Shown here: positions 1-60,102 of the stretch, in pieces
How the letters are laid out: every line of letters starts with the position of its first letter
Position numbering within the stretch: the stretch's first letter is position 1
Source of the DNA: Rhizobium sp. Q54
Lineage (GTDB): Bacteria > Pseudomonadota > Alphaproteobacteria > ATCC43930 > CGMCC-115725
DNA: 60,102 bases
Assembly: GCA_945861155.1 (NCBI GenBank)
Contig: CAMATN010000012.1
Span: 1-60,102, forward strand
Reading direction: 5' to 3'
Made by a program: the position numbers and the translations under genes
Notes under the pieces: generated by a model
Databases searched by the model: none
Told to the model about the DNA's origin: nothing
Seen by the model: only the letters and a program-made list of their open reading frames with translations

Positions 1-1845
1 TCGGGTCGCGGCACGGCGGCGGTCGCCGCGGTCGGCGGATATCTGTTCCGGCGGTGGCGCCGGGACCCGCCTGCCCGGCATGGGCCGGAGCCCGGCCGAC
101 TGGCGCGGGCCATCGCGCATCGCGAAACCGGCGGCCGCTCGGCGGTAACTCTGCTGTCCGACCGGCGCGAGCCGCAACTCGGACGGGTCGCCAACGCCGC
201 GCCCGACCCCGCGCCGTCGGACGATACGGCCGCAACCGCGGTGACCGGCCGGCTTGTTCGGCTTGTCATGCCGCGAGCGAGGCCTGCGCCCTCGGCCAAG
301 CGAACCGAGCAGGACATGCAGCCGGCGCTCGATCTGGTGCCCGACGAGCAGCCGCTGCTGCCGCCGCTCGGCCTGTTGGCGAAGCCGCCGGCGATCCGCA
401 CCGAATCGATCGATGAAGAGGCGCTCGCCAAGAACGCCCGCATGCTCGAGGCGGTGCTCGATGATTACGGCGTGCGCGGGGAGATCGTCCAGGTCCGCCC
501 AGGGCCGGTCGTCACCCTCTATGAACTGGAGCCCGCGCCCGGCATCAAGGCCTCGCGGGTCATCGGCCTGGCGGACGACATCGCCCGCTCGATGAGCGCG
601 ATATCGGTGCGCGTCGCGGTGGTGCCCGGCCGCACCGTGATCGGCATCGAATTGCCCAATCTGAAGGCCGAGACCGTGCTATTGCGCGAACTCCTCGATT
701 CGCCTTCCTTTGACAAGCATGCCGGGCGCCTCGTCCTCGGCCTCGGCAAGGACATTTCGGGCGAGCCGGTCATCGCTGATCTGGCGCGCATGCCGCATCT
801 GTTGATCGCCGGCACGACCGGCTCGGGCAAATCGGTCGGCATCAACACGATGATCCTGTCGATCCTCTACCGGATGCCGCCCGACAAGTGCAAATTCATC
901 ATGGTCGATCCGAAGATGTTGGAATTGTCGGTCTATGACGGCATCCCGCATCTGCTGGCGCCGGTCGTGACCGACCCCAAAAAGGCGGTGCTCGCGCTCA
1001 AATGGACCGTGCGCGAGATGGAAAGCCGCTACCAGAAGATGTCGAAATTAGGCGTGCGCAACATCGAGGGCTTCAACGCGCGCATCAACGAGGCCGCCGC
1101 GAAGGGCGAGCGCCTGGTGCGCAAGGTGCAGACCGGGTTCAACCCGGAATCGGGGCAGCCGGTGTTCGAGGAACAGCCGTTCGACGCCACCGAACTACCG
1201 ATGATCGTCGTCGTCGTCGACGAGATGGCCGATCTGATGATGGTCGCCGGCAAGGACATCGAGGCGACGATCCAGCGCCTGGCGCAGATGGCGCGGGCCG
1301 CCGGCATCCACATCATCACCGCGACCCAGCGTCCCTCGGTCGATGTGATCACCGGCACGATCAAGGCCAATTTCCCGACCCGCATCAGCTTTCAGGTAAC
1401 GTCCAAGATCGACAGCCGAACGATCCTCGGCGAGGGCGGCGCCGAGCAGCTCTTGGGACGCGGCGACATGCTCTATATGGCCGGCGGCGGCCGCGTCACC
1501 CGGGTGCACGGCCCGTTCGTCTCGGACGAGGAGGTCGAGCGCGTCGTGTCGTTCCTGAAGATGCGCGCCCATCCCGACTACATCGACGAGATCACCGAGG
1601 ACGACGGTGCGCCGCTCGATCCCTACGGGAGCGACGACGAGGGCGGCTCCGGCGACGGGCTCTACGACCAGGCCGTCGCCCTGGTATGCCGCGAGCGCAA
1701 GGCGTCGACCAGTTTTGTCCAGCGCCACCTCCAGATCGGCTACAACCGCGCCGCCCGCCTGATCGAGAAGATGGAGACCGAAGGCGTCGTCAGCCAGGCC
1801 AACCACGTCGGCAAGCGCGAGGTCCTCGCGCCGCCCGGGCGCTAG
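1..1845 (+). CDS. ftsK: DNA translocase FtsK, 5' end outside window
   Basis: FtsK pumps double-stranded DNA at the division septum and helps resolve chromosome dimers. The frame is open from base 1, and the first codons read as the tail of a membrane helix followed by arginines, so the N-terminal membrane domain lies upstream of the window. The motor domain has a Walker A GTTGSGKS at 811-834 and a Walker B run of Ile and Val ending in DE at about 1204-1224. The last roughly 65 codons form the winged-helix gamma domain that reads KOPS sites, beginning near [12 protein letters not shown]. An internal ATG-type start at 241 would remove conserved linker sequence and is unlikely to be the true start. 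The gene is convergent with purA. Confidence 0.95.
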
Positions 1846-1870
1846 ACTAGCCCACGAACTTGATCTGTGG

Positions 1871-1940
1871 GCGTCCACGTCTTTCCTGGACGCTTCACGG
1901 GCGTTCCAAGACGTGGATGGCCGGGACAAGCCCGGCCAAG
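1871..1940. repeat. Palindromic intergenic repeat downstream of ftsK
   Basis: CCACGTCTT at 1875-1883 is repeated inverted as AAGACGTGG at 1908-1916. A second short palindrome, GGCCGGG..CCCGGCC, follows at about 1919-1938. It lies between the convergent ftsK and purA ends, where it could fold and help terminate transcription. The wording resembles dispersed palindromes common in alphaproteobacteria, from memory and not from a search. Confidence 0.6.
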
Positions 1941-1984
1941 GGGATTCTTCTGAGACGATATGGATACTCATTGGCGCCGCCCTC

Positions 1985-2022
1985 AATCGGCGCCCACTTA
2001 ATCGGCGCCCACTTAATCGGCG
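1985..2022. repeat. 15-bp tandem repeat overlapping the purA stop codon
   Basis: The unit AATCGGCGCCCACTT occurs at 1985-1999 and 2000-2014, followed by a partial third copy (AATCGGCG) at 2015-2022. The purA stop codon (TTA on the plus strand, 2013-2015) lies at the junction of the second copy and the partial copy, so the array looks like a local duplication of the gene end. Confidence 0.8.
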
Positions 2023-3305
2023 AACGGGTCGCGTACCAGTACCGTGTCGTCGCGCTCGGGGCTGGTCGAGAGCATCGCGACCGGCGCGCCGATCAGCTCC
2101 TCGATACGGCGGATGTATTTGATCGCGGTCGCCGGCAGATCGGCCCAGGAACGGGCGCCCCTGGTGCTTTCGTGCCAGCCCTCGGCGCTCTCGTAGACCG
2201 GCTCGATCTCGGCCTGCGCCGAGGTCCCGGCCGGGACGTAGTCATAGCTCTCGCCGCCGCGGCGGTAGGCGGTGCAGATCTTGATCTCGTCAAACCCGTC
2301 GAGCACGTCGAGCTTGGTCAGGGCGATGCCGTCGATCCCGGCTGTTGTGATCGCTTGGCGCACCGCCACCGCGTCGAACCAGCCGCACCGGCGCCGCCGC
2401 CCGGTCACCGTGCCGAACTCGCGGCCGCGGTCGCCGAGCATCTCGCCGATCGCGTCGGTCAGTTCGGTCGGGAACGGGCCGCTGCCGACCCTTGTCGTGT
2501 ACGCCTTGGTGATGCCGAGCACAAAGCCGATCGCCGAGGGGGCGATGCCGGACCCCGCCGCAGCCTGCCCCGCCACCGTGTTCGACGATGTGACATAGGG
2601 ATAGGTGCCGTGATCGACATCGAGCATCGCGCCCTGCGCGCCCTCGAACAGGATGCGGCGCCCGGCGCGTCGAGCCTCGTCGAGCAGGCGCCATACCGGC
2701 GCGGCGTAAGGCAACACCTTCGGCGCGATCTCGCGCAACCGGGCGAGCAGCTCGGCGCGCTCGAATTCCGGCGCATCGAGCCCGCGCAGCAGCGCGTTGT
2801 GGTGCAGCAGCAAATCGTCGACCCGGTCTTCGAGCGCCCGTGGATCGGCGAGATCGCACACCCGCACGGCGCGGCGGCCGACCTTGTCCTCATAAGCGGG
2901 GCCGATGCCGCGCCCGGTGGTGCCGATCTTCTGGTCGCCGCGGCGTTCTTCGCGCGCCCGGTCGAGCGCGCCGTGCGACGGCAGGATCAGCGCGGCGTTG
3001 TCGGCGAGCTTCAGATTGGCCGGCGAGATTGCCAGCCCCTTCGCCCGCATCGTGTCGATTTCGGCGAGCAACGCCCAGGGATCGACGACGACGCCGTTGC
3101 CGATGATCGACAGCTTGCCCGGACGCACCAGCCCGGACGGCAACAGGCTCAACTTGTATTCGATATTGCCGACGACGAGCGTGTGACCGGCATTGTGGCC
3201 GCCCTGAAAGCGCACGACGATTTCGGCGCGCTCGGACAGCCAATCGACGATCTTGCCCTTGCCTTCATCGCCCCATTGGGCACCGACGACGGCGACATTG
3301 GCCAT
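2013..3305 (-). CDS. purA: Adenylosuccinate synthetase
   Basis: This enzyme joins IMP and aspartate using GTP, the first step from IMP to AMP, in the cytoplasm. The 430-residue product matches the usual family length. The N-terminal P-loop GDEGKGK is at residues 12-18, with catalytic Asp13, and GGHNAGH ends in His41; both are hallmark active-site positions. The family signature around [13 protein letters not shown] is also present. A Shine-Dalgarno-like GAGGTGAGG stands just before the ATG. The upstream gene hisZ ends 3 bases before this start, so the two are probably co-transcribed and translationally coupled, an arrangement seen in many alphaproteobacteria. Confidence 0.96.
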
Positions 3306-3308
3306 GCC

Positions 3309-4481
3309 TCACCTCTTGGCTTCTACCGGCCGCGGCTCGCCGCCCTGCAATATATAGGCGCAATCGAGACGGCGCGCCTCGTCCTGCCAATCCGCCGCCG
3401 GGACGAGCGCGGCAACGGTAATCCACCCGGCCTCGCGCAACGCCTGGGCGCGGCCGCGATCCACATCAAGGGGGACCAGCAGTCGGCGGCGCGGCGACGG
3501 TTCCGCCAGGGTGCGCAGGATCGTGTCGGTATAGAGCGTGAACCCGGTCGCCGGCTCGGGCGAGGTCGGCGCCCCGGCCTGATAACGGCCGCCGCGGCCA
3601 AGCTCGCCCAGGGGGCCGTGCACGGGATCGATCCGCGCGAAAAACGTGAAGCTGATGCCGGTGTGATATTCAAAGCCGCGGTTCTCGACCGGGTCGACCG
3701 TAACCTTGAGCCCCGGCACCGCGACCGCGAGCCCGTCGAGCACCGCGCCGAGGCGGTCGCGCTCGAGCCGCGCCCGCTCCGGCAGATCAAGCCGATCGAG
3801 CGCGGCGCGCGCAGCGCCACCGGGGCCCGCGGCGGCGACGAGCCGCGCCAGCAATTCGCCGGCGTCGCCCGCCAGCATCGCGACAGCGGCGACATCCTTG
3901 CGGTCGAGCGCGCCGCGCAACTCCGCCGCGCGCTCGCCGGCGATGCCGTAGGCCTCGGCAATCGCCGGCACCAGGGTCGGCAGCGTCAGATCGACCGACA
4001 GCGCGGGCACGCCGACCGCGGCGAGCGCCTCGCCCGCGACCGCGATGACCTCGACATCGGCGGCCGGGCCGCCGGCGCCGATCAGCTCGGCCCCGGCCTG
4101 ACCGACCTGCCGCTCGGGGCGCATCTGCGAGCCCTTGACCCGCAACACCTGGCCGGCATAGCTGAGGCGCAGCGGACGCGGCTTGTGCGACAGCCGGGTC
4201 GCGGCGATGCGCGCGACCTGCGGCGTCATGTCGGCGCGCACCGCGATCATCCGGTGCGAGATCGGGTCCATCGTGCGGAACGTGTCGCTCGCCATGACGG
4301 CACCGGCGCCGGACAACAGCGTCTCCTCGAACTCGACCAGCGGCGGCTTGACCCGCTCGTAGCCGTGCGAGGCGAGCACCCCCATCAGCCGCGCCGTGAC
4401 CGCGGCCTCGGTTTCGGCTTCCAGAGGCAGCAGATCATAGAACCCGGCAGGCAGCAGCGCCGGATGCGGCGCGTCATTCAT
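3309..4481 (-). CDS. hisZ: ATP phosphoribosyltransferase regulatory subunit HisZ
   Basis: HisZ is a histidyl-tRNA-synthetase-like protein without synthetase activity that assembles with short-form HisG to make the first, feedback-controlled enzyme of histidine synthesis. The 390-residue product opens with LPAGFYDLLP and has the class II synthetase-like blocks around SDTFRTMDP, VRADMTPQVAR and the motif-2-like YAGQVLR. The C-terminal part contains YQAGAPTSPEPATGFTLY. No anticodon-binding domain follows, as expected for HisZ. HisG is not visible in the window. It is directly upstream of purA with a 3-base gap. Confidence 0.92.
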   Translation of the reverse strand: MNDAPHPALLPAGFYDLLPLEAETEAAVTARLMGVLASHGYERVKPPLVEFEETLLSGAGAVMASDTFRTMDPISHRMIAVRADMTPQVARIAATRLSHKPRPLRLSYAGQVLRVKGSQMRPERQVGQAGAELIGAGGPAADVEVIAVAGEALAAVGVPALSVDLTLPTLVPAIAEAYGIAGERAAELRGALDRKDVAAVAMLAGDAGELLARLVAAAGPGGAARAALDRLDLPERARLERDRLGAVLDGLAVAVPGLKVTVDPVENRGFEYHTGISFTFFARIDPVHGPLGELGRGGRYQAGAPTSPEPATGFTLYTDTILRTLAEPSPRRRLLVPLDVDRGRAQALREAGWITVAALVPAADWQDEARRLDCAYILQGGEPRPVEAKR

Positions 4482-4655
4482 CGCAAGGCGATCGGTTTGA
4501 GCGGATTGGTCTCATCGCGGCCATTGTGCACCACGCCAACGGCATGACCAGGAGGAAAGCGCCGCAGCGCCCGCGAAAAGGCGCCTCCGACGCCGACGCA
4601 GCGTCACGCGGGGGCGCCATGCGCTCTACGTATACCGCTGGTTTCAACAGATCTA

Positions 4656-4790
4656 TTGCACCAAAGCGCGATTATCCGCAGAATAAGTTCCCACCGTCGC
4701 TTCCCCCAATGGGACGGTGCAGGCGTGTTCCGTCCCCTGAGATGGAACTCGAAACCCCGGCCTGTCCCCCCTGGCCGGGGTTTCGCATTT
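4656..4790 (+). ncRNA. Candidate three-hairpin small RNA
   Basis: Hairpin 1 pairs CACCGTC (4692-4698) with GACGGTG (4713-4719). Hairpin 2 pairs GTTCCGTC (4727-4734) with GATGGAAC (4741-4748) around a 6-base loop. Hairpin 3 is a perfect 12-bp stem (4751-4762 with 4773-4784) followed by GCATTTCTT. A possible promoter is TTGCAC at 4656-4661, 17 bases before CAGAAT at 4679-4684, which would start transcription at about 4691. All three loops are C-rich on this strand and G-rich (GGGGA) on the other. The strand is therefore uncertain, and a minus-strand leader or serA terminator is the alternative. Confidence 0.4.
4751..4790. terminator. Perfect 12-bp bidirectional terminator hairpin
   Basis: GAAACCCCGGCC at 4751-4762 pairs perfectly with GGCCGGGGTTTC at 4773-4784 around a 10-base C-rich loop. 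The plus strand continues GCATTTCTT. The minus strand continues into a shorter T-containing stretch. It can end serA transcription (minus strand) and the candidate RNA (plus strand). Confidence 0.7.
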
Positions 4791-4791
4791 C

Positions 4792-6369
4792 TTAGAAACG
4801 CATCGCCTTCGCCTGGATCACGTTGGGCAGGCCGCGCACGGCCTCGATCAGCTCTGGCGTCAGCGTCTGGTCGACTTCTATCAGCGCGATCGCGTCTTCG
4901 CCGGGCGCGGTGCGCCCGAGATGGAACGTCGCGATGTTGACCTCGGAGGCGCCAAGCGCGTTGCCGAGCGCGCCGATGAAACCGGGCTTGTCGTAATTGC
5001 GCACGAACAGCACGTTGCGGCCGAGTTCGGCCTCGAACGGGATGCCTTCGATCTCGACGAGGCGGGGCTTGTTGCCGGCGAAGACGGTGCCGGCGACGGT
5101 GCGCTCGCGCCGTTCGGTGGTGATCGTGACGCGCATCAGATTCTGGTAGTCGCCGGCATCGGTGCGCGTGGTCTCGCTGACCCGGATGTCGCGCTGGCGA
5201 CAGATCAGCGGCGCGTTGACCATGTTGACCGCGGCAAGCTGCGGCGCCAACAGCCCGGTCAACGCGGTCGCGGTCAGCGGCTTGATGTTGAGTTCGGCGA
5301 TAGCGCCTTCGTATTCGATCGCGACGGCGCGAATGCCGGTCTCGGTCAGCTGCCCGGCGAAGCTGCCGAGCTGTTCGGCGAGCACCATGTAGGGCTTGAG
5401 GCGGGCCGCCTCCTCGGCGGTCAGCGAGGGCATGTTGACCGCGTTGGCGACCGCGCCGGTCAGCAGGAAATCCGCCATCTGCTCGGCGATCTGCAGCGCG
5501 ACGTTCTCCTGCGCCTCGCTGGTGGCGGCGCCCAGATGCGGGGTGGCGATCAGATCGTCGCGACCGAATAGCGGGTTGGCGATCGCCGGCTCCTCGACGA
5601 AGACGTCGATCGCGGCGCCGGCAATCAGGCCGCTGTTCAGCGCCATGGCAAGGTCGGCCTCGACGACGAGCCCGCCGCGCGCGCAGTTGATGATGCGAAC
5701 GCTACGTTTCATCTTGGCCATCGCCGCCGCGTCGATGATGCCGCGCGTCGCGTCGGTCAGCGGGGTGTGCAGCGTGATGAAATCGGCGCGGGCGAACAAT
5801 TCGTCGAGCGCGACCCGCTCGACCCCGAGCTCCAGCGCTCGTTCGGGCGACAGGAACGGGTCGAACGCGATGACCCGCATCTTCAGCCCCTGCGCCCGGT
5901 CGGCGACGATCGCGCCGATATTGCCGCAGCCGATGATGCCGAGCGTCTTGGCGCTGAGCTCGACCCCCATGAAGCGCGACTTTTCCCATTTTCCGGCCTG
6001 GGTCGAGCGGTCGGCGGCCGGGATCTGTCGCGCCAGCGCGAACATCATCGCGATCGTGTGCTCGGCGGCGGTGATCGCGTTGCCGTAAGGGGTGTTCATC
6101 ACGACGATGCCGCGCTCGCTCGCCGCCGCGACGTCGATATTGTCGACCCCGATCCCGGCGCGCCCGACCACCTTGAGGGCGACGGCCGCTTCGATCAGCT
6201 CGGCCGTGACCTTGGTCGCCGACCGGACCGCAAGCCCATCATAAGCGGCGATACGGCCGCGCAATTCGGCCACGCCGAGCCCGGTCGCGACATCGGCCTC
6301 GATGCCGCGCGCACGGAAAATCTCGACCGCGCGCGAGCTCAACGCGTCGGCAATCAGCACTTTCGGCAT
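4792..6369 (-). CDS. serA: D-3-phosphoglycerate dehydrogenase
   Basis: SerA oxidises 3-phosphoglycerate with NAD+, the committed step of serine synthesis. The 525-residue product starts MPKVLIADAL. It has the Rossmann motif GCGNIG at 147-152 and the catalytic trio Arg231 (in NCARGG), Glu260 and His278. It continues through an intervening domain to a C-terminal ACT domain at about 450-525. This is the long type of SerA. An in-frame ATG 24 codons upstream (6441) is rejected because those codons are translated from a dispersed palindromic repeat. serC lies upstream on the same strand with a 199-base gap holding that repeat, so serC and serA form a serine-synthesis unit. Confidence 0.95.
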   Translation of the reverse strand: MPKVLIADALSSRAVEIFRARGIEADVATGLGVAELRGRIAAYDGLAVRSATKVTAELIEAAVALKVVGRAGIGVDNIDVAAASERGIVVMNTPYGNAITAAEHTIAMMFALARQIPAADRSTQAGKWEKSRFMGVELSAKTLGIIGCGNIGAIVADRAQGLKMRVIAFDPFLSPERALELGVERVALDELFARADFITLHTPLTDATRGIIDAAAMAKMKRSVRIINCARGGLVVEADLAMALNSGLIAGAAIDVFVEEPAIANPLFGRDDLIATPHLGAATSEAQENVALQIAEQMADFLLTGAVANAVNMPSLTAEEAARLKPYMVLAEQLGSFAGQLTETGIRAVAIEYEGAIAELNIKPLTATALTGLLAPQLAAVNMVNAPLICRQRDIRVSETTRTDAGDYQNLMRVTITTERRERTVAGTVFAGNKPRLVEIEGIPFEAELGRNVLFVRNYDKPGFIGALGNALGASEVNIATFHLGRTAPGEDAIALIEVDQTLTPELIEAVRGLPNVIQAKAMRF

Positions 6370-6411
6370 CCAACAGCCTCGAATGAACAGAAAATTATGA
6401 CGACCCACTAT

Positions 6412-6497
6412 TCTGTCATACCGGCGAAGGCCGGTATCCACTTGTCAGCCGCCCTGGCGTTTGAACCGTGGATACCGGCCTTCGCCGGTATGACAGA
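6412..6497. repeat. Paired 30-bp inverted repeat between serC and serA
   Basis: The arms 6412-6441 and 6468-6497 are exact inverted copies of a unit containing CATACCGGCGAAGGCCGGTA, itself a palindrome. The same family, with slight changes, recurs at 14156, 28082, 33469, 37243, 41204 and 52230. It lies between two co-directional serine genes, so it may adjust serA expression or message stability. Confidence 0.85.
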
Positions 6498-6568
6498 TGG
6501 TGGTGCATGGAGCGGTTCTCGGTGTTCTTCGTGCCTTCGTGATGAACACCACCGCAAGGCGCCAGGCG

Positions 6569-7729
6569 TCAGGCGGCCTTCGCCGCGACGCGCTCCGCGT
6601 CCCAGGCCCAGTCGAGCCATGGCAGCAGCGCCTCGACATCGGTGCGCTCGACCGTCGCGCCGGCCCAGATGCGGATGCCCGGGGGCGAGGCGCGATGGCT
6701 GGCGAGGTCATAGCCCGCGCCCTCGGCCTCGAGCCGCGCGGTCATCGAGCGCACCGTCGTGAAGCGCGCATCCTCGGACAGGCTGTTGAACCACGGGTCG
6801 GTGATCGCGAGCTGGATCGACGTGCAGGACCTTGTGGCGGGGTCCTCGGCCAGGAAGCGCAGCCACGGCGAGCGCTCGACCCACGCGGCGATTGTCGCGA
6901 GGTTGCCCTCGGCGCGCGCGACGAGCCCGTCGAGGCCGCCCGCCGCCTCGGCCCATTTCAATGAGTCGAGCGCGTCCTCGACGCACAGCATCGACGGCGT
7001 GTTGATGGTTTCGCCGCGGAACACGCCTTCGATCAGCTTGCCGCCGGAGGTCAGCCGGAACAGCTTCGGCAGCGGCCAGGGCGGGGTGTAGCTTTCGAGC
7101 CGCTCGACCGCGCGCGGGGAGAGCGCCAGCATGCCGTGCCCGGCTTCGCCCCCGAGCGCCTTCTGCCACGACCAGGTCACGACATCGAGCTTGTCCCAGG
7201 GGAGCCGCATCGCGAACGCCGCCGAGGTCGCGTCGCAGATCGTCAGCCCGCCGCGGTCGGGCGCGATCCACTCGCCGTTTGGCACACGGACCCCGGCGGT
7301 CGTGCCGTTCCACACGAACACCGTGTCGCGGTCGGGGTCGACCGCCGCCAGATCGGGCAGCCGGCCGTAAGGCGCCCGCAACAGCCGCACATCGGCGAGC
7401 TTGAGCTCTTTGGTTACGTCGGTAACCCAGCCCTCGCCGAAACTCTCCCACGACAAGATGTCGACGCCGCGCGCCCCCAACAGCGACCACAACGCCATCT
7501 CGACCGCGCCGGTGTCGGAGGCCGGGACGATCCCGAGGCGATAATCGGCCGGCATTTGCAGGATCGCGCGCGAGCGCTCGATCACCTCGACGAGGCGCTC
7601 CTTGCCGGGACCGGAGCGGTGCGAGCGCCCGAGCAGCGCGTCATCGAGCACCGCGTGCGACCACCCCGGCCGCTTGGCGCAAGGCCCGGACGAAAAGCAC
7701 GGATTAGCCGGACGCCGCGTCGGCTTCAT
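6569..7729 (-). CDS. serC: Phosphoserine aminotransferase
   Basis: SerC is a PLP enzyme that transfers an amino group from glutamate to 3-phosphohydroxypyruvate, the second step of serine synthesis. The 386-residue product has the alphaproteobacterial form of the family. The N-terminal block [14 protein letters not shown] is followed by a motif containing [14 protein letters not shown]. The PLP-binding lysine is predicted at Lys190 in [11 protein letters not shown]. The start ATG follows a structured leader. serA, the preceding step, lies downstream on the same strand. Confidence 0.95.
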
Positions 7730-7731
7730 GG

Positions 7732-7830
7732 CGCACTACCTCGCGAGATAAGGTCCGGCCCAGCGCGGGCCGAAACGGCGTGCTTCCTAGACGCCGCTCG
7801 GAACCGCGTCAATGACGACCCGGATAGGAC
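7732..7830 (-). promoter_or_regulatory. serC promoter and structured 5' leader
   Basis: Reading the minus strand towards serC, TTGACG (7812-7807) is followed 15-16 bases later by TCTAGGA (7791-7785), a plausible housekeeping promoter. The predicted leader contains a 6-bp hairpin, CGGCCC with GGGCCG (7756-7761 and 7767-7772), and ends in a purine stretch before the ATG. Alphaproteobacterial serC genes are known to carry a conserved leader (the serC RNA motif), and this hairpin sits where that motif is found. Identity with that motif is inferred from position only. Confidence 0.45.
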
Positions 7831-7953
7831 CGGGGAAGGTCGCGAGAAAACCGGGAGCGCGCCCCCCGTATACCGTCTGCGATTGCCGCGAAGGAACCTT
7901 ACTCAGGCGCAGCTGATGCGGCCCGCACCCTCTACCAGAAGGGGGGCAGGCCT

Positions 7954-8160
7954 TTAGAACATCGCCAAGCCGACGGCGCTCGGCCGCCAAGTCTTGCGAA
8001 CCTGGTCCTCGATCGCAAGCCCGGTCGAGGTGAAAGCGGAGTGGGTCGTGCCGCCAGCGTCTTTGACGTTGCCGATACTCCGAACGAGGTGATCGATCGT
8101 CGCTTTGTCGCGGCGATGCCACAATTTGATCAGCTGCCGGGACGAGTGGGGTTGCTTCAT
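7954..8160 (-). CDS. Small hypothetical protein (68 residues)
   Basis: I do not recognise this protein. It is supported by a good Shine-Dalgarno, GGGAGGA, 5 bases before the ATG, and by balanced composition with no low-complexity arginine runs of the kind shadow frames show here. It is basic at its N-terminus (KLWHRRDK) and ends in a hydrophobic tail, AVGLAMF. No signal peptide or cysteine pattern is visible. It stands alone between serC and a divergent flavin oxidoreductase. Confidence 0.45.
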   Translation of the reverse strand: MKQPHSSRQLIKLWHRRDKATIDHLVRSIGNVKDAGGTTHSAFTSTGLAIEDQVRKTWRPSAVGLAMF

Positions 8161-8369
8161 CGCTTCCTCCCGAGCATTGGCGCGACAATCAGCCGCGCTT
8201 TGTAACGGTCGGATACAGATAGTCCATCAATCGCAACTCGGCAACCATCCGATTCCGCGAGAAGATTTTTCTCAATTCGCCTGCTGGAAATCGCCGTATT
8301 TGGCGCCGCACGTAGCCCGAGCGCGAAAACCTGCCTAAACTCCGGATCGACCCAAGAGGAGCACACGCG

Positions 8370-9455
8370 ATGCAATACGGCCTTTTTACGATGCCCTCGC
8401 ATCCGCCGGAACGCGGTCTCTACGAGGGTCATCGCTGGGATTTGCAGACGCTCAGATGGGCCGATGAGCTCGGCTTTTCCGAGGCCTGGATCGGCGAGCA
8501 TCACACCGCGCCGTGGGAGCCGCACCCCGCGCCCGATCTGTTGATCGCGCAGGCCCTGATGGAGACCAGCCGGATCCGCCTCGCGCCGGGCGGCTTCCTG
8601 CTGCCCTATCATCACCCGGCCGAGCTGGCCCACCGGGTCGCGATGCTCGATCATCTGGCGCAAGGCAGGCTCAATTTCGGGGTCGCCGCGAGCGGGTTGC
8701 CAAGCGACTGGGCGATGTTCAACGTCGATGGCAACGCCGGACAGCACCGCGAGATGACCCGCGAGGCGCTCGACATCATCCTGAAGCTGTGGACCGCGGA
8801 AGAGCCGTTCGATTATCCGGGCAAATACTGGCACGTGACCCGCACCGGGCCGATGCTGGAAAGCCTGCGGCCGCACATCAAGCCGTTTCAGAAGCTCCAT
8901 CCACCGATCGGCGTCGCCGGCGTCAGCGCCGGCTCGGAAACCTTGAAGCTGGCCGGCGAGCACGGCTTCCTGCCGATGAGCCTCAACCTGAACCCGACCT
9001 ATGTCGCGAGCCATTGGGCCTCGGTCGAGGACGGCGCGCGGCGCAGCGGGAGAACCCCGAGCCGGGCCGATTGGCGCCTGGTGCGCGAGATCTTCGTCGC
9101 CGACAGCGACGAGGAAGCCTGGCGGCTGTCGGTCGGCGGGCAGATGGGCCGGATGATGCGCGAATATTTCCTGCCGCTGCTGACCAATGTCGGGGTCATC
9201 CAGTTCCTGAAGCACGACCCCGAGATCGCCGACAGCGACGTGACCCCGGAATATTGCGCGACGCACAATTGGCTGATCGGCTCGCCGGCGACGGTCGTTC
9301 AGAAGATCGAGCGGATGTACGACGAGGTCGGCGGCTTCGGCCATTTGCTGCTGTTCTGCTTCGATTACAGCGAAAACCCGCAGGCTTGGCACCATTCGAT
9401 GGAGCTGTTGGCCAAGGAAGTGATGCCGAAGGTCGCCCACCTGCTGCCGCGGTAA
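8370..9455 (+). CDS. LLM-class flavin-dependent oxidoreductase
   Basis: The product belongs to the bacterial luciferase-like monooxygenase superfamily: (beta/alpha)8 enzymes that use reduced FMN or F420. The 361-residue protein has the family opening MQYGLFTMPSHPPE, the conserved SEAWIGEHH, and the block GRLNFGVAASGLPSDW. The end reads FGHLLLFCFDYSENPQAWHHSMELLAKEV, cut here as FGHLLLFCFDYSENPQAW. A Shine-Dalgarno AGAGGAG precedes the ATG. The substrate cannot be read from sequence. A second family member follows after a 109-base gap with a paired repeat, so the two may act together, perhaps in degradation of an aromatic, sulfonated or terpenoid compound. Confidence 0.85.
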   Translation: MQYGLFTMPSHPPERGLYEGHRWDLQTLRWADELGFSEAWIGEHHTAPWEPHPAPDLLIAQALMETSRIRLAPGGFLLPYHHPAELAHRVAMLDHLAQGRLNFGVAASGLPSDWAMFNVDGNAGQHREMTREALDIILKLWTAEEPFDYPGKYWHVTRTGPMLESLRPHIKPFQKLHPPIGVAGVSAGSETLKLAGEHGFLPMSLNLNPTYVASHWASVEDGARRSGRTPSRADWRLVREIFVADSDEEAWRLSVGGQMGRMMREYFLPLLTNVGVIQFLKHDPEIADSDVTPEYCATHNWLIGSPATVVQKIERMYDEVGGFGHLLLFCFDYSENPQAWHHSMELLAKEVMPKVAHLLPR

Positions 9456-9471
9456 GGCAAACCAAAAGCGT

Positions 9472-9549
9472 GTAGGGCGGATGAGCGCAGCGTAATCCGC
9501 CGGCTGCCCGCACCGTCATGGCGGATGGCGCTGCGCTTATCCGCCCTAC
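9472..9549. repeat. Paired inverted repeat between the two flavin oxidoreductases
   Basis: The arm TGTAGGGCGGATGAGCGCAG at about 9471-9490, continuing to 9501, is repeated inverted and imperfectly at about 9520-9549, ending CCGCCCTAC. This is a different family from the CCGGCGAAGGCCGG palindromes; a relative occurs at 48821-48874. Confidence 0.75.
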
Positions 9550-9564
9550 GGCAAGGAGATTCCG

Positions 9565-10803
9565 ATGGATGCGTGGTGGCAGTGCGAGGTTCCCTACCCG
9601 TTCGTGCCGCGCGAGGTGCTGGCCGCCGCCCAATCGGTGCGCGGCAGCCTGCCCAACCGCTATTGCGACCCGCGGATCGCCGCCGATCTGTTCGAGGAGG
9701 TCATCGACGAGTTCCTGCTGTGCGACGATCTCGGCATGAACGTGCTGGCGATCGAGCACCATGCCGGGATCAATTCGCTTCTCGGCGCCAACCCGATGCT
9801 GGTCGGCATCCTGGCGCGCCAGACCAAAAAGGTGCGCATCCTGTCGCTCGGGACGCTGGTATCGCTGCGCCCGGACCCGGTGCGGGTCGCCGAGGAATAC
9901 GCCACCGCCGACATCATCTCGCGCGGCCGGCTCGATATCGGCTTTGTCAAATCGGGCGGCACCGAGATGCCCTCGGCCAACGCCAACCCGGTGCGCAACG
10001 AAGAGCGCTATTGGGAAGCGATCGACCTGATTACGAAGGCGCTGTCGACGCATGACGGGCCGTTCAGCTGGGAGGGCAAGCATTTCACGCACCGCCACGT
10101 CAACATCTGGCCGAGGCCCTGGCAGCAGCCGCACCCGCCGATGTGGTCGGCCACCGGCGACCCGAAAAGCGCTGCCGAGGTCGGGCTGCGCGGCATGCGG
10201 CATGTGCTGGTGTTGCGCGGTGTCGAGGGCACGCGCCGCGCGTATCAGGCGCACCGCCAGGCGCGCCGCGATGCCGGATTGCCGCCGGTCACGACCGATA
10301 ATTTTGCTTATGCCGCGTTTGTCTATGTCGGCGACACCGAGGAGGAAGGCAGGCGGGTCGGGAGCAAGCTGCTGTGGTTTCTCAACACCAGCCTCAAATC
10401 GGCGCCGCAGCATTCGCGCTTCATGCCGGGCACCGCCCCGCCCGAGGCCGCGCCGCAGATCTATCGGAATGGCCCGCCGCCCGAGCCGAAGGCCACAGCC
10501 GACGCGCCCACCCTGACCGATGCCGAAAAGGGCGTCGCCCCCTCGGCCGGGCAGAACGCGCGCCGGTTGATGTCGATCGGGGTCGACGAGGCGATGGCGA
10601 TGGGCATCCTGTTCGTCGGCAACCCCGACGGCGTCTATCGCCAGATCATGGATTTCCACGACAAGGTCGGCGGCTTTGGCCATCTGAGCCTGGTCGGCCG
10701 CACCGGCTTCATGACCCACGCCGAATCCGAAAAAAGCATCCGCCTGTTCTCGAAGGAGGTCCTGCCTCGCCTCAAGGAGATCAAGACGGTCGAGGCGGTG
10801 TAA
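9565..10803 (+). CDS. LLM-class flavin-dependent oxidoreductase
   Basis: This is a second luciferase-like monooxygenase of 412 residues. The core reads LAIEHHAGINS near residue 55, then LVSLRPDPVRVAEEYATAD and GRLDIGFVKSGGTEM. A C-terminal FGHLSLVGRTGFMTHAES matches the family close. A Shine-Dalgarno AAGGAG lies 7 bases before the ATG. Compared with its neighbour it carries an extra Pro/Ala-rich segment at about 290-330. It may share the substrate pathway of the upstream paralogue, but no reductase or transporter adjoins the pair, so the role is unassigned. Confidence 0.85.
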   Translation: MDAWWQCEVPYPFVPREVLAAAQSVRGSLPNRYCDPRIAADLFEEVIDEFLLCDDLGMNVLAIEHHAGINSLLGANPMLVGILARQTKKVRILSLGTLVSLRPDPVRVAEEYATADIISRGRLDIGFVKSGGTEMPSANANPVRNEERYWEAIDLITKALSTHDGPFSWEGKHFTHRHVNIWPRPWQQPHPPMWSATGDPKSAAEVGLRGMRHVLVLRGVEGTRRAYQAHRQARRDAGLPPVTTDNFAYAAFVYVGDTEEEGRRVGSKLLWFLNTSLKSAPQHSRFMPGTAPPEAAPQIYRNGPPPEPKATADAPTLTDAEKGVAPSAGQNARRLMSIGVDEAMAMGILFVGNPDGVYRQIMDFHDKVGGFGHLSLVGRTGFMTHAESEKSIRLFSKEVLPRLKEIKTVEAV

Positions 10804-10812
10804 CCTACCAGG

Positions 10813-11211
10813 CTACATCCAGTTCTCGACCTGCAAGCCCGGAATGCGCCCGAACTCCCGAACATTGTTGGTTACCACCGTCAAATCTTCGCTTCGTGCA
10901 TGACCCGCGATCAGCATGTCGTACGGGCCGCAGGCTACGCCGGCACGCGTCAACTCTGCCCGCAGTTGCGCGAAATGGGCAGCGCCACGCATTGTGAACG
11001 GCAGGACCTTAAGGTTGCCCATGAACTCCTCGACAGCGCGCCGATTTTCGACTCGTCTCGAAGACCGCTCGACCCCATAAAACAGCTCGCCAACGGTGAT
11101 CGTGGATATGCAAAGCTCGTCTTCAAGCTGACGGAACTTCTGTCGCACCTCGGCCGGCCGGTTCCGTAGGATGAAGATACAAATATCAGTGTCGAGCATG
11201 TAGCGGAGCAT
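10813..11211 (-). CDS. vapC: VapC-type PIN-domain toxin
   Basis: VapC toxins are Mg-dependent RNases that cleave tRNA or rRNA. The 132-residue protein starts [13 protein letters not shown] and keeps the PIN acidic residues Asp7, Glu42 (in TVGELFYG) and Asp98 (in GPYDMLIAGHA), with Asn115-Asn116 in the VVTNN block. Its ATG overlaps the TGA stop of the upstream antitoxin-like gene as TGATG, the usual coupling in type II toxin-antitoxin operons. All catalytic positions look intact, so activity is expected. Confidence 0.92.
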   Translation of the reverse strand: MLRYMLDTDICIFILRNRPAEVRQKFRQLEDELCISTITVGELFYGVERSSRRVENRRAVEEFMGNLKVLPFTMRGAAHFAQLRAELTRAGVACGPYDMLIAGHARSEDLTVVTNNVREFGRIPGLQVENWM

Positions 11212-11606
11212 CAGAGCGGCTCGCGCTCCTGTGCTGGCGGTTGATCGCGCTCCCGCATGAAGTCATCCGAAACCCTCGGTCCCTTAAGAAAGAAATCGTC
11301 CCACCGACTCCCGACGGACGCCAGTCCTAAATAGGTCCGAGAGAGACTTTTCTTTTCTTCGGGAATTAGATGATCCGCAGCGAGCAATATTTCGGTAACT
11401 TCGCGCGGCAGGACAAACCACGTCGGCATTCCGCGTGAGACAGGGTTTCCTTTCGGGCGCTCGATGTCTCCGTTCCAGCGAGCAGCCAAGCAACGCTCGC
11501 CATCCCATTCCCCCACCGCCAGAGACCAGTCAGGCTGCTCGATCAGGACATCGATGAGAACCCAACGTTCCTTGGGTGATTTTACGTCTTGCGGCCGCAC
11601 CACCAT
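11211..11606 (-). CDS. Chimeric VapB-like antitoxin with atypical N-terminal domain
   Basis: The last 31 residues ([25 protein letters not shown]) match the toxin-wrapping tail of VapB antitoxins. The first roughly 95 residues do not look like the AbrB/SpoVT swapped-hairpin DNA-binding domain VapB normally has. They contain [24 protein letters not shown] and [13 protein letters not shown], which I recall only from uncharacterised proteins. The chosen ATG (11606) has the Shine-Dalgarno GGAGGAG 3 bases upstream. It overlaps vapC by one base. By context it should neutralise VapC; whether it binds DNA is unknown. Confidence 0.75.
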
Positions 11607-11638
11607 ATGCTCCTCCATATAAGGCTGCATATCTTCAC

Positions 11639-11700
11639 CCACTTCCGAGTGGACCGCAAGTGGCCGCACTCGCGAGGGCCTGAGCACGTGCCCACTTGCG
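11639..11700. promoter_or_regulatory. Inverted repeats between vapB-like and pyrB starts
   Basis: CCACT-N4-AGTGG lies at 11639-11652. A further pair, CGCAAGTGG (11655-11663) and CCACTTGCG (11692-11700), repeats the same core inverted with a 28-base spacer. They sit about 33-95 bases upstream of the antitoxin start and before pyrB. They could be the toxin-antitoxin autoregulatory operator or a pyrB leader structure; the sequence does not decide. Confidence 0.45.
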
Positions 11701-11741
11701 ATCTTGCCCCTACTGGGATGCCTCCCTATAGTCCCGTCCTC

Positions 11742-12695
11742 ATGGGGGAATACAATTTCGGGCATCGGCATCTGCTTGGCATCGAGGGGCTGAGCCGGGA
11801 GGATATCGAGCATGTCCTCGACCTCGCCGACACCTATGTCGAGTTGAGCCGCCAGGCCGACAAGAAGACCGCGCGGCTGCGCGGCCGCACGCTGATCAAC
11901 TGCTTTTTTGAGAATTCGACCCGCACCCGCACCTCGTTCGAGGTCGCCGGCAAGCGGCTCGGGGCCGACGTCATCAACATGGCGGTCGCGGTCTCGTCGA
12001 TGCGCAAGGGCGAGACCTTGATCGACACGGCAATGACCTTGAACGCGATGCACCCCGACGTGCTAGTCGTGCGCCATCCCGAATCGGGCGCGGTGCAGCT
12101 CCTGTCGGAAAAGGTCGATTGCGCGGTCATCAACGCCGGCGACGGCAGCCACGAACACCCGACCCAGGCATTGCTCGACGCGCTGACGATCCGCCAGCGC
12201 AAGGGCCGGCTCGGCGGGCTCACCGTGGCGATCTGCGGCGACGTGCTGCACAGCCGGGTCGCGCGCTCGAACATCGCGCTCCTCAACGTGATGGGCGCGC
12301 GGGTCCGGGTCGTGGCGCCGCGCACGCTTCTGCCGGTCGCGATCGAGCGGCTTGGGGTCGAGGTGTTTCACGACATGAAGGCCGGGCTCAAGGACGTCGA
12401 CATCATCATGATGCTGCGGCTGCAGAGCGAGCGGATGCACGGCTCGTTCATCCCATCGACCCGCGAGTATTTTCATTTCTTCGGGCTCGATTACGAAAAG
12501 CTCAAGCTCGCCAAACCGGACGCGCTGATCATGCATCCCGGGCCGATGAACCGCGGCGTCGAGATCGGCAGCGAGGTCGCCGACGACATCGACAGGAGCC
12601 TCATTCGCCAGCAGGTCGAGATGGGAGTCGCGGTGCGCATGGCCTGCCTCGAGATCATGACCCGCGATCTCGGCAACAATCCGCCGGTCCGGTAA
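11742..12695 (+). CDS. pyrB: Aspartate carbamoyltransferase catalytic subunit
   Basis: PyrB condenses carbamoyl phosphate with aspartate in the second step of pyrimidine synthesis. From the ATG at 11742 the protein has 317 residues, close to the family norm, and starts directly before [11 protein letters not shown]. The carbamoyl-phosphate motif STRTRTS is at 59-65, [10 protein letters not shown] follows, and [10 protein letters not shown] lies near the end. An ATG at 11718 is also possible; neither has a good Shine-Dalgarno. The downstream pyrC-like gene encodes a protein that may be a structural partner rather than an enzyme, as in several bacterial ATCase-pseudo-dihydroorotase complexes. 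Confidence 0.95.
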
Positions 12696-12727
12696 AGGAC
12701 AGCGGCGGCGATGGTCGTGCCGGCGCA

Positions 12728-12827
12728 AGCCCCCACCCCAACCCTCCCCCGCTTGCGGGGGAGGGAGTTGCATGCAATGTCGTCGATCCCCCTCCCCCGC
12801 AAGCGGGGGAGGGTTGGGGTGGGGGCT
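12728..12827. repeat. Perfect 38-bp inverted repeat between pyrB and the pyrC-like gene
   Basis: Arms 12728-12765 and 12790-12827 are exact inverted copies. Each arm contains its own palindrome, CCTCCCCCGC..GCGGGGGAGG, plus a polypyrimidine flank (CCCCACCCCAACC). The 24-base spacer includes TTGCATGCAA. The right arm runs almost to the pyrC-like GTG at 12833 and probably supplies its G-rich ribosome-binding stretch, so folding of the arm could mask initiation. Confidence 0.9.
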
Positions 12828-12832
12828 GCTGC

Positions 12833-14128
12833 GTGATTGGCATTCGGCGTCTTTACCGCAACGCGCGGCTGCTCGATCCTGATAGCGGCCTCGACGGGCC
12901 GGGCGATCTGCTCGTCGAGGGCGACCGCATCGCGGCGATCGGCCCGACGATCGGCGACGGACTCGGAGCGGATGTCGAAATCGTCGATTGCGCTGGCCTC
13001 TGCCTGGCGCCCGGCCTGGTCGACATGCGGGTGCAGCTGCGCGAGCCCGGCGCCGAGCACATGGAATCGATCGAGAGCGGCGGGCGGGCGGCGGCGGCCG
13101 GCGGGGTCACGACAATCGTGGCGCTGCCCAATACCGAGCCGCCGGTCGATGATGTTTCGGTGGTCGAATTCCTCGCCCGCCGCGCTCGCGAGGCCAAGCT
13201 CGCCAAGATCCACACCTACGCCGCCGCGACGAAGGGCCTTGCCGGCCGCGAGTTGACCGAGATCGGCCTCCTCGCCGCGAACGGCGCGGTCGGGTTTACC
13301 GACGGGGTCAAGGCGGTCGCCGACGCGCTGGTCATGCGCCGGCTGCTGGCATATGCGCGCAGCTTCGACCAGCTGGTGATCCAGCACCCGGAGGAACCCA
13401 GCCTCGCCGGCGCGGGCGAAGTCACCGAAGGCGAAATCGCGACCCGGCTCGGATTGGCCGGGATCACGCCCGCGGCGGAAATCATCATGATCGAGCGCGA
13501 CCTGCGCCTCGTCGCGATCACCGGCGCGCGCTACCACGTCGCGCATGTCTCGACCGCAGCCGGGATCGACGCGATCCGGCAGGCAAAGGCGGCCGGGCTA
13601 CCCGTCACCTGCGACACCGCCCCGCCCTATTTCACCTTGAACGAGACCGCGATCGGCGATTATCGCACCTTCGCCAAGCTGTCGCCGCCGCTGCGCGCCG
13701 AGCCCGACCGCCGCGCCGTCGTCGAGGGCTTGCGCGACGGCACGATCGACGCGATCGCCAGCGACCACGCGCCGTGGGACCAGGATTCGAAGCGCCTGCC
13801 GTTCAGCTCGGCGACCTGCGGGATCGTCGGCCTCGAAACCCTGCTGCCGCTGTCGCTCGAGCTCTACCACAACCGCCACCTGACGCTGATCGAGGTGATG
13901 CGGCGGCTGACCGTCAACCCGGCCCGCATCCTCGGGCTCGAGGTCGGCCGGCTGCGTCCCGGTCTCGCGGCCGATCTGGTCGTGTTCGACCCCGACGCGC
14001 CCTGGCGGATCCGCACCGAAGCGTTCCGCTCCAAATCGAAAAACGCGCCGTTCGACGGCCGCCCGGTGCAGGGTCGGGTCGAGCGCACGGTGGTCGACGG
14101 CCGCGAGATATTCGTGCGGGAGGGATGA
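12833..14128 (+). CDS. pyrC: Dihydroorotase-like protein (probable non-catalytic PyrC/PyrX type)
   Basis: The 431-residue product is a type I dihydroorotase homologue in the amidohydrolase superfamily. The GTG at 12833 gives MIGIRRLYRNARLLDP. The HxH metal motif that normally follows the first beta strand is replaced: GLVDMRVQLREPG has Arg66 and Gln68 where histidines are expected. Later landmarks remain: IQHPEE, HVAHVST and Asp311 in SDHAP. Loss of HxH usually marks the inactive form that stabilises ATCase, and the gene follows pyrB. It may therefore be a pseudo-enzyme, with the true dihydroorotase elsewhere. Other alphaproteobacterial PyrC proteins show the same change, from memory. Confidence 0.85.
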   Translation: MIGIRRLYRNARLLDPDSGLDGPGDLLVEGDRIAAIGPTIGDGLGADVEIVDCAGLCLAPGLVDMRVQLREPGAEHMESIESGGRAAAAGGVTTIVALPNTEPPVDDVSVVEFLARRAREAKLAKIHTYAAATKGLAGRELTEIGLLAANGAVGFTDGVKAVADALVMRRLLAYARSFDQLVIQHPEEPSLAGAGEVTEGEIATRLGLAGITPAAEIIMIERDLRLVAITGARYHVAHVSTAAGIDAIRQAKAAGLPVTCDTAPPYFTLNETAIGDYRTFAKLSPPLRAEPDRRAVVEGLRDGTIDAIASDHAPWDQDSKRLPFSSATCGIVGLETLLPLSLELYHNRHLTLIEVMRRLTVNPARILGLEVGRLRPGLAADLVVFDPDAPWRIRTEAFRSKSKNAPFDGRPVQGRVERTVVDGREIFVREG

Positions 14129-14155
14129 GCGGAATGCCAGCGCCCTCACCTTCAG

Positions 14156-14284
14156 TGTCATCCCGGCGAAAGCCGGGATCCACGGTTTGGCACGCAAAGG
14201 GTTTCCGGTTGATTTCGGCACTCGAAATACCGTCGTTGGTCCGAGTTTGCTGTAAAATGGATCCCGGCTTTCGCCGGGATGACA
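14156..14284. repeat. Paired inverted repeat between the pyrC-like gene and plsY
   Basis: Arms of 27 bases at 14156-14182 and 14258-14284 are inverted copies of the unit containing CATCCCGGCGAAAGCCGGGA. The 75-base spacer is longer than in the other copies of this family. Confidence 0.85.
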
Positions 14285-14303
14285 GCTTTAGTTGCTTCGC
14301 GCC

Positions 14304-14891
14304 ATGACCGGGATGCTCGTCGCGGCGGGAATCGGATATTTTCTCGGCTCGATCCCGTTCGGGCTGTTGCTGACCCGGATTGCCGGGCTCGGCGACATCC
14401 GCCAGGTCGGGTCCGGCAATATCGGCGCGACCAATGTACTGCGCACCGGCAACACGATGCTCGCCGCCCTGACGCTGGTCTGCGACGCATTAAAAGGCGC
14501 CGGCGCGGTATTGATCGGCGGGATGTGGGGCGAATACGCGGCGCTGGCCGCCGGGGCGGCGGTGGTCGTCGGCCATATGTTCCCGGTGTGGCTCGGCTTT
14601 CGCGGCGGCAAGGGGGTGGCGACGGCGCTCGGCGTCCTGAGCATGATCGCCTGGCCGGTGGCGCTCGCCGCCGTCGCGCTGTGGCTGGTGACGGCGCTGT
14701 TGTTCCGTTACGCCTCGCTTGCCGCTCTCGTTGCCGCGGTAGCGAGCGCCGGGGTGGCGGGGTTTGCCATCGAGCATCCCCGCGGCGCGCTGATCGCGCT
14801 GATCGCCATCCTCATCGTGACGCGCCACCGGGAGAACGTCCACCGCCTGCTCGCCGGCACCGAAAGCCGCATCTCCTTCCGCAAAGGCTGA
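14304..14891 (+). CDS. plsY: Glycerol-3-phosphate acyltransferase PlsY
   Basis: PlsY is an inner-membrane enzyme that transfers the acyl chain from acyl phosphate to glycerol-3-phosphate, starting phospholipid synthesis. The protein is about 195 residues with five hydrophobic segments. It carries the three family motifs: GSIPFG..R near the start, GSGNIGATN near residue 38, and GHMFPVWLGFRGGKGVAT near residue 90. The ATG at 14304 is preferred over a TTG 12 bases upstream; the ATG at 14313 is also possible. The stop lies 7 bases before the presumed dprA start. Confidence 0.94.
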   Translation: MTGMLVAAGIGYFLGSIPFGLLLTRIAGLGDIRQVGSGNIGATNVLRTGNTMLAALTLVCDALKGAGAVLIGGMWGEYAALAAGAAVVVGHMFPVWLGFRGGKGVATALGVLSMIAWPVALAAVALWLVTALLFRYASLAALVAAVASAGVAGFAIEHPRGALIALIAILIVTRHRENVHRLLAGTESRISFRKG

Positions 14892-14898
14892 AACCGCC

Positions 14899-16035
14899 CT
14901 GGCCGCGCGCGAACTCGAACCGCAGGAGCGCCTGGACTGGCTGCGCCTGAGCCGGACCGAAACGGTCGGCCCGGTCACGTTTTACGCATTGCTGCGGCGG
15001 TTCGGCTCGGCTCGCGCGGCGCTCGACGCGCTGCCGCGCCTGTCGCGCCCGGTCAAGCCGATGTCCCGGCGCGACGCCGCGGCGGAACTGGCGGCCCTGA
15101 CCCGCATCGGCGGCCGCCTTCTCTGCTGGGGCGAGCCGCTCTATCCGAGCGCCCTCGTCGCGGTCGAGGACGCGCCGCCGGTCTTGAGCATGCTCGGCCG
15201 GACGGAGGTCTTCCTCAGCCCGATCGTGGCCGTGGTCGGCGCGAGGAACGCCTCGGCCAACGGTCGCCGCCTCGCCCGCGATCTTGCCGCCGGATTGGGC
15301 GAAGCGGGCATTGTCGTCGTGTCGGGGCTGGCCCGCGGCATCGACGCGGCGGCGCATATCGGGGCGCTCGACACAGGTTCGGTCGCGATCGTCGCCGGCG
15401 GGGTCGATGTTGTCTATCCCGAAGAGAATCGCGGGCTCTACGACGCGCTCGCGCGGGATGGCGCGATCATCGCCGAATTGCCGCTCGGCAGCGAGCCGCA
15501 GGCCCGCCATTTCCCGCGCCGCAACCGCATCATTTCGGGCGTGGCGCTCGGAATCGTCGTGGTCGAGGCGGCGGCGAAATCGGGCTCGCTGATCACCGCG
15601 CGTTTTGCCCTCGAACAGGGCCGCGAAGTCTTCGCGGTGCCCGGCTCGCCGCTCGACCCGCGCAGCCGCGGCGCCAACGACCTGCTGCGCAACGGCGCGA
15701 CCCTGACCGAAACCGCCGCCGACATCATCGACCAGCTTGGCCCGCTGCTGCAGGGCCGCCCGCCGCCGGGAGTGCCGGCCGCTTCCCGGCAGCCGCGCCT
15801 GAAGCTGGGCCCGCCCCGCCAATTCCCGATGACCGACCCGCTCCCGCTTGCTCCAGGGGGCGAGGACGGCGCGCTTGAGCTGATCGTCGAAAAACTGAGC
15901 CCGACCCCGGTCGCGGTTGACGAACTGGTGCGCCAATGCCAGATGTCTGCCGCGGCGGTCGCCACGCTGCTGCTCGAGCTGGAACTCGCCGGTCGCATCG
16001 AGCGTCATCCCGGCAATCTCGTCTCGCTCCGCTAA
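14899..16035 (+). CDS. dprA: DNA-processing protein DprA
   Basis: DprA protects incoming single-stranded DNA and loads RecA during transformation. The Rossmann-like core has VVGARNASANG, SGLARGIDAAAH and PLGSEPQARHFPRRNRIISG, and a C-terminal winged-helix domain follows at the end. Recognisable N-terminal homology (ERLDWLRLSR, VGPVTFYALLRRFG) lies upstream of the first standard start, a TTG at 14989. In this frame there is no ATG, GTG or TTG between the stop at 14818 and that TTG. I therefore place the start at CTG 14899, giving 378 residues, and flag it as unusual. Initiation at TTG 14989 would delete about 30 conserved residues. Confidence 0.85.
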   Translation: MAARELEPQERLDWLRLSRTETVGPVTFYALLRRFGSARAALDALPRLSRPVKPMSRRDAAAELAALTRIGGRLLCWGEPLYPSALVAVEDAPPVLSMLGRTEVFLSPIVAVVGARNASANGRRLARDLAAGLGEAGIVVVSGLARGIDAAAHIGALDTGSVAIVAGGVDVVYPEENRGLYDALARDGAIIAELPLGSEPQARHFPRRNRIISGVALGIVVVEAAAKSGSLITARFALEQGREVFAVPGSPLDPRSRGANDLLRNGATLTETAADIIDQLGPLLQGRPPPGVPAASRQPRLKLGPPRQFPMTDPLPLAPGGEDGALELIVEKLSPTPVAVDELVRQCQMSAAAVATLLLELELAGRIERHPGNLVSLR

Positions 16036-16070
16036 CTCATCTTTAGCGCTCCGCTTTTTTGAATGTCCGC

Positions 16071-18767
16071 ATGAACATCGTTGTCGTCGAGTCGCCGGCC
16101 AAGGCAAAGACCATCAACAAGTATCTCGGGCGCGACTACAAGGTCATCGCCAGCTACGGCCATGTCCGCGACCTGCCGGCAAAGGACGGGTCGGTCCTCC
16201 CCGATTCGGATTTCGCGATGTTGTGGGAAGTCGACGGCCGCTCCGAGAAGCACATGAAGGAGATCGCCGAGGCGGTGCGCGGCGCCGATAAACTGTTCCT
16301 CGCCACCGACCCCGACCGCGAGGGCGAGGCGATCTCGTGGCATGTCCGCGAGGTGCTGAAGGCGCGCCGCGTGCTGAAGGATGTCGAGGTCAAGCGCGTC
16401 GTCTTCAACGAGGTCACGCGCAGCGCCGTGCTCGAGGCCTTCCGCCACCCGCGCGAGATCGACGCCGAGCTGGTCGACGCCTACCTCGCCCGGCGCGCGC
16501 TCGATTACCTAGTCGGGTTTACGCTGTCGCCGGTCTTGTGGCGGAAATTGCCGGGCAGCCGCTCGGCCGGCCGCGTGCAATCGGTCGCGCTGCGCCTCGT
16601 CTGCGAGCGGGAAGCCGAGATCGAGGCGTTTCGCGCGCGCGAATACTGGACGATCGAGGTCGAGTTCCAGACCGAGGCGGGGGACCGCTTCACCGCCCGG
16701 CTGTCGCAGCTCGACGGCAAGAAGCTCGACCGCTTCGACCTCAACACCGAGGAAAAGGCGCGCGCCGCCGCCGACGCGATCCTCACCGCCCAGGGCTTTA
16801 CGGTCGCTTCGGTCGAGCACCGCGAGGTCCGCCGCAACCCGTTTCCGCCGTTCACGACCTCGACACTGCAGCAGGAAGCCTCACGCAAGCTCGGCTTTGG
16901 CACGAGCCGCACGATGCAGGTCGCGCAGCGCCTGTACGAAGGGATCGAACTCGACGGCGATACGGTCGGCCTGATCACCTACATGCGCACCGACGGGGTC
17001 GCGATCGCCGCCGAGGCGATCGCCGGCGCGCGCGAGCTGATCGGCGCCGAGTACGGCGCGCGCTATCTGCCGGCGGAGCCGCGGGTCTACCGCAGCCCGG
17101 CCAAGAACGCGCAGGAAGCGCACGAGGCGATCCGCCCGACCGACATGGCGCGCAAGCCCGCCGACGTCGCCTCTCGCCTCGACAACGACCAGCGCCGCCT
17201 TTACGAGCTGATCTGGAAGCGCACCGTGGCGAGCCAGATGGCCTCGGCCCTGCTCGACCAGGCCAGCATCGACATCGCCGATCCGAGCGGCCGACTGCGG
17301 CTGCACGCGACCGGCTCGGTCCTGTTGTTCGACGGTTTCCTCAAGCTCTACCAGGAAGACCGCGACGATGCGGCGGACGAAGAAGGCGATTCCCGGCGCC
17401 TGCCGAACATGCGCGAGACCGAGCGCCTGGCGCGCGGCGCGGTCGACCCGGCGCAGCATTTCACCCAGCCGCCGCCGCGCTACAGCGAGGCGAGCCTCGT
17501 TAAGAAGCTCGAGGAGCTCGGCATCGGCCGGCCCTCGACCTACGCCTCGATCATCCAGGTCTTGCAGGACCGCGACTACGTCAAACTTGACAAGCGCCGC
17601 TTCGTGCCGGAGGACCGCGGCCGACTGGTGACCGCCTTCCTGACCAGTTTTTTCGAGCGCTACGTCGAATACAATTTCACCGCCGACCTCGAAAACCAGC
17701 TCGACGAGGTGTCGGGCGGGCGGGTCGACTGGAAGGAATTGCTGCGCAATTTCTGGCGGGATTTCTCCACCTCGGTCGCCGGCACCAAGGATCTGACGAT
17801 CACGGCGGTGCTCGAAGCGCTCGACGCCGAGCTCGGCCGCCATTTCTTTCCCGATGACGGCCCCAATAATCCGACCGGCCGCGATGCGCGCCTGTGCCCT
17901 GGCTGCGGCGCCGGGCGGCTCTCGCTGAAGCTCGGCCGTTTCGGGGCCTTCATCGGGTGCTCGAACTACCCGGAATGCCGCTATACCCGAGCATTCGGGG
18001 TCGAAGCCGAGGGCGAGACCGGCGGCGCCGACACGGTGCTCGGCAACGATCCGGCCAGCGGCCAGAGCGTCAGCGTCAAGAAAGGCCCCTATGGGCACTA
18101 TGCCCAGCTCGGCGAAGGCGACAACGGCAACAAGCCAAAACGGGTGTCGTTGCCGCGCGGCCTCAAGCCCGCCGATGTCGATCTCGATAGCGCGCTGCGC
18201 CTACTGGCATTGCCGCGCGAAATCGGCCGCCACCCCGAGACCGGCGAGCCGATCACCGCCGGGATCGGCCGGTTCGGCGCCTATATCAAGCACGGCAGCT
18301 CGTTTGCCTCCCTCGCGGCCGATGACGATGTCCTGAACATCGGCCTCAACCGTGCGGTGACCCTGCTCGCCGAAGCCAAGACCGGCCAGCGGCGCGGCCC
18401 TCAGTTGCTGCGCGAAGTCGGGCCGCACCCCGAGGGCGGCACGGTCGGGCTCTACCGCGGGCGCTATGGACCCTATGTCAGCCATGACGGGATCCTCGCC
18501 TCGCTGCCGAAGAGCGCCGATCCCGACAGCTTCGCGCTCGAAACCGCGGTCGAATTGCTCGCGACCCAGCGCGCCAAAGGCAAACCCCGCCGCCCCGCCC
18601 GCAAAGCCGCCGCGGTTGCTTCCGCGCCCGCCGCATCGGGAAACGGCACCAAAAAGACTGTCCGCAAGCCCGCCGCGAAGCGCGCGACGACCGCGACCAA
18701 AGCCAAGCCGAAGGCGAAGGCGGCAACGAAGAGCGCCGCAAAGCCGGTGCGCCGCCCGTCGGCCTGA
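16071..18767 (+). CDS. topA: DNA topoisomerase I
   Basis: TopA relaxes negative supercoils by a type IA strand-passage reaction. The product has 898 residues from the ATG at 16071, which gives MNIVVVESPAKAKTINKYLG; a TTG 12 bases upstream is rejected. The Toprim motif DPDREGE is at 80-86. The catalytic tyrosine is Tyr304 in ITYMRTDG. A zinc-finger block with CPGCG and a second Cys pair (CSNYPEC) lies near residue 610. The C-terminal tail of about 60 residues is rich in Lys, Ala and Pro and is probably disordered and DNA-binding, common in GC-rich bacteria. The gene follows dprA, as in many alphaproteobacteria. Confidence 0.97.
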   Translation: MNIVVVESPAKAKTINKYLGRDYKVIASYGHVRDLPAKDGSVLPDSDFAMLWEVDGRSEKHMKEIAEAVRGADKLFLATDPDREGEAISWHVREVLKARRVLKDVEVKRVVFNEVTRSAVLEAFRHPREIDAELVDAYLARRALDYLVGFTLSPVLWRKLPGSRSAGRVQSVALRLVCEREAEIEAFRAREYWTIEVEFQTEAGDRFTARLSQLDGKKLDRFDLNTEEKARAAADAILTAQGFTVASVEHREVRRNPFPPFTTSTLQQEASRKLGFGTSRTMQVAQRLYEGIELDGDTVGLITYMRTDGVAIAAEAIAGARELIGAEYGARYLPAEPRVYRSPAKNAQEAHEAIRPTDMARKPADVASRLDNDQRRLYELIWKRTVASQMASALLDQASIDIADPSGRLRLHATGSVLLFDGFLKLYQEDRDDAADEEGDSRRLPNMRETERLARGAVDPAQHFTQPPPRYSEASLVKKLEELGIGRPSTYASIIQVLQDRDYVKLDKRRFVPEDRGRLVTAFLTSFFERYVEYNFTADLENQLDEVSGGRVDWKELLRNFWRDFSTSVAGTKDLTITAVLEALDAELGRHFFPDDGPNNPTGRDARLCPGCGAGRLSLKLGRFGAFIGCSNYPECRYTRAFGVEAEGETGGADTVLGNDPASGQSVSVKKGPYGHYAQLGEGDNGNKPKRVSLPRGLKPADVDLDSALRLLALPREIGRHPETGEPITAGIGRFGAYIKHGSSFASLAADDDVLNIGLNRAVTLLAEAKTGQRRGPQLLREVGPHPEGGTVGLYRGRYGPYVSHDGILASLPKSADPDSFALETAVELLATQRAKGKPRRPARKAAAVASAPAASGNGTKKTVRKPAAKRATTATKAKPKAKAATKSAAKPVRRPSA

Positions 18768-18790
18768 TCGTGATGAGCTGGATGAGCGTC

Positions 18791-18904
18791 GTGCGTCCTT
18801 CGAGACGCCCGCTGCGCGGGCTCCTCAGGATGACGTCTTTTCTTCATGCCATCATAGACTTACGTCATCCTGAGGAGGCGCGGAGCGCCGTCTCGAAGGA
18901 CGCA
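18791..18904. repeat. Paired inverted repeat, CGTCCTTCGAGACG family
   Basis: The left arm at 18791-18836 runs from GTGCGTCCTTCGAGACG to CTCCTCAGGATGACGT. It is repeated inverted and imperfectly at 18862-18904. Each arm has an internal GC hairpin that differs between arms (CCGCTGCGCGG versus GGCGCGGAGCGCC). The same family appears at 59967-60014 and starts again at the right window edge. Confidence 0.85.
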
Positions 18905-19174
18905 GAGGCGCTGCTGCGGCCGTGACAATGGGCGGCTTCCTATACATCCTGTGTTGCCGCGACGGCTCGTATTATGTCGGAAGTACAAGCACCAGCTTGG
19001 AAAGGCGCATGGCGGAACATGACGCCGGCGCGCTCGATGGCTACACCGCGCGTCGTAGGCCTGTCACGCTTGTCTTCCAGCATCCTTTCGAACGCCTTGA
19101 GGATGCGATTGCCGCTGAACGGCAGATCAAGGGCTGGCGGCGCGAGAAGAAACAGGCGTTGATCCGGGGCGACT

Positions 19175-21488
<2,314 letters not shown>

Positions 21489-21502
<14 letters not shown>

Positions 21503-21526
21503 CCGAATTTTGTGCCGGCGGCGCTG
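21489..21526. repeat. Short direct duplication of the rnr 3' end
   Basis: GCCGGCGGCGCTG-type sequence at about 21489-21501 (overlapping the rnr stop) recurs at 21514-21526. The flanking TTGT(A/G)C is also shared, suggesting a 25-bp duplication event. Confidence 0.6.
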
Positions 21527-21658
21527 GTTCGCCCAAAAATATGACAGAGGGATGACTACTGCCGTTGATCGGCGGGTTGGAGCGATCTACTCTGCGACAA
21601 ATGGTAGCTGGACGTGTCTGCCAAAAGACGCGCCAGCGGGTGAACAGGGGGAAAAAGC

Positions 21659-23572
21659 GTGTCGATGCCCGCGCTGTGTTTGTCGAGTTTATCCGCTGGT
21701 TTTGCACGGCGAATCGCGGGGATCGCGCTGCTCGCGCTCGCCGCCTGCGCAGGGCAGGAGCGCCTCTCGTCCGACGCCGCCTCGTCGCATGTCGGCGGCC
21801 CGCTATTCGCCCGGGCGCTGGACGAGATTGGCGATCTTTACATCGAGACCGTAACGAGCCGGCGCATTGCCATGTCGGGGGCGGCGCGGCTGGCGACGAT
21901 AGACGACAAGCTCGGTGTCGGCGACAGCTTTGGAACCGGGTCCGGCGGCACGCTGACGCTGCGCTATGACGGTCGCGACATCGCGTTTTACGCGAAGCCA
22001 GCCGATAACAATTCGCGCGAATGGGGAGAAATGATCGCTACCCTGATCGCGACCGCAAAGCAGGCCTCGCCGCGCCTCGCGGCCGCGGCGCCGGAGAGCA
22101 TCGAAAAGGCCGTGTTCGATGGCATGACCGCGGCGCTCGACCGCTTCTCGCGCTATTCCACGGCGGAGATCGCCCGCGACCAGCGCGCGGCGCGCAGCGG
22201 CTTCGGCGGCATCGGGATCACGCTCGACGGAACAAACGACCAGTTCCGCGTCACCGCGGTGACGCCGCAGAGCCCTGCGGACCGCGCCGGGATCCGGCCG
22301 GAGGACCAGATCGTCGCTGTCGACGGGGTGGCCACGACCGGGTGCCTGCATCACGACGTGATTCATCGGTTGCGCGGCCCGATCGGCAGCCCCGTCGCGC
22401 TGAGGGTGCTGCAGGCCGGCATGGCACAGCCGCGCGACCTGCGGTTGCAGCGGGCTTCGGTCTCCGAGCCGACCGTGACCGCCTCGCGCGACGGCGGCAT
22501 CGCGGTTTTCCGCGTCAACACCTTCAACCACCGGACGACCCAGCGCGTTGCCGAGGCCTTGGCGGAGGCACAGCACCAGACCGGCGGACGGCTCGCCGGC
22601 GTGGTGCTCGATTTGCGCGGCAACCCGGGCGGGTTGCTCGACCAGGCGGTCAGCCTCGCAGATTTGTTTCTCCGCGACGGTCCGATCGTGTCGGCGGTCG
22701 GCCGCCATCCGGCCAGCCGCCAGCATTTCAAGGCGTCCGGAAACAGCGTCGCGCCGCTCGTGCCGCTGGCGGTGTTGATCAACGGCGGCTCCGCCTCGGC
22801 GTCTGAAATCGTCGCCGCGGCGCTTCAGGATGCCGGGCGCGCCGTCGTCATCGGCAGCTCGTCCTACGGCAAGGGGACCGTGCAAACGGTGTTGCGCTTG
22901 CCGAACAACGGCGAATTGCTGCTGACTTGGGCACGGCTCGTGGCACCGTCCGGCTATTTGCTGCAGGCGCATGGGGTGGTCCCAACGCTGTGCACCGCCG
23001 ATCTGCCGGACGACACGAACTCGCTCGCAATCGGATTGCAGCGGGCATCCGTGTCGCGGGCCGGCGGACCGGCCGCCGCGCGCGCCGCTCTCGACGAGCG
23101 CGCGTGGTCGGAACTGCATCGCTCGTGCCCGGCGCGCCGTACCCGCCCGGCGGTCGATCTTGCGCTGGCGACGCGGGTGCTTGCGGACACCAAGCTTTAC
23201 GGCGAGCTATTGCACGCTCTGCCGGCAGCGGCCCGGGGCGCGCAAACCGCGTCGGTCCGGCATTGCAACACTACCCGGCGGTGGCGCCGGGCGGGGGTGG
23301 GCCTGGGGTGGGATGGCCCTCGGGCGGGCCGGCCTTGCCTTGACAGAAACCCGCGGCGCGTTATCTTCACCAGAGGCTTACCGTCAAACCTCGCGAGGCT
23401 GCCAATGGCAAAGACCAATACTGTCCTGATCAAGCTGGTCAGCACCGCGGATACCGGGTTTTTCTACGTGACGAAAAAGAACCCCCGGACCAAAACCAAC
23501 AAGCTCGAACTGAAGAAGTTCGATCCTGTCGCGCGCAAGCATGTCGTCTTCAAGGAAGCCAAGATTAAATAG
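21659..23572 (+). CDS. S41-family C-terminal processing protease, lipoprotein; frame continues into rpmG
   Basis: The GTG at 21659 has a good upstream AGGGGGA. The N-terminus carries a lipoprotein signal, ALLALAAC with Cys30. A PDZ domain lies at about 180-250 ([17 protein letters not shown]). The S41 catalytic domain follows with Ser380 in GGSASASEI and Lys405 in SYGKGTVQ, spaced as in CtpA proteases. Recognisable protease sequence ends near residue 530. From there the frame stays open through low-complexity Arg/Gly-rich codons and the rpmG promoter, then enters rpmG in register, so its stop is the L33 stop. Either the true stop was lost or a protease-L33 fusion is made. Expected location: membrane-anchored, periplasmic. 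Confidence 0.8.
23340..23367 (+). promoter_or_regulatory. rpmG promoter
   Basis: TTGACA at 23340-23345 is followed after 16 bases by TATCTT at 23362-23367, a near-consensus housekeeping promoter 38 bases before the rpmG ATG. It lies inside the open frame that continues from the upstream protease, which supports rpmG as an independently transcribed gene. Confidence 0.75.
23405..23572 (+). CDS. rpmG: 50S ribosomal protein L33
   Basis: A 55-residue large-subunit ribosomal protein. It starts [20 protein letters not shown] and ends [11 protein letters not shown], typical of the proteobacterial form without zinc-binding cysteines. A GAGG Shine-Dalgarno lies 6 bases before the ATG and a strong promoter about 40 bases upstream. 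It is in the same reading frame as the upstream S41 protease with no intervening stop. A terminator hairpin follows, shared with the convergent pleD. Confidence 0.96.
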
Positions 23573-23586
23573 CCGGCGCCCATCCG

Positions 23587-23617
23587 AACCCACCATCCAA
23601 TTGCGTGGTGGGTTTCG
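23587..23617. terminator. Terminator shared by rpmG and pleD
   Basis: AACCCACCA (23587-23595) pairs with TGGTGGGTT (23606-23614) around a 10-base loop, followed by TCGTCC on the plus strand. It sits between convergent genes and could act in both directions. Confidence 0.7.
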
Positions 23618-23630
23618 TCCGCTCAACCCA

Positions 23631-25016
23631 TTATGCGGCGTCGCGCTTGGCGGTCAGCGTGATGACCCGGTTGCGGCCGGCATTCTTCGCGGTGTAGAGC
23701 GCGTCATCGGCGCGCTTCAACAGATTATCCAGCGTATCGTCGCCCTCGCCGGTCACCGCCACCCCGATGCTGATCGTGACCGGCACCACCTTGCCGTTTT
23801 CGCGCAGGGTGAAGAGTTCGTCCGCGACCGCCGCGCGTAGCCGCTCGGCGACGATCTCCGCGCCGCCGAGGCTGGTCTCGGGCATCACGACGATGAACTC
23901 CTCGCCGCCAAGGCGGCCGACCAGATCGACGCTGCGCACATGCAGCAACGCACGCTCGGACAACTCGCGCAGCACCTCGTCGCCGGCCGGGTGGCCATGC
24001 CGGTCGTTGACCAGCTTGAAATGATCGATGTCGAACAGCATCACCGCGGTCTCGTTACCGCCCTCGGGGAGGCGCGCGAGCAATTCGTTGAGATGCGCGA
24101 AGACGTATCGGCGATTGTACAGCCCGGTCAGCTCGTCGGTCAGCGCCAGGGACAGGCTGCGCCGGTAATTTGCCCGCAACCGCTCCTGCAAGCGCTTGCG
24201 CCGGATCTGGGTGCGCACGCGGGCCAACAGCTCGTTGCGATCGACCGGGCGGATCAAATAATCGTTGGCGCCGAGATCGAGCCCCTTGGCGAGCCGCGGC
24301 AGAGCGCTGTCATCGGCCATCAAGAGGATCGGCAGATCGCGCCAGCTCTCGTTCGCGCGCAGCTGCGACACCAGACGCAGCGGATCGCCATCGGGCAGCG
24401 ACATGCTGACGATCGCGAGTTCGACCGAATCGTCGAACATCAGCTGCGCTTCGGCACAGGAGGCGGCGCGCAAAACCGAACCAGCCACCGGCGTCAGGGT
24501 GTCGATGATCCGGGATGCCGCAAACCCCTGTTCCTCGACGAGCAGGATGCGCGCGGGCTCGACATCGTCGGCCGGCCCGTCCAGCGGATCGTCGCTGCTG
24601 AACCGGCCGCAGACCTCCTCGCGCAGGCGCAACTCGTCCATCATCCGCTTCAGGCGGACGAGCGAGCGCACCCGGGCAAACAGGGCGATATCGTTGACCG
24701 GCTTGGTCAGGAAATCGTCGGCGCCTGCTTCCAAGCCGCGCAGCCGGTCGGCGACATCGGACAGCGCGGTCACCATCACGACCGGGATGTCGGCCGTGCG
24801 CGGGTTCGCCTTGAGCCGGCGGCACACCTCGAACCCGTCCATTCGCGGCATCATCACATCGAGCAGGATGATGTCGGGCGGCTCGGAATCGGCCAGATCG
24901 AGCGCCTTCGGGCCATTATAGGCGGTTATAACCTCGAAATACTCGCTGGCAAGCTTTGCTTCGAGCAGCTTGACATTGAGCTCGACGTCATCGACGACCA
25001 GGACGCGCGCGGTCAT
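23631..25016 (-). CDS. pleD: PleD-type response regulator diguanylate cyclase
   Basis: PleD is a phosphorylation-activated diguanylate cyclase in the alphaproteobacterial cell-cycle circuit. The 461-residue protein has a first REC domain with phospho-acceptor Asp53 (IILLDVMMP). A second, degenerate REC follows, where AIVSMSLPDGD has Ser at the Asp position. The C-terminal GGDEF domain has the active site GGEEF and an intact inhibitory I-site RSVD five residues before it. This REC-REC-GGDEF order is exactly that of PleD. divK lies 18 bases upstream on the same strand, so they form a divK-pleD operon. Confidence 0.95.
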   Translation of the reverse strand: MTARVLVVDDVELNVKLLEAKLASEYFEVITAYNGPKALDLADSEPPDIILLDVMMPRMDGFEVCRRLKANPRTADIPVVMVTALSDVADRLRGLEAGADDFLTKPVNDIALFARVRSLVRLKRMMDELRLREEVCGRFSSDDPLDGPADDVEPARILLVEEQGFAASRIIDTLTPVAGSVLRAASCAEAQLMFDDSVELAIVSMSLPDGDPLRLVSQLRANESWRDLPILLMADDSALPRLAKGLDLGANDYLIRPVDRNELLARVRTQIRRKRLQERLRANYRRSLSLALTDELTGLYNRRYVFAHLNELLARLPEGGNETAVMLFDIDHFKLVNDRHGHPAGDEVLRELSERALLHVRSVDLVGRLGGEEFIVVMPETSLGGAEIVAERLRAAVADELFTLRENGKVVPVTISIGVAVTGEGDDTLDNLLKRADDALYTAKNAGRNRVITLTAKRDAA

Positions 25017-25034
25017 GACGAAATAAATCCGTGA

Positions 25035-25445
25035 TCAGGGAAGGAAACGCTCGACGGTGCGCATAAAGCCGGCGACCGAAATCGGCTTGGCGATGTAGGC
25101 TTCGCAACCGCCGTCGCGAATTTTCTCCTCATCGCCCTTCATCGCGAAGGCGGTCACCGCGATGACCGGGATGGATCGCAGATCCTCGTCCTCCTTGAGC
25201 CATTTGGTAACCTCCAGCCCCGATACTTCGGGCAGCTGAATGTCCATCAGGATCAGGTCCGGCCGGTGCTGCCGCGCCATGCGCAGCGCCTCGACCCCGT
25301 CCTTCGTTTGCAGCGTGAAATAGCCATGCGCTTCGAGCAGGTCGTTGAAGAGCTTCATGTTGAGGGGGTTGTCTTCGACGATCAACACCTTCCTTTGCAC
25401 GCGCTGGCCGACGTCGCCGTCCCGCTTCATCGCCTCGACCGTCAT
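25035..25445 (-). CDS. divK: DivK-type single-domain response regulator
   Basis: DivK relays polarity and cell-cycle signals from the histidine kinases PleC and DivJ. The 136-residue product is a lone REC domain. Acidic residues lie in LIVEDN, the phospho-acceptor is Asp68 in LILMDIQLP, and there are the conserved Thr/Ala and Lys of [14 protein letters not shown] and AYIAKPIS. It carries about 15 more N-terminal residues than typical DivK, so a GTG at codon 16 is an alternative start. It precedes pleD by 18 bases. Confidence 0.9.
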
Positions 25446-25783
25446 CCTCGCCAGACCCCTGCAAATGCCGCGGATCGCGATGGCGCGTCAGCGCCCAGGC
25501 TCAATCTCCGGTTCAAGCTCCGGCCGACCCCGCCGTAATCCCGCGTTCCCGTTCTACGCAACGTGGTTTAACAATTGGTAACTGTCTTGCGCGGCGCCGC
25601 AAAAAACGTGTCGCGCGCGGGCGGGACGACGATCCGGCGAGCCGGGTTTGCGCCGTTCGGCTCCGGCCTGGAGCTCGGCGTCGCGGCCACGGCACACGAT
25701 ACAACCTGCGAGTGTGGAATGATACCTCCGGCATTTCGCATCGGCATCGATCCCGGCGGCGCCAAAATCGCGGAGCGTGCCGG
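25446..25783. other. 338-bp gap between divK and dinB
   Basis: This is the divergent promoter region for divK-pleD (minus) and dinB (plus). I see no convincing protein in it. It is unusually AT-rich near 25555-25585, where TTTAACAATTGGTAAC occurs; see the CtrA-like site. No clear LexA box before dinB is visible by eye. Confidence 0.5.
25566..25582. promoter_or_regulatory. Possible CtrA-like box upstream of divK
   Basis: TTTAACAATTGGTAAC contains TTAA and GTAAC half-sites 6 bases apart, close to the CtrA consensus TTAA-N7-TTAAC but one base short in spacing and with a mismatch. It lies about 120-135 bases upstream of divK, a cell-cycle gene, which makes it plausible but unproven. Confidence 0.3.
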
Positions 25784-27064
25784 GTGAGCGCGGTCCTGTG
25801 CCGCGACTGCGCCGCCCTCGCGACATCAGCAGATCCCCTCGCCAAGCCGGAGCGCTGCGCCGAATGCGGGTCGCCGCGCCTCGTCGCGCACGCGGAGCTG
25901 ACCCAGCTCGCGATCGCCCATCTCGATTGCGACGCCTTCTATGCCACGGTCGAGAAGCGTGACCGGCCGGATCTGGCCGAGCGCCCGGTGATCGTCGGGG
26001 GCGGCGCGCGCGGTGTTGTCCTGGCCTGCTGCTATGTCGCGCGGCTCTATGGGGTGCGCTCGGCGATGCCGATGTTCAAGGCGCTCGCCGCCTGTCCCGA
26101 CGCGGTGGTGATCCGCCCGGACATGGCGAAATACCGCGAAATCGGCCGCGCCGTCCGGGCGGAGATGCAGCGCCTTACCCCGCTCGTCGAGCCGTTGTCG
26201 ATCGACGAGGCGTTTGTCGACCTGACCGGAACCGAGGTTGACGGCGCCGCGCCGGCCCAGTTGCTGGCCGCGCTCGCGCGGCGGGTCGAGGCGACGCTCG
26301 GCATCACGCTGTCGATCGGGCTCAGCTACAACAAATTCCTCGCCAAGTTGGCGTCCGATCTCGACAAGCCGCGAGGGTTCGCGGTGATCGGCCGGGCCGA
26401 GGCGGTCGGCTTTCTCGCCGACAAGCCGGTCGGCTGGCTGTGGGGGGTCGGCGGTGCGACGCAGCGCCGCCTCGCCGCCGACGGGATCGCGCGGATCGGG
26501 CAATTGCGCACGCTCGATCCGCGCGAGCTGGCGCAGCGCTACGGCCGGCTCGGGCTGCGCCTCGCGCAGCTTGCCCACGGCGAGGATGACCGCCGCATCG
26601 AGCCCGACGGGCGCGCCCGCTCGATCTCGGCCGAGACCACTTTCGCCCGCGACGAGGCCGACGAAGCCGTGCTGGCGCTGGCGCTGCGGCCGCTATGCGA
26701 GCGGGTCGCCGAGCGCCTCAAGCACGCCGGCCTGGCCGCCGGCATCGTGACGCTCAAGCTCAAGACGGCCGATTTCCGGCTGCGCACCCGCTCGCGCCGC
26801 CTCGCCGACCCGACCCGGCTCGCCGCCGGCCTGTTCCGCACCGTGCGTCACCTGCTCGCGGGAGAGGCTGACGGCGCCACCCGGTTTCGCCTGATCGGGA
26901 TCGGCGCTGACGGGCTCGTCGATGGCGCCGCTGCCGATTTGCCGACGCTGTTCGAGCGCGAGGACGGAAGGCCGCGCCGGCTCGAGGAAGCGATCGACGA
27001 GGTCCGCCGCCGTCACGGCGCGGCCGCGCTGCGCCTCGGTGACCCGCCGGAAATCGATGGCTGA
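25784..27064 (+). CDS. dinB: DNA polymerase IV with N-terminal zinc-ribbon-like segment
   Basis: A Y-family translesion polymerase. From the GTG at 25784 the product has 426 residues. Residues 1-33 hold two Cys pairs (CRDC and CAEC), a small zinc-ribbon-like extension known in alphaproteobacterial DinB. The palm motifs are HLDCDAFYATVEKR and SIDEAFVDL, followed by GLSYNKFLAKLASDLDKP (fingers/palm) and a C-terminal little-finger domain (ISAETTFARD). A GGAG sits about 8 bases before the GTG. An in-frame ATG farther upstream (25712) adds only Arg/His-rich sequence and is rejected. Its neighbour divK is divergent. Confidence 0.93.
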   Translation: MSAVLCRDCAALATSADPLAKPERCAECGSPRLVAHAELTQLAIAHLDCDAFYATVEKRDRPDLAERPVIVGGGARGVVLACCYVARLYGVRSAMPMFKALAACPDAVVIRPDMAKYREIGRAVRAEMQRLTPLVEPLSIDEAFVDLTGTEVDGAAPAQLLAALARRVEATLGITLSIGLSYNKFLAKLASDLDKPRGFAVIGRAEAVGFLADKPVGWLWGVGGATQRRLAADGIARIGQLRTLDPRELAQRYGRLGLRLAQLAHGEDDRRIEPDGRARSISAETTFARDEADEAVLALALRPLCERVAERLKHAGLAAGIVTLKLKTADFRLRTRSRRLADPTRLAAGLFRTVRHLLAGEADGATRFRLIGIGADGLVDGAAADLPTLFEREDGRPRRLEEAIDEVRRRHGAAALRLGDPPEIDG

Positions 27065-27073
27065 CGGCGAGGC

Positions 27074-27883
27074 TCAGCAGCCCGGTTTGGGCAATGCCTC
27101 GATGTCGTCGAGCTTGGCGCGGATTGCGTAATCGCCATAGTCGATCACCATGTCGCGCGACACGCCGTTGTCGAGCAGTATCATGCTCAGCTCGTAATCA
27201 GGCTTTTCGGCCTTGTGATCGGCTGGAAAGAAGGCCAGCCGAACGCGCCAGCCCGGGCGATCGAGCAGCGGGCTTTTCTTGGCCGCCTCGGCGTCGGGCT
27301 CGACCTTGGCGCCGATCACCGCCGAAACGAGCACCGCGCTCTCGGCCGTCGCGCCGTCGAAGACCTGCATCGACATGAAGTTGTCGCCGGCTTCCGCCTT
27401 GCCGATCAGCATGATCGTATGGCCGCTGGGGAACAGCACGCCGGAGGGCAGCTTGACGTTCTTGGCCGACGGCTTTTCGAAATCGGCGGCGCCGCCCTTG
27501 CCGGACCCGTCGAGCTTGGCTTCGCCCCGGGTCTCCTCATCGTCGGCGCCGCTGCGCGTCTCCTTCTGGTTGAAGCGATAGCGCAGCGCGTCTTTTGCTT
27601 CCCAGGTCACGAAACTCGACGCGATGCTGACATCGGGCGATTCGGAATATCCCATCTTGAGGCGGTAATGCTGCTCGACGGTCCAGCCGTCGCAGACCTC
27701 GCCCCATTGATAGACCATCGTGCCGCTCGCGCCGGTGACGCCGGCATCGCCGCCGGTCCGGGTCAGGCTGATCGAATACAGCGCGCGATGCGGCATGATC
27801 TCGGCGGCGCCGGTCGACCCGGCGCCGAACAAGGCCAACGCGACGGCGGCCGGCAGGCCGGCCGCGAACAAGCGATCCATCAT
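27074..27883 (-). CDS. EipB-like periplasmic envelope protein (DUF1849)
   Basis: EipB of Brucella is a periplasmic beta-spiral protein needed for envelope integrity. From the ATG at 27883 the product has 269 residues with a signal peptide (hydrophobic LPAAVALALFG, cleavage near GAAE). The domain opens with MPHRALYSISL, then GASGTMVYQWGEVCDGW. Two mature cysteines are visible, Cys64 and the C-terminal Cys269; their positions match the conserved disulfide of EipB. GGGAG lies 10 bases before the start. dinB ends 9 bases away on the opposite strand. Confidence 0.85.
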   Translation of the reverse strand: MMDRLFAAGLPAAVALALFGAGSTGAAEIMPHRALYSISLTRTGGDAGVTGASGTMVYQWGEVCDGWTVEQHYRLKMGYSESPDVSIASSFVTWEAKDALRYRFNQKETRSGADDEETRGEAKLDGSGKGGAADFEKPSAKNVKLPSGVLFPSGHTIMLIGKAEAGDNFMSMQVFDGATAESAVLVSAVIGAKVEPDAEAAKKSPLLDRPGWRVRLAFFPADHKAEKPDYELSMILLDNGVSRDMVIDYGDYAIRAKLDDIEALPKPGC

Positions 27884-28201
27884 CAACGGCAAACTCCCGG
27901 GGCCGAGCTGCGATCCATCTATGACGCCAACCGGAAGGCCCCGCAAGCCGCATGCCCAGCGCCGGCTGCATACGGCAAGCCGTGATTTCGCGGATATGGC
28001 GGTGGGCAGTGGAGCAACCTATTTGGCGAGATGGGCCGTGAGAGGCCGATGCCGCAGTTGGCCTGCCTATTATTTTCAAGTTGTCATCCCGGCGAAGGCC
28101 GGGATCCATAGTGCAGCCGCAAGAGCGGTTGAGAAGTGGGTCCCGGCCTTCGCCGGGACGACGACATCGGCGACCGCGCGATCCCTACCCAGACACTCGC
28201 A
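27884..28201. other. 318-bp gap between the EipB-like gene and the substrate-binding-protein gene
   Basis: It holds a paired inverted repeat at 28082-28163. No supported gene is visible. It should include the EipB-like promoter (minus strand) close to 27900-27950 and the terminator of the substrate-binding-protein gene, but neither has a clear consensus. Confidence 0.5.
28082..28163. repeat. Paired inverted repeat, CCGGCGAAGGCCGG family
   Basis: Arms at about 28082-28108 and 28137-28163 are inverted, imperfect copies of TGTCATCCCGGCGAAGGCC plus flank, separated by a short spacer containing GCAGCCGCAAGAGCGG. Confidence 0.85.
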
Positions 28202-29797
28202 TTACTTGTCGAGCCAAGCGTCTTCCATGCGCGGCCCGTTGTAAATGCTGTTGCTCATCATTGTTACACCCTTGAGGTGGGGCTGCCAGCAAGTCCCCGC
28301 CGGCGCATAGAAGATGATCGGCCGTGCCCCGTCTTCCGCAAGCTTGCGCTCGATCTCCCAGATCATTGCCTTGCGCTTATTCTGGTCAGCTTCCATCGAT
28401 TGCCGGTCTACCATGCGATCGACCTCGGCATTACAGTATTTGTTGTAGTTGCCTTCGGCGCCGCAAACATAGTTCTCATAGAAATTCTGGTCGGGCTCGT
28501 CGATGCCGTTGCCGGTCAGGTTCAGCGCCACCGTGTAATCCTTTCGGTTGAGGCGCGGGAACCATTGGGTCGTGTCGACCGGCTCGAGTTCAGCGCTGAT
28601 ATATATTTCCTTGAGCTGGTCGAGCAGGATCACCGCCGGGTCGCGAAACGGCGAGATGTCGCGCGTCGCGACCTTGACCGCGAGCCGCTTGTCCGGCCCG
28701 TAGCCCAGCTTTTTCATGATCGCGCGGGCCTCCTCGCGGTTCTTCGTCACGTCGGGACCGTATCCCGGGAGCGTTGCGAGCATGTCGGCCGGCAGGCCCC
28801 AGACCCCGTCGGGCGGCGGCAGCATGACGCCGCCGAGATTGCCCTGCCCCTCGGTGATGATGTCGACAAAAGCCTTGCGGTCGAGGCTCAGCGCAATCGC
28901 GCGCCGCAATTCGGGCTTGTCGAACGGCGCGACATCGGGGTTCAGCAACAGGTTGCGGCTGACATTCGTCGGATTCAGCTCGCAGACCGCCTGCGGCAGC
29001 TGCCGGGTTATGTCGCGGGTCAATGGCACCGTCAGACCCCCCAACGTCATGTCGAACCTGCCTGAAACGAAGGCCAGCACTGCCGTCGACACGTTGCGGA
29101 TGATCGTATATTCGATGCCGTCAAGGTATGGTCGCCCCTTTTTCCAGTAATCCGGGTTGCGTGTCACCTTGATCGACTCGTTCGGCTTGAATTCGACGAA
29201 TTTGAATGGGCCTGTGCCGATCGGATGCTGGCGCATGTCTTTCGGTGCGACATGGCACGGATAGACCGGCGAAAACCCGGAAGCGAGCAGCGCGATAAAC
29301 GCGGGCTGCGGCCGCTTCAACACAAAAATTGCCTCGTGATCGCCGTTGATCGTGACCTCGTCGAGGTTGCGATACCAGGCCTTGCGCGGATTGATGCGTA
29401 GCTTCTCGCTACCCTTGCCCTGCAGCAGGTCCCAGGTGCATTTGACGTCCCTGGCGGTGAAGGGCTTGCCGTCATGCCATTTGACGCCTTCGTGCAACTT
29501 AAAGGTCAGCCGGGTGCCGTCCTCGTCCCATGCCCAGCTTTTCGCGAGCTCCGGCACGATCGACTGCATGCTGTTCTGCTTAACGTGTTGGTCGTAGATC
29601 ACCAAATTGTTGAAAACGCCGATCACCGGGCGCGTCGAGAAGACGGTGACTTCCTCATGGATCGACACGCTCGCGGGACTGTCGATCGAGTACGATTTGA
29701 GAATGCCGCCAGGCTTCTGGGCCAATGCCGGGCCGGCCATGCCAAGCGCGACGAAGCACACGCCGGCCGCCGTAATCGCACGCAATTTCTGCGTCAT
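28202..29797 (-). CDS. ABC transporter substrate-binding protein, family 5 (peptide/nickel type)
   Basis: A periplasmic solute receptor of the DppA/OppA class. The ATG at 29797 has the Shine-Dalgarno AGGAGG 6 bases upstream and gives 531 residues, with a signal peptide ending GPALAQ. The SBP_bac_5 landmarks are LAKSWAWDEDGTRLTFKLHEG, KWHDGKPFTARDV and GTGPFKFVEFKPNE (first one cut to LAKSWAWDEDG). No permease or ATPase gene adjoins it, so its transporter must lie elsewhere, or the gene is an orphan receptor. Ligand not predictable. Confidence 0.9.
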   Translation of the reverse strand: MTQKLRAITAAGVCFVALGMAGPALAQKPGGILKSYSIDSPASVSIHEEVTVFSTRPVIGVFNNLVIYDQHVKQNSMQSIVPELAKSWAWDEDGTRLTFKLHEGVKWHDGKPFTARDVKCTWDLLQGKGSEKLRINPRKAWYRNLDEVTINGDHEAIFVLKRPQPAFIALLASGFSPVYPCHVAPKDMRQHPIGTGPFKFVEFKPNESIKVTRNPDYWKKGRPYLDGIEYTIIRNVSTAVLAFVSGRFDMTLGGLTVPLTRDITRQLPQAVCELNPTNVSRNLLLNPDVAPFDKPELRRAIALSLDRKAFVDIITEGQGNLGGVMLPPPDGVWGLPADMLATLPGYGPDVTKNREEARAIMKKLGYGPDKRLAVKVATRDISPFRDPAVILLDQLKEIYISAELEPVDTTQWFPRLNRKDYTVALNLTGNGIDEPDQNFYENYVCGAEGNYNKYCNAEVDRMVDRQSMEADQNKRKAMIWEIERKLAEDGARPIIFYAPAGTCWQPHLKGVTMMSNSIYNGPRMEDAWLDK

Positions 29798-29968
29798 TTC
29801 CGCCTCCTGGCCCGGCGCTGTCGCGCGTCGGCCTCCCTGTTCCAGGCGTTCGCTCCGGGTTTTGCCCATCGCTCGCTCGCGCCGAGCATAGCACGCCGAA
29901 ATCACGTGGCCAAAGGTCCCGGCTCTGATGAAATGAGCCGTGCAATTATGGAAGCGAAAAATCTACAT

Positions 29969-30334
29969 CTATCCGCAGACGAGGCGCGAGACCGCAAACT
30001 CGTAAGCGATGACGATGAGATCCCGGTCGCTTGCCAGATCCTCGCCCCGCATCGGTCGCAACTCGATCCATTCCCGCATCGCGGGCTTGCGGTGCGGTTG
30101 GAAGGCGATCGCACGCCCGCCCTCGATCGCCGAACTCGCGACATTGGCCGGCACGCGCAATCCGACGCCTGAGCCGTACACGCAGGCGAACATCGTGCGC
30201 CGGACATAGAGGGCGGGATGCCCGAACATCTTGCCAACCCGCAAGCTCCTTCCATCGAACAAGCCGCGCAAAATCGCCACCAGCTCGGCGGGGTCCGGGC
30301 GATCATCGGCGCCGCCGTCCGCCGCCGCGATCAT
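29969..30334 (-). CDS. TfoX N-terminal domain protein
   Basis: A 121-residue protein matching the N-terminal domain of the TfoX/Sxy competence regulators. The core is KMFGHPALYVRRTMFACVYG, then GLRVP and MREWIELRP. The C-terminal TfoX domain is absent, as in many short family members of unknown role. Its start overlaps the stop of the GST gene by 4 bases (ATGA). It is the last gene of the arsR-SRPBCC-GST-TfoX-N operon. A regulatory role in competence is not implied. Confidence 0.82.
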   Translation of the reverse strand: MIAAADGGADDRPDPAELVAILRGLFDGRSLRVGKMFGHPALYVRRTMFACVYGSGVGLRVPANVASSAIEGGRAIAFQPHRKPAMREWIELRPMRGEDLASDRDLIVIAYEFAVSRLVCG

Positions 30335-31065
30335 GTGCCGGTCCCGGCCGATGGCTGCACCGGTTCGAGCGCCGCGCGACAGCGCTGCGAATAGGCCCGC
30401 AGCGATTTGCGCTCGGCGACGTCCCGCTGGAGCGGCGAGCCGAGCCCGGCAACATCGATGCTCGCCAGGAACGCGTGGGCCGTGGCGTCTATCGCGGTCG
30501 GATAGCCGCCCATCAGGAAAGGCTTGCCTTCAAGCGAGGCGTCGAGCGCCGCGATGTCGAGTTCGCCGATGCGGTAGATCTCGTCACCGGAATGGCGTCC
30601 CATGCCGTGCCCGCGAAGCTGCCGGCGCACCTGCCGCCGCACCAGGCCGAAGACCATCGAGCGCAATGGTGCCGGCACCGCGGTAAAGAACGTGTCGCGC
30701 AACCGGGCGGCATTCCCCGGCTCGAACCATCGCGAGTAGACCAGCACCCAATAGAGCCGATCCTCGAGAAGCGCGCCGAGAGCGCGGGCGCTTCCCCGCT
30801 GCGCCGCTGTAAGTCCCCGATCGAAGTCGAACCCGTATTTTTGCTCGATATGGAGGCGGATGAAGCCGGAATCCGGTACCACCGCGCCGTGATCGATCAG
30901 CACCGGCAACTTGCCTTTTGGCGCCCGCATCGGGTTGCCGATCTTCACCTCATAGCTGAGCCCCGCCATGTTCAAAAGGAGCATCGCCTTGTGCGCGAAC
31001 GGGCTGGCGGTCGCCAGACCGAACGCCGGCGGGAACACGAGAAGCGTGCGCTCTAAGGTGTTCAT
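30331..31065 (-). CDS. Glutathione S-transferase family protein (metaxin-like architecture)
   Basis: A 244-residue thioredoxin-fold GST homologue. The N-terminal domain has SPFAHKAMLLLNMAGLSYE and GKLPVLIDHGAVVPDSG, without a CPxC motif. The helical C-terminal domain is long and resembles the metaxin/FAXC-like GST branch (LRGHGMGRHSGDEIYRIGE). It overlaps the upstream SRPBCC gene and the downstream TfoX-N gene by 4 bases each. Its substrate is unknown; context suggests a stress or detoxification unit under the upstream ArsR-type repressor. Confidence 0.82.
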   Translation of the reverse strand: MNTLERTLLVFPPAFGLATASPFAHKAMLLLNMAGLSYEVKIGNPMRAPKGKLPVLIDHGAVVPDSGFIRLHIEQKYGFDFDRGLTAAQRGSARALGALLEDRLYWVLVYSRWFEPGNAARLRDTFFTAVPAPLRSMVFGLVRRQVRRQLRGHGMGRHSGDEIYRIGELDIAALDASLEGKPFLMGGYPTAIDATAHAFLASIDVAGLGSPLQRDVAERKSLRAYSQRCRAALEPVQPSAGTGT

Positions 31066-31520
31066 GGCTGCGCCAGCGACGAACTCTCGGAGAGTGAGTG
31101 TTCGAGATCGTTGAGGCTCGATGCCCAGCCCGATCGGTGACGATCGCGCGCATCCTCGGTCGTGAAGCCCGTCTGCTTGAGGACGAGGCGGGTGCCGTCG
31201 CGGTCGGGTTCAAAGGTGACGACGATTTCGGTTTCGGGGCCACGCCCGCCATCGTCCTGATCCCAGCTCCAGCTGAACGCGAGGTTCCGGGGAGGCGCGA
31301 TTTCGCGATAGACACCGCTCACCGTCCAGCGCCTTCCGTCCGGAGCGGCGATGATCGTGCGCCATTCGCCTCCGGGCCGCACCTCGAGCGAGCACTCCAC
31401 GACACGGCACCCTTCCGGACCCCACCACCGGCTGAGGCTGGCGGGATCCGTCCAGGCAGCGAACACCCGTTCGGGCGAAGCGGGAAGCCAGCGGGCGAGT
31501 TCGAGGGCGGTCTCAGACAT
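31062..31520 (-). CDS. SRPBCC (AHSA1-type) domain protein
   Basis: A 152-residue START-like ligand-binding protein of the AHSA1 group. From the ATG at 31520, the signature LPASPERVFAAWTDPASLSRWWGPEGC (cut as SPERVFAAWTDP and WWGPEGC) is followed by GGEWR and the C-terminal helix GWASSLNDLEHSL. Such proteins are very commonly paired with an ArsR-family regulator, as here, where the arsR 3' end overlaps this start by 8 bases. An upstream in-frame ATG at 31604 is rejected because it would run deep into arsR. Confidence 0.88.
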   Translation of the reverse strand: MSETALELARWLPASPERVFAAWTDPASLSRWWGPEGCRVVECSLEVRPGGEWRTIIAAPDGRRWTVSGVYREIAPPRNLAFSWSWDQDDGGRGPETEIVVTFEPDRDGTRLVLKQTGFTTEDARDRHRSGWASSLNDLEHSLSESSSLAQP

Positions 31521-31848
31521 CGGGGTCCTCGCTTTCGCGCAGCACGCGTTCGAGCCGGTCGAACGAACCGGACCAGAAGTCGCGATATTGCCCGAGCCAG
31601 TCATCGAGCGCCTTGAGCGCCTCGGGCCTGACGCGGCACACCCGCCACTGCCGATCGACGCGGCTCTCGATGAGCCCCGCCTCGCGAAGCGTCTTCAGAT
31701 GGCGCGAAATCGCCGCGGTCGAGAGATCAAACGGCCGGGCCAGATTGCCGACCGTTTCCTCTCCCTGCGCGAGCAGCCGCTCGACCAGTGCGAAGCGGAC
31801 CGGATCTGCAAGGGCGGCAAGCAGGGGATGGATAGATGAGCGCGGCAC
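31513..31848 (-). CDS. ArsR-family winged-helix transcriptional regulator
   Basis: A 111-residue repressor-type HTH protein. It has LLAALADPVRFALVERLL, then the recognition region NLARPFDLSTAAISRHLKTL and the wing GLIESRVDRQWRV. No ArsR-type metal cysteine pair (CVC) is present. It therefore belongs to the metal-independent subgroup that partners AHSA1-type proteins. The start is a GTG at 31848. It is the first gene of a four-gene operon with overlaps throughout, and a palindrome lies just upstream. Confidence 0.9.
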   Translation of the reverse strand: MPRSSIHPLLAALADPVRFALVERLLAQGEETVGNLARPFDLSTAAISRHLKTLREAGLIESRVDRQWRVCRVRPEALKALDDWLGQYRDFWSGSFDRLERVLRESEDPDV

Positions 31849-31858
31849 GCCTTATCAT

Positions 31859-31883
31859 TTGCACATTCACGTAATTACTGCAA
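31859..31883. promoter_or_regulatory. Putative ArsR operator
   Basis: TTGCA at 31859-31863 and TGCAA at 31879-31883 form an inverted repeat with a 15-base AT-rich spacer containing GTAATTAC, itself a palindrome. It is 11-35 bases upstream of the arsR GTG, where an autorepressor site would be expected. Confidence 0.5.
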
Positions 31884-31936
31884 GACGCAAACATGCGTTG
31901 GGCAGCGGCGCCGAACCTCGACCGATCTTGCGGGTT

Positions 31937-31965
31937 TTGACGTTCCGCTGCGAAAGCCTTAAGTA
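31937..31965 (+). promoter_or_regulatory. Promoter of the class II DAHP synthase gene
   Basis: TTGACG at 31937-31942 is separated by 17 bases from TAAGTA at 31960-31965, giving a predicted transcript start about 36 bases before the ATG at 32009. Confidence 0.6.
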
Positions 31966-32008
31966 GATACCGCAAACTGCCCGCACCGGCGGGCGCCGAG
32001 GTGCATAA

Positions 32009-33415
32009 ATGCTAGAAAAATGGACACCGCAGAGCTGGCGCGACCTGCCGATCCGGCAGGTCCCCGGCTATGCCGATACGAGTGCGCTCACCCAGGTCGA
32101 GGACACGCTACACCGCTACCCGCCGCTGGTCTTCGCCGGCGAAGCGCGGCGCTTGAAGGACCGGCTCGCCGACGTCGCCGCCGGCAAGGCGTTCCTGTTG
32201 CAGGGCGGCGACTGCGCCGAGAGCTTCGCCGAGTTCCACCCCAACAACATCCGCGACACCTTCAAGGTGCTGTTGCAGATGGCGGTCGTGCTGACCTTCG
32301 GCGCCGCCTGCCCGGTGGTCAAGCTCGGGCGCCTCGCCGGCCAGTTCGCCAAGCCGCGCTCGTCGGACAGCGAGACCCAGAACGGCGTCACGCTCCCCTC
32401 CTATCGCGGCGACATTATCAACGGTCTGGAATTCGAGGCGACCGCGCGCGAACCCGACCCGCAGCGCATGGTGCAGGCCTACAGCCAGTCGGCCGCGACC
32501 CTCAACCTGCTGCGCGCCTTCGCCCAGGGCGGCTATGCCGACCTGCACCGGGTGCATGCCTGGAACCAGGATTTCGTCGCCGATTCGCCGCAGGGCGAGC
32601 GCTACCGAGCGCTGGCCGACCGGCTGACCGAGACGCTCGATTTCATGGCCGCCTGCGGGCTCAATTCCGAGACGACGCCGCAGATCCGCGAGACCGAGTT
32701 CTACACCTCGCACGAGGCGCTGTTCCTGGCTTACGAGGAGGCGCTGACCCGGATCGATTCGACGACCGGCGACTGGTACGATTGCTCGGCCCATCTGGTA
32801 TGGCTCGGCGACCGCACCAAGCAACTCGACGGCGCGCATGTCGAGTTCCTGCGCGGCATCAAGAACCCGATCGGCATGAAATGCGGGCCGACCACCGAAC
32901 CCGACGACGTGCTGCGGCTGATCGACAAGCTCAACCCGAAGAACGAGCCGGGCCGCCTGACCCTGATCACCCGCATGGGCGCCGACAAGGTGGCCGCCAA
33001 GTTGCCGCCGCTGATCCGGACGGTGCGGCGCGCGGGGCATGAGGTCGTGTGGTGCATCGACCCGATGCACGGCAACACGATTTCCTCGTCCACCGGCTAC
33101 AAGACGCGAATCTTCGACCGTATCCTCGACGAATTGCACGGCGCCTTCGCGATCCATCTGGCCGAGGGCAGCTATGCCGGGGGCGTGCATATCGAACTGA
33201 CCGGGCAGAACGTCACCGAATGCGTCGGCGGCGCCCAGGAGATCAGCGAAGCCTCGCTCGCCGACCGCTACCACACCCATTGCGACCCGCGGCTCAACGC
33301 CAGCCAGGCCCTCGAACTCGCCTTCGAAGTCGCCGAGGCGCTGAAGCGCGAGCGCCAGGGGAGATCAGCCGGTAGCGGGGTCGGGAGCGCGAGCCGGCTC
33401 GCCGCAGTGTCGTAG
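32009..33415 (+). CDS. aroF: 3-deoxy-7-phosphoheptulonate synthase, class II
   Basis: This enzyme condenses phosphoenolpyruvate and erythrose-4-phosphate, the entry to aromatic amino acid synthesis. The 468-residue product is the class II (plant/AroA-II) type. It starts with [17 protein letters not shown] and has [41 protein letters not shown] and [10 protein letters not shown], the metal- and substrate-binding blocks. GAGG lies 7 bases before the ATG and a good promoter lies upstream. The C-terminal 20 residues are low complexity (Ser, Gly, Arg). The symbol varies among alphaproteobacteria. Confidence 0.94.
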
Positions 33416-33468
33416 CGGGTCAGATCAGCGCCGCGCCGGGATCGTTGGTTGTCAACCAGCCGTAAAAT

Positions 33469-33550
33469 GTCATCCCGGCGAAAGCCGGGATCCATCGAAC
33501 AACCGCACGAGCGGCGGAGAAATGGGTCCCGGCCTTCGCCGGGACGACAG
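33469..33550. repeat. Paired inverted repeat, CCGGCGAAAGCCGG family
   Basis: Arms at about 33469-33495 (TGTCATCCCGGCGAAAGCC and flank) and 33523-33550 are inverted, imperfect copies. The spacer wording (CAACCGCACGAGCGGCGGAG) resembles that of the copy at 28082, so the whole element, not just the arms, is conserved between loci. Confidence 0.85.
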
Positions 33551-33577
33551 GTTTGAAAACGCGCCCGGACGGCCGAG

Positions 33578-34690
33578 ATGACTGATAATCTCGCCTCGCG
33601 CACCGATAGCTATTTCCTGAAGACCAAGGCGATCGTCGAGAAATTCGGCGACCGCGAGGTCAGCTACGCCGTCTTCATGCGGCGGCCGGTCATCTGCGCC
33701 CCGCGCTTCGCGATCGAATTTCTTGAAACGATGGCGGCGGCGCGCGGCACAAGTTTCGAGATCGACCTCAATTACCCCGAGGCCGTATGGGTCGGCGCCG
33801 GCGAGCCGATCCTCTATGTCACCGGTTCGCTCTATCATCTGGCCGACCTCGAAACCGTGTTGCTGCAAAAATTGGGGCCGGCCTGCGTCGCTTCCTACAA
33901 CGCCTCTGCGATGTGCGCCGATCTGCCCGGCGTCGCCTTTTTGGCGATGGATGCGCGCCACTGCGCCGGCGCCGAGATGGCCGAGATGATGGGATATGCC
34001 GCCGCAGTCGGCTCGGCGCATGCCCGCAGAGTGGCCGGCGCGGTCGGGTTTGTCGGCTGCGCCGCCGCGGCGACGGCGCATTTCTTCGGCCGCGACACCG
34101 GCATGGGTACGATGCCGCACGCCCTCATTGGCTATGCCGGTTCGACGGTGCGCGCCGCCGAGATGTTTCGCGAGACCTTCCCCGACGAGGCGTTGACCGT
34201 GCTGGTCGATTATTTCGGGCGCGAGACCAGCGACGCGGTCGCGGTGTGCCAGCGCTTTCCCGAGCTTGCCGCCTCCGGCCGTCTGGCGTTTCGCATGGAC
34301 ACCCCGGGCGGGCGCTATTGCGAGGGTCTCGACCTCGCCCGCTCCTACGAAATCCTGGAGCAGCAGGCGCCGCAATCGATCCGCGGCTACCGCACCGAGG
34401 CGGAATTGCGCCACCTCGTCGGCAGCGGGGTATCCGCCGCAGCGCTGTGGCGTTTGCGCCTGGTGCTGAACGAGGCCGGGTTTCCGCAGGCGAAGATCGT
34501 CGCCAGTTCGGGCTTCGGCCCGGAGAAATGCCGGATCATGGCGGCGGCCAAAACTCCGATCGACGTGATCGGCACCGGCTCCTACCTGCCCGAATTGTGG
34601 AGCGAGACCTACGCGACCGCCGACATCATCGCCTATGACGGCCAGCCGATGGTCAAGGCCGGCCGCGAATTCCTGTTGCGCAAGCGCTGA
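33578..34690 (+). CDS. Nicotinate phosphoribosyltransferase-like protein
   Basis: A 370-residue member of the nicotinate/quinolinate phosphoribosyltransferase fold, used in NAD salvage. It opens ASRTDSYFLKTKAIVEKFGD. It has a barrel region with VDYFGRETSDAV, FRMDTPGGRYCEG and KIVASSGFGPEKCRI, the last resembling the phosphate-binding part of the family, and ends with GTGSYLPELW. It is shorter than E. coli PncB and close to an alphaproteobacterial subfamily annotated as nicotinate phosphoribosyltransferase. Substrate specificity is inferred from the family only. It follows a paired repeat and ends 25 bases from the convergent thiolase. Confidence 0.8.
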   Translation: MTDNLASRTDSYFLKTKAIVEKFGDREVSYAVFMRRPVICAPRFAIEFLETMAAARGTSFEIDLNYPEAVWVGAGEPILYVTGSLYHLADLETVLLQKLGPACVASYNASAMCADLPGVAFLAMDARHCAGAEMAEMMGYAAAVGSAHARRVAGAVGFVGCAAAATAHFFGRDTGMGTMPHALIGYAGSTVRAAEMFRETFPDEALTVLVDYFGRETSDAVAVCQRFPELAASGRLAFRMDTPGGRYCEGLDLARSYEILEQQAPQSIRGYRTEAELRHLVGSGVSAAALWRLRLVLNEAGFPQAKIVASSGFGPEKCRIMAAAKTPIDVIGTGSYLPELWSETYATADIIAYDGQPMVKAGREFLLRKR

Positions 34691-34715
34691 ACCCGTTCGG
34701 AGCGATCGAAGGGGG

Positions 34716-35915
34716 TTACACCCGCTCGATCACCGCGGCGATGCCCTGGCCGACGCCGACGCACATCGCGACCAGCGCATAGCGCCCGCCGGTGCGCTGC
34801 AATTGGCGCGCCGCGGTCAGCGCGATGCGCGGACCCGACGCACCGAGCGGATGGCCGATCGCGATCGCGCCGCCGTTCGGGTTGACCCGGCTGTCGTCGA
34901 ACGGGACATCAAGGCCCCGCAGGCACGCCAGCACTTGCGCGGCGAAGGCTTCGTTGATCTCGATCACGTCGATATCCGCGATCGTCAGGCCGGCGCGTTC
35001 GAGCGCTTTTTTCGCCGCCGGCACCGGGCCGTAGCCCATGATGCGCGGCTCGACCCCGGCCACCGCGGTCGACAGGATGCGCGCGATCGGCCGGGCGCCG
35101 GCGGCCTCGCCCGCCTTGCGGCTGGCAACGATCATCGCGACCGCCCCGTCATTGATGCCCGAGGCGTTGCCGGCCGTCGTGACGCCGTCCTTGAACAGCG
35201 GTCGCAGCTTGGCGAGCGCCGCCATGTCTGTCTGCGGCCGGGGGTGCTCGTCGTCGCCGACGCTGACCGGGCCGGCGCGGCCGCCCGGCACTTCGATCTC
35301 GATGATCTCGCCGGCGAAGAACCCGTCGCTCTTGGCCGCGGCGTATTTCTGTTGCGAGCCCGCGGCGAAGACATCGGCCTGTTCGCGCGTCACCTGGTAT
35401 TCGCGGGCGAGGTTGTCGGCGGTCTCGGGCATCGTATCGGCGCCGTAGCGGCCCTCGAGCTTGGGGTTCGGGAAGCGGGCGCCGATCGTCGAATCGAAGA
35501 TCCGCATGTCGCGGCTGTATGGGCTCTCCGCCTTGCCCATCACGAACGGGGCGCGGCTCATGCTTTCGACACCGCCGGCGACGAACACATCGCCCTCGCC
35601 GCAGGTGATGGCTTGCGCCGCCACCGCGATCGCGTTGAGACCGCTGCCGCAATTGCGCTGCAACACCGAGCCCGGGATCTCGATCGGCAGCCCGGCGACG
35701 AGCGCGGCGTGGCGGGCGATGCAGCGGCTGTCCTCGCCGCCCTGGTTGGCGCAGCCGACGACGACGTCCTCGATCGATTCCGGAGCAAAGCCGCTCTCGG
35801 CGACGACTCGGGCGATGACCCCGGCGAGCATGTCGTCGGGCCGTAGCCGGGCGAGCGCGCCGGCATGGCGTCCAAAGGGGCTGCGCAGACCGGTATACAG
35901 ATAGGCGTCGAGCAT
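34716..35915 (-). CDS. Thiolase family acetyl-CoA acyltransferase
   Basis: A 399-residue thiolase with the full triad: Cys89 (VLQRNCGSGLNA), His355 (GGAIAIGHPLGASG) and Cys385 (AMCVGVGQG), plus NEAFAAQV. The opening MLDAYLYTGLRSPFG resembles degradative thiolases such as 3-oxoadipyl-CoA thiolase. The start at 35915 is chosen because the upstream in-frame codons are Arg/Pro-rich and not conserved. It is divergent from a 3-hydroxyisobutyryl-CoA hydrolase gene with a 190-base shared promoter gap. A role in branched-chain or fatty acyl-CoA breakdown is likely. Confidence 0.93.
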   Translation of the reverse strand: MLDAYLYTGLRSPFGRHAGALARLRPDDMLAGVIARVVAESGFAPESIEDVVVGCANQGGEDSRCIARHAALVAGLPIEIPGSVLQRNCGSGLNAIAVAAQAITCGEGDVFVAGGVESMSRAPFVMGKAESPYSRDMRIFDSTIGARFPNPKLEGRYGADTMPETADNLAREYQVTREQADVFAAGSQQKYAAAKSDGFFAGEIIEIEVPGGRAGPVSVGDDEHPRPQTDMAALAKLRPLFKDGVTTAGNASGINDGAVAMIVASRKAGEAAGARPIARILSTAVAGVEPRIMGYGPVPAAKKALERAGLTIADIDVIEINEAFAAQVLACLRGLDVPFDDSRVNPNGGAIAIGHPLGASGPRIALTAARQLQRTGGRYALVAMCVGVGQGIAAVIERV

Positions 35916-36105
35916 GGTCGGCTCCCGTGCGTTGTCCCGTGGCGTTTGGCCCGTGGAGTTGGTTAGGGGCAGTGAGGCGCGCCGACGCCGCGCTGTCAAG
36001 CGCTCGCACGCCGCGCGACAGGGCAATTAGCGACCGCGGTCTGCCCCGCCCGGCTTTGACGGCGGGTGTTGTGCCGATCTTCGGGCTCGCCCTATAAACC
36101 GGGCC

Positions 36106-37197
36106 ATGGCAGAGGATGATATCCTGTTCGGCCGCGAGGGCGGGGTGGCCACGGTGACCCTGAACCGGCCGCAGGCGCTCAACGCCTTCACCCTGGGCAT
36201 GTACCGCCGCTTCGATCCCATGCTGCGCGCCTGGGCCGACGATCCGGCGGTCCATGCCGTGGTGATAAGCGGCGCCGGCGAGCGCGCCTTCTGTGCCGGC
36301 GGCGATATCCGCGCGATCTACGAAGCCGGGCGCGGCATCTCCGGGAATCGCGACCTGACCTCGGTCTTCTTCCGCGAGGAATACGAGCTGATCCGGCATA
36401 TCCACCGCTATGCCAAGCCCTATGTCGCGATCATCGACGGGATCACGATGGGCGGCGGCGTCGGGGTGTCGGTCAACGGCGCCTATCGCGTCGCCACCGA
36501 AAAGACCTTGCTGGCGATGCCCGAGACCGGGATCGGCCTCTTTCCCGATGTCGGAGCGACCCGGTTCCTCAATTTGTGCCCGGGGCATGTCGGGCGCTAT
36601 CTCGGGCTGACCGGAGCACGGTTGGGTCCGGCCGACGCGCTCTATTGCGGTTTCGCCACCCATTTCGCGCCGCGCGAACTTGTGCCGCGTCTGGTCGACG
36701 CGCTCGGACATATCGCGTGGCGGGCGCGGGAGGAAGCGGCGCAGGTCGAGGAAACGCTCGCCGCCTTTCACGCCGATCCGGGCGACCCGCCGCTGGCTTC
36801 GCGCCGCGCCGCGATCGACCGCTGCTTTGCCGGCGAAACGGTCGAGGCCGTGCTCGCAGCGCTCGCGCGCGAGGCGGAAGCGGCGGGCGAGGATGGCGAA
36901 TGGGCGGCGCAGACACGCGCCGGGCTGCTCGCCAAATCGCCGACCAGCCTCAAGGTCGCGTTGCGCCAGCTGATCGTCGGGCGCGGGTACGACATCGAGG
37001 CGGCGCTCGCGCTCGAATACCGGCTGACCCAGCATTTCATGGTCGGGCACGATTTCTACGAGGGCGTGCGCGCCGTCGTCGTCGACAAGGACCAGAAGCC
37101 GCGCTGGCATCCCGCAACGCTCGCCGACATCAGCGAGGCGATGGTCGAAACCTATTTCTCCCCGCTCGGCGACGGCGAAATGCGGTTCGATGCATAA
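36106..37197 (+). CDS. 3-hydroxyisobutyryl-CoA hydrolase (enoyl-CoA hydratase family)
   Basis: A 363-residue crotonase-fold protein of the HIBCH type, which releases 3-hydroxyisobutyrate in valine breakdown. It has TLNRPQALNAF, GAGERAFCAGGDIRAIYE, MGGGVGVSVNG and the HIBCH-specific MPETGIGLFPDVGATRFL. The long C-terminal region (SLKVALRQL, EYRLTQHFMVGHDFYEGVRA) distinguishes it from plain hydratases. The next plus-strand gene encodes the following enzyme, 3-hydroxyisobutyrate dehydrogenase, supporting the call. Confidence 0.92.
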   Translation: MAEDDILFGREGGVATVTLNRPQALNAFTLGMYRRFDPMLRAWADDPAVHAVVISGAGERAFCAGGDIRAIYEAGRGISGNRDLTSVFFREEYELIRHIHRYAKPYVAIIDGITMGGGVGVSVNGAYRVATEKTLLAMPETGIGLFPDVGATRFLNLCPGHVGRYLGLTGARLGPADALYCGFATHFAPRELVPRLVDALGHIAWRAREEAAQVEETLAAFHADPGDPPLASRRAAIDRCFAGETVEAVLAALAREAEAAGEDGEWAAQTRAGLLAKSPTSLKVALRQLIVGRGYDIEAALALEYRLTQHFMVGHDFYEGVRAVVVDKDQKPRWHPATLADISEAMVETYFSPLGDGEMRFDA

Positions 37198-37242
37198 GGC
37201 GGTTCGGTGAAATTGCGGCAATCCCGATCATCGCGTCTTTTG

Positions 37243-37306
37243 ATGTCATACCGGCGAAAGCCGGTATCCATGGCCGCCATGGGTCCCGGCTTTCGCCGGG
37301 ACGACA
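37243..37306. repeat. Compact paired inverted repeat, CCGGCGAAAGCCGG family
   Basis: Arms meet almost back to back: TGTCATACCGGCGAAAGCC and flank at 37243-37270, then the inverted GGGTCCCGGCTTTCGCCGGG and flank at 37280-37306. The spacer of about 9 bases makes this the shortest example in the window. Confidence 0.85.
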
Positions 37307-37486
37307 AGCCGGGGGGACGCTGCGAGCACCCGATTCGGGAGGATTGGGGCTTATCGCGCCTCGCTGTGGAACTGAGGGTCCATACATGGATGCTCGGCGG
37401 ATTGACCGCGATCGGTATAGGTAATCTGTTTGGATCGCTTCAAATTCAGAGCCGGTTGCAGCACTAAGTTTGAGAGGAACAGCGCC

Positions 37487-38416
37487 ATGGCGACGATCGG
37501 CTTTATCGGGCTCGGCAACATGGGCGGGCCGATGGCGGCCAATCTGCTCAAGGCGCAGCATCGCATCGCCGGCTACGATGTCGTCGGCGCCGCCATCGAA
37601 GCGCTGGCCGAGAAGGGCGGACATGCCGCCGCCGGCATCGCGCAGGCCGCCGCGGCCGGCGATGTCGTGATCACGATGCTGCCGGCCGGGCCGCAGGTGC
37701 GCGACGTTTACCTCGGCCCGGACGGAGTGCTTGCGCATGCGCGGCCGGGCGCGCTCTTGATCGATTGCTCGACGATCGATGTCGAGACCGCGCGCGCGGT
37801 AGCCGCTGCCGCTGCCGAAAAAGGCTTGCAGATGCTCGACGCGCCGGTGTCGGGCGGCACGATTGGCGCCGCCGCGGCGACCCTCACCTTCATGATCGGG
37901 GGCGATGCGGCGGCGTTCGCGCGCGCCGAACCGATCCTCGCCGCGATGGGACGCACGATCGTCCATGCCGGACCGTCGGGCAGCGGGCAGAGCGCCAAGA
38001 TCTGCAACAACATGATCCTCGCCGCCTCGATGATCGCGGTATGCGAGGGCTTCGCGCTGGCCGAAAAGCTCGGGCTGCCGGCCCAGACGCTGTTCGACAT
38101 CGCCAGCAAATCGACCAGCCAGTGCTGGGCGATGACGAATTATTGCCCGGTGCCCGGTCCGGTGCCGGCGGCGCCCTCCAACCGCGACTACGCGCCGGGC
38201 TTCACCGCGGCGAACATGCTGAAGGATCTGCGCCTGGCGCAGCAGGCCGCCGGCGCCACCGGGGCGGCGACGCCGCTCGGCGCCGCGGCGGCCAATCTCT
38301 ACCAGCTCTATGTCGACGGCGGCGGCGGCCCCCGCGATTTTTCCGGGATCATGCGTTTCCTGCGTCGCGAAGAGCCCGGCAGTGGGTCGAGCCCGGCAAA
38401 TGAAACGAAAATTTAA
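37487..38416 (+). CDS. mmsB: 3-hydroxyisobutyrate dehydrogenase
   Basis: An NAD-dependent beta-hydroxyacid dehydrogenase that makes methylmalonate semialdehyde from 3-hydroxyisobutyrate in valine catabolism. The 309-residue product opens with the Rossmann motif GFIGLGNMGGPMAANL. The substrate loop DAPVSGG contains Ser122, and catalytic Lys171 is in GQSAKICNN. The ATG at 37487 has the Shine-Dalgarno GAGAGG. It follows the HIBCH gene on the same strand with a gap containing a repeat. Confidence 0.93.
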   Translation: MATIGFIGLGNMGGPMAANLLKAQHRIAGYDVVGAAIEALAEKGGHAAAGIAQAAAAGDVVITMLPAGPQVRDVYLGPDGVLAHARPGALLIDCSTIDVETARAVAAAAAEKGLQMLDAPVSGGTIGAAAATLTFMIGGDAAAFARAEPILAAMGRTIVHAGPSGSGQSAKICNNMILAASMIAVCEGFALAEKLGLPAQTLFDIASKSTSQCWAMTNYCPVPGPVPAAPSNRDYAPGFTAANMLKDLRLAQQAAGATGAATPLGAAAANLYQLYVDGGGGPRDFSGIMRFLRREEPGSGSSPANETKI

Positions 38417-38463
38417 GGAAGTTAAGGTTAAATCCGATTTGAACAGTCGCAGGCGAGGCGGTG

Positions 38464-38937
38464 ATGGCGAACGGGTATCTCGAGGTGATCTCGCTGGTGG
38501 AACGGCTTCACCGGCACTTTCTGGAGGTCGTCAAGCTGGAGCTTGACGGGCTCGGCATCCACGACATCAACAACGTCCAGGGGCTGATGCTGTTCAATAT
38601 CGGCGACGCCGAGATGACGGTCGGCGAGTTGACGTTGCGCGGCTGCTATCTCGGCTCGAACGTCTCCTACAACGTCAAGAAGATGGTTGAGAACGACTAT
38701 CTGGTGCAGGAGCGCTCGGTGCACGATCGCCGCTCGATCCACGTCAAGCTGACCGAAAAGGGGCGCGCGCTGCGCGACCAGCTCAGCGAAATGCATCGCC
38801 GCCACGTTGAGATGCTGTCGCAGACGGCGGTCACCGACGAGGACCTGCAGAAAATCATTGTAACGTTGCGCCGGCTCGAGCGGTTCTGGGTGCGCGCCAG
38901 CGATCTGGTGCAGCGGCCGGGGCAATACGCCGCCTGA
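38464..38937 (+). CDS. LdtR-like MarR-family regulator
   Basis: A 157-residue winged-helix protein. It contains HRHFLEVVKLELDGLGI, NVQGLMLFNIGDAEMTVGEL, RGCYLGSNVSYNVKKMVEN (recognition helix) and VHDRRSIHVKLTEKG (wing). From memory this closely matches LdtR, the MarR regulator of L,D-transpeptidase genes in Liberibacter and rhizobia. The start is the ATG at 38464, with a GTG one codon earlier. The upstream 45 bases contain three TTAA words (38413-38433), an AT-rich promoter or operator patch. Confidence 0.85.
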   Translation: MANGYLEVISLVERLHRHFLEVVKLELDGLGIHDINNVQGLMLFNIGDAEMTVGELTLRGCYLGSNVSYNVKKMVENDYLVQERSVHDRRSIHVKLTEKGRALRDQLSEMHRRHVEMLSQTAVTDEDLQKIIVTLRRLERFWVRASDLVQRPGQYAA

Positions 38938-39028
38938 CAGGTCTCCCGATCCCCTCCTTCGGCATTTTTTGGGTGACGTGGCGGCGGCGGGCTGCGACTC
39001 TGCGCGGAGCCCTTTCCGGAGCCGCCCG

Positions 39029-39466
39029 ATGCCAGCTCAACCGCCGCCGCTTGCCGACCTCGCCCCCGGAGTGAGCGCCGCCGGGAAGCTCGACCAGCGC
39101 GACATCGAGGGGCTCGCCGCGACCGGCGTGCGCACGATCGTCAATAACCGGCCCGACGACGAAGACCCGGGCCAGCTCCCGGCGGCCGATGCGCGCCGCC
39201 TCGCCGAAGCGCTCGGCATTGCCTACCACCATGTCCCGATTACCGCCGCCACGCTGACCCGCGCCGATGTCGATGCGCTCGCCGCGGTGCTGGCCGGGGC
39301 GGAGCAGCCGGTCGTCTTGCATTGCCGCAGCGGCACCCGCTCGACCCTTTTATGGTCGCTGATCCGACTGCGCGAGGGCGCCGACCCGTCCGCGCTGGTC
39401 GCCGACGCGGCGCGCAACGGCATCGACATTGCCGCCCTGCCGGCGATCGCCGCCCGGCTGGCATAA
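39029..39466 (+). CDS. TIGR01244-family phosphatase/sulfurtransferase-like protein
   Basis: A 145-residue beta-lactamase-hydrolase-like (BLH) domain protein. It opens PPLADLAPGVSAAGKL, continues with GVRTIVNNRPDDEDPGQ, and has the active-site loop LHCRSGTRS with Cys99. The Cys-Arg-Ser-Gly-Thr-Arg loop is rhodanese-like in length (C-x4-R), while the fold is that of dual-specificity phosphatases. The ATG at 39029 follows GGAG by 8 bases. A degenerate Doc homologue starts 4 bases after the stop, in the same frame, so the two are likely co-transcribed. Confidence 0.82.
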   Translation: MPAQPPPLADLAPGVSAAGKLDQRDIEGLAATGVRTIVNNRPDDEDPGQLPAADARRLAEALGIAYHHVPITAATLTRADVDALAAVLAGAEQPVVLHCRSGTRSTLLWSLIRLREGADPSALVADAARNGIDIAALPAIAARLA

Positions 39467-39469
39467 GGA

Positions 39470-39865
39470 TTGGCCGCCGAGCCGCGCTGGGTGCCGATCG
39501 AGGCGGTCATCGCGTTCAACGCCGACGACGTCGCAAAGACCGGCGAACCGCACGAAATGCGGGACCGCAACGCCTTGCAGCGCGCAATCGCGCATCCGTG
39601 GAATGTCTGGGTTTATTTCATGGACCGCGACATCGCGGTGCTGGCGGCGCGGCTCTACACCGGCATCGCCGACGCGCGCGCGTTCGCCGCCGGCAACAAG
39701 CGCACCGCGTTGCGCGCCGCGATCGCCTTTGTCGAGGCCAACGGCTATGACTTCACGATGCCGTCCCAGCGCCACCCGATCGAACGCCTGCTCGGTTATT
39801 TCGACGGCAGACTCGGCCAATCCGGCGTCGTCGAATGGTTCCGCCTCTGGACGACACCACGCTGA
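39470..39865 (+). CDS. Doc-like Fic-fold protein with degenerate active site
   Basis: A 131-residue homologue of the Doc kinase toxin. The Fic motif HPFxxGNKR appears as RAFAAGNKR at 70-78. The catalytic His is Arg70, and the residue before Gly is Ala rather than Asp/Asn, while GNKR is kept. The opening WVPIEAVIAFNADDVAKTGE and RDRNALQRAI fit Doc. The only available start is a TTG. No Phd-type antitoxin is next to it; a phosphatase-like gene ends 4 bases upstream. It is probably inactive as a Doc kinase or has been repurposed. Confidence 0.75.
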   Translation: MAAEPRWVPIEAVIAFNADDVAKTGEPHEMRDRNALQRAIAHPWNVWVYFMDRDIAVLAARLYTGIADARAFAAGNKRTALRAAIAFVEANGYDFTMPSQRHPIERLLGYFDGRLGQSGVVEWFRLWTTPR

Positions 39866-39879
39866 GCGGAGGATCGGGA

Positions 39880-41184
39880 CTAGACGCGATCCTCCCTCTC
39901 CCTGACCGGAACGATCAGCACTCGGTCGACGCGGCGACCGTCCATCTCAACGACCTCGAAGCGATAATCGTCCGACATGATGCGGTCGGCGACCATCGGC
40001 ACGCGATTGAGCCGCGCCATCAGATAGCCGCCGAGCGTATGGAACTCGGCATCCTCGCCCGGCAGATGGGCGACGCCCAGCACCTGCTTCAGCTCCTCCA
40101 ATCCGAGCATACCGTCGACCAGCAACGTGCCGTCCTCGCGGCGGACGATGCGCGGGTCGCCCTCGGCCCCGGACATCTCACCGACCAGCGCCTCGAGTAT
40201 GTCGGTCTGGGTCAACAGACCTTCGAGATCGCCATATTCATCGACAATCAGTGCCATCGGCTCGCGGCTGGTCTTGAATACCTCGAGCGCGCGCAGCACC
40301 GTCACGGTGTTCGGCAGAAACAGCGGCGGGCGCAGCGCCGCGCGCAGGCCGAACTTCTCTCCGGCAAGACACGCGGTCAGCAGGTCCTTCACCTGCACGA
40401 TGCCGGCGAGCTGGTGGGTGCCGCCCTGTACCACCGGCAGGCGCGAATACTCGCTGTCGCAGATCTGCCGCTGGATCTCCTGATCCGGGTCGTCGAGGTC
40501 GAGAAACTCCATCTGGGTGCGCGGCGTCATCACCGCGCTGACCCGGCGGTCGCCGAGCCGCAACGCCATCTCGACGATCGCCGTTTCGGCCGACGGGATG
40601 TGCCCGGACGCGACCCCCTCGCGCAGCATGAAGCCGATCTCCTCATCGGTGACCGACGGCGCTTCGCCGCGTAGCGGGACCAGCCGCAGGACCAATTCGG
40701 TCGACGCGCTCAACACCCATTCGAGCGGCGCTCCGACCCGCGCCATGCCGCGCATGAAACGGGCAAGCGCGGCGGCGATCGGCTCGGGATGAGCCAGCGC
40801 GATCCGCTTTGGCACCAATTCGCCGAAGATCAGCGAGAAATACGAAATGCCGATGACCACCACGGTCATGCTGATCGCGCTGGCGTAATGGGCGAGAAAA
40901 CCGCCCTGCTCGACAAGATAACGTTGGAACGCTTCGCCGATCGTCGCCTCGCCGATCGTGCCGGACAAGACGGCGATGACCGTGATGCCGATCTGTACCG
41001 TCGCGAGCAGCCGCGACGGCTCCGCCTTGAGTTCGAGCGCCGCCTGCGCGCCACGGCTGCCCTCGGCGGCGAGCGGCTGCAACCGCGCCGGTCGCGCCGA
41101 GACCAGCGCGATCTCGGCCATCGCGAAAAAGCCGTTCAACAGGATCAGCAGAAAGATGGTCAGCAGCTGCAGGGTCAGCAGCAT
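39880..41184 (-). CDS. CNNM/CBS-pair membrane protein (hemolysin family)
   Basis: A 434-residue protein of the CorC/HlyC-like family involved in Mg transport or efflux. The N-terminal CNNM (DUF21) domain has several hydrophobic helices (LLTIFLLILLNGFFAMAEIA) and GELVPKRIAL. Two CBS motifs follow (VMTPRTQMEFLDLDD; REPMALIVDEYGDLEGLLT), then a CorC-type C-terminal domain (YLMARLNRVP). The start at 41184 is chosen because an upstream in-frame ATG (41229) reads into the palindromic repeat at 41204-41284. rpsD lies upstream on the same strand beyond that repeat. Confidence 0.92.
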   Translation of the reverse strand: MLLTLQLLTIFLLILLNGFFAMAEIALVSARPARLQPLAAEGSRGAQAALELKAEPSRLLATVQIGITVIAVLSGTIGEATIGEAFQRYLVEQGGFLAHYASAISMTVVVIGISYFSLIFGELVPKRIALAHPEPIAAALARFMRGMARVGAPLEWVLSASTELVLRLVPLRGEAPSVTDEEIGFMLREGVASGHIPSAETAIVEMALRLGDRRVSAVMTPRTQMEFLDLDDPDQEIQRQICDSEYSRLPVVQGGTHQLAGIVQVKDLLTACLAGEKFGLRAALRPPLFLPNTVTVLRALEVFKTSREPMALIVDEYGDLEGLLTQTDILEALVGEMSGAEGDPRIVRREDGTLLVDGMLGLEELKQVLGVAHLPGEDAEFHTLGGYLMARLNRVPMVADRIMSDDYRFEVVEMDGRRVDRVLIVPVREREDRV

Positions 41185-41203
41185 GGCGAGCCCCGCTAAC
41201 GAA

Positions 41204-41284
41204 TTGTCCCGGCGCAGGCCGGGACCCACTCTTCAATCCTCTCACAAGCGGATCGGCGGGTCCCGGCCTGCGCCGGGACGACAA
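41204..41284. repeat. Paired inverted repeat, CCGGCGCAGGCCGG variant
   Basis: Arms TTGTCCCGGCGCAGGCCGGG at about 41204-41228 and its inverted copy at about 41260-41284. The central word is GCGCAGGC/GCCTGCGC instead of GCGAAGGC, a subfamily of the same repeat. It lies between rpsD and the CNNM gene. Confidence 0.85.
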
Positions 41285-41300
41285 CCAAAATTGGGAAGCG

Positions 41301-41915
41301 TCAGCGCGAGTAGTATTCGATGACGAGGTTGGGTTCCATCGTCACCGGATAGGGGACATCGGCGAGTTTGGGCGCCCGGACAAACCGGCCGAGCATCCGC
41401 TCGTGGTCGATCTCGATATATCCAGGGATGTCGCGCTCGCTCGACTGGGTTGCCTCGAGGACCAGCGCCATCTCCTTGGCCTTCGCCTTCAATTCGATCG
41501 TGTCGCCGTCGCGAAGCTCGTAGGAGGGTATGTTGACCCGCCTTCCATTGACCATGACGTGGCCGTGATTGACCAGTTGGCGGGCCGCGAACGGGGTCGG
41601 CACCAGCTTCATGCGGTAGACCGTCGCATCGAGCCGGCGCTCCAGCAGCTCGATCAAATTCTCGCCGGTATCGCCGCGCCGCCGCACCGCTTCCTGATAG
41701 AGCCGGCGGAACTGGCGCTCGCCGATATTGGCGTAATAGCCCTTCAGCTTCTGTTTGGCGGCCAGCTGGGTCCCGTAATCCGAAGGCTTCTTGCGGCGCT
41801 GGCCGTGTTGACCGGGCCCGTATTCGCGGCGGTTCAGCGGGCTCTTGGCGCGGCCCCACAGGTTGACGCCGAGACGGCGGTTGATCTTGTACTTCGATTC
41901 CTCGCGCTTGCTCAT
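41301..41915 (-). CDS. rpsD: 30S ribosomal protein S4
   Basis: A 204-residue primary 16S rRNA-binding protein. It starts [20 protein letters not shown] and includes [14 protein letters not shown], an S4 RNA-binding domain ([30 protein letters not shown]) and the C-terminal [11 protein letters not shown]. The start at 41915 removes an 18-codon unconserved extension. It stands alone rather than in the alpha operon, which is usual in alphaproteobacteria. Confidence 0.97.
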
Positions 41916-42215
41916 GATCGCGGTATCCGCTTTAGGTTGTTGTTGTCCCAATAGGGCCATCCGACACATCGTCGCGCGGAGACCGGGGCTCTCACCCGCG
42001 TTCTTGGGAAGGGCAGCACTATAGTCAGCGAGCCGGCCAAGTCAAATCGCTCAACCGAGACACCACAGCCCGGCGTCAAGCTGTCGGCGGCGCATTCCTG
42101 GCTGGAAGCAGGGCTGTGCGGCTGCGCGCTGCTGCTGCCGGCAGTCCTCACCCTGGCGCCGCGCGGCGCCGCCCCACTGGCCGGATTTGCCGGGCTATGC
42201 GCCGCCGGGCTGATC

Positions 42216-43316
42216 ATGACCGGCGGACCGTACCGCCTCGCCACGCTGCGAGCCCCAGCGGCGCTGCTCGGTGCGCTGATCTTGTGGGGTGGGTTGTCGG
42301 CGGCATGGGCGCTCGATCCGTGGCGCAGCCTCGTCATCGACGCGCGGCTCGCCGGGCTGTTCGCCGCTGGGCTGGCACTCGCGACGGCGGCGAGCCGGGT
42401 CGCCGCACCCCACCGGCTGACGTGGTTCGTGCTCGCCGGGACGGCCGCCGGCATCGCGCTCGCCGGCTACGAGACCGCCAGCGCCGGCGGATTGCGGCAT
42501 AATTTGTCGATCCGCCCGTTCGCCGGGCCGAACCTCAATCAGATCGCGGTCTGGCTCGCGATGCTGGTGTTGCCGGTGGCTGCCCTGTTGGTGTGCCGGG
42601 GCCAGGCGGTCCTCGGGATTGTCGCCGCCGCCGCGATGGCCGGAACGGTTTACCTGCTCGACGGCACCGCCGCGAAGACCGCACTCGCTTTGAGCTTGCC
42701 GGTGGCGGCGCTCCTTTATTTCCGGCAGCGCCTGGTGGCCCGCATCGCCGCGGCGCTGTCGGTCGTCGCGATCCTGACGGCGCCGCTGACCTTGCCAGGT
42801 CTCGCGCATGTGCCGGGCGTCTTCGCCGCCGTCGACGGGTTCAAGGATTCCGCCGGGCACCGGCTGCTGATCTGGTCGTTTGCGGGCGAGCGCATCGCCG
42901 AGCGGCCGTTCGCCGGCTGGGGGCTCGATGCGGCGCGCGCGATCCCCGGCGCCAAGGACGAGATCCGGCGCGGCCAAACCTGGCTGCCGCTGCACCCGCA
43001 CAATGCGGCGCTGCAGCTATGGCTGGAGCTCGGGCTGCCCGGCGCGGCGCTGTTCGCGCTGTTCGTCGGATGGTTGTGGCTGTGCCTGGCCGAGGCGCGC
43101 TGGCCCCGGCTCTACGCCGCGGCCGCCGGCGGCTGTTTGGCCGCCGCCCTTGCGGTCGCCCTGGCCGGCTGGGGAATCTGGCAGGAATGGTGGCTCGGCA
43201 CGCTCGGCGTCGCGGCGTTCGGGGTCCTCGTCATGGCCCGCGCCGCCGAGGAAGCCCCCAGGATAGAGCCCGCTATTCCGCCGCCGACGCGCGATTGGCC
43301 CGCTTCCGGTCGTTGA
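42216..43316 (+). CDS. O-antigen ligase-like polytopic membrane protein (5' end uncertain)
   Basis: At least 366 residues of a multi-spanning protein of the Wzy/WaaL ligase superfamily. It has about ten hydrophobic segments and a periplasmic loop with SAGHRLLIWSFAGERIAERP, FAGWGLDAAR and LPLHPHNAALQLWLELG, the H-P-H-N motif typical of the family. In-frame sequence upstream of the ATG at 42216 also encodes two convincing hydrophobic segments (CGCALLLPAVLTLAP, GFAGLCAAGLIM), back to about 42080. No ATG, GTG or TTG occurs there after the stop at 41952, so the true start is unclear; CTG 42081 is a candidate. The 3' end overlaps the convergent typA end by 44 bases. Confidence 0.8.
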   Translation: MTGGPYRLATLRAPAALLGALILWGGLSAAWALDPWRSLVIDARLAGLFAAGLALATAASRVAAPHRLTWFVLAGTAAGIALAGYETASAGGLRHNLSIRPFAGPNLNQIAVWLAMLVLPVAALLVCRGQAVLGIVAAAAMAGTVYLLDGTAAKTALALSLPVAALLYFRQRLVARIAAALSVVAILTAPLTLPGLAHVPGVFAAVDGFKDSAGHRLLIWSFAGERIAERPFAGWGLDAARAIPGAKDEIRRGQTWLPLHPHNAALQLWLELGLPGAALFALFVGWLWLCLAEARWPRLYAAAAGGCLAAALAVALAGWGIWQEWWLGTLGVAAFGVLVMARAAEEAPRIEPAIPPPTRDWPASGR

Positions 43317-45120
43317 TGTCGAGGAGCCGCTTGCGCAGGCGGATCGCCTTCGGCGTGACCTCGACCAGCTCCTCGTCCTCGATATAGGCGATCGCCTCTT
43401 CGAGGGTCATCTGTATCGGCGGGGTCAGCCGCACCGCCTCGTCTTTCGAGGTCGTGCGGATGTTGGTGAGCTGCTTGCCCTTGACCGGGTTGACGTCGAG
43501 GTCGTTGCCGCGGCTGTGCGCGCCGATGATCATGCCGGGATAGACGTCGACGCCGGGGCTGACGAATAACGGGCCGCGCTCTTCGAGGTTCCACAGCGCG
43601 TACGCCACCGCGGCGCCCTGCGAATTCGAGATCAGGACGCCGGTGCGGCGGCCCTCGATCGGCCCCTTGTATGGCGCATAGCCGTGGAACAGCCGGCTCA
43701 TCACGCCGCTGCCGCTGGTATCGGTCAGGAACTCGCCGTGATAGCCAATGAGGCCCCGCGTCGGGGCCAGAAACGAGAGGCGCAGCTTGCCGCCGCCCGA
43801 GGGCCGCATGTCCTGCAATTCGGCCTTGCGGCGGCTCATCTTGTCGACGACCACGCCGGCGTAATCCTCGTCGACGTCGACGATGATCTCCTCGATCGGC
43901 TCGAGCCGCTGGCCGCTGACCGGATCGGTCTTGAACAGCACGCGCGGGCGCGAGATCGAGAGTTCGAAGCCCTCGCGGCGCATCTGCTCGATCAGGACGC
44001 CGAGCTGCAATTCGCCGCGTCCGGCGACCTCGACCGCATCGCGCTCGGCGCTCTCGCGCACCCGGATCGCGACATTGCCCTCGGCTTCGCGGTAGAGCCG
44101 CTCGGCGATGACGCGCGAGGTCACCTTGCCGCCGTCGCGCCCGGCGAGCGGGCCGTCATTGACCGAGAAGGTCATGGCGAGGGTCGGCGGATCGATCGGG
44201 TCGGCCGGCAGCGCCTCGGTCACCTCGGGCGCGCAGATCGTGTCGGCGACGGTCGTCTCGGCGAGGCCGGCGACCGCGATGATGTCGCCCGCGCGCGCTT
44301 CGACGATCGGCCGCCGCTCAAGCCCGCGATAGGCAAGGAGCTTGGTCAGCCGCGCCTGTTCGATCGTGCGCCCGTCGCGGCTCAGCGACTTGACCGGCAT
44401 GTTGAGCCGGGCGACCCCGGAATGAATGAGGCCGGTCAGCACCCGCCCCAGAAACGGATCGTAGTCGAGCGTCGTCGCCAGCATCGCGAACGGCGCCTCG
44501 TCATCGGCCTCCGGCGCAGGCACATGCGCGACGATCAACTCGAACAGCGGCGACAAATCGCTCCCCCGCCCGTCGCGCAACTCGGCGAAATCGGCGATCG
44601 CCCAGCCATCGCGGCCCGAGGCGAACAGGGTCGGGAAATCGAGCTGCGCCTCGCTCGCGTCGAGCAGCCCAAACAAATCGAAGATCTCGTTGTGGACCGC
44701 CTCGGCGCGCGCGTCCGGCCGGTCGACCTTGTTGATCACGACGATCGGCTTGAGGCCGCGGGCCAACGCCTTGGCGACGACGAACTTGGTCTGCGGCATC
44801 GGGCCCTCGGCGGCGTCGACCAGCACGAGGACGCCGTCGACCATGCTGAGGATGCGCTCGACCTCGCCGCCGAAATCGGCGTGGCCCGGCGTGTCGACGA
44901 TGTTGATGCGGACGTCTTCTCCGTGGCTGCGCCAGACGACCGAGGTGCATTTGGCGAGGATCGTGATGCCGCGCTCGCGCTCCAGTTCGTTCGAATCGAG
45001 GGCGCGCTCGGCAACCTGCTGGTTGGCGCGGAACGAGCCGCTCTGGCGCAGCAATTGGTCGACAAGAGTCGTTTTGCCATGATCGACGTGCGCGATAATC
45101 GCGATATTGCGTATTTCCAT
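43273..45120 (-). CDS. typA: Translational GTPase TypA/BipA
   Basis: A ribosome-associated GTPase linked to 50S assembly, cold and stress responses. The 615-residue product starts [20 protein letters not shown]. The P-loop AHVDHGKT is at 10-17, with [25 protein letters not shown] and SGRDGWA after it. EF-G-like domains III and V ([26 protein letters not shown]) precede the TypA-specific C-terminal domain ([18 protein letters not shown]). An upstream in-frame ATG at 45246 would overlap the kinase gene and is rejected. Confidence 0.96.
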
Positions 45121-45161
45121 CGAACCTGGTGAACCCTGAAAACTGAAATGGCAGCGGTGGC

Positions 45162-46157
45162 TCAGAGCACACAAGCTGCCTTGACAAGCCCTGCGAGGGC
45201 GACCTCGGGCCGCGCGCCGACATGGCTGATGATTTCGGCCGCGCACAAGCTGCCGACTGCTCCGCAGGTGGGGAGGGCCAGGCCGCGGGTCAAGCCGTAG
45301 AGGAAGCCTGCGGCGTAAAGGTCGCCCGCCCCGGTCGTATCGACGATTCGCGCCACCGGCGCCGCGGCGACAACGTGGCTCTCCGCGCCGGCCAATATGA
45401 CGCTGCCGACGGCGCTGCGGGTCAGGGCGGCAACCGCGACCTGGCCGCGCACCGCAGCCGCGGCCGCCGCGAAATCCTCGGTCTCGTAAAGCGAGCAGAT
45501 CTCGGCCTCGTTGGCGAACAGGATGTCGATGTCGCCCGCGACCAGCTCGCGGAACGCCGCGCGGTGGCGCCCGACACAGAACGGGTCGGACAGGCTCAGC
45601 GCGACCTGACGCCCGGCGCGGTGGGCGATCGCCGCCGCGGCGCGAAACGCCGCCTGCGCGCGGGGCGGATCGAACAGATAGCCTTCGAGATATGTGATTT
45701 GCGCCGCGCCGATCAGATCGGCGTCGATGTCCTCGGGGCCGAGATCGACGCAGGCCCCCAGATAGGTGGCCATCGTGCGCTGGCCATCTTGCGTGACCAT
45801 CACCAGGCAGCGCGCGGTGCCGGGCCCGGCGGTCGCGGCCGGGGTATCGAACCGCACCCCGATCGCGGTGATGTCGTGGCGGAACACCTCGCCCAGGAGA
45901 TCGTCGCGCACCTTGCCGATATAGCCGCCCGCGCCGCCGAGGGAGGCGATGCCGGCCATCGTGTTGCCGGCCGAGCCGCCCGAACTCTCGATCGCCGGCC
46001 CCATCTTGCGATAAAGGGCCTCGGCCCGCTCCGCGTCGATCAGCGTCATCGCGCCGGAGGCGAAGCCCTCGTCGACAAGAAACCGCTCGTCGGCGTGCGC
46101 GATCACGTCGACGATCGCGTTGCCGATGCCGACGACATCGAATGCGGCAGAATTCAT
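45162..46157 (-). CDS. PfkB-family carbohydrate/adenosine kinase
   Basis: A 331-residue ribokinase-fold kinase. It starts AAFDVVGIGNAIVDVIAHAD and has the substrate GG motif SSGGSAGNTMAGIASLGG. The C-terminal PfkB signature ARIVDTTGAGDLYAAGFLYG carries the catalytic Asp. Alphaproteobacterial members with this opening are commonly annotated as adenosine kinase. It is 41 bases upstream of typA on the same strand, so the two may be co-transcribed. Confidence 0.88.
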   Translation of the reverse strand: MNSAAFDVVGIGNAIVDVIAHADERFLVDEGFASGAMTLIDAERAEALYRKMGPAIESSGGSAGNTMAGIASLGGAGGYIGKVRDDLLGEVFRHDITAIGVRFDTPAATAGPGTARCLVMVTQDGQRTMATYLGACVDLGPEDIDADLIGAAQITYLEGYLFDPPRAQAAFRAAAAIAHRAGRQVALSLSDPFCVGRHRAAFRELVAGDIDILFANEAEICSLYETEDFAAAAAAVRGQVAVAALTRSAVGSVILAGAESHVVAAAPVARIVDTTGAGDLYAAGFLYGLTRGLALPTCGAVGSLCAAEIISHVGARPEVALAGLVKAACVL

Positions 46158-46288
46158 GCGCGTAATCTCACCTGCTCTGGAAAGGCGGCGGAGTATAGGG
46201 GCAATCCCCGAGGTCACAAGTGACGGTTAGGCCCGCCTCTGCGTCGCCATTGGCCCGATGTCGCGATTCGCGTACAAGCCTGCCGGCC

Positions 46289-46972
46289 ATGCTGTCCGCT
46301 CTGTTCCGCGCGTTTTCCGATCTGTCCGCGCCGGCCTTGCGCCGGTTCGTCTGGCTCGGCCTTGCCCTCGCGCTGGCGAGCTTCACCGTGCTTTGGGTCG
46401 GGGTTGCGGTCATCCTCGACCACACCGCCCTGTTCGACTGGCGCCCGCTCAACTGGCTCGTCAATGTGCTGGGCGCGCTCGGGGTGCTGGTGTTGAGCTG
46501 GCTGTTGTTTCCGGCGGTCGTGACAATGCTGATGGGGTTCTTTCTCGACCGAATCGCCGCCGCGGTCGAGGCGCTCGACTATCCCGGGCGCGGCCCGGCG
46601 CGGCGCCCACCGATTACCGAGACGATGATCACAACCGTTCGGCTAATGGGTTCGACGATATTCCTTAACCTGTTGGCCCTGCCGATTTACCTATTGATGC
46701 CCGGGATAAATTTTTTTGTTTTCCTCGGCCTGAACGGATATCTTTTCGGTCGCGAATATTTCGAGGTGGTTGCGTTGAGACGACTGGACCCGACGGCAGC
46801 CCGCGCGGCCCGCCGGCGCTCCGCCGGACGGGTCTTCTTCGGCGGCGTCATGATCGCCGGGCTGTTTGCGGTGCCGTTCGTCAACCTGATCGCGCCGGTG
46901 GTCGCCACCGCGTTCATGGTGCATCTGTTCGAGGGGTTGCGCCGCGCCGAGCCGCCGCTCCCGGCCTCCTGA
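46289..46972 (+). CDS. EI24/CysZ-like membrane protein
   Basis: A 227-residue protein with four or five hydrophobic segments, starting MLSALFRAFSDLSAPALRR. It belongs to the EI24 family, which includes the sulfate permease CysZ and related proteins. The conserved region is GINFFVFLGLNGYLFGREYFEVVALRR. No cysteine-synthesis gene adjoins it, so a sulfate role is not implied. It is divergent from the PfkB kinase gene. Confidence 0.85.
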   Translation: MLSALFRAFSDLSAPALRRFVWLGLALALASFTVLWVGVAVILDHTALFDWRPLNWLVNVLGALGVLVLSWLLFPAVVTMLMGFFLDRIAAAVEALDYPGRGPARRPPITETMITTVRLMGSTIFLNLLALPIYLLMPGINFFVFLGLNGYLFGREYFEVVALRRLDPTAARAARRRSAGRVFFGGVMIAGLFAVPFVNLIAPVVATAFMVHLFEGLRRAEPPLPAS

Positions 46973-47048
46973 CGATCGAGAACCTCCGCCCCCCGCAATT
47001 TATCGCCCCGCAATTTCTCCTTTCGCCATCTGATGGAATACCCCATCC

Positions 47049-47672
47049 ATGTTCAGCCGGAAGAAACCCGAGACAGAGGATCGCAAGATGTCGGACGCGC
47101 CTGACGATCTGGGGATTCCGATGAAGCCCGCGCGCAGCTCGGGACCGGCCGCCACGGTGGCGCCGCTCGGCCGCGCGCCGACCCCGGTGCCGCCGCGTAC
47201 GCCCGACCCGCCGCGTCCTTCGGGCGAGGCGTCGCGCCCGGCCGATGGCGGCATGCGCCCAGGCGGTCCGCTGGGCGGCCCGTTGCCGGCGCCGCGACAC
47301 AGCGAGGCCGAACTGCGCAAGCTGATCGTCGGCCGCGAGATCTCGCTCTCCGGCGAGATCACCTCCTGCGACAAGCTGATCGTCGAGGGCAGCGTCGAAG
47401 CCAATCTGCAGAATTGCAAAGATGTCGACATCGCCGAATCGGGGCTGTTCAAGGGCTCGGCCACGATCGACGAGATCGAGGTGCGCGGCCGCTTCGAGGG
47501 TAATTTGATCGTGCGCCAGCGACTGCTCATTCGCGCCAGCGGCCGGGTCTCGGGGACAATCCGCTACGGCCAAATCGAGATCGAGTGCGGCGGCCAGATA
47601 TCAGGCGATATTCAGGCGCAATCGGGCGACGATTTCGTCCAGGACCTGCCCGGCGCCCGTGTCGCGTTCTGA
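47049..47672 (+). CDS. Bactofilin (polymer-forming cytoskeletal protein)
   Basis: A 207-residue protein with a Pro/Ala/Arg-rich disordered N-terminus of about 85 residues and a central beta-helical bactofilin domain. The domain is visible as repeating short segments: LIVGREISLSGEI, CDKLIVEGSVEANL, IEVRGRFEGNLIV and GRVSGTIRYGQIEIECGG. Bactofilins form nucleotide-independent filaments that localise cell-wall or polarity factors. The tail DDFVQDLPGARVAF is short. The neighbours do not include a peptidase partner. Confidence 0.92.
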   Translation: MFSRKKPETEDRKMSDAPDDLGIPMKPARSSGPAATVAPLGRAPTPVPPRTPDPPRPSGEASRPADGGMRPGGPLGGPLPAPRHSEAELRKLIVGREISLSGEITSCDKLIVEGSVEANLQNCKDVDIAESGLFKGSATIDEIEVRGRFEGNLIVRQRLLIRASGRVSGTIRYGQIEIECGGQISGDIQAQSGDDFVQDLPGARVAF

Positions 47673-47730
47673 CGACACCCTCCAATCGTCGCCCCGGCGC
47701 AGGCCCAGCGGCTGATTTAGCGGATAAATC

Positions 47731-48804
47731 CTACTGGTCGTGGTGGTCGTGGTGCAGCACGACCCGGCCGCGCACCTTGCCGCCGCTTTTCAGGTCGCTC
47801 AGCGCCGCGCTCGCCTGGTCGGCCGGGCGCGATTCGATCGGGATCGGCGGCACCTTGCCGGCCTGCACCAGCGCGAGGAGTTCGCGCAGATCATCGAGCG
47901 TGCCGACATACGATCCCTCGATCGTCATCATCTTGAACGGGAAGAGGACGGTCGAAATCGGCTGGGCGCCGCCATAGAGCCCGACCATCACCAGCTTGCC
48001 GCCCTTGCGCAGGATGTTGACGCCAAACTCCATCGTCTTCGGCGAGCCGACGAAATCGATCGCCGCGGCGGCGCCGCCGCCGGTCGCCTCCATGACCTGC
48101 TTGACCGCGTCGGGCGCGGAATTGTCGATCGTCGCGACGGCGCCCATCTGGCGGGCGTGCGCGCGTTTTTGCGCGTCGATGTCGGCGACGATGATTTTGC
48201 CGGCGACCGCGGCCGGCGCGATGTGCACGGCGCTGCCGCCGACGCCGCCCGCGCCGATGATCACCAAATGGTCGTCGGCGCCGAGATGGCCGCGCGTTTT
48301 CTTCAGCGCCGAGAACGCGGTGATCCCGGAGCACGTATAGGTGGCGGCGAGACCCTGCGGCACGCCCTCATGCGGCAGCAGATAACACCCGTGCGGCACC
48401 AGGACGTGCGTGCCATAGCCGCCGGCGCGGCGCGTGCCTAACGTGCGCGGGTTGAGGCACAGCAGTTCCTCGCCCTTCCGGCACACCGCGCACTGGCCGC
48501 AGCCGATCCACGGATAGGCCACCACCTTGTCTCCGACCGCGACCCCCGCGGCCTGCGGCCCGAGCGCCACGACCTCGCCGGCGATCTCGTGCCCCATTGT
48601 AAATGGTAGATGCACGCCGCGCGAGGCGAGCGAGATCTGCTTGCCGTCGCCCAGATCGAAATGCCCGTCCCAGATGTGGACGTCGCTGTGGCAGACGCCG
48701 GCCGCCTCGACGCGCAGCAGCACCTCCTCGCCCTGGGGTTCGGGATCGGGGTAGTCGCGCGCTTCGAGCGGCTGACCCCATTCGATGATCTGCATCGCAC
48801 GCAT
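47731..48804 (-). CDS. Zinc-dependent alcohol dehydrogenase
   Basis: A 357-residue medium-chain dehydrogenase. Catalytic zinc ligands are Cys38 (AGVCHSD) and the His72-Glu73 pair (GHEIAGE). The structural zinc site has Cys102, Cys105, Cys108 and Cys116. The cofactor motif GAGGVGG follows near residue 195. The C-terminal tail HHDHHDQ is His-rich. The start at 48804 has GGAGG 8 bases upstream. It lies downstream of a CoxL-like gene on the same strand, separated by a paired repeat. Confidence 0.9.
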   Translation of the reverse strand: MRAMQIIEWGQPLEARDYPDPEPQGEEVLLRVEAAGVCHSDVHIWDGHFDLGDGKQISLASRGVHLPFTMGHEIAGEVVALGPQAAGVAVGDKVVAYPWIGCGQCAVCRKGEELLCLNPRTLGTRRAGGYGTHVLVPHGCYLLPHEGVPQGLAATYTCSGITAFSALKKTRGHLGADDHLVIIGAGGVGGSAVHIAPAAVAGKIIVADIDAQKRAHARQMGAVATIDNSAPDAVKQVMEATGGGAAAAIDFVGSPKTMEFGVNILRKGGKLVMVGLYGGAQPISTVLFPFKMMTIEGSYVGTLDDLRELLALVQAGKVPPIPIESRPADQASAALSDLKSGGKVRGRVVLHHDHHDQ

Positions 48805-48820
48805 GTTTGCGTCCTCCCTC

Positions 48821-48874
48821 GTAGGGCGGGTCTCGACCCGCCGATACCGCAAGGCGAATCGAGATCCGCCCTAC
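48821..48874. repeat. Paired inverted repeat, GTAGGGCGG family
   Basis: GTAGGGCGGGTCTCGACCCG at 48821-48840 is matched by an imperfect inverted arm ending ATCCGCCCTAC at 48853-48874. It relates to the element at 9472-9549 by the GTAGGGCGG ends. Confidence 0.75.
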
Positions 48875-48894
48875 ATGAAAGCCGGCTGCTCCGA

Positions 48895-51249
<2,355 letters not shown>

Positions 51250-51522
51250 GCGTCACCTCTTCCAGCGCAACCATCCCGCTCGACCCCCGTCACCTCGGCG
51301 CCAAGGCCCGTAACTTCTCATTTGATATCGTATGGGCGTGCTCGCTGCGCGCTCAAAGATCGGCGTAGGCTCTCCTGATGCCCCCAGCATCGCAGAGGCG
51401 CGCCCTGAGGGATTGCGGAATCGCGCGCGTCCGGGCCGAGGCCGAACGGTGTGAATTCCGTTTAAGGAATCGCGCCGGGCGTGTCATCCTGGGGCCATCC
51501 AACGCATTGAAGAGAGGGAATC
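51250..51522. other. Divergent 273-bp region between the CoxL-like and GST genes
   Basis: No supported gene. It must contain both promoters. An AT-richer patch with ATTCCGTTTAAGGAAT (about 51455-51470), an imperfect palindrome, lies before the GST gene. No clear -35/-10 pair is visible. Confidence 0.4.
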
Positions 51523-52215
51523 ATGGCAAAATACATGCTGGTCAGCTTCAAGACCTGCCCGTGGGTGCAGCGCTCGGCGATCATCCTGCGCGAGAAGAAC
51601 GCGCCGTTCGAGCTGCGCCACATCGAGAGCGACAACCGGCCCGACTGGTTCCTCGCGATCTCGCCGCACAAGAAGGTGCCGGTGCTGACGATCGACGACA
51701 AGGTGACCCTGTTCGAATCGAACGCGATCAACGAATACCTCGACGAGCAGGTCAGCCCGCAGCTGCATCCGGCGGACCCGATCCAGCGCGCGATCAACCG
51801 GGCCTGGACCGACTATGTCCCGACCTTTGCCTCGGCGGTCACCGGCTGCGCCTATGCCGCGACCGAAGCCGATTACACCAAGGCGATCGCCAAGATCCCC
51901 GACGCGTTCGACCGGCTCGAAAAGGCGCTCGAAAAGCAGGGCAGCGGGCCGTTCTTCAATGGCGCCAAATACTCGCTGGTCGATTCCGCCTATGCGCCGT
52001 TCCTGCAGCGCTATGTCTTCCTCAACCGGATCAAGAAGCTCGGCGTGATGGAGAAATACCCGCGGCTCAAGGCGTGGTGCGATGCGCTGATGGCGCGGCC
52101 CTCGACCCACTCCTTCCCCGAGGCCGAATTCGAGGCGATGTACCGCGAGGGCCTGCGCAAGCGTGGCAGCTACCTGTCGCAGTTCGTCGAAGCCCCGCGG
52201 GCGGCGGCGGAATAG
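51523..52215 (+). CDS. Glutathione S-transferase family protein
   Basis: A 230-residue GST with an N-terminal thioredoxin fold carrying TCPWVQRSAIILREKN (Cys12), HKKVPVL and FESNAINEYLDE, the glutathione-binding blocks. A helical C-terminal domain follows (FFNGAKYSLVDSAYAPF). The CPWVQR motif suggests the cysteine-type (omega/beta-like) group. The Shine-Dalgarno GAGAGGGA precedes the ATG. It is divergent from the CoxL-like gene. Confidence 0.9.
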   Translation: MAKYMLVSFKTCPWVQRSAIILREKNAPFELRHIESDNRPDWFLAISPHKKVPVLTIDDKVTLFESNAINEYLDEQVSPQLHPADPIQRAINRAWTDYVPTFASAVTGCAYAATEADYTKAIAKIPDAFDRLEKALEKQGSGPFFNGAKYSLVDSAYAPFLQRYVFLNRIKKLGVMEKYPRLKAWCDALMARPSTHSFPEAEFEAMYREGLRKRGSYLSQFVEAPRAAAE

Positions 52216-52229
52216 CTCGTTTTGAATAG

Positions 52230-52310
52230 TCGTCCCGGCGGAGGCCGGGACCCATTTCTCAACCATCCTGCCGGTGGATGAATGGGTCCCGGCCTTCGCC
52301 GGAACGACAA
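52230..52310. repeat. Paired inverted repeat, CCGGCGGAGGCCGG variant
   Basis: Arms at about 52230-52254 (GTCGTCCCGGCGGAGGCCGG) and 52284-52310 (GGGTCCCGGCCTTCGCCGGA and flank) are inverted and imperfect. It lies between convergent genes. Confidence 0.85.
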
Positions 52311-52329
52311 TCTTGTCGAGTGCTCGCGC

Positions 52330-55300
52330 TTATTCGGCCGCCGCGACTTGGTCGCGCCAGCCGAGGTGCTTGAGGCAGCGGTCGATCCATAGTTTGGTCA
52401 GCTTTTCCTGGGCGCCGTTTTGGCTGAGGCGGCGGCGCAGGGTCGGGAAATCGACGCGGTCGAGGTCCTGGTCCTGGTTGAAGCAGGAAAAGACGATTGT
52501 TTCGGCGCCGGTCGCCGGGTCGTAATGGCGCTGCAGGCACTGCGCGCAGATTTCCTTCATCATGCATTGCATCGGCGAGTTGATCGACGCGATCGCGCGG
52601 TGTCCCGGGCGGAAATAGCGCTTCAGCGCGGCGCGGCGCGCTTCGCCGACCGCGGCCATCATCCCGTCCGAGCCGATCGCGATGATGCGGTCGACCGCCT
52701 GCAGCGGGATATCGACCGGCCCCAGCGTGCCGGCGCCGTAAGCCTCGATCGCGGCGACGATGTTGCCGACAAAGGCGAAATCCTGCGGCCGGGCCGGCGC
52801 GAAGCCGGGCGCCTCGTCGCAGCACCACACGACGCTGTCGGCGGCGCGCTCGATATCGGCCAATTTGTAGCGGTCCTCGATCTCCTTGTAGCCGGCGAAA
52901 TAAAGGACGCGGGAGCCCGCGGCGCGGAATGCCGCGCCGATCGAGAACAGCACCGCGTTGCCGAGCCCGCCGCCGACTAAAAGCACGGTCTCGCCGGACG
53001 GGGTCTCGGTCGCGGCGCCGGTCGGGCCCATCAAAATCACCGGCTCGCCGGGCTTCAGCAGCGCGCACAGATCGGACGAACCGCCCATTTCGAGGACGAT
53101 CGTCGATAGGAGGCCCTGGTCGCGGTCGATCCAGGCGCCGGTCAATGCCAGCCCCTCCATCGCCAAAATCGTACCGTCGACCCGCGGCGCGTAGGTTTCG
53201 TAATTCTGCAAGCGGTAGAACTGCCCGGGCTGAAAGGCGCGCGCCGCTATCGGGGCCTTGACGACGATCTCGACGATCTTCGGGGTCAGCCGCTCGACCG
53301 CGTGCACAACAGCGCGCAATTCGTCGTCGAGCCGGGCATTGAGCGCGGCGAGGCCGGGCATTGCCGGCGCCCGTCGGCCCAGCACGCGGCTGACGACCGG
53401 ATAGCCCTGCTTCGCGCCGCCCATCGCCTTGACGACATTGCCGGCGAAGCTCGGGTGCAGATCGCCGAAGAAGCTGACCGCGCGGCCATCCGGCAGGAGG
53501 CTCATCAGCACCCGCACCGCTTGCGGTTTGGCGACCCGCTCCGGCGTCGCGGGTTGGCCCGCCTCGTCGAGGGCGCGGAAATAGCGGCCGTCGAGCGTCA
53601 CATGCTCGGGGTCCTCGCGCGCCAGCACGGTGTTGGGCTGGGTCCCGGCGGCAACGAGGATCGTGCGCGCCGGCAACAATATTTCCTCGCCCGCACCCTG
53701 ATCGGGCTCGGGACGATGACCGCCCACCTCCGCCGCTTCGTGGCGGGTCATGCGCAGCGCCGCGGCCTGGTCGAACACATCGATTTCGACCGCGACCGGG
53801 GTCAGCATCTCGGCGAAGCGTATCCCCTCCTCCATCGCCTTCGCCACCTCCTCGTGGTTGAGGGTGTAGCTCGGCGCGTCGACGAGGCGGCGGCGATAGG
53901 CGATCGTGACCCCGCCCCAGCCGTCGATCAGCTTCGCGAAACGCGGCGCCCTGCCCTCGCGCGTCGCCGTTTCGCGCTCGGCGCGCAGGGCGCGGGCATG
54001 GGCGATGAACTCCGCAACGACTTCGCGCTCGGCGCCGTTCCACGCGGCGCGCACAGCTTCGGCGCCGCGCTCGGCGACCAGGGTTTCATAGCGCCACAGG
54101 AACTTCTCGACCTGCACCGGGTAATAGGCGAGCGCCTCGGTCGCGGTGTCGATCGCGGTCAGGCCACCGCCGATCACCACCACGGGGAGGCGCACGGTCA
54201 GGTTGGCGATGCTGTCGGTCTTCGCGGCGCCGGTCAGCTGCAGCGCCATCAGGAAATCGGAGGCCTGCCGCACCCCCGGCACGAGGCCGTTCTGCATCGG
54301 GATCACGGTCGGGCGGCCGGCGCCGGCGCACAGCGCGATGTGGTCGAAACCGAGCGCGAAGGCGCTGTCGATCGTCAGGGTGCCGCCGAAGCGTACCCCG
54401 CCATACATCGAAAACCCGGCGCGGCGCTCCAGCAACAGCCGGATCAGCTTCAGGAAATTCTTGTCCCAGCGCACCGTGATGCCGTATTCGGCGACGCCGC
54501 CGAACCCGGCCATCGTGCGGCTGTCGAGCCGCTCGTAGAGGCTGGCGACATCACGAATCGGCGCGAAGGCGACGCGCTCGCCGGTGCTGGCGACGCCGCA
54601 AATCTCGGGCGGCAGCGGCTCGATCTTGAGCCCGTCAATCGCCGCGACGAAATGGCCATCATTGATCAAATGATGGGTCAGGTTGAACCCGGCCGGGCCG
54701 AGCCCGACCACCAGCACCTTGTAGCCCGATTGCGGCTTCGGCAGCGGCCGGCGCAAATCGAGCGGGTTCCACCGGGTCAGCAGGCCATAGATCTCGAAGC
54801 CCCAGGGCAGGTCGAGCACATCCTTCAGCGTGCGGGTCTCGACCTGCGGAATATCGACCGGCTCCTGGCGCTGATAGATGCAGGATTTCATGCAATCGTT
54901 GCAGATGCGGTGCCCGGTGGCGGCGCAGAGCGGGTTGTCGACCGCGACGACCGCCAGCGCGCCGATGCTGTTGCCGCGCGCCTTGACCAGGTTCATCTCG
55001 GAAATCTTCTCGTCGAGCGGGCAACCGGCGAGGGTCACGCCGAACGCGCTCTTGCGGAAGCTGCCATCCTTGTCGTGGAGACCGGTGCGGCAGCTGTCCT
55101 TCTGCTGGTTGTGGCACCAGATGCAGTAATTGGCCTGGTCCTGCGCGCCGGCGAGGTCGGTGCCGGCATCGGTCAGGGCAAACCCGTCGCGCGCCCGCCA
55201 TTCCTCCTCGGGCAGACGCAGCATCGTCACCCCGTGGCGCTCGATCGTTTCGACCGGCACGAGGTGGTGCGGGTCCACCCGGTGCGGCACCCGGAACAAC

Positions 55301-55884
55301 AGGCCGCGCTTGTGTCGGGCGCGGCCTTCCGGCGATAGCGTCGCCCAGGCGGCGTATTCGAGCGCGGCCTTGAGCGACAATCGGTGCGCCGCCTCGTCGT
55401 CGAGCCAGCGCGCCACCCCCGCGGCATAGCGCAATTCCCAGGCGAGCACGCCCTGGCGCGTATCGAAATTTTCCGTCACGCCGCCGATCAGGGTGTCCAA
55501 TTCCTGCCCCAGCTTGCGGCCGTTGAGCCGGAGGGCGTCGGGCTCCTTGATCTCCTTGACGGCCCGGCGCTGGACAAACAGGCGCTTCACCGAATAGAGC
55601 GGCGCCAGCCTGTCGTGCCGCGCCTGCAGCGCCCGCACCTCGCCGGCAATGCCGAACAATTCACCGATAAAATCCTCGAGATGGGGCGCGAGATCGACGA
55701 GGAGGTCCGATTCGGCCTTGCGGTCGACCGCATCGGGCGCCGCGCGGGCCGCCATCAGCCGGTCGTGCAATGGCACATCGGCCGCTACGAGGTGCATGAC
55801 AAAGGCGCGGTCGAGCCGGACCAGCCCGTCACGCTCGTAAAGATCGGCGAAAGCCAGCCCGTATTTCAGGGCGAGTTCGGTCAT
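52330..55884 (-). CDS. Fused NfnB/GltD-like and NfnA/PyrK-like flavoprotein (1184 residues)
   Basis: Four parts are visible. Residues 1-240 form a mostly helical region I do not recognise. Residues 250-340 hold cysteine clusters (254, 257, 265, 288, 320, 328, 331, 335) in GltD-like spacing, suggesting two FeS clusters. Residues 385-850 form a two-dinucleotide flavoprotein domain (GLGPAG at 394-399, a second VVIGGGLTAIDTATEA). Residues 880-1184 form a ferredoxin-reductase-like domain (FQPGQFYRLQNYE, VLLVGGGLGNAVLFS) ending with a PyrK-type [2Fe-2S] motif, Cys1107, 1113, 1116 and 1134. This order equals NfnB then NfnA in one chain. Electron bifurcation is possible but inferred. Confidence 0.82.
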   Translation of the reverse strand: MTELALKYGLAFADLYERDGLVRLDRAFVMHLVAADVPLHDRLMAARAAPDAVDRKAESDLLVDLAPHLEDFIGELFGIAGEVRALQARHDRLAPLYSVKRLFVQRRAVKEIKEPDALRLNGRKLGQELDTLIGGVTENFDTRQGVLAWELRYAAGVARWLDDEAAHRLSLKAALEYAAWATLSPEGRARHKRGLLFRVPHRVDPHHLVPVETIERHGVTMLRLPEEEWRARDGFALTDAGTDLAGAQDQANYCIWCHNQQKDSCRTGLHDKDGSFRKSAFGVTLAGCPLDEKISEMNLVKARGNSIGALAVVAVDNPLCAATGHRICNDCMKSCIYQRQEPVDIPQVETRTLKDVLDLPWGFEIYGLLTRWNPLDLRRPLPKPQSGYKVLVVGLGPAGFNLTHHLINDGHFVAAIDGLKIEPLPPEICGVASTGERVAFAPIRDVASLYERLDSRTMAGFGGVAEYGITVRWDKNFLKLIRLLLERRAGFSMYGGVRFGGTLTIDSAFALGFDHIALCAGAGRPTVIPMQNGLVPGVRQASDFLMALQLTGAAKTDSIANLTVRLPVVVIGGGLTAIDTATEALAYYPVQVEKFLWRYETLVAERGAEAVRAAWNGAEREVVAEFIAHARALRAERETATREGRAPRFAKLIDGWGGVTIAYRRRLVDAPSYTLNHEEVAKAMEEGIRFAEMLTPVAVEIDVFDQAAALRMTRHEAAEVGGHRPEPDQGAGEEILLPARTILVAAGTQPNTVLAREDPEHVTLDGRYFRALDEAGQPATPERVAKPQAVRVLMSLLPDGRAVSFFGDLHPSFAGNVVKAMGGAKQGYPVVSRVLGRRAPAMPGLAALNARLDDELRAVVHAVERLTPKIVEIVVKAPIAARAFQPGQFYRLQNYETYAPRVDGTILAMEGLALTGAWIDRDQGLLSTIVLEMGGSSDLCALLKPGEPVILMGPTGAATETPSGETVLLVGGGLGNAVLFSIGAAFRAAGSRVLYFAGYKEIEDRYKLADIERAADSVVWCCDEAPGFAPARPQDFAFVGNIVAAIEAYGAGTLGPVDIPLQAVDRIIAIGSDGMMAAVGEARRAALKRYFRPGHRAIASINSPMQCMMKEICAQCLQRHYDPATGAETIVFSCFNQDQDLDRVDFPTLRRRLSQNGAQEKLTKLWIDRCLKHLGWRDQVAAAE

Positions 55885-55939
55885 GGGTGCTTGCTACGCG
55901 ATCTAAGGATTGGAAACCATCCGGCAAATCGCCGCGACA

Positions 55940-55998
55940 GGGTTGCGGCTGCTTCGCAGCTGCACAATAGATTGGCGCACCAATCGCAGCCGCAACCC
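55940..55998. repeat. 13-bp inverted repeat between the fused flavoprotein and hepT
   Basis: GGGTTGCGGCTGC at 55940-55952 is matched exactly by GCAGCCGCAACCC at 55986-55998. The spacer contains a second small palindrome, GATTGGCGCACCAATC (about 55970-55985). It lies in a 173-base gap and could be the hepT terminator or a control site for the downstream flavoprotein gene. Confidence 0.7.
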
Positions 55999-56057
55999 AG
56001 ACCCCTGGAAGGCCAGCCTACTCCTGCTTCCGACGAGACACCGCAATCCAGAATTAT

Positions 56058-56444
56058 TCAACAGTTGAAATTTGGAGAATCGTCCGCCACACCCCCGCCC
56101 GCGTATGCCGCCGTCAACTCTTCCCGGCAGGCTGCTTCCAAGGGGGCCAGATCCTCCTGGACGAGCTTCCACAAAATATCGGCCGCGATCCGTTCATACT
56201 CGTGCCGCAAAATATTTCCGATCCCGGCCACCTTGGTCCATGGGATTTCCGGGTGGCGCGCCTTCAGTTCGTCAGCGAGATGGCGGCTCGCCTCGGAGAT
56301 GATTTCTATCCCGCGCTCGACCAGCCAGCGCTTTTGCCAATCCGCTTCAAAGTCGTCGAGTGACGCATCGGCAGTCACCGTGCGGATGTGCTCAATCGCC
56401 TGGATGATGTCGCCAAGACGTGGAATGGGCGAGCGCGGGACCAT
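56058..56444 (-). CDS. hepT: HepT-like toxin (DUF86)
   Basis: A 128-residue helical HEPN-family protein. The block KRWLVERGIEIISEASRHLADELKARHP (cut as VERGIEIISEASRHLADEL) is typical. The RNase motif region reads GIGNILRHEYERI: His-x-Tyr is present, but the Arg normally four residues before the His is Gly, with Arg next to His instead. It overlaps the upstream nucleotidyltransferase by one base as TAATG. In MntA-HepT systems the nucleotidyltransferase AMPylates HepT to silence its RNase activity. Confidence 0.87.
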   Translation of the reverse strand: MVPRSPIPRLGDIIQAIEHIRTVTADASLDDFEADWQKRWLVERGIEIISEASRHLADELKARHPEIPWTKVAGIGNILRHEYERIAADILWKLVQEDLAPLEAACREELTAAYAGGGVADDSPNFNC

Positions 56445-56737
56445 TAAAAAACACGCACCGCCGACGCTTCGATCTGTTTCCGCAAGGCAGGATGCAGGCT
56501 CGACCTTGTCATGATGTCGGTTCGGCAGCCAAGTATTCGGCACGCCAACAGCTTGACATCCATCAATTGGTAAAGTCCTAGACTTCCTCTGATGTGATCG
56601 AAGAACAGATCAACATCCGAATCCTCACGAGCTTCGTTTCGCGCCGTCGATCCAAACAGATAGAGATGGATCACGCCGAGCCGCTTCAGCTCGGTCTCGT
56701 TTTCCTTGAGAAGCCTTGTCGCCACAATGCTTTCCAC
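56444..56737 (-). CDS. mntA: MntA-like minimal nucleotidyltransferase antitoxin
   Basis: A 97-residue protein with the nucleotidyltransferase signature LYLFGSTARNEAREDSDVDL, giving the GS-x10-DxD metal and ATP site. The only reasonable start that keeps the domain compact is the GTG at 56737. It is followed by hepT with a one-base overlap. The pair is a type VII-style toxin-antitoxin module, with the antitoxin predicted to transfer AMP to a HepT tyrosine. Confidence 0.85.
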   Translation of the reverse strand: MESIVATRLLKENETELKRLGVIHLYLFGSTARNEAREDSDVDLFFDHIRGSLGLYQLMDVKLLACRILGCRTDIMTRSSLHPALRKQIEASAVRVF

Positions 56738-56855
56738 GCAGCGATAATAACGCAAATCGGCGGTTCGGGTCAGATGCGATTGACACCGCGGGCCGTCAGC
56801 GCCGAACATTCCCGGGCTGGAGTGGGGGCCGGAGCTGGCGGAAAGGCGTATCGCG

Positions 56856-57602
56856 ATGGAGATGCAGGACCGCGCCGTCATTGTCACCGGCGGCGCTTCG
56901 GGGATTGGGCGGGCGACGGCGCTGTTGCTGGCGCGCGAGGGGGCGCGGGTGTTTGTCGGCGACATCGACGCGGCGGGCGGACAGCGGGTCGCGGCACAGG
57001 CGGCGACCGAAGGACTCAACCTGGAATTTCTGCCGCTCGACCTGACGCAGATTGCGTCGATCGGCGCGTTCGCCGCGACGGTGCATCAGCGCGTCGAGCA
57101 GGTCGACGGCCTCGTCAACGGCGCCGGCTGGGACCGCATCCAGCCGTTTCTCGACAATCCACCCGAAATGTGGGACCAGCTGATCGAGATCAATCTGTTG
57201 GGCGCGATCCGGCTGACCCGCGCGGTGCTGTCGCCGATGGTCGCGGCGCAAGCGGGCAAGATCGTCAACATTTCGAGCGATGCCGGTCGGGTTGGCAGCA
57301 CCGGCGAGACGGTCTACGCGGCGGCCAAGGGCGGATTGATCGCGTTTACCAAATCCTTGGCACGCGAACTGGCGCGCTACCGTATAAACGTCAACTGCGT
57401 CTGCCCCGGCCCAACCGACACCCCGCTGTTCGAAGCGCAGCCCGAACGCATGCGCCAGGCGCTGACCCGGGCGATCCCGTTCCGCCGGATCGCCCAGCCC
57501 GAGGAGATTGCCGAGGCGGTCATGTTCTTTTTGAGCCGGCGCTCGGATTACATTACCGGGCAGGTATTGAGCGTCAGCGGCGGCTTGACGATGGTCGGCT
57601 AG
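56856..57602 (+). CDS. Short-chain dehydrogenase/reductase
   Basis: A 248-residue classical SDR: TGGASGIG at 11-18 for NAD(P) binding, NGAG in VNGAGWDRI, and the catalytic Tyr154-x3-Lys158 in YAAAKGG. Asp38 in VGDIDAAGG suggests NAD preference. Sequence flavour resembles 2-hydroxycyclohexanecarboxyl-CoA dehydrogenase (BadH) and FabG-like enzymes, but substrate cannot be assigned. It is first in a plus-strand group of four genes. Confidence 0.9.
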   Translation: MEMQDRAVIVTGGASGIGRATALLLAREGARVFVGDIDAAGGQRVAAQAATEGLNLEFLPLDLTQIASIGAFAATVHQRVEQVDGLVNGAGWDRIQPFLDNPPEMWDQLIEINLLGAIRLTRAVLSPMVAAQAGKIVNISSDAGRVGSTGETVYAAAKGGLIAFTKSLARELARYRINVNCVCPGPTDTPLFEAQPERMRQALTRAIPFRRIAQPEEIAEAVMFFLSRRSDYITGQVLSVSGGLTMVG

Positions 57603-57635
57603 CCGCCGCACCGCAACAGCAAAGGGAATGAAGCA

Positions 57636-57932
57636 ATGCGCGCAGCCTATTGGACGTGTCTTGTCGCCGCCGCGTTGGTGGCCGCGGCCGGAACGGCTCG
57701 GGCGCAATCGCGCGCTCCGGAGAGCGCCGACCAGAACGTGCGCCAGAGCCAGCAATATGAAAGCCTCGTATGCTCGAACCCGGCGTTTCGGGCCAATCGG
57801 ATCAAGCAGGAATGCGGGCCGATAACCGACCCGCAGCTGCATCAGAGCTGCCTCGCCTCGTTCCAATGCGGCGACGCCGCGCCCAAGGGGGCCAATTGGC
57901 GCAAGGCGCCGCCCTCCGAAACCATTCGCTGA
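57636..57932 (+). CDS. Small secreted cysteine-containing protein
   Basis: A 98-residue protein I do not recognise. It has a clear signal peptide (TCLVAAALVAAAGTARAQ) and a mature part of about 75 residues with four cysteines (LVCSNP, QECGPI, QSCLAS, FQCGDA) that could form two disulfides. AAGGGA lies about 10 bases before the ATG. It is 33 bases after the SDR gene and 38 bases before the DUF427 gene, so probably in the same transcript. Probably periplasmic. Confidence 0.7.
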   Translation: MRAAYWTCLVAAALVAAAGTARAQSRAPESADQNVRQSQQYESLVCSNPAFRANRIKQECGPITDPQLHQSCLASFQCGDAAPKGANWRKAPPSETIR

Positions 57933-57970
57933 GCAAACCTGACAAGACTGCGGAACAGAGGAGACAAGCG

Positions 57971-58354
57971 ATGCCCAACCCCGCCCCCGGCTACGCGAAA
58001 AAGCCCGAGCACCGGGTCGATTTGTTGCCCGAGACAAGGCGGATGCGCGTGACCTTCGCCGGCACCGTGATCGCCGACAGCGCCGCCGCCGTGCGCTGCG
58101 AGGAGACCGGGCACGAGCCGGTCCATTATTTTCCCGAGAAAGACGTGCGGCTCGATCTGATGCGTCCGACCGAACACAAGACCTATTGCCCGTTCAAGGG
58201 CGAGTGCTCCTATTGGACGATCGAGATCCCGGGCGGCGACAAGCAGGCCGAAAACGCGGTCTGGGGCTATCGCGCGCCCTACGACGAGGCGTCGGGCATG
58301 GCCGGTCACTATGCGTTCTATAAAAGCCGGGTCGACACGATCGAGGCGCCGTAA
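57971..58354 (+). CDS. DUF427 domain protein
   Basis: A 127-residue single-domain DUF427 protein. Landmarks are MRVTFAGTVIADSAAAVRCEE, cut as VTFAGTVIADS, then EPVHYFPEKDVRLDLM, TYCPFKGECSYWTI, and the end GHYAFYKSRVDTIEAP. The function of this widespread family is unproven. AGGAG lies 8 bases before the ATG. The stop is one base before the gamma-glutamyltransferase start, indicating tight co-expression. Confidence 0.9.
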   Translation: MPNPAPGYAKKPEHRVDLLPETRRMRVTFAGTVIADSAAAVRCEETGHEPVHYFPEKDVRLDLMRPTEHKTYCPFKGECSYWTIEIPGGDKQAENAVWGYRAPYDEASGMAGHYAFYKSRVDTIEAP

Positions 58355-58355
58355 C

Positions 58356-59924
58356 ATGACGCAGCTGATGCAGAACTGGGTCGTCCGCAAACCCGTCGCC
58401 GTGTCGCGCGGCGGCGTCGTCGCGGCGCAGAACGGGGTGGCCGCCGCGGTCGGCGCCGAGATGTTGGCGGCGGGCGGCAGCGCGGTCGATGCGGTGGTGG
58501 CGACCGCTTTCGCCCTCGCCGTGCGCGAGCCGTGGAACAGCGGGCTCGGCTCCATCGGCTTCATGGTCGTCAACCCGCCGGGCGGCGGCCGTTCGGAAGT
58601 CGTCGATTTCGGCCCGATCGCGCCGGCTGGGCTCGACCCCGCTTTGTATCCGCTGACCGGCGAGACGATCACCGAGCTGTTCACCTGGCCGCGCGTCGAG
58701 GGCGACCGCAACATGCACGGTCCGCTCTCGTTCGCGATCCCGAGCGCGGTGCGCGGCTATGCCGCCGCGGTCGAGCGGTTCGGGCGCATGCCGTGGCGCG
58801 ACCTCTTGGCTCCGGCGGTTCGGCTGGCGCAACAAGGGCTGCCGATCGACTGGTGGGTGACGCTGAAGACCGCCGGCGCCGCCGAGGATCTGCGCCGCTA
58901 TGACGAAAGCGCGCGGGTCTGGCTGCCGGACGGGTTGCCGCCGGTCCCGCCGGCCAACGGCGAGTCGCCGCCCCTGATGCTCGGCCGCCTCGCCGAGACG
59001 CTGGCGCGCCTTGCCGAATATGGGCCCGACGATTTCTACCGGGGCGAGATCGCGCAGGCGATAGCCGGGGATGTGCGGGAAGCGGGCGGGGTCCTGTCGG
59101 CCGCCGATCTCGCGGGCTGCCGGGCGCGCATCGTGCCCTCGCTCGAGATCCCCTATCGCGGGTATTCGTTTCATTCGGCGCGCGGGCTGACGGCGGCGCC
59201 GACCCTCGCCAACGTCCTCGACCGGATGTCGACCCGGCGCTTCGGGCAGGTGCCGGACGCGGTTTATTTCGAAACGCTGATCGACGCGCTGCAGCAGGCC
59301 TATCACGCAAGGCTCGAAGGGCTCGGCGACATCAATCCGCCGGGCGAGAGCTGCACGACGCACATCACCGCGGTCGACCGGGAAGGCGGCATCGCCTCGC
59401 TGACGACGACACTGCTGTCGACCTTCGGCAGCCGCTATGTGCTGCCGCGGACCGGCATTTTGATGAATAACGGGGTGATGTGGTTCGACCCGCGGCCGGA
59501 CCGTCCCAATTCGATGGGGCCGGGGAAGCGCGCGCTGACCAATATGTGCCCGGTGATCGGCGCCCGCGACGGGCGCGCCCGGTTTGGGGTCGGGGCGTCC
59601 GGCGGGCGGCGCATCCTCGCCTCGGTCGTGCAGCTGGCGAGCTTTATCGTCGATTTCGCGATGCCCGCGGAAGAGGCCGCGCACCAGCCGCGCATCGACG
59701 TCAGCGGCGAAACCGGCATCGCGATCGACCGGCGTCTGCCCGAGGCGGTGCGCAGCCGGCTGGCATCGCGACCCGGCGCGGCACTGGTCGAGCACACTGT
59801 GTGGCCGTCGCTTTTCGCCTGCCCGAACCTCGTGCTGCGCGGCGAGGACGGGCTCAATTACGGCGTTAGCGATGTGATGTCGCCGTGGTCGGCGGCGGTC
59901 GCCGAACCGGGCAAGGAGGCTTAG
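58356..59924 (+). CDS. Gamma-glutamyltransferase family protein
   Basis: A 522-residue Ntn-hydrolase precursor. The expected self-cleavage nucleophile is Thr334 in ESCTTHITAVDREGG, which would give a heavy chain of 333 residues and a light chain of 189. The GNAVSLT-type strand appears as GGIASLTTTLLSTFGS, and the oxyanion region reads GVGASGGRRI (usually G-S-P-G-G). The start at 58356 follows the DUF427 stop by one base. No signal peptide is evident, so it may be cytoplasmic, unlike E. coli Ggt. Substrates may include glutathione conjugates or gamma-glutamylated intermediates, as the group contains a dehydrogenase. Confidence 0.88.
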   Translation: MTQLMQNWVVRKPVAVSRGGVVAAQNGVAAAVGAEMLAAGGSAVDAVVATAFALAVREPWNSGLGSIGFMVVNPPGGGRSEVVDFGPIAPAGLDPALYPLTGETITELFTWPRVEGDRNMHGPLSFAIPSAVRGYAAAVERFGRMPWRDLLAPAVRLAQQGLPIDWWVTLKTAGAAEDLRRYDESARVWLPDGLPPVPPANGESPPLMLGRLAETLARLAEYGPDDFYRGEIAQAIAGDVREAGGVLSAADLAGCRARIVPSLEIPYRGYSFHSARGLTAAPTLANVLDRMSTRRFGQVPDAVYFETLIDALQQAYHARLEGLGDINPPGESCTTHITAVDREGGIASLTTTLLSTFGSRYVLPRTGILMNNGVMWFDPRPDRPNSMGPGKRALTNMCPVIGARDGRARFGVGASGGRRILASVVQLASFIVDFAMPAEEAAHQPRIDVSGETGIAIDRRLPEAVRSRLASRPGAALVEHTVWPSLFACPNLVLRGEDGLNYGVSDVMSPWSAAVAEPGKEA

Positions 59925-59966
59925 CCGCCAGCCGGTATGGCCAAGACAGCCGGCTGCACGAGCGCT

Positions 59967-60014
59967 GCGCGTCCTTCGAGACGCGCCCCTCCGGGGCGCT
60001 CCTCAGGATGAGGA
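59967..60014. repeat. CGTCCTTCGAGACG-family repeat near the right edge
   Basis: GCGCGTCCTTCGAGACGCG, an internal hairpin CGCCCCTCCGGGGCG and CTCCTCAGGATGAGG match the element at 18791-18904. Its inverted partner is not obvious before 60060. A new copy starts at 60091 (GTGCGTCCTTC) and runs out of the window. Confidence 0.8.
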
Positions 60015-60089
60015 AAATTGTAAATGATATTAGGGCCTTGCCTCATCCCCGAGAGCGTGTGAATCGATCGGCGCTCGGCTGGATCAGCG

Positions 60090-60102
60090 CCGTGCGTCCT
60101 TC
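60090..60102. repeat. Start of another CGTCCTTCGAG-family copy, cut by window end
   Basis: CGTGCGTCCTTC ends the window and matches the first bases of the element at 18791. Two same-direction copies within about 120 bases suggest a tandem arrangement here. Confidence 0.6.

Follow-up and report, generated by a model that had tools for sequence, protein, structure and literature searches.

An S41 protease reading frame that continues into rpmG in a Rhizobium assembly: probably an accident of gene crowding, or else a sequencing error

C-terminal extension and gene fusion by loss of a stop codon have been described in yeast and Drosophila (PMC4494051); there, loss of an upstream stop runs a reading frame into downstream sequence and once, putatively, in yeast, into the next gene, much as at the locus described here. 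No fusion of an S41 protease to ribosomal protein L33 was found in the literature searched. The S41 carboxyl-terminal processing proteases (CTPs), whose top PDB sequence match here is 7rpq ("Probable carboxyl-terminal protease", which we take to be CtpA of Pseudomonas aeruginosa), share with the protease at this locus a PDZ and S41 core, a Ser/Lys/Gln set of residues, a signal peptide and helices after the core. The bL33 (RpmG) at this locus is, by reading of its letters, of the form without CxxC, and is a full-length 55-residue domain with its own promoter and start.

The window analysed (the whole stretch of 60,102 nucleotides, positions 1 to 60,102 of contig CAMATN010000012.1 in assembly GCA_945861155.1 of Rhizobium sp. 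Q54) departs from both systems. The protease frame runs 107 codons beyond the region homologous to other S41 CTPs, with a tail past residue 530 that has no counterpart in 27 aligned relatives, and the rpmG start codon, unlike that of an ordinary bL33, falls inside a longer open frame. This is a single frame of 637 codons on the + strand, opening with GTG and free of internal stops. The initial annotation had described it as open from 21659 through the rpmG promoter, with the rpmG ATG at 23405 in register and a shared stop at 23570-23572, and all of this was verified, the stop being TAG. The features are as follows.

21659..23572, + strand: continuous open reading frame of S41 protease, linker and bL33, 637 amino acids (ORF list, domain and family profile matches)
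21659..23248, + strand: S41 carboxyl-terminal processing protease, residues 1-530 (profile matches, alignment)
21737..21748, + strand: lipobox Leu-Ala-Ala-Cys30, closing the signal peptide (sequence; Cys30 in 26 of 28 aligned sequences)
23249..23404, + strand: linker of 52 codons, without homology, G-rich and predicted to be disordered (junction and protein alignments, AlphaFold)
23340..23367, + strand: rpmG promoter, TTGACA-16-TATCTT, within the protease frame (promoter-like sequence; junctions of relatives)
23395..23398, + strand: GAGG, likely the rpmG ribosome-binding site, 6 nt 5' of the ATG (sequence; GCGAG-like at the same place in many relatives)
23405..23572, + strand: rpmG, complete bL33 of 55 amino acids and sole L33 match in the genome (genome and profile search)

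The frame lies in the order topA, a small GIY-YIG-like ORF, rnr, S41 protease and rpmG, with PleD-like and DivK-like genes on the opposite strand; the S41 and L33 parts were identified by search and the neighbours named from their translations. The rnr frame carries a short in-frame repeat at about 20100-20160 of the window, which translates into Ala-Asn-Gly-Gly units.

Both halves of the frame look intact. Domain matches place PDZ at residues ~181-250, Peptidase_S41 at 281-443 and Ribosomal_L33 at 590-635. The protease passes the curated family cut-off of TIGR00225 (248.5 bits against 218.6) and that of PF03572 (149.7 against 24), and Ser380, Lys405 and Gln409, which we take to be the catalytic residues from a motif spacing like that in the CTP literature, are identical in all 28 aligned sequences (27 relatives and the window). 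Its N-terminus combines a hydrophobic signal peptide with the lipobox cysteine; Leu-Ala-Ala-Cys30 is presumably a lipoprotein signal by the lipobox rule, and the protease is thus predicted to be an exported lipoprotein. GC in the protease core is 0.84 at the third codon position against 0.70 and 0.55 at the other two. The L33 part matches TIGR01023 (rpmG_bact) over residues 583-637 of the frame and positions 1-56 of the 56 in the profile, with 76.8 bits against a cut-off of 23.95, and it is the only L33 match in a genome rated 96.87% complete. Between the two, homology to the protease fades at about residues 520-530 in the alignment with relatives, which bears out the earlier reading that it fades near residue 530. 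AlphaFold predicts the protease core with high confidence and gives residues 535-600, which take in the first 18 residues of L33, a pLDDT below 50; block means over L33 residues 601-637 are 56-69, and because the alignment behind the model held no L33 rows the pLDDT values for L33 carry little information. A joint alignment of protease and L33 gave no invariant columns, its L33 rows were seemingly misplaced, and it was left out of the results.

Expression of L33 appears to be provided for separately. The promoter, GAGG and ATG of rpmG are laid out as in relatives, and the promoter recurs in 11 of 11 aligned junctions as TTGACA (TTGACT in one) with TATCTT or TATTTT. Since promoter and start are conserved for rpmG itself, L33 need not depend on the fusion, and this conservation suggests that free L33 is still made from the gene's own promoter, ribosome-binding site and ATG. 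The diversion of L33 by the protease, which had been raised at the outset, is therefore unlikely. A simple terminator scan listed no + strand terminator between 21676 and 23700, so that read-through transcripts, and with them some fusion protein, are possible.

The junction was compared within the same taxonomic order using 21 of 43 genomes, the window's included; 20 of the 42 others gave a protease-L33 pair on one stretch, and all 20 have a stop between the protease and the rpmG ATG. In 11 pairs that stop falls within the 5' leader at a distance of 15-24 nt from the ATG, in two it falls in the -35 box and in six upstream of the -35; in the remaining pair (G018) it lies 76 nt before the ATG, and the promoter picked there, scoring 8 of 12, is probably mistaken. 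All the leader stops are in genera g1 and g11, where 11 of 12 relatives have one (six of the seven others of the window's genus and all five genomes of g11 having the pair, four of the nine g11 genomes giving no junction match), and in them the protease coding sequence spans the whole rpmG promoter. In these relatives the site corresponding to 23340-23367 is thus a promoter written within coding sequence.

No fusion was met elsewhere either. Among 80 loci fetched from named public records, 29 were counted as protease-upstream-of-L33 pairs on the same strand (50 held L33 only, and L085 was dropped with its L33 on the minus strand), and all 29, including three whose protease stop is 775-1888 nt from rpmG, have a stop between the two genes; L061 and L062 of this set are apparently genomes G029 and G001. 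In a class-wide sample of 385 genomes, 102 (among them the window's) matched at a strict threshold with at most three candidates scored per genome; most matches ended before L33, adjacency was read from those reaching its end, and the 13 other genomes so covered each have at least one stop, five of them exactly one. A further 35 locus rows, three of them with no L33 on the stretch, likewise gave no fusion. These sets overlap in part; a conserved S41-L33 architecture was found in none of the 20 order pairs, 29 named pairs and 13 class genomes. Some class genomes showed long open frames, G387 (1022 amino acids) among them, and these were checked as possible further fusions; none of the 35 rows was one, and the extra length in G387 lay upstream of S41. 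At that locus (L161) the S41 frame stays open for 517 more codons upstream of the match, making a frame of 1022 codons.

The frame relation of protease to rpmG differs among the 20 order-level pairs, being 0 in nine, 1 in nine and 2 in two, which indicates that no fusion or readthrough is maintained, and a conserved readthrough or dual-product gene was rejected on this ground. Nine relatives (G001, G002, G004, G009, G017, G029, G036, G257 and G318) have the protease in the rpmG frame with a single intervening stop.

What sets the window apart is the length of its linker. The stretch between the conserved Leu-Tyr codons (near residue 517) and the -35 box measures 145 nt in the window and 41-90 nt in ten relatives, a difference of 55-104 nt. 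The spacing is a multiple of three in eight of the ten, where the -35 is read TTG-ACA (Leu-Thr) and the stop comes later in the leader, and 2 mod 3 in the other two, where the frame ends at the TGA within the -35. It is 1 mod 3 in the window, where the -35 is read CTT-GAC, a class found in none of the ten. Across junctions L003-L013, where it ranges from 41 to 90 nt, no spacing of 1 mod 3 occurs; only the window has this class, in which the protease frame would pass the promoter reading Leu-Asp. The idea that the extra length came from a repeat or an insertion was rejected: 23237-23345 matched only itself genome-wide, and a DNA search with the junction matched only one of the seven other genomes of the genus, over its 3' part.

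From 23100 onwards the first stops in the two remaining forward frames are at 23341, where the -35 box contains a TGA, and at 23427; the frame of the protease has no stop left but that of rpmG. The 56 codons from 23237 to 23404 stay open by chance with a probability of 0.49 if the local sequence is simulated with a first-order Markov model and of 0.40 if the composition of the whole window is used, and the chance of being in the rpmG frame is about one in three. With the protease stop gone, an open linker is therefore not unlikely; what is unusual is the absence of that stop.

We propose that the two genes are probably a tandem pair whose upstream member, the exported S41 protease, no longer has a stop of its own, that rpmG keeps its own expression, and that the fusion has no selected function. 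In relatives the protease coding sequence already extends across the rpmG promoter, and its 3' end is 15-24 nt from the ATG. A change in linker length would have shifted the protease frame relative to the promoter by a number not divisible by three, leaving the stop of rpmG as the next one. This shift is present in the assembled sequence and is presumably present in the living genome. L33 would still arise from its own signals, and synthesis of the fusion would require transcription from the protease promoter to run on through rpmG; the product would be exported as a lipoprotein, its basic tail disordered, and would probably be trimmed or tolerated. The intact catalytic-type residues and L33, together with the predicted disorder of the linker, support this account.

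The main competing explanation, which we regard as possible but rather unlikely, is that the linker, which is G-rich, carries a length error of sequencing or assembly that masks the real stop of the protease. If a single base had slipped, the protease would terminate at one of two TGA codons: the one within the -35 box (23341-23343), as happens in G001 and G009, or the one at 23427-23429, in which case it would overlap rpmG in a different frame. An indel in the G-rich linker would look identical, no other examined S41-rpmG pair is fused, and the spacing class of the window is the one absent from the relatives. In PMC4494051 the one putative gene fusion by stop loss, in yeast, is judged an assembly error; the present case is judged from assembled sequence. 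Against such an error, 22 gene-size stretches of this genome (29.5 kb; 15 of them in the window) were compared with relatives and showed no frame break, in a test that detects only breaks with matches on both sides. In another search, seven queries flagged for more than one frame were taken as shadow frames or extensions of neighbouring genes. The 20 contigs listed measure 51-89 kb, decreasing from C1, which suggests a short-read assembly, and indel errors are rare in such assemblies. No run of G in the linker exceeds 5, and most of the length difference from relatives lies beyond the reach of a one-base slip. The initial annotation had posed loss of the stop, under which every protease chain might end in L33, against a sequencing error that hides it, and this is still the right pair of choices. 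Its proposed comparison of the junction in relatives established a stop before rpmG as the usual state and does not settle this genome, whose nearest relatives share only ~60-65% of protease residues, so that they neither date nor confirm the event.

Readings that give the fusion a function fare much worse. A two-product gene, supplying free L33 from the internal promoter and an exported protease-L33 fusion with a selected role (degradation tag, RNA binding or control of L33 supply), would agree with the open frame and with an intact L33 that has its own promoter and start, but we consider it very improbable: it occurs in one genome only, the frame relation varies, the linker is unconserved and predicted to be disordered, and the fused L33 would lie outside the cytoplasm. 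At least as doubtful is one frame yielding free L33 together with a lipid-anchored protease-L33 in the envelope, with a basic tail that serves to bind nucleic acid or to mark the protease for turnover. The earlier suggestion that a membrane-anchored protease carrying L33 could tether ribosomes is likewise unlikely, since the signal peptide and lipobox would export the fused L33 by placing the C-terminus outside the cytoplasm. Nor does the protease resemble a pseudogene in decay, with a 3' end that has ceased to matter. Its tail is unconserved and its stop is lost, as decay would predict, but the frame is full-length with Ser380, Lys405, Gln409 and the lipobox intact, the third-position GC of the core stands well apart from that of the other positions, and the core fold is predicted confidently, which makes decay highly unlikely.

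The fused frame is known from the DNA sequence of one assembly of one species. Nothing found supports a working protease-L33 protein, and the real open frame in the assembly is best read as a stop loss in a pair of genes that already overlapped at the promoter, or else as a small assembly slip; the locus also cautions against taking any frame that joins two domains for a functional fusion. If real, the locus would be a snapshot of how neighbouring bacterial genes can fuse, in which an upstream gene overgrows the promoter of the downstream gene and then loses its last stop, and the downstream gene would keep its own expression throughout.
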